Source: Candidatus Aminicenantota bacterium
GTDB taxonomy: Bacteria > Acidobacteriota > Aminicenantia > Aminicenantales > Aminicenantaceae
NCBI GenBank assembly: GCA_011049545.1
Contig: DRHQ01000091.1
Coordinates: forward strand, 1-64,000
Direction of reading: 5' to 3'
Length of the DNA: 64,000 bases
The notes beneath the pieces were generated by a model. The model searched no databases and had not been told where the DNA came from. It saw only the letters and a list, made by a program, of their open reading frames with translations. A program made the position numbers and the translations under genes. This document shows, piece after piece, positions 1 through 64,000 of the stretch (position 1 is its first letter; each line of letters begins with the position of its first letter).

Positions 1-856
1 AAAATTTGATTTTAGCGCCCTTGAGGATTGGTTTCAGTTGCTTCATATAGGTGACGAGTTTTTCCTTCTGGATTTTCTCCCAGAACCTTATATCCAGAAT
101 AGCCCATGCTTTTTCAGCCACTATATTTGGTTTTTCTCCTCCTCCTATCATAGCGGTGTTGATCGTTGTGTCTTTAATTTCGAGCTTATGGATTCGGTCA
201 AGTTGCTGCATTAGCTCATCTATGGCATTGATTCCTTTCTCAGGAGTTCCCGCATGAGCCGCTTTACCTTTGGCTTCCAAACGGATAACAATACGACCTT
301 TCCTTTGAATCTTTAACGCCCCTCCTGGAAGAGCAGGCTCGAGGCAGAGCACATAATCTGCTTTTCTGGAAAGGTCTCGAATGGTATCGTTAGATATATC
401 ACTGCCTATCTCTTCGGCTGAATTGATGAAAACGGCAATCTTCTTTTTCGGCTGGATATTTAGCTCTTTTAGTGCTTTGAAAGAATATATAGCCATAACA
501 AGGCTAGCCTTCATATCTAAGACCCCAGGGCCAAACACCTTGTTTTCAGAAACATAAAAGGGCATTTTGTAAATCTTGCCCACAGGCCAGACCGTATCAA
601 TATGAGTAAGGATTAGAATTTGTTCCTTTTTTTCTTTAAGGTCAGAAGAAGGATACTCGGCAAGATGAAAGGCCCCCAACTCTTTTTGCGGAAAACGAGT
701 TATTTTGGCACCTGTTTTTTTTAGCTCATCGATGACATAAGAGGAACAAGCATCTACAGCCTTTTTTTCTCCAGAGGGAGATTCATGCCCAACTATATCT
801 TTTAGAAGGCGAATCATCTCTCCCTGGCGAGATTTAAAGTAATAAAAGAAATCCAT
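1..856 (-). CDS. M20-family metallopeptidase (partial, runs off the left edge)
   Basis: Minus frame open from ATG at 854-856 to base 1; MDFFYYFKSRQGEMIRLLKDIVGHESPSGEKKAV..., LTHIDTVWP, GPGVLDMKAS, NSAEEIGS, KGKAAHAGTPEKGINAI motifs. Not in the ORF track because it has no stop in the window. Confidence 0.85.
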   Translation of the reverse strand, partial: MDFFYYFKSRQGEMIRLLKDIVGHESPSGEKKAVDACSSYVIDELKKTGAKITRFPQKELGAFHLAEYPSSDLKEKKEQILILTHIDTVWPVGKIYKMPFYVSENKVFGPGVLDMKASLVMAIYSFKALKELNIQPKKKIAVFINSAEEIGSDISNDTIRDLSRKADYVLCLEPALPGGALKIQRKGRIVIRLEAKGKAAHAGTPEKGINAIDELMQQLDRIHKLEIKDTTINTAMIGGGEKPNIVAEKAWAILDIRFWEKIQKEKLVTYMKQLKPILKGAKIKF

Positions 857-939
857 GAGTCCTCCTTCTCTGTGCGATTATAAATGTATCATATAAAAAA
901 GAGACAGGCTACTTTTTTTCCTGTTTTACCTGCTTGGCG

Positions 940-1130
940 AAGGCTGTATGGTGAAAAAACCGTGAGAAAGGCTGGAGCCGGGCATGCGGGGTCAGACTTT
1001 ATCATGCGGTAGTGTTCAAAAACAAAATGAAGTCCAACTCTTAACATGATGACAAAGTCTGACCCCAGAGGAGAGCGAAGCCTTGGGGCAAAAGCAACGT
1101 GTTTTTGAACCAGATTGCCTGAGCCTTTTC
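940..1130. repeat. Dispersed repeat (copy A) with an inserted GGGGTCAGACTTT/AAAGTCTGACCCC palindrome
   Basis: GCGAAGGCTGTATGGTGAAAAAACCGTGAGAAAGGCTG..., AGAGGAGAGCGAAGCC, CAACGTGTTTTTGA shared with copy B. Confidence 0.75.
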
Positions 1131-1135
1131 CTTTC

Positions 1136-2314
1136 TCAGCTAAACAAATATTTAGCCTTTCTAAAAAACTCGTTTACTTCTCTAGAAATTCTTCCTAAAG
1201 GTCGCTGTCTGAGCTTAATCGCCTGGAAACGACAAACCTCATGGCAGCACATGCAGTGGATACAGAGACTTCTATCTATCCAAACTAAATCCCCGTCTAA
1301 TTTTGCAGCTCCTTTGGGGCATATGTCTACACATTCCATACATAAAGTACACTTATTTATGGTAATCTTTGGAGTGAGTGTCAGCTGACCTTGGATGAAA
1401 CCATGAAGAAACCAGGGAATTTTTCTCTTAATAAAACCTATAGCAACGGCTGAATGTTTAAAATTCCTGACCTCAACAGCGCTAATGTCTTCTCCTAAAA
1501 TGTCTATCTTATCGATTTCGCCCGTTCCTAAGCCTCTTTCGTGGGCGTTCTGAGTCGTGAAGATATTCATAGGATTAAAATCCACAATTTTTGATGCAAC
1601 AGCATCCACAGCCACGCTGTCTTGTGAGGCAAGAATGAGGCCAACTCTTTTTGGACTTCCTCCAGATGGACCCTCGCCTTCCATGGCGACAATCGCATCC
1701 ATGATTGTCAGGTGCGGCCGAGCATAGGAAAAAATATCCACGAGCATCTGACTGAACACATCGCTCTGTTTATACAGGCGATGATAATCAAGACGTAATC
1801 CGTGAGGAATTATGCCGAACATGTTTTTCACTGCCCCTGTGAACATAGTAAGAGAATGGGTCTTTAATTTGGGGAGATTCAGGATATAATCTGCTTCATG
1901 AAGCAAAGGAGAAATAAGGACCTTTTTTAAAATTTGCCCGTTACAGATTACTTCTCGAAATCCTCTTTGTTTCAGGTTAATAAGGCGGACACCCAAATCA
2001 TTGCAAACCTTGCGGTAACCGGATAGGAGAAAGCCATCTTTTTCCTTTGATTGGACATCATCTCCGACTGTTATTTCAAGATTAAGTTCTAACAAAAGGC
2101 GCAGGACTTCTTTAGTAAAGTAAGGATGGGTAACAATAACATCATCTGGAGATGAAGGGGGGGAGAGATGATTTATTTTAACAAAAACTTTGCTTCGAGG
2201 CTTAATGATATTCTCTAAACCGCCCAGGAGGGATAGGTTCCTCTTCAAGGCTGTATAAATCTCTTCACTATTATAGTCCTCAACTTTTACAATTGAGACT
2301 TTTGCCTTTTTCAT
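1136..2314 (-). CDS. DUF362-type protein with C-terminal 2x[4Fe-4S] ferredoxin domain
   Basis: KVFVKINHLSPPSSPDD..., LPKLKTHSLTMFTGAVKNMFG, CTLCMECVDICPKGA and CIHCMCCHEVC motifs. Confidence 0.85.
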   Translation of the reverse strand: MKKAKVSIVKVEDYNSEEIYTALKRNLSLLGGLENIIKPRSKVFVKINHLSPPSSPDDVIVTHPYFTKEVLRLLLELNLEITVGDDVQSKEKDGFLLSGYRKVCNDLGVRLINLKQRGFREVICNGQILKKVLISPLLHEADYILNLPKLKTHSLTMFTGAVKNMFGIIPHGLRLDYHRLYKQSDVFSQMLVDIFSYARPHLTIMDAIVAMEGEGPSGGSPKRVGLILASQDSVAVDAVASKIVDFNPMNIFTTQNAHERGLGTGEIDKIDILGEDISAVEVRNFKHSAVAIGFIKRKIPWFLHGFIQGQLTLTPKITINKCTLCMECVDICPKGAAKLDGDLVWIDRSLCIHCMCCHEVCRFQAIKLRQRPLGRISREVNEFFRKAKYLFS

Positions 2315-2419
2315 TTATTTTATTATATCCAAGAAAAGCTAGAAAGGCGAAGTTATATGATGCTTGCGGCACGATGGAGAGGATTGACAAGGAAGATTAA
2401 GTTTATTACTTTCTAGGCT

Positions 2420-3766
2420 ATGAACATCCTCATCATCGCCGGCGCAGTTTCATTAATCATCTTGATCTGTTTTTTCTTTCTATTTGCTCTTTACAGTCTT
2501 CTGGAGAAAGAAAAGAGAGCGTTCTGGCGCAGCAGTATTGTTTTCCTTTTTTTAATCATCATAAGTATTATTTTTTTTCTTGCTGAATCCCCGTTAAAAA
2601 AATGGTTGTTTGGCACCGTCTTTATTTTACTAATCCTTGATCTTGCAATCCTGCTACTTTTTCCCTTGAAAAGAAAATCAACAGAAATTGTAGGAGGACA
2701 GAATAAAGTTGATGAAAGAGACGTTATCTTTGCTCGATTTGAATACGATGAAGGAACTGAGACATATGAGGAGTATTATGGGAGAAGACCTGAATACAAG
2801 AAGATAGATGATGAAATAAGAAAGTTTCCCGACATTCTTTCTCATTCTCATTCGAAAAAAAATCCCATTCTTTCCGCTCTGGCTTCTGCAGAGTTTGACT
2901 TTCTTGAACACCAATTAACCCAGGTAAGTGGAAGGGAAAGTAGAGAAAAATCTCAATTGCCACCTTCTGAAAACACTCGAATAATAAAGAAAATTATGAA
3001 ATATTTGGGCTCTGATCACAGCGGTATCTGTCTTTTAAATCAAGCTTATGTTTACTCTCATGTAGGAAGAGGGCCAGAACATTATAGTGAGGAAATAAAG
3101 CTTGAACACAAATACGCTATTGCCTTTGCTTTAGAGATGGATTTAGGCATGGTTGCATCCGCTCCTAAAGAACCTGTTATTGTTGAAACTGGCAAGAAAT
3201 ATGTTGAAGCAGCAAAAATATCTATCATAGTTGCTAATTTCATCCGCCGCCTGGGCTATCCAGCCAGAGCTCATATTGCCGGGAGCAATTATCAAGCTAT
3301 GCTGCCCCCACTCGCCTGGCTGGCTGGATTGGGAGAATTGGGGAGGCTGGGGATTCTCATGACCTCCAAATACGGCCCCCGAGCGAGGTTAGGACTTATA
3401 ACAACTGATCTTCCTCTGGTTGCGGATAAACCAAGGAAACTGGGTATACAGAATTTTTGTCAGAAATGTAAGAAATGTGCCAGAAATTGCCCAGCCCAGG
3501 CCATTCCTTACGAAGAGAAAGTAGAGGAAAACGGGGTGATGAGATGGGTGCTCAATCGAGAGGAATGCTATAAATTCTGGCGAAAAGCAGGAACTGATTG
3601 CGCTGTTTGTATTTATGTCTGTCCCTACAGCAAATCGGACAATGCCTTCCACAACTTCATCAGGATAATGTCGCAAAACTCTTCTGCTGCCCAATCCTTT
3701 TCAATCTGGGCAGATGACTTCTTTTACGGTCGCATTCCCTTTCGTAGAAAATCTCCTTTAAGGTAG
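2420..3766 (+). CDS. Membrane-anchored reductive dehalogenase-like (RdhA-like) Fe-S protein
   Basis: About three N-terminal TM helices; LPPLAWLAGLGELGRLGILMTSKYGPRARLGLITTDLPLV, FCQKCKKCARNCP and GTDCAVCIYVCPYS motifs. Confidence 0.7.
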   Translation: MNILIIAGAVSLIILICFFFLFALYSLLEKEKRAFWRSSIVFLFLIIISIIFFLAESPLKKWLFGTVFILLILDLAILLLFPLKRKSTEIVGGQNKVDERDVIFARFEYDEGTETYEEYYGRRPEYKKIDDEIRKFPDILSHSHSKKNPILSALASAEFDFLEHQLTQVSGRESREKSQLPPSENTRIIKKIMKYLGSDHSGICLLNQAYVYSHVGRGPEHYSEEIKLEHKYAIAFALEMDLGMVASAPKEPVIVETGKKYVEAAKISIIVANFIRRLGYPARAHIAGSNYQAMLPPLAWLAGLGELGRLGILMTSKYGPRARLGLITTDLPLVADKPRKLGIQNFCQKCKKCARNCPAQAIPYEEKVEENGVMRWVLNREECYKFWRKAGTDCAVCIYVCPYSKSDNAFHNFIRIMSQNSSAAQSFSIWADDFFYGRIPFRRKSPLR

Positions 3767-3786
3767 GATTTGATTTATATTGTTCA

Positions 3787-3925
3787 GGGGTTTGATTTAT
3801 CAAACCCACATTTTTGTTCTTCAGGGGCTTGGTTTTTCCTGAGAAGGGATTTGATTTATCAAACCCACATTTTTGTTCTTCAGGGGCTTGATTTTTCTTG
3901 TGTAGGGGTTTGATTTATCAAACCC
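3787..3925. repeat. Three ~59-bp tandem units each carrying the palindrome GGRTTTGATTTATCAAACCC
   Basis: Palindromes at ~3787, ~3846 and ~3905 (59-bp period), separated by near-identical CACATTTTTGTTCTTCAGGGGCTTGRTTTTTC spacers. Confidence 0.8.
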
Positions 3926-4079
3926 ACATTTTTGATTATAAAAATAAACTATATCTCTGATAAATTAAATCCTGCATGAAGAAAAATTTATTCACCATTT
4001 AAAAGTTCGGGCTTGATAAATCAAGCCCCTACAAGATAAAATGGTAAAAAAAATCAAACCAATAAGAAAGGAGAAGGGA

Positions 4080-5405
4080 ATGGATACAAGTCGTAGGGAT
4101 TTTCTAAAAAACATTGGCTTGGGCATCGGAAGTTTAAGTGCTTTTGGTTTAACCGCAAAGAACGCCCAAGCTGAGCTTAAGAAAAAATTAAACAAGATAA
4201 AAGGTTTACCCTCAACCGAGATTGCTCAAGATGAAGATTTCTGGTTCTACGTTCAGCAGGCTTTTAATTGTGACAGGAGCATCATCAACCTCAACAACGG
4301 AGGTGTTCATCCAGCCCCAACAATTGTCATGGATGCTGTTCACCGCTACCTGGATTTCGCTAACGGGGCCCCTGTTTATAACTCCTGGGAAGTCCTCCGG
4401 CCCAGAAAAGAACTCATAAGAAAAAAACTGGCTGATACTTTCGGCTGTTCGCCTGAGGAGATTGCCATAACCAGGAATGTAACTGAAGCCATGCAGATCG
4501 CTCTTCTTGGGCTTGAGCTTAAGCCGGGCGATGAGCTGCTGACAACCACCCATGACTATCCTTCCATGAAAAACGCCCTTTTGCAGAGAGAAAAAAAGGA
4601 AGGGGTAAAAGTCAAAATGTTCCCATTTCGCTATCCCCCAAAAAATATAAAAGAGCTGGCTGATGTTTTTGAAGAAAATATTACATCCAGGACAAAGCTC
4701 ATTGAAGTCTGTCACATCACCAATCTCACTGGACAGATCTTTCCAATTAGAGAAATCTGTCAGATGGCAAGAAAGCGAGGAATAGAAGTAGTGATAGATG
4801 GAGCTCATGCTTTTGGACATTTCGATTTCAAGCAGAAAGACCTCGGCTGCGACATCTACGGTGCTAACCTCCACAAATGGATGATGGCTCCTATAGGCAC
4901 AGGTTTTCTTTATGTGAAAAAAGAAAAGATCAAGAAGATATGGCCTCTTTTTCCTGCCTCTGATCCTTTGAGTGATGATATCAGGAAATTTGAAAACATC
5001 GGAACCCATCCTGATCCTTTAGAACTCGCAATAGGAGAGGCCTTGGCCTTCCATCATGGGATTGGCGCCAAGAGGAAAGAAGAGAGAATGCGCTATCTGA
5101 GGAATTACTGGGCAAAAACTCTTGATAAGCTCCCTGGCGTAAAAATTCTGACTTCTTATGACCCGGAACAGTCGTGCGGGATTGGGACTTTTAAAGTTGA
5201 AAACATGGATCTGCGTAAATTGGTTCAGGTTCTGTTCGAGAAACATAAAATCTACATCATCACAGTCGGAATTCCTTCTTTTGAATTGGATGGTGAAAAG
5301 ATAACTGGAATACGTGTAACACCAAGCATCTACACAACCCTTCGGGAATTGGATGTCTTTATCGAGGCGGTCTCTTATTATCTAAAACACGGACTTCCCA
5401 GCTGA
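4080..5405 (+). CDS. Class V aminotransferase-fold PLP enzyme with twin-arginine signal
   Basis: MDTSRRDFLKNIGLGIGSLSAFGL Tat signal; ITRNVTEAMQIALLGL, VVIDGAHAFGHFDF, GANLHKWMMAP (PLP lysine). Start chosen at 4080 behind an AGAAAGGAG ribosome-binding site. Confidence 0.85.
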   Translation: MDTSRRDFLKNIGLGIGSLSAFGLTAKNAQAELKKKLNKIKGLPSTEIAQDEDFWFYVQQAFNCDRSIINLNNGGVHPAPTIVMDAVHRYLDFANGAPVYNSWEVLRPRKELIRKKLADTFGCSPEEIAITRNVTEAMQIALLGLELKPGDELLTTTHDYPSMKNALLQREKKEGVKVKMFPFRYPPKNIKELADVFEENITSRTKLIEVCHITNLTGQIFPIREICQMARKRGIEVVIDGAHAFGHFDFKQKDLGCDIYGANLHKWMMAPIGTGFLYVKKEKIKKIWPLFPASDPLSDDIRKFENIGTHPDPLELAIGEALAFHHGIGAKRKEERMRYLRNYWAKTLDKLPGVKILTSYDPEQSCGIGTFKVENMDLRKLVQVLFEKHKIYIITVGIPSFELDGEKITGIRVTPSIYTTLRELDVFIEAVSYYLKHGLPS

Positions 5406-5532
5406 AGAAGAGTATGTCTGCCTTGGAATAAAGATAGTAGGCAAAAACAAGGATTATTACCTGAGATAAAGTTATTTTGCAGGGGTGAACATAATTACCT
5501 GTGATAAATATATTTAAGGGGAAAACCTGGAG

Positions 5533-6756
5533 ATGAGATTGGATTTAAAAAAGGATCTGGCTTTGATACGGAAGAAATTTCCTATCCTGGAACGCTGTGT
5601 ATATCTCATCAGCAATTCATTGGGAGCCGTTCCCCAGAAAGCGCTGGAGAATCTACAGGAATTTTATCAGATGTGGGCAGAGGAAGGAGTGAGTGCCTGG
5701 CAGAAGGAATGGTGGGACCTTTCGCGAGAAGTGGGAAACAACGTGGCTTACTTTTTGGGGGCAAAGGAAGATGAAGTGACAATGGCACCAAATGCAACCC
5801 ACTGCCATTGGGTGGTTCTATCGACTAAATTTCTTGCCCAAGACGAGAGAAGAAAGAAGGTTATCATGACAGATCATGATTTTCCTTCTATGTTATATGC
5901 CGTTTCAAAAATCTCAGATTTTAAGGGGTGGAAGCTTGAGATTGTGAAAAGCAACGGCAACCCAGCAATTAATGTCGAGGATATTTTAAAACGAATAGAT
6001 GAAGAGACCCTATTCGTTGCCACTTCCCATGTCTATTTTAAATCAGCTTTCATCCAGAACATAAAACAGATTTCTGCCAGGGCACGAGAGGTGGGCGCCC
6101 TGACCCTTATCGATGGCTACCACGCACCAGGCATCATTCCCGTGGATGTCAAACAGCTAGATGTAGACTTTTATATCGGAGGCTGCCTGAAGTGGCTTTG
6201 CGGAGGCCCGGGAAATGCCTTCCTGTATGTCAAACCAGAGCTCTCAGAGAACCTTCAACCTCAGTTAACTGGCTGGTTTGCTCACAGAGAACCTTTCCTC
6301 TTCGCCCAGGAGATGGAATATGCCAGAGGAGGACAAAAGTTCCTGTCAGGAACCCCGCCCATACCGTGCCTTTACACAGCAAGGGCCGGCTTGGACATAA
6401 TAAAAAAGATAGGAATCCCTGGTATACGGGAGAAATCACTCTCCCTTACTGAATTGATTATAAACAAAGCCAAAAAAAGAGGATATCTCCTTTTCACACC
6501 CGAAGAGAATAATCTCAGGGGAGGATCAGTATCAATCAGTTTGCCCCATGCTTTTCCAGTCAAGCAGGCCTTAGAGAAACGAAACGTTAAAGTTGATTAC
6601 AGGAAAGGGCAAGATAAAGAGCCAGATGTTATAAGAGTGGGCCCCCATTTTTACACTAAAGATGAAGAAATCGATATTTTGTTCAGAGAAATCGATGCTA
6701 TTTACGCTTCAGGGGAATTCAAGAAATATCCAAAGGAAATTAAACATGTAACTTAA
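5533..6756 (+). CDS. Class V aminotransferase-fold PLP enzyme (kynureninase-like)
   Basis: YLISNSLGAVPQKA, VTMAPNATHCHWVVL, LIDGYHAPGIIPVDV, GGCLKWLCGGPGNAFLYV. Confidence 0.75.
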   Translation: MRLDLKKDLALIRKKFPILERCVYLISNSLGAVPQKALENLQEFYQMWAEEGVSAWQKEWWDLSREVGNNVAYFLGAKEDEVTMAPNATHCHWVVLSTKFLAQDERRKKVIMTDHDFPSMLYAVSKISDFKGWKLEIVKSNGNPAINVEDILKRIDEETLFVATSHVYFKSAFIQNIKQISARAREVGALTLIDGYHAPGIIPVDVKQLDVDFYIGGCLKWLCGGPGNAFLYVKPELSENLQPQLTGWFAHREPFLFAQEMEYARGGQKFLSGTPPIPCLYTARAGLDIIKKIGIPGIREKSLSLTELIINKAKKRGYLLFTPEENNLRGGSVSISLPHAFPVKQALEKRNVKVDYRKGQDKEPDVIRVGPHFYTKDEEIDILFREIDAIYASGEFKKYPKEIKHVT

Positions 6757-6785
6757 TCCAATCCAAAACCTTCTATATCAAGATT

Positions 6786-6914
6786 ATGAATCAGGATCAG
6801 CCTGAGTACAAAGCATTAGAGTATCCTGAAATTGCCCGGCGTATTAAGAAAAGCGAGTATGCTGAAGCCCTAAAATTGGCCAAAAAATATGGCCTTACTC
6901 GTCTGGCAAGATAG
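6786..6914 (+). pseudogene. C-terminal remnant, possibly of a radical SAM protein
   Basis: 43-codon ORF MNQDQPEYKALEYPEIARRIKKSEYAEALKLAKKYGLTRLAR resembles the extreme C-terminus of PFL-activase-like radical SAM proteins; no Cys motif upstream. Confidence 0.4.
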
Positions 6915-7142
6915 GTTAAGAGATAACAGAGAAAACCTGAAATTTACCCAAGGATTTGCGTTTGGGGGGGGTGTCTAAAATATATGGTCCAACATATTCC
7001 TTTAATATAAAAAAGGAGGCAGATCCCTTTTTTTCTTCTTTTTTTTATTGAGAAAAAAAGATACTTACAAACATGTTGATTTAGTTTGAGATTTGCCTTA
7101 AATTAATTATTGGAAGATATTTTTACTTAGAAGATTATTTTA

Positions 7143-9503
7143 ATGAAAATCCTTAGAATTTTTCTCCTTTCTCTCATCTCATTTTGCCTCTTGATTCAAG
7201 GAATTCATGCTGAAATCGAGTATAGATGGAAAGATGTCTACATAGGCGCTTTGGAGGCTAAGAACTGGGGTGGCGTTGTCCTTGCTCCAAATCAAGAGAG
7301 TGTATTCGCTTTTCGAATCCAGATTGAAAAAGAGAACGAAGTTGCCGATGAAAATGATATTTTTTATCTCATCTCCGAAGTTGGTCCGCACTCTCCCGAT
7401 TGTACGTATGCAAGGATAAAACTGGATTTGAGCCTTCCTTTTAAAAGAGGAAGTGAAACTCCCATTCTTATAAAGCCTCCCTCAAAAAAAGATACATTAA
7501 CTTTGGAGTGGTCGCGTCAGGATGAAAAAACAGTCGTAGGACGGATAAAAGCTCCCTCAAACATAAAGATTAACCTTGTGCATTATTTCCCCTGGAATAT
7601 TGAAGGGACATATCTCATTCTTCCAGACGGGCAGATAAAAGGAGAGAGCTCAGGTTTAAGTAAATATCATTATTTGCTTTGGACAGACACCAAAGGAGAA
7701 CTAACCGCAGATTCTCCAGATGATGAGTTGGTTTTTTCTTACTCTATGGAAGGCAAAAGAGCCCTCTATTTTGTGGCCGGAGTAGGGGAGGAAGAAAAGA
7801 TTTTGCGCTACCGCACATATCGCTATAAAAACAAAGGGGCAATCGATTCTATGCTGGAGGAGGAAAAAAACAGATACAGCAGTAAAAGAGTGAGAATAAA
7901 GGGACTCTACGAAGGTACAGCAAGGGCCATCACAAATAATCTATTCTGGACAATGCTCTATCAACCTGGCAACCACAGACTTTATACACCTGGAGGACGA
8001 GGATGGATCTTCTCCACTCCTGACGGAAATCCTGGTCATTGGAAGATATTCGAATGGGATTCATTCTTCAACGCCTTAGGGGCCGCTGTGGAAAGTTCTA
8101 AGCATGCGAAAGACATTTTAAAGGCTGTCCTGGAAACCCAGTACCCTAACGGCAATATCCCCAACTGGAGAAGCCGCTTTGGCGGGACACCTGACAGGTC
8201 CCAGCCGCCAATAGGTTCTTATGTTGTTTTGAAATTATTCCAGAGGTTTGGAGATTTAGAATTGCTGAGATATGCCTATCCTTATCTTGTAAAGTGGCAT
8301 TCTTTCTGGAAAGAGGAGAAAGATAACGGACAACTGCGCCGGGACGGAAACAGAGATGGTCTCCTTGAATGGGGAACAGATACAGAATTCTTGGCTAAAA
8401 GTGTCCCTCCTTGGGAAGAAAATACAGAAGGGAAAAAACGAGCTACGCTCGAGTCAGGACAGGATGATTTACCTAATTGGGACGATGCTCCCTTTAGTCA
8501 GGACACTGGAACATTAATTATGAACTGCATCGACTTAAACAGCCTCTTTGCTCTCGATGCTTGGAGCCTGGCTGAAATTGCCAATATCCTTAATAAAAGG
8601 GATGATTATATAAACTACTTTGCTGAATATGAGACAATAAAAGAGCTTATAAACGAGCATCTTTGGGATGAAAGAGAAGGGTTCTATTTTGATCGCTACT
8701 GGGATGGCAGATTCTCGACAAGAAAAGCAGCCTCGAATTTTTATCCTTTGCTTGCCGGTATTCCAGATAAAACAAGGGCCTTGCGAATGATAAGGCACCT
8801 CCTCAATCCTGAAGAGTTCTGGGGAGAATTCGTAATACCTACTATCTCCCGGGATGATCCTGCTTATAAAGACCAGCAGCGCTGGAGAGGCTCAATCTGG
8901 CCACCGACCAATTACTTAATTTATCAAGGTTTAAAGGCCTATCATTTTGATGCCATAGCTTCTGAACTTGCCAAAAAAAGTGCTGACTTGTTCCTCCGGA
9001 CCTGGGATAATTTTCAGCTTTGTCCAGAATATTTTGATTCAAGAACGGGAGAAGCGGGAGGACAAAGGTATCAGAGCTGGGGTTCTCTTTTTGCTTTAGT
9101 TGCCCTGGAAGAGTACTTAGATTTTACTCCCTGGGAGGGATTCAGATTTGGAATGATTGATCCTGATAAGAAAGGAAAGCTTTCCAGAATTTCCATCCAG
9201 GATCGCCACTATGATGTGGAAGTTTCATCCTCTGCAGTCAGGCTCAAAGAAGAAGGCAAAGAGATTTTAAGGGCGAAGGGAAGCGCTGTTTTTCGCCGCT
9301 TTCTTTATTCTGAAAATGAAATCTCGTTTGAAGTGATAACGTTAGAGAAGAGAGAGATAAAGGTACAATTTTTGATCAAGGGAAAATATGAACTTTTAGT
9401 GGATGACGAGACAAAAAAGGTGTTTAAAGGGAAATCAGTGAAGTTTAAAATTCCTGAAGGCGAACATTCTGTTTTGATTCTTCTTTTAGAAAAACAGGAT
9501 TAA
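7143..9503 (+). CDS. GH63/MGH1-type glycoside hydrolase (secreted)
   Basis: Signal peptide; FEWDSFFNALGAAVESSKHAKDILKAVLETQYPNGNIPNWRS, NRDGLLEWGTDTE, WRGSIWPPTNYLIYQGL. Confidence 0.8.
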   Translation: MKILRIFLLSLISFCLLIQGIHAEIEYRWKDVYIGALEAKNWGGVVLAPNQESVFAFRIQIEKENEVADENDIFYLISEVGPHSPDCTYARIKLDLSLPFKRGSETPILIKPPSKKDTLTLEWSRQDEKTVVGRIKAPSNIKINLVHYFPWNIEGTYLILPDGQIKGESSGLSKYHYLLWTDTKGELTADSPDDELVFSYSMEGKRALYFVAGVGEEEKILRYRTYRYKNKGAIDSMLEEEKNRYSSKRVRIKGLYEGTARAITNNLFWTMLYQPGNHRLYTPGGRGWIFSTPDGNPGHWKIFEWDSFFNALGAAVESSKHAKDILKAVLETQYPNGNIPNWRSRFGGTPDRSQPPIGSYVVLKLFQRFGDLELLRYAYPYLVKWHSFWKEEKDNGQLRRDGNRDGLLEWGTDTEFLAKSVPPWEENTEGKKRATLESGQDDLPNWDDAPFSQDTGTLIMNCIDLNSLFALDAWSLAEIANILNKRDDYINYFAEYETIKELINEHLWDEREGFYFDRYWDGRFSTRKAASNFYPLLAGIPDKTRALRMIRHLLNPEEFWGEFVIPTISRDDPAYKDQQRWRGSIWPPTNYLIYQGLKAYHFDAIASELAKKSADLFLRTWDNFQLCPEYFDSRTGEAGGQRYQSWGSLFALVALEEYLDFTPWEGFRFGMIDPDKKGKLSRISIQDRHYDVEVSSSAVRLKEEGKEILRAKGSAVFRRFLYSENEISFEVITLEKREIKVQFLIKGKYELLVDDETKKVFKGKSVKFKIPEGEHSVLILLLEKQD

Positions 9504-9525
9504 TATAAACCACTTCTTATTCTTT

Positions 9526-10326
9526 CTATTTTTTCCCTTCTAAATAGGCTCTTTTCAGCGTATCACCCCTGACTCCCTGTCTTAGAGCCTCTAGAGCTAA
9601 AATCTCGTCTGGAGGGATATTGCCAAGGTTAACGTTGATTCCCTGACGAAAGATTAAAGCCTGCTGCTGATTTTTCAGGGGAGCTTCCCACATTAAACAA
9701 TTCGTGTCTTTGACTCCAGCAATGATGTTATCAACTTCATCGTGTTTAATCTCTCCTTCCTTATCAAATATTCCAACGGCTTTCCCAGCCTCCCGGGCTT
9801 CGATAATAACCTTCAAAGCCCCGTTTTCCATATCTTCTCCTATCAGCTGGTGAACAAGGGCAATAGGCAGAACTTCTTTCGGGTCTTTTTTTCCCACTTC
9901 AGTAATGACTTTGAAACCTTTATCCAAAGATTTTTTTACGGCATCCTGTCTGGTTTTTCTACTTATCTCGATCGTTCCATCAGAGACTTCAATTGCAGAG
10001 AATCCAAGCTCTTTGGCTTGTTCCAAATATTTGTCAAAGACCTCCTGCCAGATAGCTATCTCCAGAAAAGTACCTCCTGGCATGACATCTATATTGCATG
10101 AGGTGATCATCTCGTTCTTTTTCCTCAAAAGGTCCTTATCATAGAAGGCAGAAGTCCCAAAGGTTAGCTTGATGATATCAATGTAGTCGCCCGCAACCCG
10201 GATCAAATCTTCGAGGCGATGAAGGCCCATTCCTTTATCAATAACCATAGTTACGCCCGCCTCTCTGGGCTTGGCTGTTCTCCCTTCAAGGGGCATCCTA
10301 ATAATATTTTCCCAGGCTTTGCTCAT
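9526..10326 (-). CDS. comA: Phosphosulfolactate synthase (ComA) family
   Basis: IDIIKLTFGTSAFY, MPGGTFLEIAIWQ, GFSAIEVSDGTIEIS, KVITEVGKKDP; start set at MSKAWENI behind AAAAGGAG. Confidence 0.8.
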   Translation of the reverse strand: MSKAWENIIRMPLEGRTAKPREAGVTMVIDKGMGLHRLEDLIRVAGDYIDIIKLTFGTSAFYDKDLLRKKNEMITSCNIDVMPGGTFLEIAIWQEVFDKYLEQAKELGFSAIEVSDGTIEISRKTRQDAVKKSLDKGFKVITEVGKKDPKEVLPIALVHQLIGEDMENGALKVIIEAREAGKAVGIFDKEGEIKHDEVDNIIAGVKDTNCLMWEAPLKNQQQALIFRQGINVNLGNIPPDEILALEALRQGVRGDTLKRAYLEGKK

Positions 10327-10358
10327 CCTTTTCTCCTTTTTTTTAGAGTTAGACTTTT

Positions 10359-11366
10359 TCAGCCGCTCAAAAGATCTCCCCAGCAATCATCTGGGTTTGA
10401 GAGAACAGAAGCGATCTTAGTGATTGTCTTGTGATGGACGAGCTGGCTTGCATATTTTAGCCTCGCCAGAGCCATCTGGTTCTCATCCAATCCCAAAACT
10501 GGTATTTTATCGTATAGAATCACGTTCTCAGCTATTTTATGGGAGATGTTGTCAAACAGGGCTTTTGCAGCTTTTCTTCTATCCTCTATGAGATCCAGAA
10601 GAAAACCTTGGCGCCCTTCTTCAATCCGAGGAAACAATATCACGACAGACCTGGGGGTTTTGAGTTCTTCAAAGTCAGTTTTGTAAGGTGAGAGATCAAG
10701 GGCAATCTTTTTCTGCCACTCCTCACCAGCTTCTTGAGTTTCAATTTTAGGTAAGAACTGAGGAAAATTATACATCAATGTACCCAGTCTCACGTTATCA
10801 ACAAGTGAACCCATAAACCATGATACGGCATCCTTTTCAATCCGGAAATGGACGGTTTCTGTTGAAAAGAGTTTGAGCCCTTTAGCCAGGCCACTGAGAA
10901 GATAGACGGTTTTTCCGCTTCCAGCTCCTCCTATAACAACAAACATTTGATCTTTTTTTTCTTGGTAGAGCGCGCAAGCGTGGAAGTTATAAATCCTGTG
11001 CTTTCTTTCCAGTAAATAGAGAGCATATCTATAAAGAAACCCCTGGTTTCCCCACAGACTAAACCTTAAGTCCGAAGCTTCTCGAGTGAGCTTGAGAAAT
11101 GGCCCTCTAAATCTGGCTTTTTCCCCCGAAAACTCAAAAGAGGGATCCTCCATAGATTCTTCAACCGAGATATAGCCATCAAGGTCTGCTGAATAGGGGA
11201 TGCTCTCAACATCTTTAAAATCTGTAAGTAGCGACTTGACTTCTGTTTTGAGTGGAAAGTGAAAAAGAAGCTCTTCTCTATTAGATTCGATCCCTATTTT
11301 TACCTCTAGTATCTTTAACCCTGCTTTGTACACAATTGTTTCCTCGTTTATCTTTGATAACTTCAT
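10359..11366 (-). CDS. P-loop (HprK-like) protein of unknown function
   Basis: Walker A in FVVIGGAGSGKTVYLLSGL; clustered with comA. Confidence 0.5.
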   Translation of the reverse strand: MKLSKINEETIVYKAGLKILEVKIGIESNREELLFHFPLKTEVKSLLTDFKDVESIPYSADLDGYISVEESMEDPSFEFSGEKARFRGPFLKLTREASDLRFSLWGNQGFLYRYALYLLERKHRIYNFHACALYQEKKDQMFVVIGGAGSGKTVYLLSGLAKGLKLFSTETVHFRIEKDAVSWFMGSLVDNVRLGTLMYNFPQFLPKIETQEAGEEWQKKIALDLSPYKTDFEELKTPRSVVILFPRIEEGRQGFLLDLIEDRRKAAKALFDNISHKIAENVILYDKIPVLGLDENQMALARLKYASQLVHHKTITKIASVLSNPDDCWGDLLSG

Positions 11367-11532
11367 GATAAAAAAATAAAATTTAACTCTACAATAACTT
11401 GATGCGAAATGCGAGACATAATAGCCCGAGATAAGGCAAATTGGGAGTCAGGTCTTATCATCGGGATAATTAGCCTGATTTATGAATAATCCAGGCTAGA
11501 TAAATCTAGAGAAAAAAAGGGAAAAACAATTC

Positions 11533-12225
11533 TTATTTGATGGCAGTGTGAATGGCGGAAACACCAAGGAAAAGAGAACGATGAGTAATACGGGCGAACC
11601 CTGCCTCACGGAGTATCGAAGAGAATTCCTCAGGAGGAAAAAAACGCGGGATTGTATAAGCAAGATATCTGTAAGCGGATTTAGAGCCCGAGAGAAGAAA
11701 TCCCAATTGTTTTACAGTCAGTTTTATATAGAGATGAAAAAACTTCTGGATAATTCTAATAGAAGGCTGACTTGTTTCAAGATTCACAAAATGCCCTCCA
11801 GGTTTGAGAACACGATGAAATTCCTTTAGATGAGCAACCAGCTCGCGTTTGTTAGGGTATATGTTCCGGGTAGCAAAAGATATGGTCACTAGATTGAATG
11901 TCCTATCAGCAAAGGGAAGCTGGCCTGACTCGGCAAGAATAAAAGAGAGGTTTGGAATTATTCTCTTTTCTCGAGCTTTAGCTATCATCTGATGACAGAA
12001 ATCAGCAGAAACAACCTTGACTTTTTCACCTGCCAGGCGTGAAAGATAAAGAGCCATTTCTCCAGTACCACTGCAAACATCCAACCATAGAAAACCCTTG
12101 GCTCTGACCGCTTCCCGAGCTGCTTTCTTCCGCCAAAGAATGTCAAACCCAAGTGTCAGGACATGATTAATAAGCTCATAAGTTTCTGCAGCCTCAGAAA
12201 ATATTTTTTGAATGCCTTTTCTCAT
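11533..12225 (-). CDS. ubiE: UbiE/MenG-type methyltransferase
   Basis: SEAAETYELINHVLTLGFDILWRKKA, WLDVCSGTGEMALYL, ISFATRNIYPNKRELVAHLKEFHRVLKPGG. Confidence 0.85.
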   Translation of the reverse strand: MRKGIQKIFSEAAETYELINHVLTLGFDILWRKKAAREAVRAKGFLWLDVCSGTGEMALYLSRLAGEKVKVVSADFCHQMIAKAREKRIIPNLSFILAESGQLPFADRTFNLVTISFATRNIYPNKRELVAHLKEFHRVLKPGGHFVNLETSQPSIRIIQKFFHLYIKLTVKQLGFLLSGSKSAYRYLAYTIPRFFPPEEFSSILREAGFARITHRSLFLGVSAIHTAIK

Positions 12226-12447
12226 TCATTACTCTCTAAACGTTCTTTAAAGATTCAATTAGAAATCTATCCAATAGAGAATATAATTAAGGTAGGTTTG
12301 ATAAATCAAGCCCGTACAAGATATAACCCAGATCCCTGCCTAAGATAAATCAAATACATACACTAGACAAGTTAAGCCCACATAAATAATACTTTTCGTC
12401 TTTTTCTTTATTGTGGATTTATAAATCAAACGTCACAAATATTAATA

Positions 12448-12784
12448 AGGTGGGCTTGATAAATCAAGCCCCTACATAAGATAACCCAAACGCATATAAG
12501 AGAAAAATCAAAACCGTTTAGTTCATTTATATATTCAAAAAGGTGGGCTTGATAAATCAAGCCCCTACATAAGAAAAACCAAACCTGTACAATTTAAATA
12601 GGTGGGCTTGATAAATCAAGCCCCTACATAAGATAATCCAAACGCATATAAGAGAAAAATCAAAACCGTTTAGTTCATTTATATATTCAAAAAGGTGGGC
12701 TTGATAAATCAAGCCCCTACATAAGAAAAACCAAACCTGTACAATTTAGATAGGTGGGCTTGATAAATCAAGCCCCTACATAAG
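12448..12784. repeat. Compound tandem repeat: five copies of a 33-bp palindromic repeat in a 152-bp higher-order unit
   Basis: AGGTGGGCTTGATAAATCAAGCCCCTACATAAG at 12448, 12541, 12600, 12693 and 12752; spacers alternate 60/26/60/26 bp and each pair is nearly identical. Confidence 0.9.
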
Positions 12785-12897
12785 AAAAATTAGACCTCTG
12801 CAATATTTATAGACCGGTATGTTTTTTTTTGTTAGAATACGTGGCTTGTTGAGACGGGGAAGATCTTTATTAATAATTTTTTATTGAAAGGAGGAAC

Positions 12898-14529
12898 ATG
12901 AAGATCAAAAAAAATCTTTTATTCATTTGTTTGTTTGTGGTCATTCTCCTTTTCACAGCCACCTCATCAGCCCGGGTTACCCCTACCTATGCCATTGTTA
13001 ACTGCAAGATTATTCCTGTTACTGGTTCACCTATCGAGAAAGGAATCATCATCATCCGCGATGGACTTATCGAATCCTTAGGGCCTCAAGGAAAAATTTC
13101 AATTCCAGAAGATGCTGAAATAATCAAAGCTGAAGGCCTGTTCGCCTATCCAGGCTTGATTGATGCCCATACAAATCTCTTTCTCGAGCTTCCTAAAGAA
13201 GAGCCAAGAAGACCAGGGACTAGGAGAACATCGGCCGCTGAACCCCGGCAAAAGGAGAAAGCCCAGCATCCTGATTTAATGGCTATTAAGTTTTTAAAAC
13301 CCAAAAAAACTGCCGTAGCAGACCTGCACAAAATCGGAATCACAACTGTCCTGGTTGTACCTGGAAGAGGAATCTATTCCGGCCAAAGCGTTCTCTTGAA
13401 TGTCAACGGAAACAAAGCAGCACCGATGGTTATAAAAACTCCTGTTGCTCTTCATGTGAATTTTACAACCGCGCGCGGAACTTACCCTTCCAGCTTGATG
13501 GGAACAATGGCCTTTCTCAGACAATCTTTTCTGGATACTGAACATTACTCGTCCTACAAATCTCAATTTGCAAAATCATCTCGAGGCCTTAAACGACCGG
13601 AATATAATCCTTTCTTAGAAGCTCTTTCACCCTATGTAGTTAAAAAAAACCCCGTCTTTTTTAATTGTGCCAACTTGGAAGACATCAAGCGTGCTCTTGG
13701 ACTTATCAAGGAATTCAAGCTCAACGGCTTTCTCACCGGATCAAATGAAGCCTGGAGAGTAGCCGACCTTCTCATCAAGAATGCTAAAGTTCCACTTCTT
13801 GTTTCTCTCAATTTCAAGCCTCCAATGACAAGCATTTATGTCAATCAAGGTGAAGAACTAAAGAAAAAAGCAGAGGAAGAAATTTATCCTGCTAATGCTG
13901 CGAATCTCCATAAAAAGAGATTAATGTTTGCGCTTACCTCCCAGGGACTTAAAAAACCATCAGACATTCCAAAAAACGTCCAAAAGGCGATTAAAGCAGG
14001 TTTACCTAAGGAAGAAGCTCTCAAGGCTATGACCATTATCCCCGCCAAATTCCTGGGAGTGAGCAGTTTTCTGGGAAGCCTTGAACCGGGAAAAATCGCC
14101 AATATTATTCTTACTTCTGGTGAAATCTTCGATGAAAAAACCAGGGTGGAAAGAGTTTTTGTCGACGGTATATCCTTTGAAATCAAAAAGCCTCCCAAGG
14201 GAGAGAAGCCTACAAAAGTGAATATTGCTGGAAAATGGAGCGCCACAGTCTCCAGTCCCATGGGCGAGTTGGAAACGATCCTCGAACTCGAACAAGATGG
14301 AAACGAAATCAGCGGAAGCATCTCATCGAACATGGGTAAATGGGAAATAATAGAAGGGATTTTAAGCGGAAATGAACTCGCCTTAAGCATAGAAGCTACA
14401 ATAATGGGAGAGACGATGGATATGACTTTCAGCGGGACAGCAGAAAACGACTCTATAGAAGGAACAATGGCTGTCATGGAATGGAGTATGGAGCTGAAGG
14501 CAAAAAGAATCCCTGAAGGGGAATTTTAA
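12898..14529 (+). CDS. Amidohydrolase-fold protein lacking canonical metal ligands, with C-terminal beta-rich domain
   Basis: EGLFAYPGLIDAHTNLFLEL (HTN instead of HTH); C-terminal AGKWSATVSSPMGELETILELEQDGNEISGSI extension. Confidence 0.75.
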   Translation: MKIKKNLLFICLFVVILLFTATSSARVTPTYAIVNCKIIPVTGSPIEKGIIIIRDGLIESLGPQGKISIPEDAEIIKAEGLFAYPGLIDAHTNLFLELPKEEPRRPGTRRTSAAEPRQKEKAQHPDLMAIKFLKPKKTAVADLHKIGITTVLVVPGRGIYSGQSVLLNVNGNKAAPMVIKTPVALHVNFTTARGTYPSSLMGTMAFLRQSFLDTEHYSSYKSQFAKSSRGLKRPEYNPFLEALSPYVVKKNPVFFNCANLEDIKRALGLIKEFKLNGFLTGSNEAWRVADLLIKNAKVPLLVSLNFKPPMTSIYVNQGEELKKKAEEEIYPANAANLHKKRLMFALTSQGLKKPSDIPKNVQKAIKAGLPKEEALKAMTIIPAKFLGVSSFLGSLEPGKIANIILTSGEIFDEKTRVERVFVDGISFEIKKPPKGEKPTKVNIAGKWSATVSSPMGELETILELEQDGNEISGSISSNMGKWEIIEGILSGNELALSIEATIMGETMDMTFSGTAENDSIEGTMAVMEWSMELKAKRIPEGEF

Positions 14530-14542
14530 AGGAGAAAGAGCC

Positions 14543-15868
14543 ATGAAGAAAAAAACTATTGGTTTCATTTTAGTTGTGAGTCTGGTGATTTTTTCAAGTT
14601 TTTCCTTCGGACAGGATCTCCTGATAAAGAACGGTACCATACTGACGGTTACCAAAGGAAAAATACTAAAAGGAGACATTCTAATAATCAAAGGCATCAT
14701 AAAGCAGATTGAAGAGAACATCAAAGGACCTAAAGGAATAAAAATCATAGATGCATCAGGAAAATTTGTTATTCCAGGTATAATCGATTCTCACACGCAT
14801 ATAGCCCTCTCAGGAACAAATGAAAATGCGGAAGCAATAACCGCCGAAGTCAAGATGCGGGATGTTCTCAATGCTGAAGACCGTTCCATCTATACGGCAA
14901 TATCAGGTGGAGTTACGATGGTTCATACCATGCACGGCAGCAGCAACCCGATAGGAGGCGAGAACATAGTCATCAAGACGAAATGGGGAAAGACTTCGGA
15001 AGAGATGATCGTTCATGATGCTTACAGGACCTTAAAATTTGCCCTGGGTGAAAATCCCAAGAGGTCTAATTCTCCTACCTTGGGAACTCCTCGCTATCCA
15101 CAATCCCGCATGGGAGTGAATGCCATTATCCGCCGTGAGTTTCTAAAAGCAAAAAACTATATGGAACAGTGGGACCGGTATCTAAAAGCGAAAAATTCCA
15201 AAAAACCTGCAAAGAATTTGATCGCGCCTAGAAAGGACTTAAGGATGGAGCAACTGGCAGATGTGCTTCGCGGGAAAATGGTGGCCCGTTGTCACACCTA
15301 TAGAGCTGATGAAACCCTGGAATTCATTAAACTTTCCAAAGAATTTGGGTTCAAGATTGCCTGTTTCGAACATGCATCTGAAGCATTCAAAATAGCCAGG
15401 GAGCTAGCTGAAGAAAAAATTGGTATCTCCGTTTTTCTTGATAGCTGGGCCTATAAGGTCGAAGCTTCTGAAGGGATTGCTTACAGTGCTGGCTACTGTA
15501 CCAAAAAAGGAGTTCTTGTTTCCATAAATTCTGACAGCGGGGAGAGAATCCGGCGGTTGTTCAACGATGCGGCAAAAGCCATGAAGTATGGCGGCCTCTC
15601 TGAAGAGGAAGCCCTGAATCTCGTAACCATCAATCCAGCCATCCAGCTTGGTGTGGAAAAGATTGCCGGGAGCCTTGAAGTCGGAAAACATGGAGATATT
15701 GCCATCTTTAACGAGCATCCTCTTAGCGCCTATACCCTTTGTGAAATGACAATTATCGAGGGGGAGGTCTATTTTGATCGAGCTCAGTATCTAAAAGAGA
15801 GAGAAGAAATGGAGAAGAAAAAGAAAAAAGAAGAGAAAAAGAAAGAGAAAAAGGGAGGGACAAAATGA
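14543..15868 (+). CDS. Amidohydrolase (metal ligands intact)
   Basis: IIDSHTHIALSG, ARCHTYRADE, ACFEHASEA, SINSDSGERI. Confidence 0.85.
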   Translation: MKKKTIGFILVVSLVIFSSFSFGQDLLIKNGTILTVTKGKILKGDILIIKGIIKQIEENIKGPKGIKIIDASGKFVIPGIIDSHTHIALSGTNENAEAITAEVKMRDVLNAEDRSIYTAISGGVTMVHTMHGSSNPIGGENIVIKTKWGKTSEEMIVHDAYRTLKFALGENPKRSNSPTLGTPRYPQSRMGVNAIIRREFLKAKNYMEQWDRYLKAKNSKKPAKNLIAPRKDLRMEQLADVLRGKMVARCHTYRADETLEFIKLSKEFGFKIACFEHASEAFKIARELAEEKIGISVFLDSWAYKVEASEGIAYSAGYCTKKGVLVSINSDSGERIRRLFNDAAKAMKYGGLSEEEALNLVTINPAIQLGVEKIAGSLEVGKHGDIAIFNEHPLSAYTLCEMTIIEGEVYFDRAQYLKEREEMEKKKKKEEKKKEKKGGTK

Positions 15869-17139
15869 CCAAGAGAACCTTCGTCTTTGCTGTAATTCTC
15901 ATCATCTGTGCTTCCTTCTGTTTGACTCAAGAAAAAAGCCCGAGCGTTATTGCTATAAAAGGCGCAAGCATTATCCCTGTTGTAGGTGAGGATATTACTG
16001 AAGGGATCATTCTTATTAAAGACGGATTAATAGAAGCTGTGGGAAAGAACATTGATATCCCTGCAGGTGCAAAAATCATAGAAGCAGAGGGCCTTTTTGC
16101 CTATCCAGGCATGATCGACGGCTCATGTTATCTAGGCCTCCAAGAGATAAGCTCTATAAGAGCAACCGTGGATTACAAAGAAACAGGCAGAATCAATCCT
16201 CAGGTACGAACAGTGGAAGCTCTGCGACCTGACTCCATGCATATTCCTATCTCACGGTCAAACGGGATAACAGCCGCCCTTGTAGCTCCTTCTGCCGGGC
16301 TCATTTCAGGCCAGAGTGGTTTGATCAGGTTGGTCGGCTGGACTCCTGAAGAGATGATAATAAAAAGTCCAATAGCCATGCATATCCAATTTCCTTCCTT
16401 GCCTCGGTTAAGGAGGAGAAGAGAAACACAACCTCCAGAGCAGGCTTCTAAACAGGTTAAAGAATTAAAGGAAATCCTGAAACAGGCTCGCTATTATCAG
16501 AAAAGAAAAGATGCAGCCAAAAAAAACTTGAGACTTCATTTGCCTGAGTTTGATGAAAAATTAGAATTTCTTCTTCCTGTGGTTAACGGCGAACTTCCTG
16601 TCATGATTTCTGTTCACGCCGATAAAGATATCAAGGCAGCCATCAAATTCGTCAAAGATGAAAAGCTCAAAGCGATATTCTTGGGTGTCACTGATGGATG
16701 GAAGGTTGCTGAGGATATAAAAAAATCAGGCATTCCGGTTATTTTCAGCTCTCTTAATTCAGTACCTCCCAAATGGGAAGACGGCTATGATGCTTTTTAC
16801 AGGAATCCTGGTGTACTGGCAAAAGCTGGCGTCAAATTTGCTTTTTCCTCAGGGAGTGCAAGCTTAGCCAAGGATTTACCCTATCATGCAGCAAAAGCTG
16901 CTGCCTTTGGCCTGGATAAAAAAGAAGCACTTAAGGGAGTAACGATTTACCCTGCCCAGATATTTGGTGTGGACAAAATGATGGGGAGCCTGGAAAAGGG
17001 AAAGGTAGCCAACATTGTCCTCGCCGATGGAGACATACTGGAATTAAGAACCAACATCAAGCATGTTTTTATTGATGGAAAAGAAGTCGATACATCCAGC
17101 ATATACACCGAACTTCTCGAAAAGTTCAAGAAAAGATAG
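15865..17139 (+). CDS. Amidohydrolase-fold protein lacking canonical metal ligands
   Basis: EGLFAYPGMIDGSCYLGLQ (no HxH), FAFSSGSASLAKDLPYHAAKAAAFGL; overlaps the preceding stop by 4 bp. Confidence 0.75.
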   Translation: MTKRTFVFAVILIICASFCLTQEKSPSVIAIKGASIIPVVGEDITEGIILIKDGLIEAVGKNIDIPAGAKIIEAEGLFAYPGMIDGSCYLGLQEISSIRATVDYKETGRINPQVRTVEALRPDSMHIPISRSNGITAALVAPSAGLISGQSGLIRLVGWTPEEMIIKSPIAMHIQFPSLPRLRRRRETQPPEQASKQVKELKEILKQARYYQKRKDAAKKNLRLHLPEFDEKLEFLLPVVNGELPVMISVHADKDIKAAIKFVKDEKLKAIFLGVTDGWKVAEDIKKSGIPVIFSSLNSVPPKWEDGYDAFYRNPGVLAKAGVKFAFSSGSASLAKDLPYHAAKAAAFGLDKKEALKGVTIYPAQIFGVDKMMGSLEKGKVANIVLADGDILELRTNIKHVFIDGKEVDTSSIYTELLEKFKKR

Positions 17140-17259
17140 GAGGAAAGAGTAGGATCGCGCCTCAACTTCTAAAAAGCGTGTCTATCTCTATATAATATTT
17201 TTCTTGACAGCATATTTTCTATTAACTATTAGATATAGTTAAAAGGAGAAGGAGATACC

Positions 17260-19104
17260 ATGAAAAACAAAACTTTCCGTTTTAGCATTCTCTTAATTGT
17301 AGTCGTATTCTTTTTGGCCGGGCTAAATTTTTCGGCTCAAAAGAGCAAACTTTTCAACTATGACGTATTAATAAAAAACGCAAGAGTGTTTGATGGATCT
17401 TTGAAACCTGCGTTTAGGGCAGATGTGGCTGTTAAAGACGGCATGATCGTAAAGGTAGAAAGGTCGATCAAAGGATCAGCAGCTAAAGTGATAAACGGCA
17501 AAGGACTTTATGTGACTCCTGGTTTCATCGATCTTCATACGCATGTCGATAGGGGAATGTATTTTGCGGAAAACAGGGCATGTCTCAATTACTTAAAGCA
17601 AGGGGTGACAACAGTTATAGTCGGGCAATGCGGTTCCAGCGCCTGGCCAATTTTCGAGAAAGCAGAAGACGTTATGAAGGTTTGGTCAAGAGAAGGAATC
17701 GGGCCCCACGCGGCTTTGCTTGTCGGACATGGAACAGTGCGGCAAATTGTGATGGGGATGGAAGAAAGAGAGCCAACGGCAGAGGAACTTGAAAAAATGA
17801 AGGCTCTCGTAAAGGAAGCCATGGAACAGGGAGCCTATGGTCTTTCTACTGGGTTGATTTATCAACCTGGTTCTTTCGGAAAAACAGATGAAGTCATAGA
17901 ATTGGTAAAGGTCATCGCTCCCTATGGCGGAATATACCACTCCCATATCCGGAATGAGAGTGATAAACTCCTTGAAGCAGTAAAAGAGGCTATAGAAATA
18001 TCAGATAAATCAGGTGCTCCAGTCCATATTTCGCATTTTAAGGTTATGGGCAAGAAGAACTGGGGTCTTGTCAGAGAAGCCTGCGCCATCATAGAAGAGG
18101 CCCGTGCTAAGGGGATTAAAGTCACTGCTGACCAGTATCCTTATCAATTCTCAAACGGTTATCCATACTCAAGTCTAATTCCGAGATCAGCCTGGCTGGG
18201 AATTGAAGAAACAGAAGGCACTGAAAGAGTAGAAACCGAAAGGTTGACATCAGAGGATGCAGAAGCGATTTTTAACCATCTCAGAGATTCTCAATTGATT
18301 GAGCTCTATAAAAAAGTTACCCCTTACTATCCTGTCTCTGAACGCCATCTACAGTTTCTCAACGAAATTCCCAGAGATAGGCTTGTAAGGCTTGTTTCCA
18401 GGAGTTTAATCAGGCCCGGAAATTTCAGGGGGCCAGGCAATACAAAAGAAAGGGGGATGTTTTTAGCGAGGATGGCAAATCCAGAAGAGGCACAGAAGAT
18501 CCGGGAGCAGATCAGAGAGTACATAGTTGACGGTAGGGGCCCGGAAAATATCATTGTTGGCATTTGTGTGGAGAAAAATCTTGAAGGAAAGTCTTTAAAA
18601 CAAGTTGCGGCTATGAAAAGAAAATCCGTAGAAGATACAGCCATAGAACTGGAACTTATGGGAGCAAGGTGCGTCCCTCTCCGCATTGGCGAAGAGGATA
18701 TCGAGTATATCATGAAAAAAGACTATGTGGGCACAGGAAGTGATGGAACTGCTCCCCCTTATGGCATAGGACTCACCCATATCCGTTCTTATTCTACGTT
18801 TCTTCATAAAATTAAAAAATATGCCCTTAAGCGAAAGTCCGTCTCCGTTTCCCATGTCATTCGATCTCAAACATCGCTCGCGGCAAAAATCATGAACTGG
18901 GATGATAGAGGTTGGATAAAGAATGGATACAAAGCTGATATAGTAGTCCTTGATCTGAATAACATAAAAACCAGGACTTCTATTTCTAATCCCCAAGCTT
19001 ACAGCGAAGGAGTCAAATACCTGCTGGTCAATGGTGAAGTTGTTCTGGACGGAGGAAAGTGGACAGGAAAGCTCCCCGGGAAAGTCATCAAGCTTAAAAA
19101 GTGA
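17260..19104 (+). CDS. N-acyl-D-amino-acid deacylase / D-aminoacylase family
   Basis: PGFIDLHTHVDRG, GVTTVIVGQCGSSAWP, GAYGLSTGLIYQPGSFGKTDE, VGTGSDGTAPPYG. Confidence 0.85.
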   Translation: MKNKTFRFSILLIVVVFFLAGLNFSAQKSKLFNYDVLIKNARVFDGSLKPAFRADVAVKDGMIVKVERSIKGSAAKVINGKGLYVTPGFIDLHTHVDRGMYFAENRACLNYLKQGVTTVIVGQCGSSAWPIFEKAEDVMKVWSREGIGPHAALLVGHGTVRQIVMGMEEREPTAEELEKMKALVKEAMEQGAYGLSTGLIYQPGSFGKTDEVIELVKVIAPYGGIYHSHIRNESDKLLEAVKEAIEISDKSGAPVHISHFKVMGKKNWGLVREACAIIEEARAKGIKVTADQYPYQFSNGYPYSSLIPRSAWLGIEETEGTERVETERLTSEDAEAIFNHLRDSQLIELYKKVTPYYPVSERHLQFLNEIPRDRLVRLVSRSLIRPGNFRGPGNTKERGMFLARMANPEEAQKIREQIREYIVDGRGPENIIVGICVEKNLEGKSLKQVAAMKRKSVEDTAIELELMGARCVPLRIGEEDIEYIMKKDYVGTGSDGTAPPYGIGLTHIRSYSTFLHKIKKYALKRKSVSVSHVIRSQTSLAAKIMNWDDRGWIKNGYKADIVVLDLNNIKTRTSISNPQAYSEGVKYLLVNGEVVLDGGKWTGKLPGKVIKLKK

Positions 19105-19251
19105 TAAGGCAGGAGACAGAACAGTCAATTTTAGGAAGGTTTGATTTATCTGGGTAGCACTTCCAAATCTGTGATTGTAGAAGGTTACATTCTGTAGGGG
19201 CTTGATTCATCAAGCCCACCGCTTTTATAGATAGACAAATCATAAGGAGGC

Positions 19252-20310
19252 ATGATGAGAGATAAGTTTTCGAGAAGGGATTTTCTTAAAACGGGAATTG
19301 GCATCGGAGCAGCCTCGATGCTCGGAGCAGGAAAAAATCTAGCTGGAGAAGAGAAAAAAGTAGGAAAGATGTGTGTAGTATCCAGTAGAAATGGTCTAAG
19401 AACCGCAGAAAAAGCTATGGAACTTCTCAGGCAAGGGAAAGATCCATTGGATGCGGTTATTGCTGGGGTTAACATTGTTGAAAATGATCCCAAAGACACG
19501 TCTGTAGGCTATGGAGGACTTCCTAATGAGGAAGGTGTTGTCGAGCTTGATTCTTGCGTCATGCATGGCCCCACCCATAATGGCGGAGCAGTGGCCAGCA
19601 TTAGAAACATAAAGAATCCATCCAAGGTGGCCAAACTTGTCATGGAAAGAACTGACCATGCGCTTCTTGTCGGAAAAGGTGCCCTGAGATTCGCTAAAGC
19701 TCATGGTTTCAAGGAAGAAAACCTCCTGACAGACAGAGCAAGAGAGATCTGGCTTCAGCGTAAGGAAATGCTCTCAGACAAGGATTTTTGGTTTGCGCCT
19801 AAACCTGAGAAGCTCGAGAAAGAATTGGAATCCTATCTTAGTTCCTATGGAACTATCAACTGTTGTGCCCTAGATGCTTCAGGCAATCTTGCAGGTGTGA
19901 CAACCACCAGCGGGTTCTTCTTTAAGATACCGGGAAGGGTAGGGGATTCACCGATTATAGGAGCAGGCCTTTACGTTGATAATGATGTCGGAGCAGCAGG
20001 CTCGACAGGAAGAGGAGAAGCAAATATCCTTAACTGCGGAAGTTTCCAGGTGGTTAATTTCATGAGCAGAGGTTTTTCTCCAGAAGAAGCATGCCTCAAA
20101 TCATTAGAACAAATTTCCGACAAGTCAAAGCTTCTTCCTCACCTTTTAAACGAAAAAGGCCTTCCTCGATTTGGCCTAAACTTTTATGCCGTCAATAAAA
20201 AGGGTGAATATGGGGGAGGTTCCATGTGGAGCGGCCGAAACTTTGTTGTCCACGACGGGAAGGAAAATAAATTAATACCTACCGCTTATCTTTATAAAAG
20301 AAAGAGCTAA
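19252..20310 (+). CDS. Isoaspartyl peptidase / N4-(beta-GlcNAc)-asparaginase family (Ntn hydrolase) with Tat signal
   Basis: KFSRRDFLKTGIGIGAASMLGAG; NVEN..DTSVGYGGLPNEEGVVELDSCVM, GTINCCALDASGNLAGVTTTSG. Confidence 0.85.
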   Translation: MMRDKFSRRDFLKTGIGIGAASMLGAGKNLAGEEKKVGKMCVVSSRNGLRTAEKAMELLRQGKDPLDAVIAGVNIVENDPKDTSVGYGGLPNEEGVVELDSCVMHGPTHNGGAVASIRNIKNPSKVAKLVMERTDHALLVGKGALRFAKAHGFKEENLLTDRAREIWLQRKEMLSDKDFWFAPKPEKLEKELESYLSSYGTINCCALDASGNLAGVTTTSGFFFKIPGRVGDSPIIGAGLYVDNDVGAAGSTGRGEANILNCGSFQVVNFMSRGFSPEEACLKSLEQISDKSKLLPHLLNEKGLPRFGLNFYAVNKKGEYGGGSMWSGRNFVVHDGKENKLIPTAYLYKRKS

Positions 20311-20377
20311 AGCTTAATTAGAAGATATTATTTCCTCTTTTGCCCCGCATATTAAACAGCTTCAACAAGGGAATTAT

Positions 20378-20403
20378 TTATTTCGTCAATGTTCCTCTAA
20401 AAC
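20378..20403. other. attL core: TTATTTCGTCAATGTTCCTCTAAAAC
   Basis: Identical to 33465-33490. Confidence 0.9.
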
Positions 20404-20687
20404 AATTTTGGGGGTATTTGCTATTCTTTTATTATCAGCTATTTACTTTGGATATCAATAACTTACATAAATTTTTAATTAACACTGTTTAACATGATTT
20501 CGCATGTTTTTCTATGCTTTTGGTCATAATTTGGTCATAAAAAGATTACTTAAAAGTCGTCATTTTTAGGTCACTTTCTAGTTGACAAAACTAAATTGAA
20601 TTAATATTCTTGAAGTATAAAAATCAGAAAAGTTGGGGAAAATTAAAATTTGATATTTTCCTCAAAAATAAAAAAGGAGAAATGATA

Positions 20688-22013
20688 ATGTCTAGGTGGG
20701 ATGATGATTTTAAAAACCATCAAATTCACAATAATCTTCAATCTGTCAGTAATTTATTAAAAGAAATAAAAAATTTTGATGATCAAGATCCTGAAATTTT
20801 TGAAGAAATAGATAGATTAAACCAAATTATAAGATATGTTCCAATTGTCTTTGGTAAGGTGGATCCCGTTATGATTCCTCTAAAGATAATCGATGAATTA
20901 AATCAAATTATAATAAATATTACTGGTGATTTAAATAATTATAAAAATACGAAAGATAGGGCCCAATTGATAAACGCAAATGGGAGGGCTGAAAATTTGC
21001 TAGTGAAAATTTCGAATTTAATCATTCCATCAGATTATGCGGACATTAAAGGTGTTCGCGAGGCGACTTCATCTCTCCGAAAATCAGTTGGCCAATATAT
21101 TAGAAATATAAAAAATGAGGAAAATAATTTTAAAAAAGGAATAAAAGGATTTGAAGGTAAAACTAATGAATTAAGCGCTACTATTGATAATCAGAAAACA
21201 AGGCTCGATGAAGCAATAACTCAATTCCAACAGCAGTTTTCACAGGCTGAAGAACAACGAAGAGGACAATTTACGCAATCTCAAGAAAAGTGGACTCAAG
21301 AATTTACTGTGGCAGTTGAAAAAAGAAAAACTGAATTTACACAAGAGCAAGAAGATCTTAAACGGGCCCAGGGAGAATTTATAAACGAAATAAACAATAA
21401 GAAAGATAGCTTTGAGAATGAATTGAAAACCAAAAATGAACAGTTTATCAAGGAATTATCTGCAAAAGTAGAGAGTTATATTAAAAAATTTGAGGACTAT
21501 AAAAAACGTGCCCAAGAATTAGTTCATGTAATCGCTGATACAGGAATGGTTGGGGGATATCAAGAATTTGCAAATAAAGAAAGAAAGGCTGCCCTATTGT
21601 GGAAAATCGTTGCAGTTTTGTCTTTTATGGGATTAATTGGTTTTGCTATAGTCGCTTTTTATATTGTTCTACAAGGCGAAATTAAATGGCCTTTAGTTGC
21701 CGGAAGAGTATTTGTTGCCTCCACGTTTGGCGTATTGGGTGCATATGCGGCAAGATTGGCTGATAGGCACGAAGAAAAAGAAAAAATAAATAGGAGAATG
21801 GAACTAGAATTAGCATCTATAGATCCGTATTTAGTCGGCCTTCCCGAAGAAGTTATACATAAATTAAAGGCGTCATTGGCAGAGAGGCTTTTTGGGGGTA
21901 AAGAACCTATCAAAATTAAGAAAAAAGAAGAGATTTCTGGAACTTCTTTTGATTTAGTAAAGCAGCTTGTAGAAACGTTGAGAGATTTAATCAAAAAGGG
22001 TGAGCCCAGCTAA
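20688..22013 (+). CDS. Coiled-coil protein with two C-terminal TM helices (element accessory gene)
   Basis: Long Gln/Glu/Lys-rich heptad region (FQQQFSQAEEQRRGQFTQSQEKWTQEF), TM segments IVAVLSFMGLIGFAIVAFYIVL and WPLVAGRVFVASTFGVLGAYAARLA; start chosen behind AAGGAG. Confidence 0.7.
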   Translation: MSRWDDDFKNHQIHNNLQSVSNLLKEIKNFDDQDPEIFEEIDRLNQIIRYVPIVFGKVDPVMIPLKIIDELNQIIINITGDLNNYKNTKDRAQLINANGRAENLLVKISNLIIPSDYADIKGVREATSSLRKSVGQYIRNIKNEENNFKKGIKGFEGKTNELSATIDNQKTRLDEAITQFQQQFSQAEEQRRGQFTQSQEKWTQEFTVAVEKRKTEFTQEQEDLKRAQGEFINEINNKKDSFENELKTKNEQFIKELSAKVESYIKKFEDYKKRAQELVHVIADTGMVGGYQEFANKERKAALLWKIVAVLSFMGLIGFAIVAFYIVLQGEIKWPLVAGRVFVASTFGVLGAYAARLADRHEEKEKINRRMELELASIDPYLVGLPEEVIHKLKASLAERLFGGKEPIKIKKKEEISGTSFDLVKQLVETLRDLIKKGEPS

Positions 22014-22023
22014 AGTTGGGATT

Positions 22024-22317
22024 TTATTTATTATATTTTGGTTTTTCTTTCTTAATAATTTTCTTTTCTTCTCTGCGAGCTTGATCAATTGATTTAAACT
22101 GTTTTGTTTGAAATTGTCGGGCTCCTTTAATAGGATCTTTTCCTCCTAGCAAGTGCTCTTTTAGACGATCATCAACTCTGCCAAGTTTTGCTATGCCCGT
22201 GTAAAGATTTGTTTCCCCTGCATTCTTCAGTTTATAGACAATTGGCTTGTTTTTGAGAATTTTCTCAATGTTTTTCTTACTAAAGTTTCGTTTTGGCGAG
22301 AATTTTTTAGTTCCCAT
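22024..22317 (-). CDS. Small stand-alone GIY-YIG-like nuclease domain protein
   Basis: PIVYKLKNAGETNLYTGIAKLGRVDDRLKEHLLGG...EEKKIIKKEKPKYN pattern. Confidence 0.65.
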   Translation of the reverse strand: MGTKKFSPKRNFSKKNIEKILKNKPIVYKLKNAGETNLYTGIAKLGRVDDRLKEHLLGGKDPIKGARQFQTKQFKSIDQARREEKKIIKKEKPKYNK

Positions 22318-22350
22318 AGATCACATCTCCTTTTGTAATTGAATGATTTA

Positions 22351-23268
22351 TTATTTTGTTAAAATTGAATTTCTAATAACAGAAGATGCACTTTCTATAA
22401 AAGCTTTTTGAGCATCTTTAATAGAAAATGGGGATAAATCTCTTATTTCTTCATGGATATTATCAAGCCAATAAAGATATATTTCCATTGAGTTTTCCCA
22501 ATCTGGGTGTAATGATATCTCTTTATTCTCCTTATTCCATATAATCAAATTTTTCCTTTTTAAATAATCAAATAGTATCAATAAATCCTCTTGATCAAGA
22601 TGAAAGTGTCTTGAAATAACACTATATTTGATTTTTTTGTCTTTTCCTGAATCAACTAAAAATTTAACGATCCTTATAGATATTTTGAATATACCGGAGA
22701 GCTCCACTAGATCTTTGGCTGGAAGAAAATTAGCGGGGGGGACATAAATATCTTCAGCATATTTTTTCACGCTTTCTAAGACCCTTTCAGCCTCTAAAAG
22801 AAAACCGCTTATTTTCATGGGCAAGAAATAAATATCTCCTTCTTTAGAATGTGATGTTTTCGGGATATTAAATTTTTTGTCATATCTTGAAACTATTTGA
22901 TATTGTTCGGGCCTATTAGGATGATTTCTCTCAAAATAAATCCTTCTTCCTTTTTGACCTGTTATCTCATAATATGATTTTAAGGTTTCCTTCCAATTTC
23001 GATTTAAGTGCTTATTAAGAGGAAAAAGTCTATAGTTACTGTTTTTTTTGATATTTGAATTATGGAAGGCCAACCAAGAAAGGAAAAAGTTGTCTTTATC
23101 TATACGCGCTTTTTTATCCTTTCCCTTTATAAAATGATAGAGACACGAAGCACAATGACATTTATACGAATGAGTCTTCCCTTCTTTTAAATCGCGATAA
23201 ATCTTCTTCAAAGTTTCAAGTGTCACAATTTTCTTCTTTGAATTGAGCACTATATTTTGTTGTCTCAT
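22351..23268 (-). CDS. Hypothetical protein (element accessory gene), Cys/His cluster near N-terminus
   Basis: 305-aa ORF; YKCHCASCLYHF; no family recognised. Confidence 0.55.
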   Translation of the reverse strand: MRQQNIVLNSKKKIVTLETLKKIYRDLKEGKTHSYKCHCASCLYHFIKGKDKKARIDKDNFFLSWLAFHNSNIKKNSNYRLFPLNKHLNRNWKETLKSYYEITGQKGRRIYFERNHPNRPEQYQIVSRYDKKFNIPKTSHSKEGDIYFLPMKISGFLLEAERVLESVKKYAEDIYVPPANFLPAKDLVELSGIFKISIRIVKFLVDSGKDKKIKYSVISRHFHLDQEDLLILFDYLKRKNLIIWNKENKEISLHPDWENSMEIYLYWLDNIHEEIRDLSPFSIKDAQKAFIESASSVIRNSILTK

Positions 23269-23320
23269 TTATGATACATCCAAAATATGGGAAAATCAAG
23301 ATTAATAACGGAGGCGAATA

Positions 23321-23512
23321 TTGTTTAATCGAATCAAAGCTTATCGGTTTTTAAAGAATAAAACCCAGGATGATTTGATGACTCAAACCAGAATTGACCA
23401 ATCAAGAATATCAAGAATTGAAAGGGGTATTCTTAAACCTACGGATGAAGAGAAGCAAAAATTAGCTAAAGCCCTTAAAACAACGGAAGGGGAACTCTTC
23501 AGAAAAAATTAA
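23321..23512 (+). CDS. Xre/Cro-type HTH regulator
   Basis: AYRFLKNKTQDDLMTQTRIDQSRISRIERGILKPTDEEKQKLAKAL; TTG start. Confidence 0.8.
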   Translation: MFNRIKAYRFLKNKTQDDLMTQTRIDQSRISRIERGILKPTDEEKQKLAKALKTTEGELFRKN

Positions 23513-23516
23513 GAAA

Positions 23517-23729
23517 TTGGAAAAAAGGTTTTTGACGCTTACGGAAACTTCTGAATATATGAATCTGTCTGCAAGTCTTTTATATAAGCTGGTTGAGGCT
23601 AAGCAGATTCCTCATACCAGGATTGGCCGGAAGATTCTTTTTGATCGTCAAAAACTTGAGAAATACATCGATGAGAATAGTTTTGGGGTCGAAGATTGGG
23701 ATGAAAAAGCTAAGGAGATGTTGGAATGA
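23517..23729 (+). CDS. Excisionase-type (MerR-like) HTH protein
   Basis: FLTLTETSEYMNLSASLLYKLVEAKQIPHTRIGRKILFDRQKLEKYI. Confidence 0.8.
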   Translation: MEKRFLTLTETSEYMNLSASLLYKLVEAKQIPHTRIGRKILFDRQKLEKYIDENSFGVEDWDEKAKEMLE

Positions 23730-23822
23730 AAAGTAAAACATTTGGGCGGCGGGGTTGTGGTGGTTTGGTAGTCCCTTCCATTATGATCTTTGCTGCCCTT
23801 CTTATAAAAAGGGACGGAATCA

Positions 23823-24305
23823 TTGGAAAGCAAAACTCGCAATGAGAAAGCATATAAGCCGAAGAAGCCATTTCAGGCGGTCGAAGGAATTGGGACTCCG
23901 CCCTGGAGAAAATTAGATATGGGTGCAATTGGAATCTTTATGGAATTTTATAACAAATTTAATGGGTTTAATCGATATAATCTTTCGCTCACCTATCGAG
24001 AGGTTAATAAAAAGATGTCCTCTTTAATCTTTACGCGGTTTCTTTGGCAGCTCATAGGCTTTGGATTCCTTGATATAAGAAGGACAGGCCGATTGATGAG
24101 AAATTGTTCCCTGTACGGGATCAGCAACCGTTGGAGAGAACTCAACACAGAGCCAGAAAAATTAATCAAAATCGAACAACTTCTCAAACAAATTAAGCTT
24201 TTAATGAGGAAACCCGGAAGCCAAAAGAAAAGGATGGAAATATGGAAACTGCGGAATAAGATTTTGAAATTAGGGAAGCATCCGCAGATTAAGCATGTCC
24301 AGTAG
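23823..24305 (+). CDS. Hypothetical, possible winged-helix DNA-binding protein
   Basis: 160-aa ORF in the early-gene position, immediately upstream of the palindrome cluster. Confidence 0.5.
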   Translation: MESKTRNEKAYKPKKPFQAVEGIGTPPWRKLDMGAIGIFMEFYNKFNGFNRYNLSLTYREVNKKMSSLIFTRFLWQLIGFGFLDIRRTGRLMRNCSLYGISNRWRELNTEPEKLIKIEQLLKQIKLLMRKPGSQKKRMEIWKLRNKILKLGKHPQIKHVQ

Positions 24306-24326
24306 ATGGTAAATATATATAAAGGT

Positions 24327-24426
24327 TATCACGTGGTGATATTAAGAATAAGGAAGTTTTGTCACGTGGTAACGCTGTTAAGGGAATATTTTATCACGTG
24401 GTGACAAAATTTTATCACAGTGTGAT
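24327..24426. promoter_or_regulatory. Four palindromic TATCACGTGGTGATA-like sites
   Basis: Cores TCACGTG at 24329, 24362 and 24394, and TCACAGTGTGA at 24415; spacings 33, 32 and 21 bp. Confidence 0.7.
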
Positions 24427-24622
24427 GCTGAAAATATTGTTTGGTGAAATGATGATAAATCAAAAACGCACTCATGCCTCTTCGATGCTTAAAGTGGGAT
24501 TCTCTGGCCTCCAGGGGAAGGTAGTTGACATAATAGATATTCTGCGACACAAAGTTATTGCAAATAAACAGGTTATACCAGTGGGATATTATTCTCGGGA
24601 AAGCAGGGAAAAGCTGAGATTT

Positions 24623-24734
24623 TGTCCCATTATGGGTCATATACGGGCATTATTTCCCATTTCGAGGTCAATTTCAGGCAATTTTAGACTGCTTTGTCCT
24701 ATTAATAAAAGGACACTGATGGGACATTTGTCCC
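24623..24734. promoter_or_regulatory. Three TGTCCY...RGGACA-type palindromes upstream of the PC4-like gene
   Basis: TGTCCCATTATGGGTCA (24623-24639), TGTCCT-N9-AGGACA (24695-24715), GGGACATTTGTCCC (24721-24734). Confidence 0.6.
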
Positions 24735-24752
24735 GTCATGGTGAGGTGAATC

Positions 24753-25034
24753 ATGGACATTTATGAGATTGATAAGAACAGCATGGAGAAGATCAGGATA
24801 GCCCTGACTGAATTTAAAGGCCATAGACTCCTGGATATCAGAGTTTATTACGATGCATCAGAGACAAGAACTCCTGACTTCAAGCCTACAAAGAAAGGCA
24901 TAACAATCCCTATTGACTTGGTGAGAGAGGTGAAAGAGGGCATTGACAAGGCGCTGGCTGAAATAGAGTCCGAGACAGGGCCGGAATCAGGCGAGAATGG
25001 TCTAGAGAGGCCCCAGGGGGCAAGATCAGGATAG
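24753..25034 (+). CDS. PC4/p15-like ssDNA-binding protein
   Basis: KIRIALTEFKGHRLLDIRVYYDASETRTPDFKPTKKGITIPIDLVREVKEGIDKAL matches the PC4 pattern. Confidence 0.7.
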   Translation: MDIYEIDKNSMEKIRIALTEFKGHRLLDIRVYYDASETRTPDFKPTKKGITIPIDLVREVKEGIDKALAEIESETGPESGENGLERPQGARSG

Positions 25035-25051
25035 GGGTAAGGCAAGGTGTT

Positions 25052-25492
25052 ATGGACAAGCTAAAAAAGACAGATAAAAGACGGATACGACACAGGCATG
25101 GAGGTTACACATATTTGACCACTGGAGAGTTACCAGAGTATCGGCAATATATCAAAAAATACCTGACTGACGTCCGAGAAGGCATGATTAAAGACATAGG
25201 CCCAGAAGAGAAGGACTTGACGACTGCGCAGATCATTCTCGTTGATAGGCTGATATCGCTTCTGGGTGTGATTAGGCTGATTGAGGAGAAGGCAAAGGAA
25301 GACGGAGTTTTCAGAGGGCGAGACTTAATTCCAAGTCTCAAGGCTTCTTATATTGCATATAACAACACAGTGAGGTTGACGCTTGAGAAGCTGGGGATAG
25401 ACAAGAGAATGGGAGATCGAGTCCTTACACCATTGGAGATAGCGACTGAATTTGATAAGGAGAAGAAGGCAAGGGAGAAGAAAAATGAATGA
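25052..25492 (+). CDS. Hypothetical phage protein, possible small terminase subunit
   Basis: 146-aa helical protein two genes upstream of TerL; positional inference only. Confidence 0.4.
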   Translation: MDKLKKTDKRRIRHRHGGYTYLTTGELPEYRQYIKKYLTDVREGMIKDIGPEEKDLTTAQIILVDRLISLLGVIRLIEEKAKEDGVFRGRDLIPSLKASYIAYNNTVRLTLEKLGIDKRMGDRVLTPLEIATEFDKEKKAREKKNE

Positions 25493-26030
25493 GACACTAA
25501 AAACTTTCGATTATATCTATGAGGAAAGCAAGGAAGGAAACACTATCAAAGTGTTCCGATTCATAATCCAGAAAGATGAAGGTCAGGTTTTTATCCGCAT
25601 AGAGGAATATGGGTCACCAGGAGGCAAGCCGGGTCCTTTTATGTGCAAAGGTTTGCGTGGACTCAATCTAAAGCCTGAGATTTTGCCAGATATGATCTCG
25701 GCTCTTAGGAAAATAATCTCCAGGATATCAAAAAAAGAGTCCAATATAATAGAGAAAAGCAAGCGCATCCTGATTTTCGATGCAGGTGCTTACGGATCAG
25801 CAGCGGTTCGGCCGTTTACGATTAGGTTCCAAGACTACCCTTCAAGAGGACCCTCTGTCATAATAAAACGGCAACAAAAGGACTCGAATTTACCCGCTTG
25901 CCAGCAAGAATGGCATAGTCTGCAGTCCGATCGTAGTACCGGGAGAGCCAGAATACCTATCAATGTATTGCCTAAATTTATCGACGCTCTGCAGCAGGCC
26001 CAGGAAATCTTAGAGGAGATAGAAAAATGA
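25485..26030 (+). CDS. Hypothetical, possible tandem PC4/PUR-like fold
   Basis: Two strand-rich halves, each ending in an amphipathic helix (KPEILPDMISALRKIIS and PINVLPKFIDALQQAQEIL). Confidence 0.45.
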   Translation: MNETLKTFDYIYEESKEGNTIKVFRFIIQKDEGQVFIRIEEYGSPGGKPGPFMCKGLRGLNLKPEILPDMISALRKIISRISKKESNIIEKSKRILIFDAGAYGSAAVRPFTIRFQDYPSRGPSVIIKRQQKDSNLPACQQEWHSLQSDRSTGRARIPINVLPKFIDALQQAQEILEEIEK

Positions 26031-27481
26031 ATATCATCGAAGCGCTGCATGGCGATAATTGCTTCAAGCCTCTATTCAAGGATATAGAGACCTGGCACTC
26101 ATGGGAGGTCTATCTTCAAGCGCTGTTCGGTCTGCCGATTGAGGACAAGAAGGACAGGAAGTTATTCAAGAGCTGCACAGGACTAAAGTCTCACGCAGGC
26201 AAACAGGTGAAGGAGTCATTTGTCATCTGCGGCCGGCGATCAGGCAAGAGTTTTGTCTCTTCAATCATCGCTGTTTACATAGCGACGTTTAAGGACTGGT
26301 CTAGGTTCCTGAGTCCCGGAGAGCGGGGATACATCTTCATAATAGCCAATGATAAGAGCCAGGCGCGGATTGTCAAAAATTATGTGTCAGGCATTCTCAA
26401 AAGTCAGGCGAGTTTTCAACGGCTGGTCTCAAAGGACTTGACATGGGAAGTAGAGCTAAAAAATCAGGTCTCGATCATGGTCAAGACCGCATCTTTCAGG
26501 ACTCTTAGAGGCTATACTTTACTGGCAGCTATCCTTGAAGAGATCGCCTTCTGGCGCAGTGAGGAGTCGGCAAATCCTGACAAAGAGATCTTGGCTGCCG
26601 TGAGGCCGTCGTTGGCCACGATTCCCGACTCGCTTTTGATTGGCATAAGTACGCCTTATTCGAGAGCTGGTGTTCTCTTTGAGATGTGGAAGAAGCACTA
26701 CGGAAAGTCTGGAGGGCCTTTAATTTGGAAGGCAAAAACAACTAGCATGAACCCTACGATTGACACTCAGATTATCCAAGATGCGTTGAAAGACGATCCG
26801 AGCGCTGCCCGGGCTGAATGGGAAGCTGAATTTAGAACAGACATTGAGGCTTTTTTGCCTCCTGAGGTTATCGAAGTTGTTGTCATTCCTGGACGCTATG
26901 AGTTGCCTAAAATTAAGGATTGCAAATACTCTGCCTTTGCCGATCCCAGTGGCGGAAGGCAGGACTCTTTCACTTTGGGAATTGCGCACAAGGATAAAGA
27001 CGGCAAGATTGTCCTGGACGTTCTTAGAGAGCGACGGCCGCCATTTCAGCCTAAAGTCGTTGTCTCGGAATTCTCAGAGACTTTAAAAGCCTATGGAATC
27101 ACTCAGATTGAGTCGGATCGATATGCCGGCGAGTGGGTTACTGAGGCTTTTCGTGATCATGGCATTCGGGTTAAAAATAGCGAGTTATCAGCATCAGAAA
27201 TTTATCTCTCTTTCCTTCCTTTAATTGCAAACGGGACTATTGAGCTACTGGATAACAAGAGGCTCAAGGCGCAGCTGGCGGGCTTGGAGAGAAAGACAAG
27301 GTCTGGCGGTAAGGACTCAATCACTCATTATCCCGGCGGTCATGATGACCTGGCAAACGCGGCGGCCGGTGCTTGTGTTATGACTTCCAAGCCAAAAATT
27401 AGTCCCAGGATATGGCGGGTGGATGATTCAAGGCGAGGCTTTGGAGGCTTTAAGGAGACGCCCAAACCTGGATTTAGATAA
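26027..27481 (+). CDS. terL: Phage terminase large subunit
   Basis: FVICGRRSGKSFVSSIIAVYIA (Walker A), LLAAILEEIAFWR (Walker B), FADPSGGRQDSFTLGIAH and HYPGGHDDLANAAAGA (nuclease acidic residues). Confidence 0.9.
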   Translation: MNIIEALHGDNCFKPLFKDIETWHSWEVYLQALFGLPIEDKKDRKLFKSCTGLKSHAGKQVKESFVICGRRSGKSFVSSIIAVYIATFKDWSRFLSPGERGYIFIIANDKSQARIVKNYVSGILKSQASFQRLVSKDLTWEVELKNQVSIMVKTASFRTLRGYTLLAAILEEIAFWRSEESANPDKEILAAVRPSLATIPDSLLIGISTPYSRAGVLFEMWKKHYGKSGGPLIWKAKTTSMNPTIDTQIIQDALKDDPSAARAEWEAEFRTDIEAFLPPEVIEVVVIPGRYELPKIKDCKYSAFADPSGGRQDSFTLGIAHKDKDGKIVLDVLRERRPPFQPKVVVSEFSETLKAYGITQIESDRYAGEWVTEAFRDHGIRVKNSELSASEIYLSFLPLIANGTIELLDNKRLKAQLAGLERKTRSGGKDSITHYPGGHDDLANAAAGACVMTSKPKISPRIWRVDDSRRGFGGFKETPKPGFR

Positions 27482-27493
27482 GGAGGTAAAGAA

Positions 27494-28090
27494 ATGGAGA
27501 AGAAAGAATTTTTATTCGATATCAAAAAGCTGTCGGACGATGGCGAGCTTTCGGGCTACGCAGCTGTGTTCGGAATTGTCGACTTAGGTGGTGACATAAT
27601 CGAGCGTGGCGCATTTAAACAAACGATCAAGGAGCATGATGGCGTTTTTCCGATGACCTGGTATCACGATGTGCGAGATCCGATCGGCGCGGTTAAAGTG
27701 CGCGAAGATGAACATGGATTATTTATAAAAGGGCGATTAAATCTTGCTGTGCAGTCGGCTAAAGAGAAGCATGCGCTTATGAAACAAGGTGTCATAAAGG
27801 CCCTCTCCTTTGGGTTTGATACCGTGAAACATGAATGGGATGAGATAGGCAAGCAAACGATAAGACATTTGAAAGAAGTTAAACTCTATGAGGTGGCGCC
27901 CGTTCTTTTTCCGATGCAGCTACAGGCGCAGATCACAGATGTTAAATCGTTCGAGGATGGCTCGGTTGGTGCGACGTTCAATACATCCGGACCTTATGCG
28001 GCGATCATAAAAACGCTCAGCGAGATGAATGCGGCATTGAAGAAAGACGAGAAGAGCGATAAGAAAGAGCCGCTCAGGCTCGTCTATTGA
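27494..28090 (+). CDS. HK97-family prohead protease
   Basis: GYAAVFGIVDLGGDIIERGAFKQTI, MTWYHDVRDPIGAV, IKALSFGFDT, LKEVKLYEVAPVLFPMQ. Confidence 0.9.
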   Translation: MEKKEFLFDIKKLSDDGELSGYAAVFGIVDLGGDIIERGAFKQTIKEHDGVFPMTWYHDVRDPIGAVKVREDEHGLFIKGRLNLAVQSAKEKHALMKQGVIKALSFGFDTVKHEWDEIGKQTIRHLKEVKLYEVAPVLFPMQLQAQITDVKSFEDGSVGATFNTSGPYAAIIKTLSEMNAALKKDEKSDKKEPLRLVY

Positions 28091-28105
28091 ACGAGAACGG
28101 AGGCA

Positions 28106-28486
28106 ATGAAAATGGTTAAAGTTAAAAGAAAATCTAAGGCCGAACGCGCAGGCTGGGAGGCATTGAAGCGCAAATTAGCAGATGAACGGCCACGCGAGGG
28201 TCGCGGGCTATGTGCCGCTTTGGGCATAAACCCGTTTAAGACGACTTTGTTAGGGCGCTGGGGGCGGCCAATGCGCCCTGTTGTGTTAAAAAGAAAAGGC
28301 GCAAAAGACAAGGAGATGATCTCGCTCACGGTCATGAAAAGCTGCTATGTGCCGGACGGGACAGAAAAATTCCCCGACCTCAGAGTAAGCCTGAATGCGG
28401 GAACTACTTATAGTATCCCCGTTTCCGTGGCTGAAGTGTTACTTAAAAAGAGATTGGCCGTGAGACGCAAGACGACCAGAATATAA
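28106..28486 (+). CDS. Hypothetical element protein
   Basis: 126-aa ORF collinear with the packaging genes. Confidence 0.55.
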   Translation: MKMVKVKRKSKAERAGWEALKRKLADERPREGRGLCAALGINPFKTTLLGRWGRPMRPVVLKRKGAKDKEMISLTVMKSCYVPDGTEKFPDLRVSLNAGTTYSIPVSVAEVLLKKRLAVRRKTTRI

Positions 28487-28501
28487 AAGGAGGTAAAACA
28501 A

Positions 28502-29080
28502 ATGAAAAACGTTGAAGCCTACAGGCGCTTGGCTAAAAAAGTCGCCGATTATAATCTCAGAGAGCTTAGCGGAGAGCTAAAGGAGGCGCAGAGAAAACAA
28601 AACACGCTTGAAGAGGAAGCTTTAAAGGCTGAAATTTTGGAAGATAAGAATTGGGAAGCAAAGAGGGATGAGGCGAGGCAAAACCGCGAGAAAGTCGATG
28701 CGATTAAAAAGAAAATCGATGTAAGCAAAGAGGCTGCTGGAATTCTACAGGAGCAACAGCAAAAGATTAGCAGGGCGGCAAAGAAAGAGGTGGAGGCGGA
28801 GTATCGGCCTGCCTTCGAGGCAAAAGCCAGGGAGCTGTTGAAGAAGGCGCGAGAGACGGAGAAAGTGGAATTGGAGCTCGAGCAGATCATAGGAGAAGCA
28901 AATAGTTTATGCAAAGAGCTTGATTCTCATTCGCCACATGCAATTGCGCTTGAGTCTATCATTTTTCATTCTCTCCGTCTCATCGCACACGGAGGTTATG
29001 GTCAGCGCGGCGAACTCTGCGATAGCCCTTTAATGAAATTTATAGAGGATTGCAAAGAGGCAGGCATCAAGATTGACTGA
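28502..29080 (+). CDS. Coiled-coil hypothetical element protein
   Basis: 192-aa heptad-rich ORF preceded by AAAGGAGG. Confidence 0.6.
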   Translation: MKNVEAYRRLAKKVADYNLRELSGELKEAQRKQNTLEEEALKAEILEDKNWEAKRDEARQNREKVDAIKKKIDVSKEAAGILQEQQQKISRAAKKEVEAEYRPAFEAKARELLKKARETEKVELELEQIIGEANSLCKELDSHSPHAIALESIIFHSLRLIAHGGYGQRGELCDSPLMKFIEDCKEAGIKID

Positions 29081-29501
29081 GTTTTATTACAAAGAGATCA
29101 CCGACGACGAGGTCGATGCGCCGAAACTCGCGCGTGCGAAGTATGTGCTGGCGTATTGCCAAAAGGTCCTTTCGCTTTCTATGATCATTATCAAGTGGTG
29201 CGTTGAGATCGACAAAGCGACCTACGATAGCTGCGGTAAAAGTCCATTCGGCGAGGTGGTTAAAACGCTTAAGGGAATGAACGTGTGGCGAGAGGAGTTT
29301 GACGGCATGACGAAGTTGGTGAGCCAAAGAAACGTTATTTGGATTCGGGCCGATATCCCGGTTGATATGATCACTGAGACTGTAGCGCATGAGTGCAAAC
29401 ATGTTAGTGATTTTGCCCGTTATGGGATATTCAATAAGCAAGAAGAGGAAAGAAGGGCGGATAACTTTGGCCGGAAAGTAATGAGAGAGATCTGGGAATG
29501 A
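29073..29501 (+). CDS. Putative zinc metalloprotease-like (HExxH) protein
   Basis: ITETVAHECKHVSDFARYG contains HECKH. Confidence 0.55.
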   Translation: MTEFYYKEITDDEVDAPKLARAKYVLAYCQKVLSLSMIIIKWCVEIDKATYDSCGKSPFGEVVKTLKGMNVWREEFDGMTKLVSQRNVIWIRADIPVDMITETVAHECKHVSDFARYGIFNKQEEERRADNFGRKVMREIWE

Positions 29502-29588
29502 ATAAAATTTTGGAGGTTTAAATGACAATCCTACCGCTAAAAGTCAATCTCTCCCCAGAGAGAAAGAAGGGAAAATTTTCCCCTTTTA

Positions 29589-29783
29589 TCAATCAATTCT
29601 CCCGTTTCCGTAAATGTTGTTATTTTCAATGAACTCTTCGACATCGCTTTCAGGAATCAAAAACTGTTTCCCGACCCATATGCATTTTTTGAATTTCCCT
29701 TTTTTTATATACATGCGGATTGTCGGGATGCCGCATCTCAGAATCTCGGCCACCTCCGCGGTTGTCAGTAGTTTATCCTTCAT
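29589..29783 (-). CDS. Excisionase-type HTH protein (second copy)
   Basis: MKDKLLTTAEVAEILRCGIPTIRMYIKKGKFKKCIWVGKQFLIPESDVEEFIE; start trimmed from the longer ORF to the ATG with an RBS. Confidence 0.75.
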   Translation of the reverse strand: MKDKLLTTAEVAEILRCGIPTIRMYIKKGKFKKCIWVGKQFLIPESDVEEFIENNNIYGNGRID

Positions 29784-29850
29784 TTCCATCGCTCCAAAAA
29801 TGCACATGATACAGGAATCCACCATGGTCGTGTCAAGCAGAAATTTGGAT

Positions 29851-29880
29851 GGGTAGGGGTTTGATAAATCAAACCCACAG
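29851..29880. repeat. REP-like palindrome GTAGGGGTTTGATAAATCAAACCCACAG inside the element
   Basis: Same family as the arrays at 3787-3925 and 12448-12784. Confidence 0.75.
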
Positions 29881-30120
29881 ATGGCAAAGGTTCTCAAATT
29901 GAGAAGCTGATAAAAAGCCAGCGAGTCAAAAGAATATCAAAAGCGTGAAATCACGCCTTTGAAAAAAGACTGGGGCGACTAAGGAGGTATGATTCATAAA
30001 CCTGTAAATAAAATTTTACGGATTCTCCTTCTTCAAGAAAAAGTAGCCTGTCCCCATTTTTTGAAAACAAAGACTTGACAATAGTCATCATTTTTTCTAT
30101 ATTAACTTAGAGAGGCGAAC

Positions 30121-30312
30121 ATGGAAGATAAGTTAATCGAAGATTTAAAACAGGTCCTGGAAGAGAAAAAGTTATCAGCGATCACTGCTGCTATGTTTAT
30201 CGAGGCTACCCCGAGGCAAGTCTATCGCTGGCTGAAATATGAGAATAGGCCGACTTTAATCTTCAGGAAAGCGATCAAACGAGGCATCGAGAGGATGAAA
30301 AAGCTGCCATAG
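30121..30312 (+). CDS. Small HTH protein
   Basis: LSAITAAMFIEATPRQVYRWLKYENRPTLIFRKAIKRGIERM. Confidence 0.6.
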   Translation: MEDKLIEDLKQVLEEKKLSAITAAMFIEATPRQVYRWLKYENRPTLIFRKAIKRGIERMKKLP

Positions 30313-30403
30313 GGGGAAGATGACACATACAAATACCATTAGTGGCATTGAGGTCGTCGCTCTATGGCGGTCTGAGAGGCTTGTTTATCAGGGGAGGTGA
30401 GAA

Positions 30404-30697
30404 ATGACCAGAATTAAGTCCCCGCTTCATCCAAATATCGTAGTTCCGAAAGGTAAGTTCTGCGATTTGGGAATAGAGGCACAGGAAATAATAACCGCAC
30501 ACGCAGAAATCATCGTTAAAAAGATGGGAACGGGCAGTGAAGAGTTAGAAGGAGACCCCGTCAAGGCCACCATCGAACTGTTGGAGAAGGGGCTTCTGCG
30601 TATCGTTCATGTCGAGGAGTCTGGAGGAATTATCTTCGAACTTTTTAATTTTGAGACTGGGCAGTATGTTCAGCTTCGTCCCCAAACAGAACATTGA
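30404..30697 (+). CDS. Hypothetical element protein
   Basis: 97-aa ORF preceded by GGGGAGGTGAG. Confidence 0.5.
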   Translation: MTRIKSPLHPNIVVPKGKFCDLGIEAQEIITAHAEIIVKKMGTGSEELEGDPVKATIELLEKGLLRIVHVEESGGIIFELFNFETGQYVQLRPQTEH

Positions 30698-30710
30698 GAG
30701 GAGATGAGAA

Positions 30711-30935
30711 ATGATCAAAAAAACCATAAAAACTGAGATGTATTTCCCGGTCAAAATTAAATACGATAGAAAGACTAATTGTTATGCTTCAATCTGCCCT
30801 TCTCTGGGTGTGGCGTCTCAAGGCAAAACCGAAAAAGAGGCAGAGACCAATATAAAAGAAGCCCTTGAATTATTCATCGTCGCTTATTTGGAGATAAATT
30901 TAAAAGTTAAAATTCCTTCGCCTTTTTTAAGGTGA
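30711..30935 (+). CDS. HicB-like protein
   Basis: FPVKIKYDRKTNCYASICPSLGVASQGKTEKEAETNIKEALELFI. Confidence 0.7.
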   Translation: MIKKTIKTEMYFPVKIKYDRKTNCYASICPSLGVASQGKTEKEAETNIKEALELFIVAYLEINLKVKIPSPFLR

Positions 30936-30953
30936 AAAAGGAGGCAATAAATA

Positions 30954-31154
30954 ATGAAAGAAAAAAACCAGACCAGCATGGAGGCCAAAGACCTAACCGA
31001 AAAACTCGTATTCGACATGGGAATGGAGCTTCTCAAACCAGTGATCAACAACCATCAGGACGAGTTGGATGAACTCCTAAAAAAGCGGATCGACGATTCG
31101 ATAACAAACAAAGAGATTTTTGACCGGCTCATCGAATTGAAAAAAGAGACATGA
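30954..31154 (+). CDS. Hypothetical element protein
   Basis: 66-aa ORF with RBS AAGGAGG. Confidence 0.45.
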   Translation: MKEKNQTSMEAKDLTEKLVFDMGMELLKPVINNHQDELDELLKKRIDDSITNKEIFDRLIELKKET

Positions 31155-31409
31155 ATGTTAAAGAAAAAAGGGCCGATGACTCGGAAGCCAGTCGACCCGA
31201 AGCGCAAAGCCAAAGCCAAGCGCCTTTTGGATTCTAAACAACTTCTAAGCGAAAATCAAGAAATCCTATTGAAATTCGACAAGAACCATCCAGGCATGAC
31301 GTTAGATGAGACCGATGCGGTCCTGACTTTTGTTCGCTGGCTGGAGGATAAAGATTATATCATTTTTGATGCGAAAAGGATGGTCAGAATGAGGCTTGAG
31401 GTCGGCTAA
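31155..31409 (+). CDS. Hypothetical element protein
   Basis: 84-aa ORF abutting the upstream stop. Confidence 0.45.
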   Translation: MLKKKGPMTRKPVDPKRKAKAKRLLDSKQLLSENQEILLKFDKNHPGMTLDETDAVLTFVRWLEDKDYIIFDAKRMVRMRLEVG

Positions 31410-31426
31410 GAAAAATGGAGGTTAAG

Positions 31427-31720
31427 ATGAAAAAATCATCAGAACTTAAAATGAGAGGCGAATCAATAACGTCTCTTTTCTTTACTGAAAAAAAGCCTCT
31501 GTTCATTGTCGCTGGAAAAAGTTGGCGAGGTGATCTGGATGATGAGATCGGAATCAAAACGAGCGAACTTCAATTTCGGCTTGAGATCCATTTGTCCAGG
31601 GAGAACCTGAAAAGGCTTTCTATTGTGATTCAAGAGCGATTAAAGGACAACGTTGAATCGGCGGTTTTTTCGCAGAACAGAAAACTTCATTTGAATCTAA
31701 AAAAAGCTGAATCTGCTTGA
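31427..31720 (+). CDS. Hypothetical element protein
   Basis: ORF with TGGAGG RBS before ATG at 31427. Confidence 0.45.
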   Translation: MKKSSELKMRGESITSLFFTEKKPLFIVAGKSWRGDLDDEIGIKTSELQFRLEIHLSRENLKRLSIVIQERLKDNVESAVFSQNRKLHLNLKKAESA

Positions 31721-31799
31721 TTCTTCCACCAGGGCCAGGCGAGATCCTGGCCTGAAATAGAGGGATTAAACAATAATAAAAAATAAAAGGAGGTAGATT

Positions 31800-32357
31800 A
31801 TGAAAGGGTGGATATTGGCAAATATAATGTCGCTGTTGAACCTTTTAGCTTTAATTGCAATTTCTATCTTTGGAAGGAATTGGGTAAATAAAAAAAATGA
31901 GGAAATAAAATCTCTTTATTCTAAGGAACAATTCATTCATAAGCTTCAATTTGAAAAAGAATTCAAGATATATTTAAACTTATGGGAAAAATTAATTAGT
32001 TTAAAAAATTCGGCTGAATTAGTTACTCTCCATGATGCCCTTAAAACGAAGGGAGAGCATAAAAAAGAAATTGAAGGCCAAATAATTATAAAGTTAATAG
32101 ACGATATTAATAATGTTAAAAGAACGACTGAGAACAATAGACCTTTTTATGATGAAGAGATTTATAATAATGCTTTAAAAATTATAGAATCAACAAAAAC
32201 TTTTGTTGGCCGTTCTGAAGATCTTGGAAAAGAAAAAATTGAACATCTTTTAAAATTAGTTAAAAGTGAAAGTCAAATTTATAAAATAATTGACTCTATA
32301 GAAAAAGCTATTCGCAAACGAATTCGTAATATTGGGGAAGCAAAACTGATTGGATAA
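31800..32357 (+). CDS. Hypothetical protein with one N-terminal TM helix
   Basis: NIMSLLNLLALIAISIFG TM segment; RBS AAAGGAGG. Confidence 0.55.
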   Translation: MKGWILANIMSLLNLLALIAISIFGRNWVNKKNEEIKSLYSKEQFIHKLQFEKEFKIYLNLWEKLISLKNSAELVTLHDALKTKGEHKKEIEGQIIIKLIDDINNVKRTTENNRPFYDEEIYNNALKIIESTKTFVGRSEDLGKEKIEHLLKLVKSESQIYKIIDSIEKAIRKRIRNIGEAKLIG

Positions 32358-32389
32358 TCTACCAACTTATGAATAAATAGAGGTGAATC

Positions 32390-33463
32390 ATGGGAGTTTA
32401 TAAAGTCAAAGATAAATATTACATCGATTTTTATACCGATGGCAGGCGGATCCGGAAGCCCGTTGGCAGCAAAAGGGATGCTGAAAATGCTCTGGCCGCT
32501 GTAAAGGCCGATATTCTGAGGGGAGAGTATAGATTCAAGGGCAGAGTTAGGATCAGATTTGATGATTTTGCTGAAGAATATCTTGAATATCTCAAGGTCA
32601 ATAAAAAATCGTGGCATAGAAACAAGGCAAGCCTAAAGAGTCTCATACCTCATTTTAAGGAAATGCTACTCTCGAAAATAACACCAGCACATATTGAAGA
32701 GTATAAGAGAAAAAGATTATATGAAGATAAGGTGCAACCTAGCACAATTAACCGTGACCTAGCCTGTTTAAGGCATATGTTTAATATTGCAAAAAAGCTC
32801 AAGGATTATGATGGCGAGAATCCAGTCAAAGATGTTGATTTTTTCCAAGAAAGACAGTATGTGATGAAAATTCTTGATAAAGAAGAGTCAGACCGATTAA
32901 TCAACGAAGCAAAAGATTATCTGAAACCGATGATTATTGTGGCCTTAAATACAGGCATGAGAAGGGGAGAGCTCTTTAACTTGCGCTGGAATGATGTCGA
33001 TTTTGCAGAGCATTATATTTTTGTAAAAAAGACAAAATCCGGATTTATGAGAAAAATCCCGATGAATGATTTAGTGGCCGAGACCTTAAAGAACATTAAG
33101 CGAGAAAATGAATTTGTTTTCTGTAATCCAAAAACAAAAGACCGCCTTGCGTGTATTCAAAGGCCATTTAAGGCTGCGTGTAGGAAGGCCGCCGTTCCTG
33201 ATCTCAGGTTCCACGATTTGCGGCATACATCAGCAACATACATGGTAACTGGAGGAGTAGATCTGGCAACAGTATCGCAGATTTTAGGACACAGCGATAT
33301 TAAAATGACAATGAAATATGCTCACCCGACACCTGAGAATAAAAGGAATGCTGTCAATGTTTTGGCATCGGTTTTCGGCCCTGGGGAGAAAAAAGAAGTA
33401 GCCACAATCCGGTCACAAGAGCCAAAGAAGAAAGAGGTAAGCCCTTTATTATCAAATAATTAG
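32390..33463 (+). CDS. int: Tyrosine recombinase / phage integrase
   Basis: ALNTGMRRGELFNLRWNDVDF, FHDLRHTSATYMVTGGVDLATVSQILGHSDIKMTMKYAH (R...HxxR...H...Y). Confidence 0.95.
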   Translation: MGVYKVKDKYYIDFYTDGRRIRKPVGSKRDAENALAAVKADILRGEYRFKGRVRIRFDDFAEEYLEYLKVNKKSWHRNKASLKSLIPHFKEMLLSKITPAHIEEYKRKRLYEDKVQPSTINRDLACLRHMFNIAKKLKDYDGENPVKDVDFFQERQYVMKILDKEESDRLINEAKDYLKPMIIVALNTGMRRGELFNLRWNDVDFAEHYIFVKKTKSGFMRKIPMNDLVAETLKNIKRENEFVFCNPKTKDRLACIQRPFKAACRKAAVPDLRFHDLRHTSATYMVTGGVDLATVSQILGHSDIKMTMKYAHPTPENKRNAVNVLASVFGPGEKKEVATIRSQEPKKKEVSPLLSNN

Positions 33464-33464
33464 A

Positions 33465-33490
33465 TTATTTCGTCAATGTTCCTCTAAAAC
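33465..33490. other. attR core, overlapping the 3' end of the rlpA-like gene
   Basis: Identical 26 bp to 20378-20403; covers the last codons (VLEEH*) of the gene ending at 33473. Confidence 0.9.
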
Positions 33491-34111
33491 GTTAGTTCTA
33501 TAACCCTGTTTCATGAGTTTTTTGGCGATTTTTTCTGCTGATTTCACGCTGCGCGCCTTGATTCTTACCCTGTAATAAGTATTAGAAGAAATTTTTATCT
33601 TCGAGATGTAGACATTCCTGTAGTTTTTCTGGAGTTTCCGTTTGAGGATTTTGGCGTTTTTTTTGATGCTAAATGATCCAACCTGAATAGAAAATTTCTG
33701 TGAAGATTTTTTGGGAGAGTATTTTTTCAGCACCTTAATCTTAACAGGTGCAACTCCTGAAATATCCAAGCCCAGCTTCTTTGCGCCGGCATAAGAAAGG
33801 TCGATGATTCGTCCCTTTATAAAAGGACCGCGATCGTTTATGCGCACTACAACTGATTTTCCGTTATTTAGATTTGTAACCCTGACATAAACTCCGAAGG
33901 GCAGAGTCTTATGCGCCGCTGTCAAAGCGTGCATATTATAAATCTCTCTATTTGAAGTGAGCTTTCCATGAAAGTCAGATCCATACCAGGAAGCAATACC
34001 TTTTTGGACATTCCCAGAACGGAAATAAGTTTGCCCTGCGCAGGATGTCAGAAGGATGACTGAACAAAGAATGAACAACAACCTCAACTTTTTAGATAGG
34101 ATATCGGACAT
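33473..34111 (-). CDS. rlpA: RlpA-like lipoprotein with SPOR domain
   Basis: Lipobox [63 protein letters not shown]-terminal SPOR repeat. Confidence 0.85.
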
Positions 34112-34387
34112 GATGAGTTCGTCCTTAAAGCAGACAGGCCTTGTTTTTCAATCCTCCAAACACTGGCAGAACATCAAAATTCTTTTTATCTTCTTTGAAA
34201 ATGATTTAAAGTTTTACTCTTATTTAATTCCCTCGCCTTAAAATTAACCACATTCCTACATATTATGTCAAATCATACAGCGGACTTCTGGATATATCTT
34301 TTATTTTCTAATAGAATAAATTCTCGTGAAGAAGACAATTCATCTCATAAGGAAATTTAGCTTCTCAGCCATGTTTTCTGGAATTAG

Positions 34388-34774
34388 ATGAAAAAAATTA
34401 TCTTTTTTGCTCCCGCTTCCTTATATTACGCCTTTATATTCTATTTATCTTCAAGAAGCCATGATATCAAAATTGACATCCTCTTCTTCGATAAAGTAAT
34501 TCATATTGTAGAATTTGCCATTCTGGGACTCCTCCTGTCCTTTGGCTATTTTATGAGTTTGAAATCTCCCCTTATGGTAAAGGCTGTGTTAACTATTTGC
34601 AGCGGTATTCTTCTCGGAGGCTTGGATGAATTCCATCAATATTTCATCCCTCGCCGTTCTGTTGAATTCTTCGATGTAATCGCAGATACAACCGGAATAC
34701 TCATCGGCCTGTTGTTATATTATTATTTTTCGCGGTCTGCGAAAGGAAAGATTTTCGCTGAAAAATTATCATAA
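34388..34774 (+). CDS. VanZ-like family membrane protein
   Basis: FDKVIHIVEFAILGLLL, LGGLDEFHQYFIPRRSVEFFDVIADTTGILIG. Confidence 0.8.
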   Translation: MKKIIFFAPASLYYAFIFYLSSRSHDIKIDILFFDKVIHIVEFAILGLLLSFGYFMSLKSPLMVKAVLTICSGILLGGLDEFHQYFIPRRSVEFFDVIADTTGILIGLLLYYYFSRSAKGKIFAEKLS

Positions 34775-34839
34775 TTATGACCATAAACTAGATCATGACA
34801 ATAAGGAACCAAAATAGGGGATAGTAAAGAAAAAGTCTT

Positions 34840-35358
34840 TTATTCTCCCTCTGCTGCTGCGGGAGAAGTGAATATTCTCTTTCCAAGCTCCTGGTCAAGA
34901 GTAAATAAGCGGTTGCGATCCTCACCTAACAATCTAAGTTTTTGAACTATCTCATCAGCCGAGGATTCCTCCTCAACTTGTTCAGCCACAAACCACTGTA
35001 AAAAATTGTTAGTGGCCTGGTCAGCTTCGGATACTGCAAGAGTAACCAGGTCGTTTATCAGACCTGTTACCTTTTGCTCGTGCTCGTAAACTTGTTCGAA
35101 AGCTGCCAACGGCGAATCCCATTGTGCCGATGGTGCTGCAATAGAAGTCAGATTTACTCTGGCGGCTCTTTCATGGATGTAATCATAAAACTTCATTGCA
35201 TGCACCAATTCCTCCCGAGTTTGCGCTAGCATCCATTTGGCAAATCCCTTGAGGTTTACTGATTCAAAATAAGCAGCCATCGAAAGATAAAGATATGAAG
35301 AATAAAGTTCTGCATTTAACTGTTTGTTTAAAGCATCTTGGATTTTTGTTTTTATCAT
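34840..35358 (-). CDS. ftn: Ferritin
   Basis: [60 protein letters not shown]. Confidence 0.9.
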
Positions 35359-35375
35359 ATTAATTACTCCTCTTT

Positions 35376-35603
35376 TTATGGTTTAACCTTAAATCCCAGT
35401 TCTTCCAACTTTTTTATGACTTCATCCAAATCTTTCCCTTGTTTCTTACAGCCCTGAGGTATCGTTGTTACTTTACCCAGAATTTTCCTCGCTATTGGAT
35501 TTGCAACACCAAAGAATCCCATCTCCTTTAAAACTCCTATAAGCTCAGGATAAGATTCTGTTAACTCATAAACATTTTTCTTTAAATCAATAAGTTTCAG
35601 CAT
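35376..35603 (-). CDS. DUF1858-domain protein
   Basis: [39 protein letters not shown]; overlaps the upstream ORF by 17 bp. Confidence 0.75.
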
Positions 35604-36807
35604 CCAGTCTCTTTTCTCCTTCGAGCTTTTTAATTTCAGTTAAGTCCTGGCTAACTTCAAGAGTTCCTAGATAAGATCCTCCCTCATCTCTCACGGCAAA
35701 ATATCTGATATACACAAATTTTCCCTCTTGATTAATCCAGAAATCAACGGTATCCCTCTTTCCCTCCTTAAAGGAGTTTAATATTTCCTCCACAGTTTCC
35801 AAACTTTGAGGAGGGTGGCAATTTTGTACCTTTATCCCGATAACGGATTTTGTTCGCAAGAAAATCCTTTCTTTATTATCGGAAAAATATCTGACTTTAT
35901 CCTCATTATCCACAAACGTAATATCTACTGGCAGTGTATTTAAGATAGACATTAATTCTTTTAACCGGAGCTTCCCTGTCGGGAGACTAATTTCATTGTC
36001 TTCGAAAACTGGTTCTTCAATCAGAGCGCTTTTCAAATCCTTTACAAGAGCCTCGGTTTCCTTGGGTTTTTCCACAAACACATAACCTACTTCTTCACTT
36101 TCCCTCAGGATTTCAACCCAGTCGTTTGCACTCAATTTTTCAAGACAAGTCGGGAAAAGAATGTTCTCTTCTTTAAAAATCATCCCGGTTACTTCTTCTA
36201 TCAATGGATCCAGGGAGTTTTTTGAGTATGGTTCCAGATCTTTGATATCTTTTATTTCTTCGACCGATGAAATTGCCTTTTTTAATAAATCTCTAACCTC
36301 ATTATCCTTTCCCCACATAACCTTTGAAGGACCAGTAAATCCCTGTTTCTCCAAAAAAGGAAAAAGAACCAGCTCTTTTCTTGCATAGTGTATCTCTATA
36401 CCTTTTAATTCATTCAGCAAATCATTTAGTTTCCTTTTTGTTCTGGAGAGTTCTTCCTTTCTCTCCTCTTTCAGTTTTTTAAGGGAATCAGCAATTTTTT
36501 CTATCTCTCGATTTTCTAACTTAAAGAGATAAACAGGATGAGATGGAGATGTTTCTTTAATAATGGACTTTTCCAGGGCTGATTGGAAAAGCAAGGCATG
36601 GACATTACAAAACTTTTTTATTTCTTCAGGAGAAAGCCCTTCATCAATAAGAGACTGCTCTATTTCAGCAATTTCTGTCGAGCTTGCAGTACCTATTTCC
36701 TTTTCAAACCTCTCTTTTGCTTTCTCAATTGTTAAACCTTCATGAAGTTTACGGATGATATCCTTCATTATTTCTTTCTTTTTCTGTTTATTCGGTATTT
36801 CAGTCAT
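35587..36807 (-). CDS. DUF438 / hemerythrin-like / PAS-domain protein
   Basis: ELKGIEIHYARKELVLFPFLEKQGFTGPSKVMWGKDNEVR, IFKEENILFPT, VRYFSDNKERIFLRTKSVIGIKVQNCHPPQS. Confidence 0.8.
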   Translation of the reverse strand: MTEIPNKQKKKEIMKDIIRKLHEGLTIEKAKERFEKEIGTASSTEIAEIEQSLIDEGLSPEEIKKFCNVHALLFQSALEKSIIKETSPSHPVYLFKLENREIEKIADSLKKLKEERKEELSRTKRKLNDLLNELKGIEIHYARKELVLFPFLEKQGFTGPSKVMWGKDNEVRDLLKKAISSVEEIKDIKDLEPYSKNSLDPLIEEVTGMIFKEENILFPTCLEKLSANDWVEILRESEEVGYVFVEKPKETEALVKDLKSALIEEPVFEDNEISLPTGKLRLKELMSILNTLPVDITFVDNEDKVRYFSDNKERIFLRTKSVIGIKVQNCHPPQSLETVEEILNSFKEGKRDTVDFWINQEGKFVYIRYFAVRDEGGSYLGTLEVSQDLTEIKKLEGEKRLDAETY

Positions 36808-37017
36808 AGATCCTCCTTACTCAGTAAAAGATATGCCTAATTCTATGTTTAGGTTAAAGCTAATGTTTAAGTTTTGCTCTATTTGTGGTCCCTTTCCCTT
36901 TTTTTGGGTTTTAATTAAGAACCAAAAGACCCATGTTCATCACCTTGCGTTCAGGAATCAAATGCCCGTATTTATCATCATATCTTCATGGATTAAAAAA
37001 ACAACATTTATTGCCGA

Positions 37018-37593
37018 TCACCAATTCTCAGCAAGCAGTTCAAAGTATGCTTTGGCATGGGCACAAGCAGGACATTCATCAGGGGGTTCGTTGTCTTCAG
37101 CAATATACCCACAATTCGCGCATTTCCATTTTACAACCTCATCTCGCTTGAAAACCAGGCCATTATTAATATTGTTAAGAAGCCCCAAGTATCTTTTCTC
37201 ATGCTGCATCTCTGCAACTGCGATAGATCTCATTGCCTCAGCAATCTCTGAAAATCCCTCCTCATCAGCTGTTTTTGCAAATTCTGGATACATGGTCGTA
37301 TGTTCGTAATTCTCTCCTGCCGCAGATTCTTTAAGATTATCCGTAGTAGCTCCGATTAAACCCGCCGGGTAAGAAGCCTGAATCTCTGCCGCACCACCCT
37401 CCAAGAATTTAAAGAGCCTCTCTGCATGTTCCTTCTCGTTATCCGCAGTCTCTAAGAATATTCCACGAATCTGTTCATAGCCTTCCTTCTTTGCCTTTGA
37501 AGCAAAATACGTGTAGCGGTTTCTTGCCTGCGATTCTCCAGCAAATGCGGTTAAAACGTTCTTTTCTGTCATTGTTCCTTTTAGACTTTCCAT
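37018..37593 (-). CDS. rbr: Rubrerythrin
   Basis: [30 protein letters not shown]-terminal rubredoxin [24 protein letters not shown]. Confidence 0.95.
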
Positions 37594-37689
37594 TTATTTC
37601 TCCTTCTTTATTAATTTATTTACTTTATTCTTAATCTTTGCTTCCGATCCCCATTCTTAATTTATATTTTATCTATTCTTATTCAGACA

Positions 37690-38148
37690 TCAAGAAGAAC
37701 TTCGGCCTCTGGATTTTTTTCCTACATTTTTAGAGCAATCTTTACATATGCCTTTGAAGTATCCGTGGATTTCATCGATTCTGTGTCCTGATATGATACC
37801 TTTCTCTCCCTCTGCGTAGGCACATTTAAGATCGATATCTATAATCTGGCCACATTTTTTACAGAGGAAATGGTGATGGTAATCTGTATTAAAGTCATAC
37901 CTGACTTCGGTTCCTGTAATAGTGACTCCAAAGACAAGTCTTTTTTCTAAAAAATTATTAAGGGTGTTGTAAACAGTTGTTAAAGAAAGGGTAGGAATAT
38001 CATTGAGCAGCTTTTCGTAGACCATTTCGACAGTGGGGTGGTTATTCAAATTATTACTCAAGTATTCAAGAATTTTTAACCGCTGGAATGTGGGCTTTAT
38101 GCCTTTTTCTTCAAGCAAAGTTTTTATCTTTTCCATATTTGTAATCAT
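37690..38148 (-). CDS. Fur-family regulator (PerR-like)
   Basis: KPTFQRLKILEYLSNN, LSLTTVYNTLNNF, DYHHHFLCKKCGQIIDID, GICKDC. Confidence 0.85.
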   Translation of the reverse strand: MITNMEKIKTLLEEKGIKPTFQRLKILEYLSNNLNNHPTVEMVYEKLLNDIPTLSLTTVYNTLNNFLEKRLVFGVTITGTEVRYDFNTDYHHHFLCKKCGQIIDIDLKCAYAEGEKGIISGHRIDEIHGYFKGICKDCSKNVGKKSRGRSSS

Positions 38149-38297
38149 TTCAAGCTTGTAATGATTGTAATGTTAGGCAATAGCCTTGTCAAGCAAAAAA
38201 TTATCTTAAAAAAATACCCCCCACTGTTATCCTTAAAGACTTTTGAACCATATAGCTTGACCCCTTTAAAGACATAATTGCCGCCCGAGTCTGTATG

Positions 38298-38545
38298 GTT
38301 CTTTTGCCTAGCGAAGGCTGTATAGTGAAAAAGCCGTGAGAAAGGCTGAGCGGGCATGGTTCCTCTCCGATGGAGAGGAGAGCGAAGCCAGGAGAATAAA
38401 TGGGGCCGAGAATAAATGGAGCCAGGCTCCATTTTCTGTATGAGAATGTCTCCTTTCTTGCAAAATGGAGCCTGGCCCCATTTATTCTGCATTTATTCTG
38501 GGGACAAAAACAACGTGTTTTTGAGCTATATAGCCTGAGCTTCTT
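38298..38545. repeat. Dispersed repeat (copy B) with an inserted AATGGAGCCAGGCTCC/GGAGCCTGGCCCCATT palindrome
   Basis: GCGAAGGCTGTATAGTGAAAAAGCCGTGAGAAAGGCTG..., AGAGGAGAGCGAAGCC, CAACGTGTTTTTGA shared with copy A. Confidence 0.75.
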
Positions 38546-39276
38546 TAGAGAAACTTTATTAATTTTTCTTTTAAAATTGAGAAGGCCTCTTTTGGAGTAG
38601 AGCAGTAAAAGAAAAGTTTGAGATCCTCTGCAGAAATTGTTTTATGTTTTAAAAGTTCCTCAAAGTTTATGATTTTTCTCCAATATTCTTCCCCATAAAG
38701 CAGTATGACCACATCTTCGCGAGAAATCTTATTTGTCTGAACCAGGGTAAGCGTTTCAAAAACCTCATCCAGAGTGCCATAACCCCCGGGGAATGCAACC
38801 ACAGCTCTTGCCTTATTCAGCATCCAAAATTTTCTCATGAAAAAATAATTGAACATAAAAGAGAGCTCAGGAGATATGTAGAGATTAGGTAATTGATCCT
38901 CAGGAAGAGAAATATTCATGCCTATAGATTTTCCTTCTGCTCGCGATGCCCCCCGGTTCGCAGCTTCCATTATGCCAGGCCCTCCTCCTGTGCAGACAAC
39001 AAAATTTTTGCCCTTTTGCTTTAACTTTATAGCCCATTTGGCCAGGTTGTATGCAAGTTCTTCAGCTTCCCAATAGTACCTTGTCAAAGGAGAATCTTTC
39101 TCCTCAACCTTTGCCTTTGAAGAACCAAGAAAAAGAATTGTATTGTTGACCTTCAATTCATTCAACCTCTTCAAAGGCTCTAAATACTCACTTAAAATTC
39201 TCAAAGTGCGGGCTTCATCAGATTCTAAAAATTGCGAATTTTCATAAGCTTTTATTGTGGATTCACTTTTTTTCAT
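38545..39276 (-). CDS. LOG-family (TIGR00730-like) protein
   Basis: VCTGGGPGIMEAANRGASRAEG, VAFPGGYGTLDEVFETLTLVQT. Confidence 0.9.
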   Translation of the reverse strand: MKKSESTIKAYENSQFLESDEARTLRILSEYLEPLKRLNELKVNNTILFLGSSKAKVEEKDSPLTRYYWEAEELAYNLAKWAIKLKQKGKNFVVCTGGGPGIMEAANRGASRAEGKSIGMNISLPEDQLPNLYISPELSFMFNYFFMRKFWMLNKARAVVAFPGGYGTLDEVFETLTLVQTNKISREDVVILLYGEEYWRKIINFEELLKHKTISAEDLKLFFYCSTPKEAFSILKEKLIKFL

Positions 39277-39573
39277 ATTATCCTCTTTCTAAAATTGGAA
39301 CAAAAAGTCTATCTGAATTGTAAGATTAAAACAAGGATTTTCGGAGCCAGATTACCCTTGCTCGTTGTAATAAAAGCGGCAATCTAGTCTAGTTTCTTAT
39401 TATTAACTTGATTCGTTCCATTCGCTCTAAGCTGGGTATTAATTCAATTCTTGCGGTTCTTGCTCTCATCAGATATTCTAGTTGACGTTAGGTAAGGTAT
39501 AATATCAAGAATTTTCAGGCAAGGATGGAATAAAGATAAAAAATGAGGGCTGAGATTAAGCGAGGTGAAAACA

Positions 39574-40008
39574 ATGCTTGAGTTTTGGAAAGCGATGAAA
39601 AAACAAAGATTTGAAGAAGAAGTCAAAAAAATCGAACATGAAATAAGCCGATCAAAAAGGTTCAATTATAGTTTTGGCATTTTTGTGGTAGATATAAGCA
39701 ACAACGCTCCAAAGGGAATAAGCGCACTAATGCCCGGTAAAACTCTTTCCTTTCATTTAATGAAAAAATATATTCGTGGTTATGACAAGCTGTTTGGTCC
39801 TTTTTTCAGGAGATATTATATAATCCTTCCTCAATCAGATAGAAACGGAATCAATGCATTCAAACAAAGAATTCATAGGCTCGCCAAAGAATATAAATGG
39901 GGAGATTTGAGTATAGGTGAAGCGCTCTATGATGAAGATGGTGAAAATCCCCAAGCTTTATTAGACGCAGCCATAAGCCGATTATCAAGCCTGAATAATC
40001 CAGGCTAG
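39574..40008 (+). CDS. Degenerate GGDEF-like domain protein
   Basis: RSKRFNYSFGIFVVDI..., GYDKLFGPFFRRYYIILPQ in place of RxGGDEF, ALLDAAISRL; start set at ATG 39574. Confidence 0.5.
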   Translation: MLEFWKAMKKQRFEEEVKKIEHEISRSKRFNYSFGIFVVDISNNAPKGISALMPGKTLSFHLMKKYIRGYDKLFGPFFRRYYIILPQSDRNGINAFKQRIHRLAKEYKWGDLSIGEALYDEDGENPQALLDAAISRLSSLNNPG

Positions 40009-40280
40009 TTAAAACCATTCTAAAAAAGATTATTGTCGGCAAACAAATTCAAAAGTTACGAGAACTATTTCAAATAAGTCAAAAAAAAACAAGGAGAAAA
40101 GGGGGCAAGCCCTTTTTATACAGGTTACTTTTTAGAAGAAAATTGCCAATCCACTTTCTTTTCTGCTTAGCAGTCTAACCTGGATTATTCATGAATTATA
40201 AAAGCTTTAAAGGTCTGATCCCAATATTTTGACTTCATATATATCCTGTGCTATCTATACAGAAGTTCAAAGGAAACGAA

Positions 40281-41030
40281 ATGACGAAATGCCTGGAGAG
40301 TTTATCGGCCAAGGAATACCCTGGGCGGATCATAATCATAGGAAGAGATATTACAGGTAAAAATGAGATAGTAATCTATGCTATCACAGGAAGGTCTCTT
40401 TCCAGCCAGGCGAGAAAAATGCAGCTGAAGGATGACGCCATTTGGGTAAATCCCACAGATGAGGAAACGCTAAAAAAGGGAAACACAGACTTGCTGATCT
40501 ATCCCGCCCTTTTATTCTCTAACGGAATTGCTGTAAGCAACGGTAAGCAGACTGCGGATATAAAAACCTGCCTTGGTCAAAGCCAGAATCCTGCAGAAGT
40601 TTTAAAATTAGCTCTCCATGAATGGGATTATGAACCTGATGCGCCCACCTTTACTCCAAGAATAAGCGGCTGCGTTCTCCCTCAGAAAAAGGCAGCTCTC
40701 AGCATAATAAAAAGAGCTTCTAACGGATCCTCGACAAGAAATATCTTTGAGATACCATTGATACCTGGAAAAGGAAAAATGATCTCAACCTATGAGGGAG
40801 ATGACAAGGACCCTCTACCCGCTTTCACAGGAGAGCCGATTGACGTCGAGATCAAAGAAAACAAGGCCTATGATATGGCCGCGGCAGTTTATGACGCTCT
40901 AGAGCCAGCACCTGGTAAAAAAGACCATAGGGTATCTGTGGTCAGTATCTTCTCCAGTGATTTGAGCTCAAATGAGCATGAAATACACATCATAAACAAA
41001 CATGAAAGGATAGGGAGTCAGGATGGATAA
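40281..41030 (+). CDS. purO: IMP cyclohydrolase (PurO-type)
   Basis: YPGRIIIIGRDITGKNEIVIYAITGRSLSSQARKM, PTFTPRISGCV, FTGEPIDVEI; pairs with AICAR transformylase. Confidence 0.75.
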   Translation: MTKCLESLSAKEYPGRIIIIGRDITGKNEIVIYAITGRSLSSQARKMQLKDDAIWVNPTDEETLKKGNTDLLIYPALLFSNGIAVSNGKQTADIKTCLGQSQNPAEVLKLALHEWDYEPDAPTFTPRISGCVLPQKKAALSIIKRASNGSSTRNIFEIPLIPGKGKMISTYEGDDKDPLPAFTGEPIDVEIKENKAYDMAAAVYDALEPAPGKKDHRVSVVSIFSSDLSSNEHEIHIINKHERIGSQDG

Positions 41031-42102
41031 AACGAGCAAAGAAGACCGAAAACAGTACAGGACTTCAGTCAAAGAAGAGTTCCCTGACACTCTTCGTTTC
41101 GGAAAACGGAAGTTCAAGAAAAAACTGCCGTTGAGGTATGGAGAAAACCCTGGCTACTCAGCTGCCTTTTACTCTGAAAAAGAGGCCTCCGGTCCAAACA
41201 TGGCGACCATGGAAGTGCTGCAGGAAGGAACCAAGGGGCTAAGTTATATAAATATAGGAGATATGGACCTGGGCCAAAGACTGATTAAAAAATTAACAGA
41301 TATTTATAAAAATAATCTAATCTGTGTCCTGATTAAACATGAGATACCCAGCGGAGTCGCTAGGGGAGAGTCGCCAGGAAAGACTTTTGAAAAAGCATGG
41401 AATTGCGACTCCCTTTCTAACTTCGGAAGCGTCGATGTTTTCAATTACCAGATAACTGAGCAAGTGGCAGAACTCCTTGTGGAAAAAGGAAAAAATATCG
41501 AGGTCGTCTATGCTCCTGATTTCACATCCGAAGCTCTTGAAGTTTTATCTTCAAGAAAACCCTTACGACTAGTAAAAATGGGGACCACTCCTGAGATGAA
41601 AGCTTCTGATAATGGTTTGGAATTTAAAAGAGTAGCTGGTGGTCTTTTGATTCAAAAGAGGTTTGATTCAAAGATCACATCTTTAGAATCTATCGATGTA
41701 GTATCAGAAAGAAAAGCAACTCAAGAAGAGATTGAGGCAGCCATTTTTAACTGGAATATAGCTTGTTTTACCCGATCTAATGCCATTGTCATCGGCAAAG
41801 AAGATAAGGTTCATGGAATTGGTTCAGGACAGAGAAGCCGAATCGATGCCGCAGAGACGGCCATAAGATACTCAAAACGAGGCTATGGGCCTGAAGGATG
41901 TGTAATGGCCTCAGATGCCTTTATTCCCTTTACAGATGTCGTCGAACTGGCAGCACGCAACGGAATAAAGGCCATAATTTACCCTCTGGGATCAATTAGA
42001 GACCAGGATGTTATCGACAAGGCTAATGAGCATAATATAGCCATGATCATAACCAGAAGACCTGGAGAAAAGGATAGTGAGCGCTGTTTCCTGCACAGAT
42101 AA
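41023..42102 (+). CDS. Stand-alone AICAR formyltransferase (PurH C-terminal-like)
   Basis: LPLRYGENPGYSAAFY, LIKHEIPSGVA, FTRSNAIVIGKEDKVHGIGSGQRSRIDAAETAI, ASDAFIPFTDVVELAARNGIKAIIYPLGS. Confidence 0.9.
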   Translation: MDKTSKEDRKQYRTSVKEEFPDTLRFGKRKFKKKLPLRYGENPGYSAAFYSEKEASGPNMATMEVLQEGTKGLSYINIGDMDLGQRLIKKLTDIYKNNLICVLIKHEIPSGVARGESPGKTFEKAWNCDSLSNFGSVDVFNYQITEQVAELLVEKGKNIEVVYAPDFTSEALEVLSSRKPLRLVKMGTTPEMKASDNGLEFKRVAGGLLIQKRFDSKITSLESIDVVSERKATQEEIEAAIFNWNIACFTRSNAIVIGKEDKVHGIGSGQRSRIDAAETAIRYSKRGYGPEGCVMASDAFIPFTDVVELAARNGIKAIIYPLGSIRDQDVIDKANEHNIAMIITRRPGEKDSERCFLHR

Positions 42103-42110
42103 CAATTTGA

Positions 42111-42341
42111 CTGTCTCCCCCTGTAAACTGTCTCGTAAACACTCGTGAACATGAATTTTTGGAGCAAACACTGCAACAATTCGCTTCTGGCGGTCGTGGA
42201 CGTCGTCGTGGCGAAGTTAGTCAGGCTCAAGGATTTGATGCAGAACCAGGTGAATATATTGTGAAAATGACCGTAAATAGCCAGACATACACGAGCACAA
42301 TCACAATCCGCCCAGACCATATACTGAAAGAGGGCAAATAA
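42111..42341 (+). pseudogene. C-terminal remnant of a sortilin/BNR-type glycosyl-hydrolase-like protein
   Basis: QFASGGRGRRRGEVSQAQGFDAEPGEYIVKMTVNSQTYTSTITIRPDHILKEGK resembles the C-terminal tail of such proteins; no N-terminal domain upstream. Confidence 0.45.
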
Positions 42342-42481
42342 TAAATTAACGATAACTAGGGAAGGATTAATTAACTTATTGGCTTTGTGCCGAAGGAAGA
42401 CTTCGGTGATATCTGTTGCCATGGGGATATCGAGAAAAATCATAAGATAAGGAAACCTTAACACTCGTAAGGAGGTATCTC

Positions 42482-44053
42482 ATGAAAAAAACAACTTTAT
42501 TCCTTGTTTTTGTATTTCTGTTAATCAACTTCACTTTAAGCTCCAGCCTGGTTGCTCAGGAGCTGAGTGATCCGGAGCTGAACTTTGAGGCTGCGTGGAA
42601 ATCATACGACCTCAACTATGGAGCCTTCATACCCAAGAAGGTTGATTGGGATCTGCTCTACAGAGTTTACCGTCCCAAAGTAACTCCCCAGACAACCGAT
42701 GACGAGTTGTTTGACATCATCTCGGCCATGCTGAAGCAGCTGAATGACAATCATGTCAGTCTCAGAACGGAGACCCGCCGCTTTGGTGCCGGGATCACAA
42801 GTGATCTCGAGAGGGGGGATTTCTCTCTAGACCTTGTCAAGGAGAAATACCTGAAAGGCAAGCTCAAACAAAGGGTAAAAAGTCGTCGAGGCAACCTTAT
42901 TTTTACATTTGGCTGGATAACAGACGAAATAGGCTATTTTTACTTTAGGAATTTTAGCAGTCGCAAAGAGAGCACTGCTGCTGTTGATGAGATAGTTAAC
43001 GAATTCAAAAACGCTAAGGGTATCATCATGGACATCCGTAACAACGGAGGTGGAAGTGACCTTGTGGCCAAAGCAATCGGTGACCGTTTCGCCGATACGA
43101 AGAGGCTGTACATGTATTCGCACATACGCAATGGCCCTAATCATGATGATTTTACACCCCCAAGGTATTGGCACTTCGAACCCGACGGACCCATGCAATT
43201 CCTCAAACCAGTCATTTTTCTGACTAATCGTTTTTCGATCAGTGCTGCCGATTGCTTCGCGTTAGGGATGCGGGCCCTGCCTCATGTCACGAACTTGGGC
43301 GATGCAACCTCAGGGGCTTATTCCGACTCCATGGGTGAAACGCTTCCCAATGGATGGAGTGTTAGGATGGGCAACAAACTTTACTTTGATAATGAGGGAC
43401 GAGGCTGGGAGGGTATCGGTACGCCTCCAGACCTCCGCGTGGTCAATACTAAAGAGGACATCGCTCGAGGTGTTGATAAGGTATTGGAATTGGCGATCGA
43501 AATACTTAACTCTGGCCCAATAGCACTGCAGGATGAGCCTAGTAGTGTACTAAACGCCCAGGAGTCCCTGGCAGATAACTTGGAGAAAGCGATCAATACA
43601 GTAGGTATTGATTCTACAGTTAAGTTATTTGATAGCGAAATAAAACCCCGGCCGAGTACCATTCGTCCTATAGAATTTGACTGGACTCCTTCACTGACTC
43701 CTTATTCATCAGCGTTCGCTTCGGAAGCAACACTGCGCCAGTCTCGGTTTCAAGCAGAAAAGCGTCCTGCTTATTATATCGATATAGAAGAAATGGATAT
43801 GTTAGCAAATCGGCTTAAGCAGCAAGATAAAATGCGAGAAGCGATTGAAGTTTTGAAGATAAGTGTCAAGGTATACCCATTGGAATATAGGGCTTACGCG
43901 GGCCTAGCAGAAACTTACGAGAAAAACGGCGACACGGAGCTTGCCAAAATGAATTATTTTAAGGTCATGGAGCTGAATCCAAGAAGATCTCAACGGGAAA
44001 AACAGGCATACGAAAGGGCGAAAGAGTTTATTAAAAAGAAAGACGATAAATAG
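42482..44053 (+). CDS. S41-family peptidase with C-terminal TPR region
   Basis: GIIMDIRNNGGGSDLVAKAIGDRF, PVIFLTNRFSISAADCFALGMRALPHVTNLGDATSGAYSD. Confidence 0.85.
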   Translation: MKKTTLFLVFVFLLINFTLSSSLVAQELSDPELNFEAAWKSYDLNYGAFIPKKVDWDLLYRVYRPKVTPQTTDDELFDIISAMLKQLNDNHVSLRTETRRFGAGITSDLERGDFSLDLVKEKYLKGKLKQRVKSRRGNLIFTFGWITDEIGYFYFRNFSSRKESTAAVDEIVNEFKNAKGIIMDIRNNGGGSDLVAKAIGDRFADTKRLYMYSHIRNGPNHDDFTPPRYWHFEPDGPMQFLKPVIFLTNRFSISAADCFALGMRALPHVTNLGDATSGAYSDSMGETLPNGWSVRMGNKLYFDNEGRGWEGIGTPPDLRVVNTKEDIARGVDKVLELAIEILNSGPIALQDEPSSVLNAQESLADNLEKAINTVGIDSTVKLFDSEIKPRPSTIRPIEFDWTPSLTPYSSAFASEATLRQSRFQAEKRPAYYIDIEEMDMLANRLKQQDKMREAIEVLKISVKVYPLEYRAYAGLAETYEKNGDTELAKMNYFKVMELNPRRSQREKQAYERAKEFIKKKDDK

Positions 44054-44234
44054 ATTCCGACTAACAGTCGCACATGGTACTCGCGTGTCAGATAGCTTTT
44101 GAAGAAGAGACTAAATATTCTTAGCTTTGAGCTATTCAATGCCATATACCAAAGTTTTGTCGCCTGCGAATAAATATTGGTCCTTCCTCTCTTTACTCTA
44201 GCTCCTTTCACCGTTGAGAATTGGGGAGCATTCT

Positions 44235-46889
44235 CTACCGAGCAGAGCCGTAGTACAAGGAATTGAATAGGAGCTTAAAAGTCCCGTGGGGCTGAGCCCT
44301 GCTCTGGACCCCGAATCCTAACAGTATAACTCTTCCCTTGCCTAAAGGGACCTCCATCGCTGAGGCTTTGTTTTGAAGATATTTTTCCCCTCTTAGATAA
44401 CCGCTCATAAGGAGGCTTCCTTTTGGATACTTGGAAATGACCACAGGGGCCTTTTCCTTCTCAAAAGAGGGAAGGATATCAAAAGCGAGGGGGCGAGCAA
44501 AAACAGCTGGAGCTTCCTCGGGCATCCCGAAGGCAACCGGATGCTTAGCGTTGAACTCCATCCGAAGGATGGATTTAGGACACGCAAACTTGGGTGGTCC
44601 GGGCTCCGCCGGGACGTTGCCGCGACCGGCGGCTGGCCTCAGGTCTTTCAGAACATCCCTCACGGGTAAGCCGAGCTCGTCAACGGCAAAGAGGCAGCCA
44701 GAATTCAGTGTCACCAGGGTGCCACCCTCCTCAACGAACCTCTTTATGTTCCTGACACCTGCTCTTGTTATCCCTCCAACATACTGTGGAGGCATGGTGC
44801 CCGGTTTATGTCCATTAACGATGTCATCGGTAGACATGGAAGGAATGACGAGAACGTCGAAGCGCTTACCGAGCTCCCGCGCTCTCACATCGTCATCGTA
44901 GATGTTGACAAAAGGGAACTCGAACTGTTCAAAGAGCCAGCGCGTCCAGCCCTCATCCACACTGGCGGTCCAGGATTTGTAAAGGGCCACCCTCGGAGTA
45001 TTTATCTTTAGAGTATCCACCGGAACACGCCCCCTAGTACCTTCTATGGTGAGGAAGAGCTCCTTAGCCAGTGCATCCATGAAGGAACGGGAGATGCTCC
45101 CGGCAAGGACAATCCAGGTTCCGGGTAGGTAGGACTTTCCCTCAACACTAAAGGACTCACGAGCGCGAAGAACCTCTCCTCCTGCCTGGAGTATCCGGTT
45201 AACGGCAATGAAGCTGTTATTCGTCTTGGGCGTTATAAGGTAAGCGTATCCCGCACTACCTTCTACCTTCCCAGCTGGAGGCACCGCCTTCTCAACGGGA
45301 GTCAGGGAAACCTCCAAAGGGGTATCGACGGCTGAAACCGTTACCCCCATCTGGTAGGGAAGCGTCCATCCCGCAATATCGTAAGGACGAATGTACGCAT
45401 CTGCGAACTTCTGGGGTTGGACCAAACCCTGCCACAAGGTGGGATACTTCGTTAGATCAGGAAGGAGTTGTTCTTCAAAGATAGATTTGACAAAAAGGGA
45501 GAAAGGCTGGTTCATGGGAATGATCCATGTCCCTGCCGGATAGGAGATTCCACTGGATGCAAAATTCTTCTCCGCCTGGTAGACCTCGATTCCCATAAAT
45601 ATCATCTTGTTGAGCAGAATTGCAGCTGTCGGCGCATCCCATTGCGTCTTCGGAATGATCCACGCAAAAGGGAGCTCCTTCTGGAAGCGGGCGATAACAT
45701 CCTTCCCCATCTGGTATCTATCATAGAGTAGCTTTTCACGGTACAGGGCGGCTGTATGCAAGGTCGCTTTGGAGCACGTGAGAACATATTCCACCGCATC
45801 CCTTAGCCTCCACCAGCCTCCTTTCCAAGGATTGGGGTAGAAAACAGAAGGAGTCAGATCCCGAAAATCCTCCGGGAAATCATTAATCTTGTAGTAATGG
45901 GGCGTGGCATAGTGGTAAAGCTGGGTCTCGGGGCATATGGATACCGTGTGAAAGAGATCACCAACAGTGTCCACCATGTCGGGAGACCAGAGATCATATC
46001 GAGCCCTGGAGATCGCTCCGGACTGCCCATTCCGGTCAAAAGCCGCTCCAATAGCGGTGCCGATGAGGTTTTTCCACCGGATAATCATGGGATGGTAGTT
46101 GGGATTGACCGGCTCCACATTTGGGGGGATAAAGATTCTTGCCGGGAAGGGCCCCGTTTGGTGATGACTACAGAGTATCTGAGGAAACCATTCACGATTT
46201 GCTTGACCGTGAATGTTCTGAGTCTCCACCAGGTTGAGCATAAAGGAGTCGCGGTTGTTATCGTGGCCCGCATATACGTGGTACAGCCACGGCATAGGAC
46301 TTGTCTCATAGGGGGTACCCAGATTCTGGTGGTACCACTCAGCCACCATGTCCATACCATCGGGATTGGCAAAAACAAGAAGTAGGATGGTGTTTTCACG
46401 AATCAGACGGGTGTCCGTGTCTTCAGATGATATCAGGTCATAAGCCAACTGTAAGTTATGCTGTGCCGGAGCAACCTCGGTCCCGTGGAGGCCGCCGTCA
46501 ATATGAACCACTGCTCTCCCCTCGGCCACAAGACCGCGAGCTTCCTCATCTGTGAGCCCCGTCACCAGTGCCAACCTTCTTGAAATCTCCTTCAAGCGGT
46601 CCAGCTTCGCCATATTCTCTGCCGAAGTGATGACAGCGTACATCATCGGCTTCCCCATGGAGGTCTTCCCCATTTCAAAGAGCTTTATCCTTGGGGAAGC
46701 TTGCTCTAGCGCTTTTAGATACTGAATAGCTTGTTGATAAGATGCCAAGTGATAATCGGCTCCTACCTTGAATCCAAGCACCTCTTCAGGAGTGGGGACT
46801 CTTTGCGCAAAGGAGATACTCCCGGCGATTAAAAAAATAAAAGTGCCCGCTATAATAGCTATCAAAGAATGGAAACTCTTTTTTAGCAT
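44235..46889 (-). CDS. M14-family zinc carboxypeptidase (secreted)
   Basis: Signal peptide; HIDGGLHGTEVAPAQ, NTILLLVFANPDGMDMVAEWY, NNRDSFMLN, ILCSHHQTGPFPARIFIPP. Confidence 0.85.
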   Translation of the reverse strand: MLKKSFHSLIAIIAGTFIFLIAGSISFAQRVPTPEEVLGFKVGADYHLASYQQAIQYLKALEQASPRIKLFEMGKTSMGKPMMYAVITSAENMAKLDRLKEISRRLALVTGLTDEEARGLVAEGRAVVHIDGGLHGTEVAPAQHNLQLAYDLISSEDTDTRLIRENTILLLVFANPDGMDMVAEWYHQNLGTPYETSPMPWLYHVYAGHDNNRDSFMLNLVETQNIHGQANREWFPQILCSHHQTGPFPARIFIPPNVEPVNPNYHPMIIRWKNLIGTAIGAAFDRNGQSGAISRARYDLWSPDMVDTVGDLFHTVSICPETQLYHYATPHYYKINDFPEDFRDLTPSVFYPNPWKGGWWRLRDAVEYVLTCSKATLHTAALYREKLLYDRYQMGKDVIARFQKELPFAWIIPKTQWDAPTAAILLNKMIFMGIEVYQAEKNFASSGISYPAGTWIIPMNQPFSLFVKSIFEEQLLPDLTKYPTLWQGLVQPQKFADAYIRPYDIAGWTLPYQMGVTVSAVDTPLEVSLTPVEKAVPPAGKVEGSAGYAYLITPKTNNSFIAVNRILQAGGEVLRARESFSVEGKSYLPGTWIVLAGSISRSFMDALAKELFLTIEGTRGRVPVDTLKINTPRVALYKSWTASVDEGWTRWLFEQFEFPFVNIYDDDVRARELGKRFDVLVIPSMSTDDIVNGHKPGTMPPQYVGGITRAGVRNIKRFVEEGGTLVTLNSGCLFAVDELGLPVRDVLKDLRPAAGRGNVPAEPGPPKFACPKSILRMEFNAKHPVAFGMPEEAPAVFARPLAFDILPSFEKEKAPVVISKYPKGSLLMSGYLRGEKYLQNKASAMEVPLGKGRVILLGFGVQSRAQPHGTFKLLFNSLYYGSAR

Positions 46890-47501
46890 GAAATCCCTCC
46901 TTTTATAAATGAAAATTTTTTCTCAAAAAGAATAAATAGGAAATTGGTTTTTGGGACTGCATTGAGTTCGGCTCATTTTTATTCAATTTCCATTTCCTGA
47001 ACTGATCTGTAGATAATAATAGATAGAAGAAACATACCCTGTCAACGAAAAATTCGCGATTATTAGAAAAAATCAGCGGAAATGCTAGAATAAGGTAGAT
47101 ACAGAATAGACTTTGCCATCTAAGTCACAGTGTTTCGACTTTTATAGATATTCCGCCCTTTCCTCAGCAGCCATAACCAAATGAGGCCAGGCCTGTGGTG
47201 GAGGCGGGCGTTCTGCAGCAAAAGTCAGCTTAAGACGCCGGATAATCCTGTCTATAGCATTATGGTCTTAAATAAAGGCTATGATGCACATCTGGCCTCC
47301 GCTCTGTTTTCTGCACAGATAAAAAGAAGAAGCACGTTTTTTTGTCGGAATTCGATTCATCAATCCCACATGATTGAAGCAAGATATTGCAGGGGATAAA
47401 TCCACCTCAAAAAAAACAATTGTAAATTTGACCAGAAATCGTCCCCTTTTTAGTCTACGCTATAATATTTTCTCCACGTAAATAAATAAATAAAAAATAT
47501 A

Positions 47502-47531
47502 CTTGACAAACACGCACTCATGTTTTATATT
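47502..47531 (+). promoter_or_regulatory. dnaK promoter (TTGACA-N17-TATATT) overlapped by HAIR-like HspR operator
   Basis: CTTGACA-N7-ACTCATG at 47502-47522 (HAIR consensus CTTGAGT-N7-ACTCAAG); -35 47503-47508, -10 47526-47531. Confidence 0.75.
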
Positions 47532-47559
47532 ATAAAGAGACTAATATAGGAGACAATAA

Positions 47560-49500
47560 ATGGCAAAAACAATAGGTATTGATTTAGGAACAACAAATTC
47601 TGTTGTTGCTGTACTAGAAGGCGATAAGCCTATTATTATCGAAAACGAAGAAGGAGGTCGAACAACTCCTTCTGTCGTTGCTTTTACAGAAAAAGGCGAA
47701 CGGTTGGTCGGACAGGTTGCCAAAAGGCAGCGGATCACCAACCCTGAAAACACCATCTACTCCATAAAAAGATTTATGGGGCGGCGATACAAAGAAGTTC
47801 CTGAAGAAATCAAGCAGGTACCCTTTAAAGTAACACAAATATCGAACGGAGATGTGAGAATAGAGGCGCTTGGTAAGAAATATTCCCCCCCCGAGCTCTC
47901 AGCTATAATTCTTCAAAAATTAAAGAAAGCGGCTGAAAATCATTTAGGAGAAAAAGTAGAAAAAGCAGTCATAACTGTTCCGGCTTATTTTAATGATAGC
48001 CAGCGAAAAGCAACAAAGGATGCAGGAGTGATCGCTGGACTGAAAGTTGAGCGCATCATCAACGAACCTACTGCTGCGGCCTTAGCCTATGGATTGGAGA
48101 AAAAGAAGGATCAGACTATCGCTGTCTATGATTTCGGAGGCGGAACTTTTGATATTTCTATTCTGGAAGTTGGAGAAGGTATTGTTGAAGTCAAATCAAC
48201 AAACGGGGATACTCATTTGGGCGGGGATGACATTGACCAGAAAGTGCAGAACTGGCTGGTGAAAGAATTCAAAAAAGAGTCAGGAATAGACCTCACTAAA
48301 GACAAAATGGCTCTTCAGAGGTTAAAAGAAGCTGCTGAAAAGGCAAAAATGGAACTTTCGACCACAATGGAAACCGAGATAAACCTTCCTTTTGTTACCG
48401 CTGATTCTTCAGGCCCGAAACACCTTCTGATGAAACTCACCAGGTCTAAATTAGATCAGCTCATGGATGACATTATTCAAAGAACTGAAGGTCCGTGCAA
48501 ACAAGCTCTTGCAGATGCAAATTTGAAGCCAGGTGATATAAATGAGGTAATTCTTGTAGGAGGGTCCACCCGAATTCCAAAAGTTCAGAAATTGGTTACA
48601 GGCCTTTTTGGAAAAGAGCCTCATAAAGGAGTTAATCCTGATGAAGTAGTGGCAGCCGGAGCTGCTATCCAGGGAGCTGTTTTGACAGGAGATGTAAAAG
48701 ATATTCTCCTTCTGGATGTGACTCCATTGACACTCGGCATAGAAACTCTCGGAGCCGTATTCACCAAGATGATTCCTCGCAACACAACAATTCCTACTAA
48801 AAAGATAGAAACATTCTCTACAGCCGCAGATAACCAGCCAAGCGTAGAAATTCATGTCCTCCAGGGAGAAAGAGAGATGGCTGCCGCTAACAGGTCATTA
48901 GGTAGATTTCATCTGGATGGAATTCCTCCTGCTCCACGAGGCATCCCGAAGATCGAAGTAACTTTTGATATCGATGCCAACGGAATCCTTCATGTCAATG
49001 CTAAGGACATAGGAACGGGAAAAGAACAAGCTATCACCATCACCGGTCATAGTGGATTAGAGGATAATGAAATAGAAAATATGGTTAAGGATGCAGAATC
49101 GCACTCTGAAGAAGATAAGAAGAAAAGAGAAGTTATAGATGCCAAGAACCAGGCAGATCAGCTGGTTTATAGCTTAGAAAAGCTATTAAAGGAAAATAAG
49201 GATAAAATCCCTGAAGATGAGGCAACTCGAATTCAGACTGAGATCGAAAATACCAAGAAAGCTATCGAGAGCGATAACCTGGAGCAAATAAAACAGGCAG
49301 CTGAAGCGCTTTCCCAGGCCTCGCATAAGTTGACAGAGATGATGTACCAGCAAGCCACTCAGCAACAACAGGATCAACAAGGTCCTGCCCATCAGGAAGC
49401 AGACAGCAACCAAACAGCAGAACAAGCATCATCCGAAGGTCCAGCAGAAGAAGAAGTTATTGATGCAGAAGTTGTTGACGATGATAAGAATAAGAAGTAA
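47560..49500 (+). CDS. dnaK: Chaperone DnaK
   Basis: [38 protein letters not shown]. Confidence 0.98.
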
Positions 49501-49563
49501 GCTTATTAAATTCTAATCTAAAACTAAGATATCTTCACTCCTCTGTTAACAATAAGGCCAGGG

Positions 49564-50670
49564 ATGGATAAGGACTACTATAAGACACTTGGAGTTGATC
49601 GCAAGGCGACTCTATCCGATATAAAAAAATCATACCGGAAGCTTGCGCGAAAATACCATCCAGATCTCAATCCGGGAGATAAAACATCTGAAACAAAGTT
49701 TAAAGAAATCCAGGAGGCTTATTCAGTCTTAAGCGATCCTAAGAAAAAAGGTCAGTACGACCAGTTCGGATTCGCCGGGGACGCACCTCCCAGAGGCCCA
49801 CAATACCGGACAAACACATCTGGTTTCGAAGGTTTCGATTTCTCTGGTTTTGGCACATCCTCATTCAGTAACGTCTTTGAAAATATCTTTGGCTCAACCG
49901 CTCAGAGGACTTATCAAAGAGCAGAGAGGGGGGAAGATCTCCGTTATAAGATGAAAGTAGGTTTTATGGATGCTATCCATGGTTTAAAGACAAGGATAAA
50001 ACTGACCCGAATGGTAGCCTGTCCTACCTGCAGTGGAGCAGGCTACATGCAGAAAAGTGGACAACAGGCATGTCCAGTATGCGGTGGGAGTGGACGTTCG
50101 ACTATCCAGAGAGGCTCAATGAAATTTTCGGGGACTTGCCCTTCGTGTGGAGGAACAGGCAGAACTCCGGGGCAGGAATGCTCAATGTGCCATGGACATG
50201 GCCTTATTCAAAAGATTGAGCTTATAAGTGTCAGGATACCTGGTGGAGTCAACACCGGCTCAACAGTTCGCATCCCTGGAAAAGGGAATGCAGGAAGAAT
50301 GGGAGGCCCCTCAGGCGATCTGTTTATCACCATTGAATCCGCTTCACATCCTTTCTTTAGCCGGAAGGGATCGAATATCTATGTAAAGATACCCATAACA
50401 GTACCTGAGGCTACTCTGGGAGCAAAGATTGAAGTTCCTACTCTTTCCGGCAATACAACCATCAAAGTTCCTCCTGGTACAAAATCTGGTCAAAAATTCA
50501 GGATAAGGGCGAAAGGCGCCCCCCTGTGTGGGAAAAAAGCACGAGGAGATCAATTTGTAGAGGTATCTATTGTTCCGCCTCCCTTTAATGATGAGAGAAC
50601 GAGAGAACTGATGAGAGAACTTGAGAAAATCTCTCCTCAAAACCCAAGGGAAAAAATGGTAATTCATTAA
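49564..50670 (+). CDS. dnaJ: Chaperone DnaJ
   Basis: DYYKTLGVDRKATLSDIKKSYRKLARKYHPDLN; four CxxCxG-type zinc repeats. Confidence 0.95.
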   Translation: MDKDYYKTLGVDRKATLSDIKKSYRKLARKYHPDLNPGDKTSETKFKEIQEAYSVLSDPKKKGQYDQFGFAGDAPPRGPQYRTNTSGFEGFDFSGFGTSSFSNVFENIFGSTAQRTYQRAERGEDLRYKMKVGFMDAIHGLKTRIKLTRMVACPTCSGAGYMQKSGQQACPVCGGSGRSTIQRGSMKFSGTCPSCGGTGRTPGQECSMCHGHGLIQKIELISVRIPGGVNTGSTVRIPGKGNAGRMGGPSGDLFITIESASHPFFSRKGSNIYVKIPITVPEATLGAKIEVPTLSGNTTIKVPPGTKSGQKFRIRAKGAPLCGKKARGDQFVEVSIVPPPFNDERTRELMRELEKISPQNPREKMVIH

Positions 50671-50671
50671 A

Positions 50672-51070
50672 ATGAAAGAGAAAAAAGAACCAAAAAATTA
50701 CTATCATATAAGCAGTGTTTCAAAAATGTTCAATATTCACCCCCAAACTCTTAGAATGTATGAGAGGGAAGGATTGTTAAGACCTTCTCGAAGTGAGGGA
50801 AACACGCGATGTTATACAGACGATAACTTGAGGCAGCTAGAAGTTATTCTGAACCTGACTCGGGATTTGGGTATCAATCTTGCTGGAGTGGATGTTATCT
50901 TGAATATGAAAAAAAAGATAGAACAGATTGAATCAGAGGTAAATATGTTTCTGGAGTACCTAAGAAAAGAATTTTTTGAAGGCAGGGAAGATGAATTTGA
51001 ATTAAGAAAAAAAAGTTTAGTGCACATAAGCCACACGAAAATTATAAAAATTGAAAAAGAGAAGGAATGA
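50672..51070 (+). CDS. hspR: HspR-like MerR-family regulator
   Basis: YYHISSVSKMFNIHPQTLRMYEREGLLRPSRSEGNTRCYTDDNLRQLEVI directly after dnaJ. Confidence 0.85.
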   Translation: MKEKKEPKNYYHISSVSKMFNIHPQTLRMYEREGLLRPSRSEGNTRCYTDDNLRQLEVILNLTRDLGINLAGVDVILNMKKKIEQIESEVNMFLEYLRKEFFEGREDEFELRKKSLVHISHTKIIKIEKEKE

Positions 51071-51915
51071 AGGGCAAATACAAGGAGTTCATCGATTTTA
51101 AAAATTTAAGGCTATATATGAATCAGATATCCAAATTTCCTGTCCTCACTCAAGAAGATGAAAAAAGAATAGGGAATCGCATCCAGAAAGGCGATAACAA
51201 TGCGGTTAGAGAATTGATTGAGTCAAACCTAAAATTTGTCGTTTCCTACGTGAAAAAGTACAGAGGAATGGGAATAGGCATGTTTGACCTTATCAACGAA
51301 GGAAACCTGGGTCTCATTGAAGCAGCAAAGAGGTTTGATCCCGACCGAAACGTCAAGTTCATATCCTACGCTGTGTGGTGGATTAGGCAGGCTATTATCC
51401 ATGCTTTAACGCGCTATTCTCGAGCTTATCATCTCCCTCAAAAGCTTTCTGCTAAAATATCAGATATGAAAAGAAAGATTGCTGTGCTTAAAACAGAACT
51501 TAGCAGGGAGCCGACAAGGGAAGAAATAGCAAAAAAAATGGGCATCCACAAAGACGAGGTTGAGGATTTGCAGATATTAAACGGGAAGGATGTTTCCCTT
51601 AGCGATAAATACTACGAGGAAGGCGTGGAAATTGAAGATAGGATACAAGACGATCTGACGCCCTCTGTTGAATACCAGATCATTAAAAACTCTATCCAGC
51701 AGCAAATAAGAGAAATGTTAGGCGAACTGGATGATAAAGAGGCAAATGTGATAAACTTAAGATTTGGATTGGATGATGATAAGGCTCGAACCCTTCAGGA
51801 GATAGGAGATATGCTGAATTTATCAAGGGAAAGAATAAGACAAATTGAGCAAAAAGCCATAAGAAAGCTGGCCCGCTCTCGAAGGCTCCAACAACTCAGA
51901 GGATATTTAAACTGA
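51067..51915 (+). CDS. Sigma-70 family RNA polymerase sigma factor (RpoD-like/group 2)
   Basis: ESNLKFVVSYVKKYRGMGIGMFDLINEGNLGLIEAAKRFDPDRNVKFISYAVWWIRQAI, TLQEIGDMLNLSRERIRQIEQKAIRKL. Confidence 0.92.
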   Translation: MKGKYKEFIDFKNLRLYMNQISKFPVLTQEDEKRIGNRIQKGDNNAVRELIESNLKFVVSYVKKYRGMGIGMFDLINEGNLGLIEAAKRFDPDRNVKFISYAVWWIRQAIIHALTRYSRAYHLPQKLSAKISDMKRKIAVLKTELSREPTREEIAKKMGIHKDEVEDLQILNGKDVSLSDKYYEEGVEIEDRIQDDLTPSVEYQIIKNSIQQQIREMLGELDDKEANVINLRFGLDDDKARTLQEIGDMLNLSRERIRQIEQKAIRKLARSRRLQQLRGYLN

Positions 51916-52661
51916 TGCCAGAAACTACATGCTCCCTGTGCCAGGGAACTGAATGGATTCTAGAGGAATCCGATTCCGGGATCGTGGCTAAACGGTGCAA
52001 ATGCTTCCGTGAGCGGGAGAACGAGATCCTTTTTAATCAAGCCCAGATCCCAAAAAGATACAAACACTGTTCTTTTAAAAACTTTGAAGAACATAACGAT
52101 TCACACCGTGATGCGTTAAAGATAGCCAAAAAACTAGTCAAAAATTACCCTGTGCAGGATATCGGCCTTCTTTTCCAGGGCCCCTGTGGAGTAGGGAAGA
52201 CGCATATGGCGGTTGCTATCATTAATGAGCTGATCAAAAAGAAGAACATTCCTTGCTATTTCTGTGATTTCAGGAACTTGATAAGAAATATCCAGAGCAC
52301 TTACACGCCTGACTCTCCTTTAACCGAATCTCAATTATTAGAACCTGTTTTTCAAAAAGAAGTTCTTGTTCTTGATGAATTAGGAGCAAAAAGGACTACC
52401 GCATGGGTTGAAGATACGGTTTTCTACATTATTAATCGTCGATATAACAATAAAAAAGTTACTGTTTTCACTTCAAACTACATAGATAGCGGAGAAGCAG
52501 AAGAAGATTCCCGGGACCAACGCTTCAAAAAAGCCGATGATTCTCTGGTAGATAGGATCGGAGTTCGTCTAAGATCGAGGATTTATGAGATGTGCAAAAT
52601 TGTGGAGATGTGGGGCAAGGACTACCGTAAAGAAATTAAACAAGCCGGCTATCGCTTTTAA
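51915..52661 (+). CDS. DnaC/IstB-like AAA+ ATPase with N-terminal zinc motif
   Basis: CSLCQGTEW...CKC; LLFQGPCGVGKTHMAVAI, EVLVLDELGAKR, TVFTSNY. Confidence 0.8.
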   Translation: MPETTCSLCQGTEWILEESDSGIVAKRCKCFRERENEILFNQAQIPKRYKHCSFKNFEEHNDSHRDALKIAKKLVKNYPVQDIGLLFQGPCGVGKTHMAVAIINELIKKKNIPCYFCDFRNLIRNIQSTYTPDSPLTESQLLEPVFQKEVLVLDELGAKRTTAWVEDTVFYIINRRYNNKKVTVFTSNYIDSGEAEEDSRDQRFKKADDSLVDRIGVRLRSRIYEMCKIVEMWGKDYRKEIKQAGYRF

Positions 52662-52682
52662 TTCACCAATTACCAATTAGAG

Positions 52683-52749
52683 GGATCAGGTCTTGCTTTT
52701 TTCCTTTGTATAAGATTTTTGAGATAGGCAAAAAGCAAGACCTGACCCC
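52683..52749. repeat. Imperfect inverted repeat GGATCAGGTCTTGCTTTTT...AAAAAGCAAGACCTGACCCC
   Basis: Arms at 52683-52701 and 52730-52749. Confidence 0.8.
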
Positions 52750-52826
52750 ATTTACATTTATAATCAAAACTTATGGGCAACGCGTTGATATTCTCCATGA
52801 ATTCTGCTAAATTAATGACAACTTGC

Positions 52827-52902
52827 TCCTCGGTAGCTCAATCGGTAGAGCGGGCGGCTGTTAACCGCCATGTTGTAGGTTCGAGTCCTACCCGAGGAGC
52901 CA
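52827..52902 (+). tRNA. tRNA-Asn (GTT)
   Basis: TCCTCGG...CCGAGGA acceptor stem, GGCGG-CTGTTAA-CCGCC anticodon arm, TTCGAGTCC T-loop, encoded CCA. Confidence 0.97.
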
Positions 52903-53210
52903 CTATTTACAATAGATAACCTTTTCCTTGCTTTAAGAATCATTACCCATTAAGAAGCGAACTTAAACAAAATTTGCTTAAACATTTGAGATGGAAAAAG
53001 GTAACCATTTTTTTTAATGACCACATCATTCTTAATTTACAAAATTCTTCACTCTCAATTGACAACTATTGTTCTCTATGCTAAGAATTATGAGAAATTC
53101 AGATGAAGAAGATCAAGAATAAAAGGCAAGATATCTCTTCAGTCAAAAAGACAAGTTTCCATTCTAGCAATTACCGACTGATATCATTATCAACTCTTAT
53201 ATGGTGAACC

Positions 53211-54140
53211 ATGGTGGCTGACAAGAAAAAAGACAAGCTAAAAGGGATTGATGAAACAATTACAAAACCTATATTTAAAATAGTCGAACAGCAATCCAAA
53301 AATGCCTACGTCCTTTTTTTGAAGGGACACCTCTTGGGCAAGCTCTGCACCTTGCATAAGGGAACAACAATAATCGGTCGAAGCGTCCAGGCTGACATCC
53401 CACTCAAGGATTCCGGGGTCTCCCGAGAACACTCGGAAATCGAAGTAGACGGTGAAACTGCGACTATTAAGGATTTGGGAAGTACAAACGGTACTTTTGT
53501 CAACAACAAACGTATTACCAGACATGTTCTCAAAGATGGCGACAAGATCCAGATAAGCTCTGCGACTGTCTTTAAATTCATACTATCTGATGAAAGTGAA
53601 AAGGTATTTCATGATGAGCTATACCGCATGGGAGTCATGGATCCAGTAACCAATATCTATAATAAAAGATATTTCACAGAACGTTTGAAACAAGAATTCA
53701 GCCTTGCCAAGCGTAACAAAACCGGACTTTCTTTAATGATGCTTGACTTAGATTTTTTCAAGAAGATTAACGATACTTATGGTCATCTGGCTGGAGATTT
53801 TATCCTCGGGAAGCTCTCAGAGGTTTTTTCCAGCATGACCAGGGACGAAGACATTGTCGCTCGCTATGGAGGGGAAGAATTTGTTGCGATTCTCCCTGGA
53901 AGCAGCGAAGAAGGCGCGGTCATATGTGCAGAAAGGATAAGGGAGAAAATTGCTCAAAAGCCTTTTATATTCGAACGTGAGAAAATAAATATTACTGTAA
54001 GTATTGGCATTGCCACTTTAGATGAGGATAACTTCTTCGAAAGCTATGAAGATTTTATCGAAGCTGCAGATAACTGTCTCTACCGTTCCAAGAAAGACGG
54101 CAGGAACTGTACTACTTGCTCATCCGAAGCAGAAACTTAA
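53211..54140 (+). CDS. FHA-GGDEF diguanylate cyclase
   Basis: TIIGRSVQADIPLKDSGVSREHSEIEV...LGSTNGTFVN (FHA); ARYGGEEFVAILPG (GGEEF). Confidence 0.92.
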   Translation: MVADKKKDKLKGIDETITKPIFKIVEQQSKNAYVLFLKGHLLGKLCTLHKGTTIIGRSVQADIPLKDSGVSREHSEIEVDGETATIKDLGSTNGTFVNNKRITRHVLKDGDKIQISSATVFKFILSDESEKVFHDELYRMGVMDPVTNIYNKRYFTERLKQEFSLAKRNKTGLSLMMLDLDFFKKINDTYGHLAGDFILGKLSEVFSSMTRDEDIVARYGGEEFVAILPGSSEEGAVICAERIREKIAQKPFIFEREKINITVSIGIATLDEDNFFESYEDFIEAADNCLYRSKKDGRNCTTCSSEAET

Positions 54141-54466
54141 GAAATAAAATTTTGATAAATTACAACTGCTCATTTTTCCAATTTCATTTTTTTATTAGCT
54201 TTAAGGGGTGATGAAAAATCACCTCACAAACCACCCCACAAGGTTATTTACTTTCTTATCTAATATTGTTTATTCTCCTTATTTACTTTAGTAAATACAT
54301 GAAGACATTGCTTTTTATTAATGAAGCATTGAAGATTAAAAAATGCCTTCTTATTTTCATGGCGTTAAGCCCTATATATAACAAGAAGTGTTTGACAAAA
54401 AATAAAATATCTTCTATATATTTTATAAATTAAGTGGAAACAAAAAAACAAAGTGGAGGAATTAAA

Positions 54467-55612
54467 ATGAAACGAATTTTAACTTCATTTCCAAGATGGA
54501 TGGCCATATTTACACTGGCAGCGTTTCTTGGCGCCGTTGCTGCACCAGCATCTGCACAAGACCATGAGGGTGAGGACGGTGAGGACCTACAAGAATTCTT
54601 AGCAGGCCTTTCGATGGATGCTGCATCTAAGTATGTTGCTCCAATTGTTTCGGCGTTTGGCATGAATTTAAACGGAGGTTGGTTTCACAAGGCGCCCAGC
54701 GCAAAAAAATTTGGTTTTAATGTAGAGGTCGGTCTGGTGGGCATGGCAACTTTTTACCCCAAAGGTGTAGAACACTTGAGTTTCGACACAAGTGGAGATT
54801 TCCGTTTCAGCACAGCGCAAGCAGAACAACTAATACAAAGTTCAGGTCTAGTTTTACCACTTGACGTAGAAAATGCTTTAATTGCTCAAATTACCCAACA
54901 GAACTTCACTGTTAATATATCTGGGGCAACTGTCATTGGAGATCCAACAGATTATATCGAAATTGATTTCAGTGGAGCGGATATTACTTTTACTGATCCC
55001 GGCACCGGACTTCCTCGAACAGAAACATTAGGCATAGATGTGATAACCCTTCCTATTGGTGGCTTTGCAGCCATTTCTGACCTTTCTTTTCTTCCCCTTG
55101 CAGCACCTCAATTAAGTTTGGGCACAGTTCTTGGAACACGAGTTACATTCCGTTATTTACCAAGTATTACACTCGATGAGGAGCTCGGGAAGTTTAAATA
55201 TTTTGGTTTTGGCATCCAGCATAATCCAGGAGTATTACTCCCAACTCCTCTTCCATTCGATGTTGGAGTAGGATATTTTACTCAAACCTTAGAAATAGGA
55301 ACTCTCTTTAAGGCTAAAACAACTGCATTCGGGATAAATGCGAGCAAAAGATTGGGCGTAGGAGCCATAAATATTACTCCCTATGCAGGATTTATGCTTG
55401 AGACATCCAACATAGATATTACATATGATTTTATTTTGGATGAGGGAACCATAGATGAGCAGGTCATACCCATAGCCTTTGAATTAGAAGGAGAAAACAG
55501 GAGCCGCATAACTCTCGGTCTCAGTATACGATTGCTCATGTTGAACTTTAATGCTGATTACAATATTGGAAAGTATAATTCTGTAACAGTAGGAGTTATG
55601 TTTACAATATAA
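54467..55612 (+). CDS. Outer-membrane beta-barrel-like protein (DUF6588-like)
   Basis: Signal peptide MKRILTSFPRWMAIFTLAAFLGAVAAPASAQ; GMNLNGGWFHKAPSAKKFGFNVEVGLVGMATF; start trimmed to RBS-preceded ATG. Confidence 0.65.
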   Translation: MKRILTSFPRWMAIFTLAAFLGAVAAPASAQDHEGEDGEDLQEFLAGLSMDAASKYVAPIVSAFGMNLNGGWFHKAPSAKKFGFNVEVGLVGMATFYPKGVEHLSFDTSGDFRFSTAQAEQLIQSSGLVLPLDVENALIAQITQQNFTVNISGATVIGDPTDYIEIDFSGADITFTDPGTGLPRTETLGIDVITLPIGGFAAISDLSFLPLAAPQLSLGTVLGTRVTFRYLPSITLDEELGKFKYFGFGIQHNPGVLLPTPLPFDVGVGYFTQTLEIGTLFKAKTTAFGINASKRLGVGAINITPYAGFMLETSNIDITYDFILDEGTIDEQVIPIAFELEGENRSRITLGLSIRLLMLNFNADYNIGKYNSVTVGVMFTI

Positions 55613-55674
55613 TGGTCAAGCCAATCAGGGATTAAGAAAACCTATTCCCGGATAGAAACAGGTTGGAGGTAACG

Positions 55675-56253
55675 ATGAAAAAATACTTGCTAATCTTTCT
55701 GACTATTATTCTAGTCTCTACTACCCACGCCTATGGAGTTAAATTAATAGTAGGAGGACATCTGGCAAAGTATGCTGTGGAGCCCGAAGTAGTTGGGGAT
55801 GAATGGAAAAATAAAACGGGAGTTCTTGTGGGCGGAGGAATTGAACTTTTTTCAGTTCCACATATATCTCTTGATATTGACGGATTTTATTTCCGAAAGG
55901 GCAGCAAGTTTAAATCTGCAACTGAGGAACTGGATTATACTTTGGATGTAATTAGTATTACACCAGTGGTCAGAGTTAAGTTTTTGCCAGGTCCCTCGCC
56001 TTACGTTCTTGGAGGCGGTGAATTTTCATATATCCTCACTCATAAAAGAGACGATGTTGATATAAAAGCGACTTATAAAAGTTTTGATTATGGACTTGTT
56101 TTTGGCGCAGGTTTCCGGATGTCAATGCCAGGTGCCTCGCTTTTCTTTGAAGGAAGGTACCATCTCGGGGTTGCTAACATACTAAAAGACCCGCTTCCAG
56201 GTGTATCACTAAAAACCAAGGCACTTGTAGTAGTTGTAGGAATTAAAATTTAG
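55675..56253 (+). CDS. Outer-membrane beta-barrel protein
   Basis: Signal peptide; alternating hydrophobic strands; ends KALVVVVGIKI. Confidence 0.65.
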   Translation: MKKYLLIFLTIILVSTTHAYGVKLIVGGHLAKYAVEPEVVGDEWKNKTGVLVGGGIELFSVPHISLDIDGFYFRKGSKFKSATEELDYTLDVISITPVVRVKFLPGPSPYVLGGGEFSYILTHKRDDVDIKATYKSFDYGLVFGAGFRMSMPGASLFFEGRYHLGVANILKDPLPGVSLKTKALVVVVGIKI

Positions 56254-56292
56254 CTAATAAGAAAATACTCCTTTTAGACCAGAAAAGATCCC

Positions 56293-56424
56293 TCAGAAGG
56301 AGTACACAAACCCAATCTTCACCCCGCCATAAGGCATAATGCCTAAACGGAATTCCAACTTATTCTGGAACTCTTTCTCCTTCTGGTAGTTTTGAAACGC
56401 TCTTTCCGCTCGACTCTTCCTCAT
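56293..56424 (-). pseudogene. C-terminal remnant of an outer-membrane protein
   Basis: 43-aa ORF MRKSRAERAFQNYQKEKEFQNKLEFRLGIMPYGGVKIGFVYSF* ending in an OMP-like terminal Phe strand. Confidence 0.45.
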
Positions 56425-57859
56425 GAAATTCTTATTGTATAGTTTCTTAAGTTTAATTATGTTATCAAATAGAGGGGATAAATTTTATAGCGATGGAAGG
56501 AAAATGAGAGAAATGAGGAATGAAAAATTTATCGTAAGAATCCCAAAATCCCTAGCAGCCATTTTCATTCTGGCTTCAATAATCATAACCTTTACGCCTT
56601 CCTGTACGAATAAAAACGATTTTGTTCTTTCCTCTAAACAAAAAAATGTTAAACCCGGGATTGAGGTTTTCATTGAAAGCCACCTAGATTTAGTAAAAGG
56701 GAAAAGAGTGGGTTTAATAACAAATCCGACCGGTGCAGATAGCAATTTAGAGAGCATAATTGATCTTTTCTATATTAACCAGGAAATTAACCTTGTCGCT
56801 TTGTATGGACCTGAGCATGGGGTGAGAGGAAATGCTCAGGCCGGTGAATATGTTTCTTTTTATATTGATGATAAATATAACATCCCTGTCTTCAGCCTTT
56901 ATGGGCAATCGAGGAAACCCGAAGCAGGAATGCTGAAAAACATCGATGAGTACATGCGTTCTTTTGATACTATCGAAGCTGGGAAAATTCCTGAAGCCTC
57001 GATGGTTGAGAGCTTAGATGTATTGATATTTGATATTCAGGATGTGGGAACAAGAATTTATACTTACCTTGCGACAATGGCTTACTGTATGCAAGCAAGC
57101 GCTGAGAACGGCGTTGATTTTATAGTATTAGATAGACCAAATCCAATAAACGGAGAAGATTTGGAGGGTCCACTTCTGGAGTATCCGGAGTACAGCTCCT
57201 TTGTTGGCCTTTATCCCATACCTGTAAGACATGGGATGACCGCAGGGGAACTCGCAGAGCTTTTTAATGAGAAATTCTTGGAGAAAAAGGTCAATTTAAC
57301 AGTTATTCCCATGCAAGGCTGGGAAAGGGAGATGTGGTATGATGAGACATCTCTTCCCTGGGTTATTCCCTCGCCAAACATGCCTACTCTTGATACAGCA
57401 ACTGTATATCCTGGACAGGTCTTTTTAGAAGGAACGAACATATCTGAGGGGAGAGGGACCACAAAGCCATTCGAGTTTTTTGGAGCACCCTGGATCGATG
57501 GCTACGAACTAACAAAAAAACTCAATGAACTCAATCTTGATGGAATAAAGTTCAGAGAAGCCTGGTTTTCGCCTACATTTTCAAAGTACAAGGGAGAGCT
57601 CTGCGGCGGCGCTCAAATACATGTCATCGACAGAAATCAGTACAGATCATTTGAATCCTCGCTGCACATAATAAAAACAGTAATGGATATGTACCCCGGT
57701 CATTTTAAATTCCACGATGAATACATCGATAAAATAATGGGAACGTCAAAAGTAAGACAAGCACTTGAAAAGGGGATTGATGTCAAAGATATAATAATAA
57801 GCTATCAACAGGAGTTAAATAGCTTTGCGGAGTTGAGGAAACCTTATTTGCTTTATTAA
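56423..57859 (+). CDS. DUF1343 / NamZ-like exo-beta-N-acetylmuramidase
   Basis: GKRVGLITNPTGAD, LVALYGPEHGVRGNAQAGEY, FDIQDVGTRIYTYLATMAYCM, LDRPNPING, PVRHGMTAGELAELFN. Confidence 0.88.
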   Translation: MKFLLYSFLSLIMLSNRGDKFYSDGRKMREMRNEKFIVRIPKSLAAIFILASIIITFTPSCTNKNDFVLSSKQKNVKPGIEVFIESHLDLVKGKRVGLITNPTGADSNLESIIDLFYINQEINLVALYGPEHGVRGNAQAGEYVSFYIDDKYNIPVFSLYGQSRKPEAGMLKNIDEYMRSFDTIEAGKIPEASMVESLDVLIFDIQDVGTRIYTYLATMAYCMQASAENGVDFIVLDRPNPINGEDLEGPLLEYPEYSSFVGLYPIPVRHGMTAGELAELFNEKFLEKKVNLTVIPMQGWEREMWYDETSLPWVIPSPNMPTLDTATVYPGQVFLEGTNISEGRGTTKPFEFFGAPWIDGYELTKKLNELNLDGIKFREAWFSPTFSKYKGELCGGAQIHVIDRNQYRSFESSLHIIKTVMDMYPGHFKFHDEYIDKIMGTSKVRQALEKGIDVKDIIISYQQELNSFAELRKPYLLY

Positions 57860-58098
57860 ATCGTAATGTTTGTCTGCTCTGTTTACGCAGATAAAACTTT
57901 ATGGGCATGAACGAGCTTGCTTTTTACTTTAAGACCGAATGAACAGGCTTTTTCGTAGTATCCAGAGCAGTTACTGCAGTTAAAGGGCTTGGCCAAACCA
58001 TCCTTCTCTTATAATTTCTATCGAATAATTGTAAAAGATACTTTCCTTTTCTTCAAGGACAAAAAATTCGAGGTTTGATCAACCAAATTCCTGCGTTA

Positions 58099-58854
58099 TC
58101 AGCTAACTACTGGAGAAGCTTGAGGATTCATCGGATTGACTCTAGCAGCAAGAGAATATAGGAAAGGATAGCTCTCTTTTAAATGGGCGATGTAAGATAG
58201 CCATGCAACTGCCAACTGCGAATACGCACGCTGAAGGTCTATGTTTAAATGTTCATAATCAGTATCTGGAAGGTCTTCCAACTGATCTCCTCTAAATACC
58301 AGCTCTTCTGTCAAATGAAAAACTGCCCATAGTAGATCAGTAAAACGTTCGTGTTCAAGCAGGTTAGGATTTTCAAGGAGACGCATCAAAAAAGAACGTT
58401 TGCTGACAAGGAACTGTCGAATTTCAGTGAGACTAGTTTTATCGATTTTAATTTCATAGGGGAAATCCTGGACTGCAGCCATTGCTTTTTTAAAATCCTT
58501 TTTCTCCCAATCAGGGCTGATCTCTAACTGTCGTTCTAAGCTTTGGGAGTTTATGACGAAATTGGAAAATTTTCTGAGCAGCTCCAGCCCGACTTCACTT
58601 AAGAAAGTCCCGATAACCATATTTAGCTTGTTCATGATAGATCGCTTATCTCTTCTGGAAAGCAACCTCTCGATGAGCAAGATTACAAGAAGTACATCAA
58701 GAAATAGAAATCCAAAATCTCCTATCATGTAAATGAAAATGTGATGCAGGTCGTGAAAAATGAAATAATGAATAGTGTACGTTAGAGCAGAAGCAATTAT
58801 AAGAAGCAAACTAACGGATAACATCCAGTTAATATGTTTTTTCATAGGTAGCAT
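58099..58854 (-). CDS. Two-TM membrane protein of unknown function
   Basis: Two N-terminal TM helices followed by a helical cytoplasmic domain. Confidence 0.6.
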   Translation of the reverse strand: MLPMKKHINWMLSVSLLLIIASALTYTIHYFIFHDLHHIFIYMIGDFGFLFLDVLLVILLIERLLSRRDKRSIMNKLNMVIGTFLSEVGLELLRKFSNFVINSQSLERQLEISPDWEKKDFKKAMAAVQDFPYEIKIDKTSLTEIRQFLVSKRSFLMRLLENPNLLEHERFTDLLWAVFHLTEELVFRGDQLEDLPDTDYEHLNIDLQRAYSQLAVAWLSYIAHLKESYPFLYSLAARVNPMNPQASPVVS

Positions 58855-59105
58855 CCTCCTTTCTTAAATTCGATGTATTTTCACTGCATTCATAATAACG
58901 ATTTTTATCTCTTTTTTGTCAAATACTTTATTCATGCTTTTTTTGACCTACACACAAATGCAAATGGTAACCTAGGTTTATCGTTTTGTCTGAAGATAAA
59001 AATCAGAGTTTATTTTTTAAAAACAGTTGAATTAAGAGACATACAATTTTTATAATAGTCTCAGTAATAAAAATAATCTTCAGAGAATATAAAGGAGCAT
59101 TAACC

Positions 59106-60155
59106 GTGAAAATATACGATAGCGTCTTGGATTTAATCGGACATACACCTTTAGTCCGTCTTAACCGAATAAAAAAGGATATAAAAGCGACTATATTAGC
59201 AAAACTGGAGTATTACAACCCGAGCGGGAGTGTTAAAGACAGGATTGCTCTCTACATGATTGAGGAGGCAGAGCGACAAGGAATTATAAAAAAAGGGGAT
59301 TGCATCGTGGAGCCCACAAGTGGGAACACGGGAACAAGCCTTGCCTTGGTCTGCGCATTGAAAGGATATCGCATGATTGCTGTTATGCCTGAGCAGATGA
59401 GCCAGGAGCGGAAAGATATGATGGCTGCGTTTGGAGCTGAAATCGTCCTTGTTCCCAGCCATGGTAAAGCTGAACCAGAAACTTTTACAAAGGAAGATGT
59501 GGAAGCCACTTTGGGAAGAGCAGAGGAGTTGGCCTCAAAACCGGGCCATTTCATGCCCAATCAATTTTCTAATCCTGCTAATACCCTCGCTCACCAGATG
59601 ACAACTTCTAGCGAGATCTGGGAAGCAACAAACGGCCAGATAGATGTTTTTATTGCAGGAGTTGGGACTTCAGGGACAGCTATGGGAGTAAGCAAAGGTT
59701 TAAAGGAGAAAAATCAAAGCACAAAAATTTATGTAGTTGAACCTGCCAATTCGGCTGTTATTTCTGGAGAATGCCATGGCTATCACAGAATCCAGGGGAT
59801 AGGCGAAGGATTTATCCCTGATCTTTTCCAGCATGAAGATTGCGACGGAATAATAAAAGTATCTGATATCGAGGCTAAAGCAACTGCCTGCCGCCTTGCA
59901 CGCCTCGAAGGCATTTTTGCTGGATACTCTGCAGGAGCTAACACCTTTGCCAGCCTTAAAGTAGCCAAAGAGTTGGGGGAGGAAAAAACTGTGGTAACAA
60001 TCATTCCTGACTCAGGAATGAAGTATTTAAGCACCGAGCTTTTCCATCACAACCCTGAAGTCTGCACCATCCACTGCTGCACTTTAGAGAGACCAGATAG
60101 GCATGAGGAATGTGAAGAAGGTGCTGTTCGGTGCTGCGTTCTCGAACCGTGTTAG
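59106..60155 (+). CDS. cysK: Cysteine synthase family (CysK-like) with Cys-rich C-terminal tail
   Basis: LIGHTPLVRLNRI, YYNPSGSVKDRIA, EPTSGNTGTSLALV, GVGTSGTAMGVSKGLK; tail CTIHCCTLERPDRHEECEEGAVRCCVLEPC. Confidence 0.9.
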   Translation: MKIYDSVLDLIGHTPLVRLNRIKKDIKATILAKLEYYNPSGSVKDRIALYMIEEAERQGIIKKGDCIVEPTSGNTGTSLALVCALKGYRMIAVMPEQMSQERKDMMAAFGAEIVLVPSHGKAEPETFTKEDVEATLGRAEELASKPGHFMPNQFSNPANTLAHQMTTSSEIWEATNGQIDVFIAGVGTSGTAMGVSKGLKEKNQSTKIYVVEPANSAVISGECHGYHRIQGIGEGFIPDLFQHEDCDGIIKVSDIEAKATACRLARLEGIFAGYSAGANTFASLKVAKELGEEKTVVTIIPDSGMKYLSTELFHHNPEVCTIHCCTLERPDRHEECEEGAVRCCVLEPC

Positions 60156-60166
60156 GATGAAAATAT

Positions 60167-60418
60167 TTAAAGAACGAGATTTAAGGCATCCGTAGAGTTA
60201 TAAGAAAAACAGAGTCTATTCGGATCTTTTCCGTTAAAAATTTCTGTCAGCATTTCTCGGGTTTTTTCCACTAATTCTTCAGTTTCCATGCACAAGTCAT
60301 ACCCAGAACGTCCAGGATTAACTCCAAAATTCCGATAGAAATTATCCATAAAAACATAGACTTCTTCTGGCTTGGGAAAAGAGGTTGCTCCATTATCCAG
60401 GAAGATAAGCTTGTCCAT
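60167..60418 (-). pseudogene. N-terminal fragment of a class V aminotransferase/cysteine desulfurase-like protein
   Basis: 83-aa ORF MDKLIFLDNGATSFPKPEEVYVFMDNFYRNFGVNPGRSGYDL...RLCFSYNSTDALNLVL* stops before the PLP-lysine domain. Confidence 0.7.
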
Positions 60419-60593
60419 TCAATTCCTCCAAAATTGTAAAAAACCAGTTATTTGGGAAAACTGTCTAAAATAAAATTTATACTAAATTCCAGGGTAAAAT
60501 CAAATTATTTTTCATAAAAAATTGACAGGGATTTTCAACTTAGACTAAAATTTATATTTATTCCTTGAAATAATGTTATCTAAGGAGTCATGG

Positions 60594-62213
60594 ATGAGAA
60601 GGAATTATAAACAATTATTCTTTTTTTTCGGGCTGGTTTTTCTCGTTTGCCTTTCGAACTGCACCTTCCTGGAAAAACCTTATGACCTTGTGATAAAAAA
60701 CGGCTTCATAATAGATGGCACGGGAAATCCCTGGTTTAAAAGCGATATAGGCCTGAAAAAACAAAAGATTATCAGAATTGGCTTTATAGATGAAAGCCAA
60801 GCAAAGAAAAGCATTGATGCACAGAACTTAATTGTCAGCCCAGGATTTATCGATATCCATACCCATTGTGACCGCAAAATTGCAGAGGTCCCTACCGTTG
60901 ATAACTACATTTATCAGGGGGTAACGACTGTTATTGGTGGAAACTGCGGAGGTCATCGCTTTCCCTTGAAGGAGCATTTTAAAAAAATCGAGGATCGAGG
61001 AGCATCTGTAAATTTTGGCTGCCTCGTCGGGCATAACACAATCAGACGAAAGGTTATGGGTTTTAAGATGGAGGCACCTACAGAAGAAGAGATGGAAAAG
61101 ATGAAGGCTCTGGTCGATGAAGAGATGAAAGCAGGCGCCCTCGGATTTTCAACAGGACTTTCCTATCTTCCTGGAATTTATTCCAAGACAGAGGAAATAG
61201 TCCAGCTTGCCTCTGTTGTTTCCCGCTACGGAGGCATCTATGCTACCCATATTAGAGATCAGGGACACCATATAACTGAAGCAATTGAAGAAGCTATCGA
61301 AATAGGCGAGAGAAACAATATCCCTGTCCAAATTGCTCATATAAAATTGGCCGACGATGCTGTCTGGCATCAACTGGAAAGGATAACCGGACCAGTAGAA
61401 GATGCCCGCAAAAGAGGCGTTGAAGTCACCCTTGACCAATATCCTTATACAGCAACGAGCTCTGGCTTTACCAGCAGTTTTCCCTCCTGGGCTTTTGAAG
61501 GTGGGAAAGAAAAATTTCTGGAGAGATTAGAGGATAAAGAAGCCTTTCAAAAAATAAAATCTTTCATCATCAAAAGAAGACTTACTTCAACAAAGGGAAT
61601 TAACAAGCCAGAAACCATTTATATTGCCCACGCAGAGAAATTTCCGGAGTATGAAGGAAAAAACCTTCAGGAAATACTTGTCGCTCAAGGCAAAAAATCA
61701 ACTACAGATAATGCTGCGGATTTAATCATTGATATCGAGAAAAACGGAGGAGCTTCAGGAGTTTTTTTTCAGATGGATGAGAAAGATGTAGAGGATTTAA
61801 TGCGCCTTCCCTACAATATGCATGCTTCTGATGGCGCAGTTCGAGTTAAAGGAGAGGGAATTCCCCATCCTAGGAACTATGGAACTTTTCCCAGAGTCAT
61901 CGGCCACTTTGTAAGAGAACGTGGAGTTATTCCCTTGGAAGAAGCCGTGAGAAAGATGACATCTTTACCGGCTCAGACATTAAGGCTTAACAATAGAGGA
62001 ATAATTAGAGAAGGGCTGTATGCAGATTTGACTATTTTTGACAGAAATACGTTTACAGATAAGGCCACCTTTCCCAACCCTCATCAATACAGTCAGGGGC
62101 TTATGTATGTCATTGTTAACGGAGAGCTGGTTGTAGAAAAAGGAAAGCACACCGGCGGACTCCCGGGAATGGTCCTTTATGGATATGGCAAAGATTCAGG
62201 AGAGAGAAAATGA
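60594..62213 (+). CDS. N-acyl-D-amino-acid deacylase family (lipoprotein-like)
   Basis: VCLSNCTF lipobox-like; PGFIDIHTHCDR, GVTTVIGGNCGGHRFP, GALGFSTGLSYLPGIYSKTEE; paralog of 17260-19104. Confidence 0.85.
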   Translation: MRRNYKQLFFFFGLVFLVCLSNCTFLEKPYDLVIKNGFIIDGTGNPWFKSDIGLKKQKIIRIGFIDESQAKKSIDAQNLIVSPGFIDIHTHCDRKIAEVPTVDNYIYQGVTTVIGGNCGGHRFPLKEHFKKIEDRGASVNFGCLVGHNTIRRKVMGFKMEAPTEEEMEKMKALVDEEMKAGALGFSTGLSYLPGIYSKTEEIVQLASVVSRYGGIYATHIRDQGHHITEAIEEAIEIGERNNIPVQIAHIKLADDAVWHQLERITGPVEDARKRGVEVTLDQYPYTATSSGFTSSFPSWAFEGGKEKFLERLEDKEAFQKIKSFIIKRRLTSTKGINKPETIYIAHAEKFPEYEGKNLQEILVAQGKKSTTDNAADLIIDIEKNGGASGVFFQMDEKDVEDLMRLPYNMHASDGAVRVKGEGIPHPRNYGTFPRVIGHFVRERGVIPLEEAVRKMTSLPAQTLRLNNRGIIREGLYADLTIFDRNTFTDKATFPNPHQYSQGLMYVIVNGELVVEKGKHTGGLPGMVLYGYGKDSGERK

Positions 62214-62563
62214 TCATTAAAAAAAACGATGACGTACCTGAAGGCATAGTTGAGGAAGAGGGAATTAAAAACGTCACAAGGAAAATCCTCATCGGACCTG
62301 ACGACGGCTCCTCTAAAATCGTAATGAGGCATTTCAAAATCCTGCCGGAAGGTCACACTCCTTTCCATAGTCATGACCATGAGCATGTTGTCAAAATAGA
62401 GAAAGGCAGGGGAGTGGTTGTCGATGAAAATGGAGAGGATATCACTGTTTCCCAGGGACAAAGCCTATTAATAGAACAAAATAAAAATCACCAGTTCAAA
62501 AATCCTTTTCAAGAGCCTTTTGAATTTTTATGTATCATCATTAATCCTGAAAAGGTAAACTGA
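62210..62563 (+). CDS. Cupin-domain protein
   Basis: LPEGHTPFHSHDHEHVVKIEKGRGVVVDENGEDITVSQGQSLLIEQNKNHQFKN. Confidence 0.85.
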   Translation: MIIKKNDDVPEGIVEEEGIKNVTRKILIGPDDGSSKIVMRHFKILPEGHTPFHSHDHEHVVKIEKGRGVVVDENGEDITVSQGQSLLIEQNKNHQFKNPFQEPFEFLCIIINPEKVN

Positions 62564-62575
62564 GATAAGATTAGT

Positions 62576-63574
62576 TTGTTAAGATCCCAGATGAAAGTTA
62601 ATCCAAACAAAGCCATCGAGTTTCTTCTGGCAAGAGGGAACCTGCCTATCCTTTACTGGCTGAAAAAGGATATTCTTGAAGTTCCAATAGATAGGGAATT
62701 CAAAAACCTACAAAAATTCGCTTCCCGCATCAGGATTTTGAAAAGTCAAAAACCCAACGGTGGGTGGTGTAAAAGAAAGTACGAAGGTCATCCTCGCTGG
62801 GAAAAGTCCTATTACATAGTCGATACATTAAAAAATATGTTCAAATTATATAACTTCGGTTGCACTCTGAAAGATGAAGGAATTAAAAAGGCGATAAAAT
62901 TCGTATTCTCTACGCAATCTAAAGCAGGAGATTTTCGCGGGGCTTATCTTAATGAATATGCACCCACATATCATGCATTGTCTCTTGAAATCTTGTGTCT
63001 TTTTGGTCACGATAAAGATGAAAAGATCCAGAAAGCATTCCGCTGGATTTCCAATAACAGACAGAATGATGGAGGCTGGGTCATTCCGTACCGAACTATA
63101 GATCAAGAACAGCTCAAAAATCGCTATAATTATGAAGCCCAATTAAAACTTGATCCTATAAAACCTGATACATCTCGACCTTTTTCCCATCTTGTTACGG
63201 GCATGGTGCTGCGCGCCTTAGCGGCTTCTCCAACATGGAGCAAGAGTAAGGAGGCCAGGAAAGCAGGGAAGCTACTGCTGAGCCGTTTTTTTAAGGCAGA
63301 TAAGTATAATGACAGATGGCTTCCTTCTTTCTGGGAAGAACTCACGTATCCTTTTTGGGCCACTGATATTTTAGGCAGTCTTGATTCTCTCTCCAAGATT
63401 GGGTTTTCTGTGGAAAACGAAAATCTCCAAAAGGGATTAAACTGGATTCTGAAACAACAGAATAAGCAGGGCTATTGGGAGACTGGAAATCCAAAATCTT
63501 CCATAGAAGACCACCTCTGGGTGACCTTTGCGGTTCTGAGAGTTTTGAAAAGATTCGGATTGCTTGAGCTTTAA
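62576..63574 (+). CDS. Prenyltransferase/terpene-cyclase-like (alpha/alpha toroid) repeat protein
   Basis: QKPNGGWC, STQSKAGDFRG, RQNDGGWVIPY, QNKQGYWETG repeats. Confidence 0.65.
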   Translation: MLRSQMKVNPNKAIEFLLARGNLPILYWLKKDILEVPIDREFKNLQKFASRIRILKSQKPNGGWCKRKYEGHPRWEKSYYIVDTLKNMFKLYNFGCTLKDEGIKKAIKFVFSTQSKAGDFRGAYLNEYAPTYHALSLEILCLFGHDKDEKIQKAFRWISNNRQNDGGWVIPYRTIDQEQLKNRYNYEAQLKLDPIKPDTSRPFSHLVTGMVLRALAASPTWSKSKEARKAGKLLLSRFFKADKYNDRWLPSFWEELTYPFWATDILGSLDSLSKIGFSVENENLQKGLNWILKQQNKQGYWETGNPKSSIEDHLWVTFAVLRVLKRFGLLEL

Positions 63575-63619
63575 CCTTTCATGAAATTTCCGACACAATT
63601 CTAAACTCTTATTTCTTAT

Positions 63620-64000
63620 ATGCGATATTTTCTAAGTCTCGGCAGTAACCTTGGAGACAAGGAAAAAAACTTAATCCTTGCTCTCTTTTCATTGGAAAAG
63701 GAAGGAGTTGAAATACTTAAAATGTCCTCCATTTATGAGACTCAACCCGTTGATTTTCCCTCTCAACCATGGTTTTATAACCAGCTTGTAGAGGTCAGGA
63801 CAAAGGCTATCCCCGAGGCTCTTTTGGACTTGGTAAAAAAAATCGAACAAAAAATGGGAAGAAAGTGCGGACAAAAAAAAGGACCTCGAATAATAGATAT
63901 AGACATTATTCTGGCTGAGGATTCTGTTATCCGGAAAAAAGAGCTCAAGATTCCCCACCCCAGGATGGAAAAAAGAAATTTTGTGCTTCTTCCCTTTGTG
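63620..64000 (+). CDS. folK: FolK (HPPK), partial at right edge
   Basis: MRYFLSLGSNLGDKEKNLILAL...SSIYETQPVDFPSQPWFYNQLVEV...GPRIIDIDIILAED...IPHPRMEKRNFVLLPFV. Confidence 0.93.
   Translation, partial: MRYFLSLGSNLGDKEKNLILALFSLEKEGVEILKMSSIYETQPVDFPSQPWFYNQLVEVRTKAIPEALLDLVKKIEQKMGRKCGQKKGPRIIDIDIILAEDSVIRKKELKIPHPRMEKRNFVLLPFV

Follow-up and report, generated by a model that had tools for sequence, protein, structure and literature searches.

Does the block of three genes between the left attachment site and the regulatory switch of an integrated element from a Candidatus Aminicenantota bacterium represent a single anti-phage cassette, or do its genes belong to different parts of the element? 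The initial annotation of this DNA had grouped them as accessory cargo, with a role in defense put forward as a hypothesis. The window, i.e., the whole stretch of 64,000 nucleotides that was analyzed, contains an integrated element of 13.1 kb (20378-33490) with a perfect 26-bp direct repeat at both ends. Profile matches revealed genes for a terminase large subunit and a prohead protease, while no portal, capsid, or tail genes were recognized among the scanned element proteins; the element is likely satellite-like. Literature searches for satellites in Acidobacteriota found nothing. The relevant features are as follows.

20378-20403, unstranded: attL core, a 26-bp perfect direct repeat of attR
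20582-20610, plus strand: predicted sigma-70-like promoter of the coiled-coil gene, TTGACA-17-TATTCT, with 10 of 12 consensus bases and a perfect -35 box, in a region where the chance rate of such matches is high
20688-22013, plus strand: 441-residue coiled-coil protein with a C-terminal hairpin of two transmembrane (TM) helices, of a rare family linked to restriction-modification (RM) loci
22005-22020, plus strand: terminator-like hairpin between the convergent genes, with a fold z-score of only -1.35
22024-22317, minus strand: 97-residue stand-alone GIY-YIG nuclease domain (PF01541, 24.3 bits against a cut-off of 22.6)
22351-23268, minus strand: 305-residue switch protein, with a predicted MarR-like winged helix and a CHCASC motif at residues 37-42
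23321-23512, plus strand: XRE/Cro-type helix-turn-helix (HTH) protein (PF01381), divergent from the 305-residue gene
23517-23729, plus strand: excisionase-like HTH_17 protein (PF12728)
32390-33463, plus strand: tyrosine integrase of the element (PF00589), at its right end
33465-33490, unstranded: attR core, a 26-bp perfect direct repeat of attL

All three reading frames were found where the initial annotation had placed them, flanked by the 26-bp repeat on one side and the XRE HTH/excisionase pair (23321-23729) on the other, and those of the coiled-coil and 305-residue proteins are real genes, supported by homologues elsewhere. The coiled-coil gene is convergent with the other two, and the three genes do not constitute one transcription unit. 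We favor, with some confidence, a reading in which two things abut here: the 305-residue protein would be part of the element's control switch, and the coiled-coil/2-TM and GIY-YIG genes would be exchangeable cargo, of which the coiled-coil protein is likely linked to defense.

The 305-residue protein and the control switch

Homologues of the 305-residue protein were detected in genome G007 (L014), from another genus of the same family, with 30% identity over 263 residues, and in G337 (L066), from another family of the same order, with 34% identity over 300 residues. The G007 gene is divergent from an HTH gene and an excisionase-like gene, the latter 63% identical to that of the window. The G337 gene is divergent from an HTH homologue, beyond which come an excisionase-like HTH gene, a gene for an AAA protein, and terminase-subunit homologues. 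Position and orientation relative to the XRE HTH and excisionase-like genes are the same in three of three homologues, from three genomes of one order, and neither the coiled-coil nor the GIY-YIG gene is present beside the homologues of G007 and G337. Searches of phages, plasmids, and viral contigs with this protein gave no match. Because it recurs at control switches of related elements in which the other two genes are missing, the earlier description of the protein as accessory is not supported, and the conserved gene order argues strongly that it belongs to the switch as a core gene.

In a single-sequence model, residues 184-253 are predicted to adopt a helix-helix-helix-strand-strand arrangement, and residues 192-265 fold with pLDDT blocks of 65-89; the full-length model is otherwise unreliable (mean, 41.8), the local winged-helix region being confident without an alignment. 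A Foldseek search with this model returned MarR-family regulators almost throughout (best E value, 1.8e-3), and a profile of the three homologues gave as its top PDB match the transcriptional regulator 3bro (E value, 0.025; positions 189-245). The E values of the MarR-type matches, 0.002-0.03, are marginal singly, and there was no Pfam match; these marginal winged-helix signals agree with each other and with the position of the gene. We consider it likely that the protein is a winged-helix DNA-binding protein. The sequence YKCHCASC is present as originally read, with only C37 and C42 invariant in the homologues. A zinc finger was rejected because the complete Cys/His set is not conserved (C39 is missing in G007), and this partial conservation makes any zinc site doubtful.

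Most likely, the 305-residue protein would work from the promoter region that its gene shares with the divergent Cro-like HTH/excisionase genes, either as a repressor or as a sensor, and would take the place held by CI in lambdoid phages and by Stl in staphylococcal islands. That it is specifically a repressor we rate at even chances; an inverted-repeat operator was sought between the switch genes, and none was found. Like the 305-residue protein, Stl of the SaPIs is a large, modular protein whose gene diverges from that of a small regulator in the switch of the element (PMC6695447). The HTH of Stl is N-terminal, whereas the winged helix predicted here lies in the C-terminal half; the two are likened by layout, and homology is not claimed.

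Two other readings bear on this assignment. If all three genes formed one anti-phage cassette, made up of a membrane effector, a nuclease, and a sensor, their adjacency and shared AT richness (30-33% GC, against 40% for the element) would be accounted for, as would the spacing of the 305-residue and GIY-YIG genes, which lie 33 bp apart on the same strand and probably form an operon. However, the switch HTH gene is equally AT rich (33% GC), switch-linked homologues of the 305-residue protein in other genomes lack the other two genes, and the coiled-coil family recurs without the 305-residue and GIY-YIG genes. Elsewhere, no two of these genes were found side by side, contrary to the original proposal of a co-occurring cassette, and we regard the single-cassette reading as very improbable. 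A better but still unlikely alternative is that the 305-residue protein is a replication protein or an antirepressor instead of a repressor: winged helices also occur in initiators, and the N-terminal 180 residues of the protein have no recognizable fold in the model, but its gene is divergent to the Cro-like gene, and the replication-type AAA_25 protein of L066 is encoded on the other strand.

A variable slot beside the attachment-site arm

Three further features define the region between the 305-residue gene and the left end of the element.

20414-20540, unstranded: integrase-arm-like region, whose 127 bp are conserved at one end of the related L014 element (1483-1609)
20541-22350, unstranded: variable cargo slot, filled in the window but missing in G007, where the regulator adjoins the att arm
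20553-20577, unstranded: second arm-like motif, AAAGTCGTCATTTTTAGGTCACTTT, shared with the G032:C71 element (local score, 39)

The ungapped local alignment of the arm-like region with its L014 counterpart scores 139, whereas none of 500 shuffles exceeded 29. Two TTTGGTCATAA repeats occur within the region, at 20519 and 20530, and an identical arm repeat is present in the sister element of the host genome (G000:C115). The L014 block begins one base after the stop codon of the G007 regulator; because it directly abuts the regulator, the 1.8 kb occupied in the window by the GIY-YIG gene and by the coiled-coil gene and its promoter is missing in G007. Since about 50 C-terminal residues are absent from the G007 regulator, this empty slot may reflect a deletion and not the ancestral state. 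The slot holds two small unknown proteins and a DUF2158 protein, by a tRNA, in G337, three unknown proteins in G032 (C71), and a DUF3800 protein in the sister element of the host genome (G000:C115). Gene content varies between conserved flanks across several related elements, as is the mark of a hotspot, and the coiled-coil and GIY-YIG genes are, judged from these comparisons, very probably exchangeable cargo. The earlier notion of variable cargo at the attL end is upheld for these two genes and fails for the 305-residue gene, which recurs at control switches.

P2/P4-like hotspots are loci of 1-5 kb between two conserved mobile-element genes that turn over fast and carry anti-phage systems, and one of them, in Vibrionaceae, lies between a cI repressor and an integrase (PMC9122126). 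The window slot resembles these hotspots as a small variable locus in a mobile element, but it belongs to an Acidobacteriota element, is located between the regulator and the att arm, and carries other cargo families. Further defense genes could be sought in such att-arm slots of phage-like elements from Acidobacteriota, in the way that the P2/P4 hotspots were mined.

A rare coiled-coil membrane protein family with relatives at RM loci

A GGAG 8 bases ahead of position 20688, together with homologues starting with MS.W, supports this position as the start of the coiled-coil gene. The coiled coil and two TM helices of the initial annotation were borne out by hydropathy peaks at about residues 310 and 336, with equivalents in five of five relatives tested, and by an AlphaFold model, of low confidence (mean, 56.4), showing a single helix at 117-283 and a helical hairpin at 291-376; the best-predicted part is an N-terminal helical head (residues 1-110). 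A Foldseek search with this model returned nothing significant, and the family is unnamed in the Pfam, NCBIfam, and PADLOC profile libraries.

Whole-genome searches produced dozens of weak matches to the coiled-coil stalk only, which were discarded, and full-length matches alone were kept. Nine loci of the family were found, the window included. Full-length relatives, with about 20-30% identity, occur on a Vibrio plasmid and two Geobacillus-group plasmids, in Thermolongibacillus, in another Bacillota genome, and in two further Acidobacteriota genomes; a relative in Microcystis phage yong1 covers 55% of the protein. By this measure, only 3 of 396 sampled Acidobacteriota genomes (counting that of the window) and 2 of 399 Bacillota genomes (counting that of the query) contain the family. 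Scans of viral contigs with each of the three attL-end proteins and with alignments found no true relative, and one DNA-pattern match in these contigs was a chance match in a capsid-type gene.

Several known families were compared and rejected. The SLATT 2-TM effectors share with this family two TM helices followed by a helical tail, and SLATT_1 gave weak subthreshold matches in three relatives. The window protein itself, however, did not match SLATT (PF18181), the E values of relatives (0.013 and 0.048) did not reach the cut-off, and the profile-profile comparison by hhalign (E value, 0.016) was no better than the reversed SLATT control (0.022) or an unrelated TM protein (0.0097). PADLOC matches to ZorA and LeoBC were mostly confined to the coiled coil, with none for the TM domain alone, and the element holds no ZorB or dynamin-like neighbor. 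Matches to exonuclease VII, apolipoprotein, and OmpH were below cut-offs and represent coiled-coil artifacts.

The gene of the Vibrio homologue is embedded in a type I RM operon, where it is flanked by hsdS and a DUF4268/hsdR pair and overlaps the end of hsdS by 8 bp. A second homologue overlaps by 4 bp a type ISP enzyme (1193 bits to the PADLOC type IIG model), and a third overlaps by 1 bp a methylase-Mrr fusion. A fourth follows, at about 135 bp, a protein with a subthreshold match to PDDEXK_7 (PD-(D/E)XK-like nuclease), and a fifth precedes by 169 bp a protein matching a TIR effector model (E value, 4e-8). Two near-identical copies on the Geobacillus-group plasmids are transposase-flanked orphans with no defense neighbor, and the yong1 copy is near phage regulators and recombinases. 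The RM linkage rests on few loci, since nine were found and two of these are the orphan plasmid copies, and no RM enzyme adjoins the coiled-coil gene of the window. Type I RM (hsd) operons that harbor accessory genes are familiar, e.g., those with the R-linked ORFs of Campylobacter. The Vibrio homologue is comparable to these ORFs by its position, as an unknown gene in an hsd operon; unlike them, the family is also associated with type ISP and methylase-Mrr systems.

The gene overlaps suggest a physical partnership between proteins of this family and RM enzymes, and a defense-linked role for the coiled-coil protein appears somewhat more probable than its absence. We infer that the C-terminal helical hairpin anchors the protein in the inner membrane with both ends cytoplasmic, from where a coiled-coil stalk, about 170 residues and roughly 25 nm long, would carry the N-terminal head into the cytoplasm. 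Because relatives overlap RM genes, we propose that the protein is most likely a membrane-tethered partner or effector of DNA-targeting defense. The simplest mechanism would be to keep a nuclease at the membrane, the site of phage DNA entry; alternatively, the protein could be a membrane effector that responds to phage or is triggered by restriction.

The stand-alone GIY-YIG protein

The GIY-YIG-like domain originally noted in the 97-residue protein scores above the curated Pfam cut-off, and the motif residues Y28, Y39, R51, H55, E84, and N96 are all present in an alignment to the UvrC N-domain; by its sequence, the protein is an intact minimal nuclease domain. It shares with the N-terminal GIY-YIG domain of UvrC the catalytic residues and the domain size, and it differs in standing alone, without the UvrC partner domains; the similarity is too weak to argue for ancestry. 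No relatives were found in 93 other genomes of the order, carriers of related elements included. A PPR match was dismissed as a repeat artifact.

In a conflict between phage and satellite, the GIY-YIG nuclease Odn of phage ICP1 acts against the phage's satellite (PMC8263062). The window protein could plausibly be a local nuclease partner of the coiled-coil protein or a nuclease directed against helper or competing phages, though we hold a defense role for it to be doubtful. The pairing is a guess, against which count the convergent genes, the terminator-like hairpin between them, and the lack of a GIY-YIG relative in the rest of the order. The defense hypothesis has real support for one gene only, the coiled-coil/2-TM gene, whose homologues reside in RM operons, beside a nuclease, and beside a TIR-like gene.

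Both cargo proteins might have nothing to do with defense. GIY-YIG domains are common in homing enzymes and in repair, and the gene follows the regulator in an apparent transcription unit and may be controlled by the switch, which would suit a selfish homing-type nuclease or a factor that processes the element's DNA, e.g., in replication or packaging; the gene is, however, in a variable slot and has no relative in the 93 other genomes, and we give this reading about the same low standing as a defensive one. The coiled-coil protein could be a lysogenic-conversion or housekeeping membrane scaffold traveling with mobile DNA, as the orphan plasmid copies, the copy beside the yong1 regulator and recombinase genes, and the generic nature of coiled-coil 2-TM layouts would allow. 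Reading-frame overlaps with three unrelated kinds of RM genes are not expected by chance, and a scaffold seems distinctly less probable than the defense-linked role preferred here.

A wider proposal, which we offer as speculation with the odds well against it, is that the coiled-coil/2-TM proteins are an unrecognized membrane-tethered module used by several unrelated RM types, phages, and satellites, placing DNA cleavage at the membrane or triggering a membrane response upon restriction; in the window, the module would be paired with a stand-alone GIY-YIG nuclease that replaces the RM enzyme. A rare, unnamed membrane protein family tied to several RM types in distant phyla raises the question of whether restriction is organized at the membrane.

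Further observations on the element and its relatives

An RlpA-like lipoprotein gene (33473-34111, minus strand) carries attR at its 3' end, which is apparently where the element integrates. Palindromes of the TTATCACGTGGTGA type are clustered at 24320-24425, a short stretch ahead of the terminase genes, and are possibly an operator or a replication origin. The element also encodes a HicB-like antitoxin protein (30711-30935), for which a HicA partner was not recognized. The sister element G000:C115 (L070 4662-11814) is a second, shorter related element with a 41-bp perfect terminal repeat and an integrase 66% identical to that of the window. Terminase-bearing related elements are present in the same bacterial family at L072 (G013:C31), L069 (G032:C71), and L067 (G013:C44), one of which has a tmRNA gene nearby and a terminase gene split into two frames.
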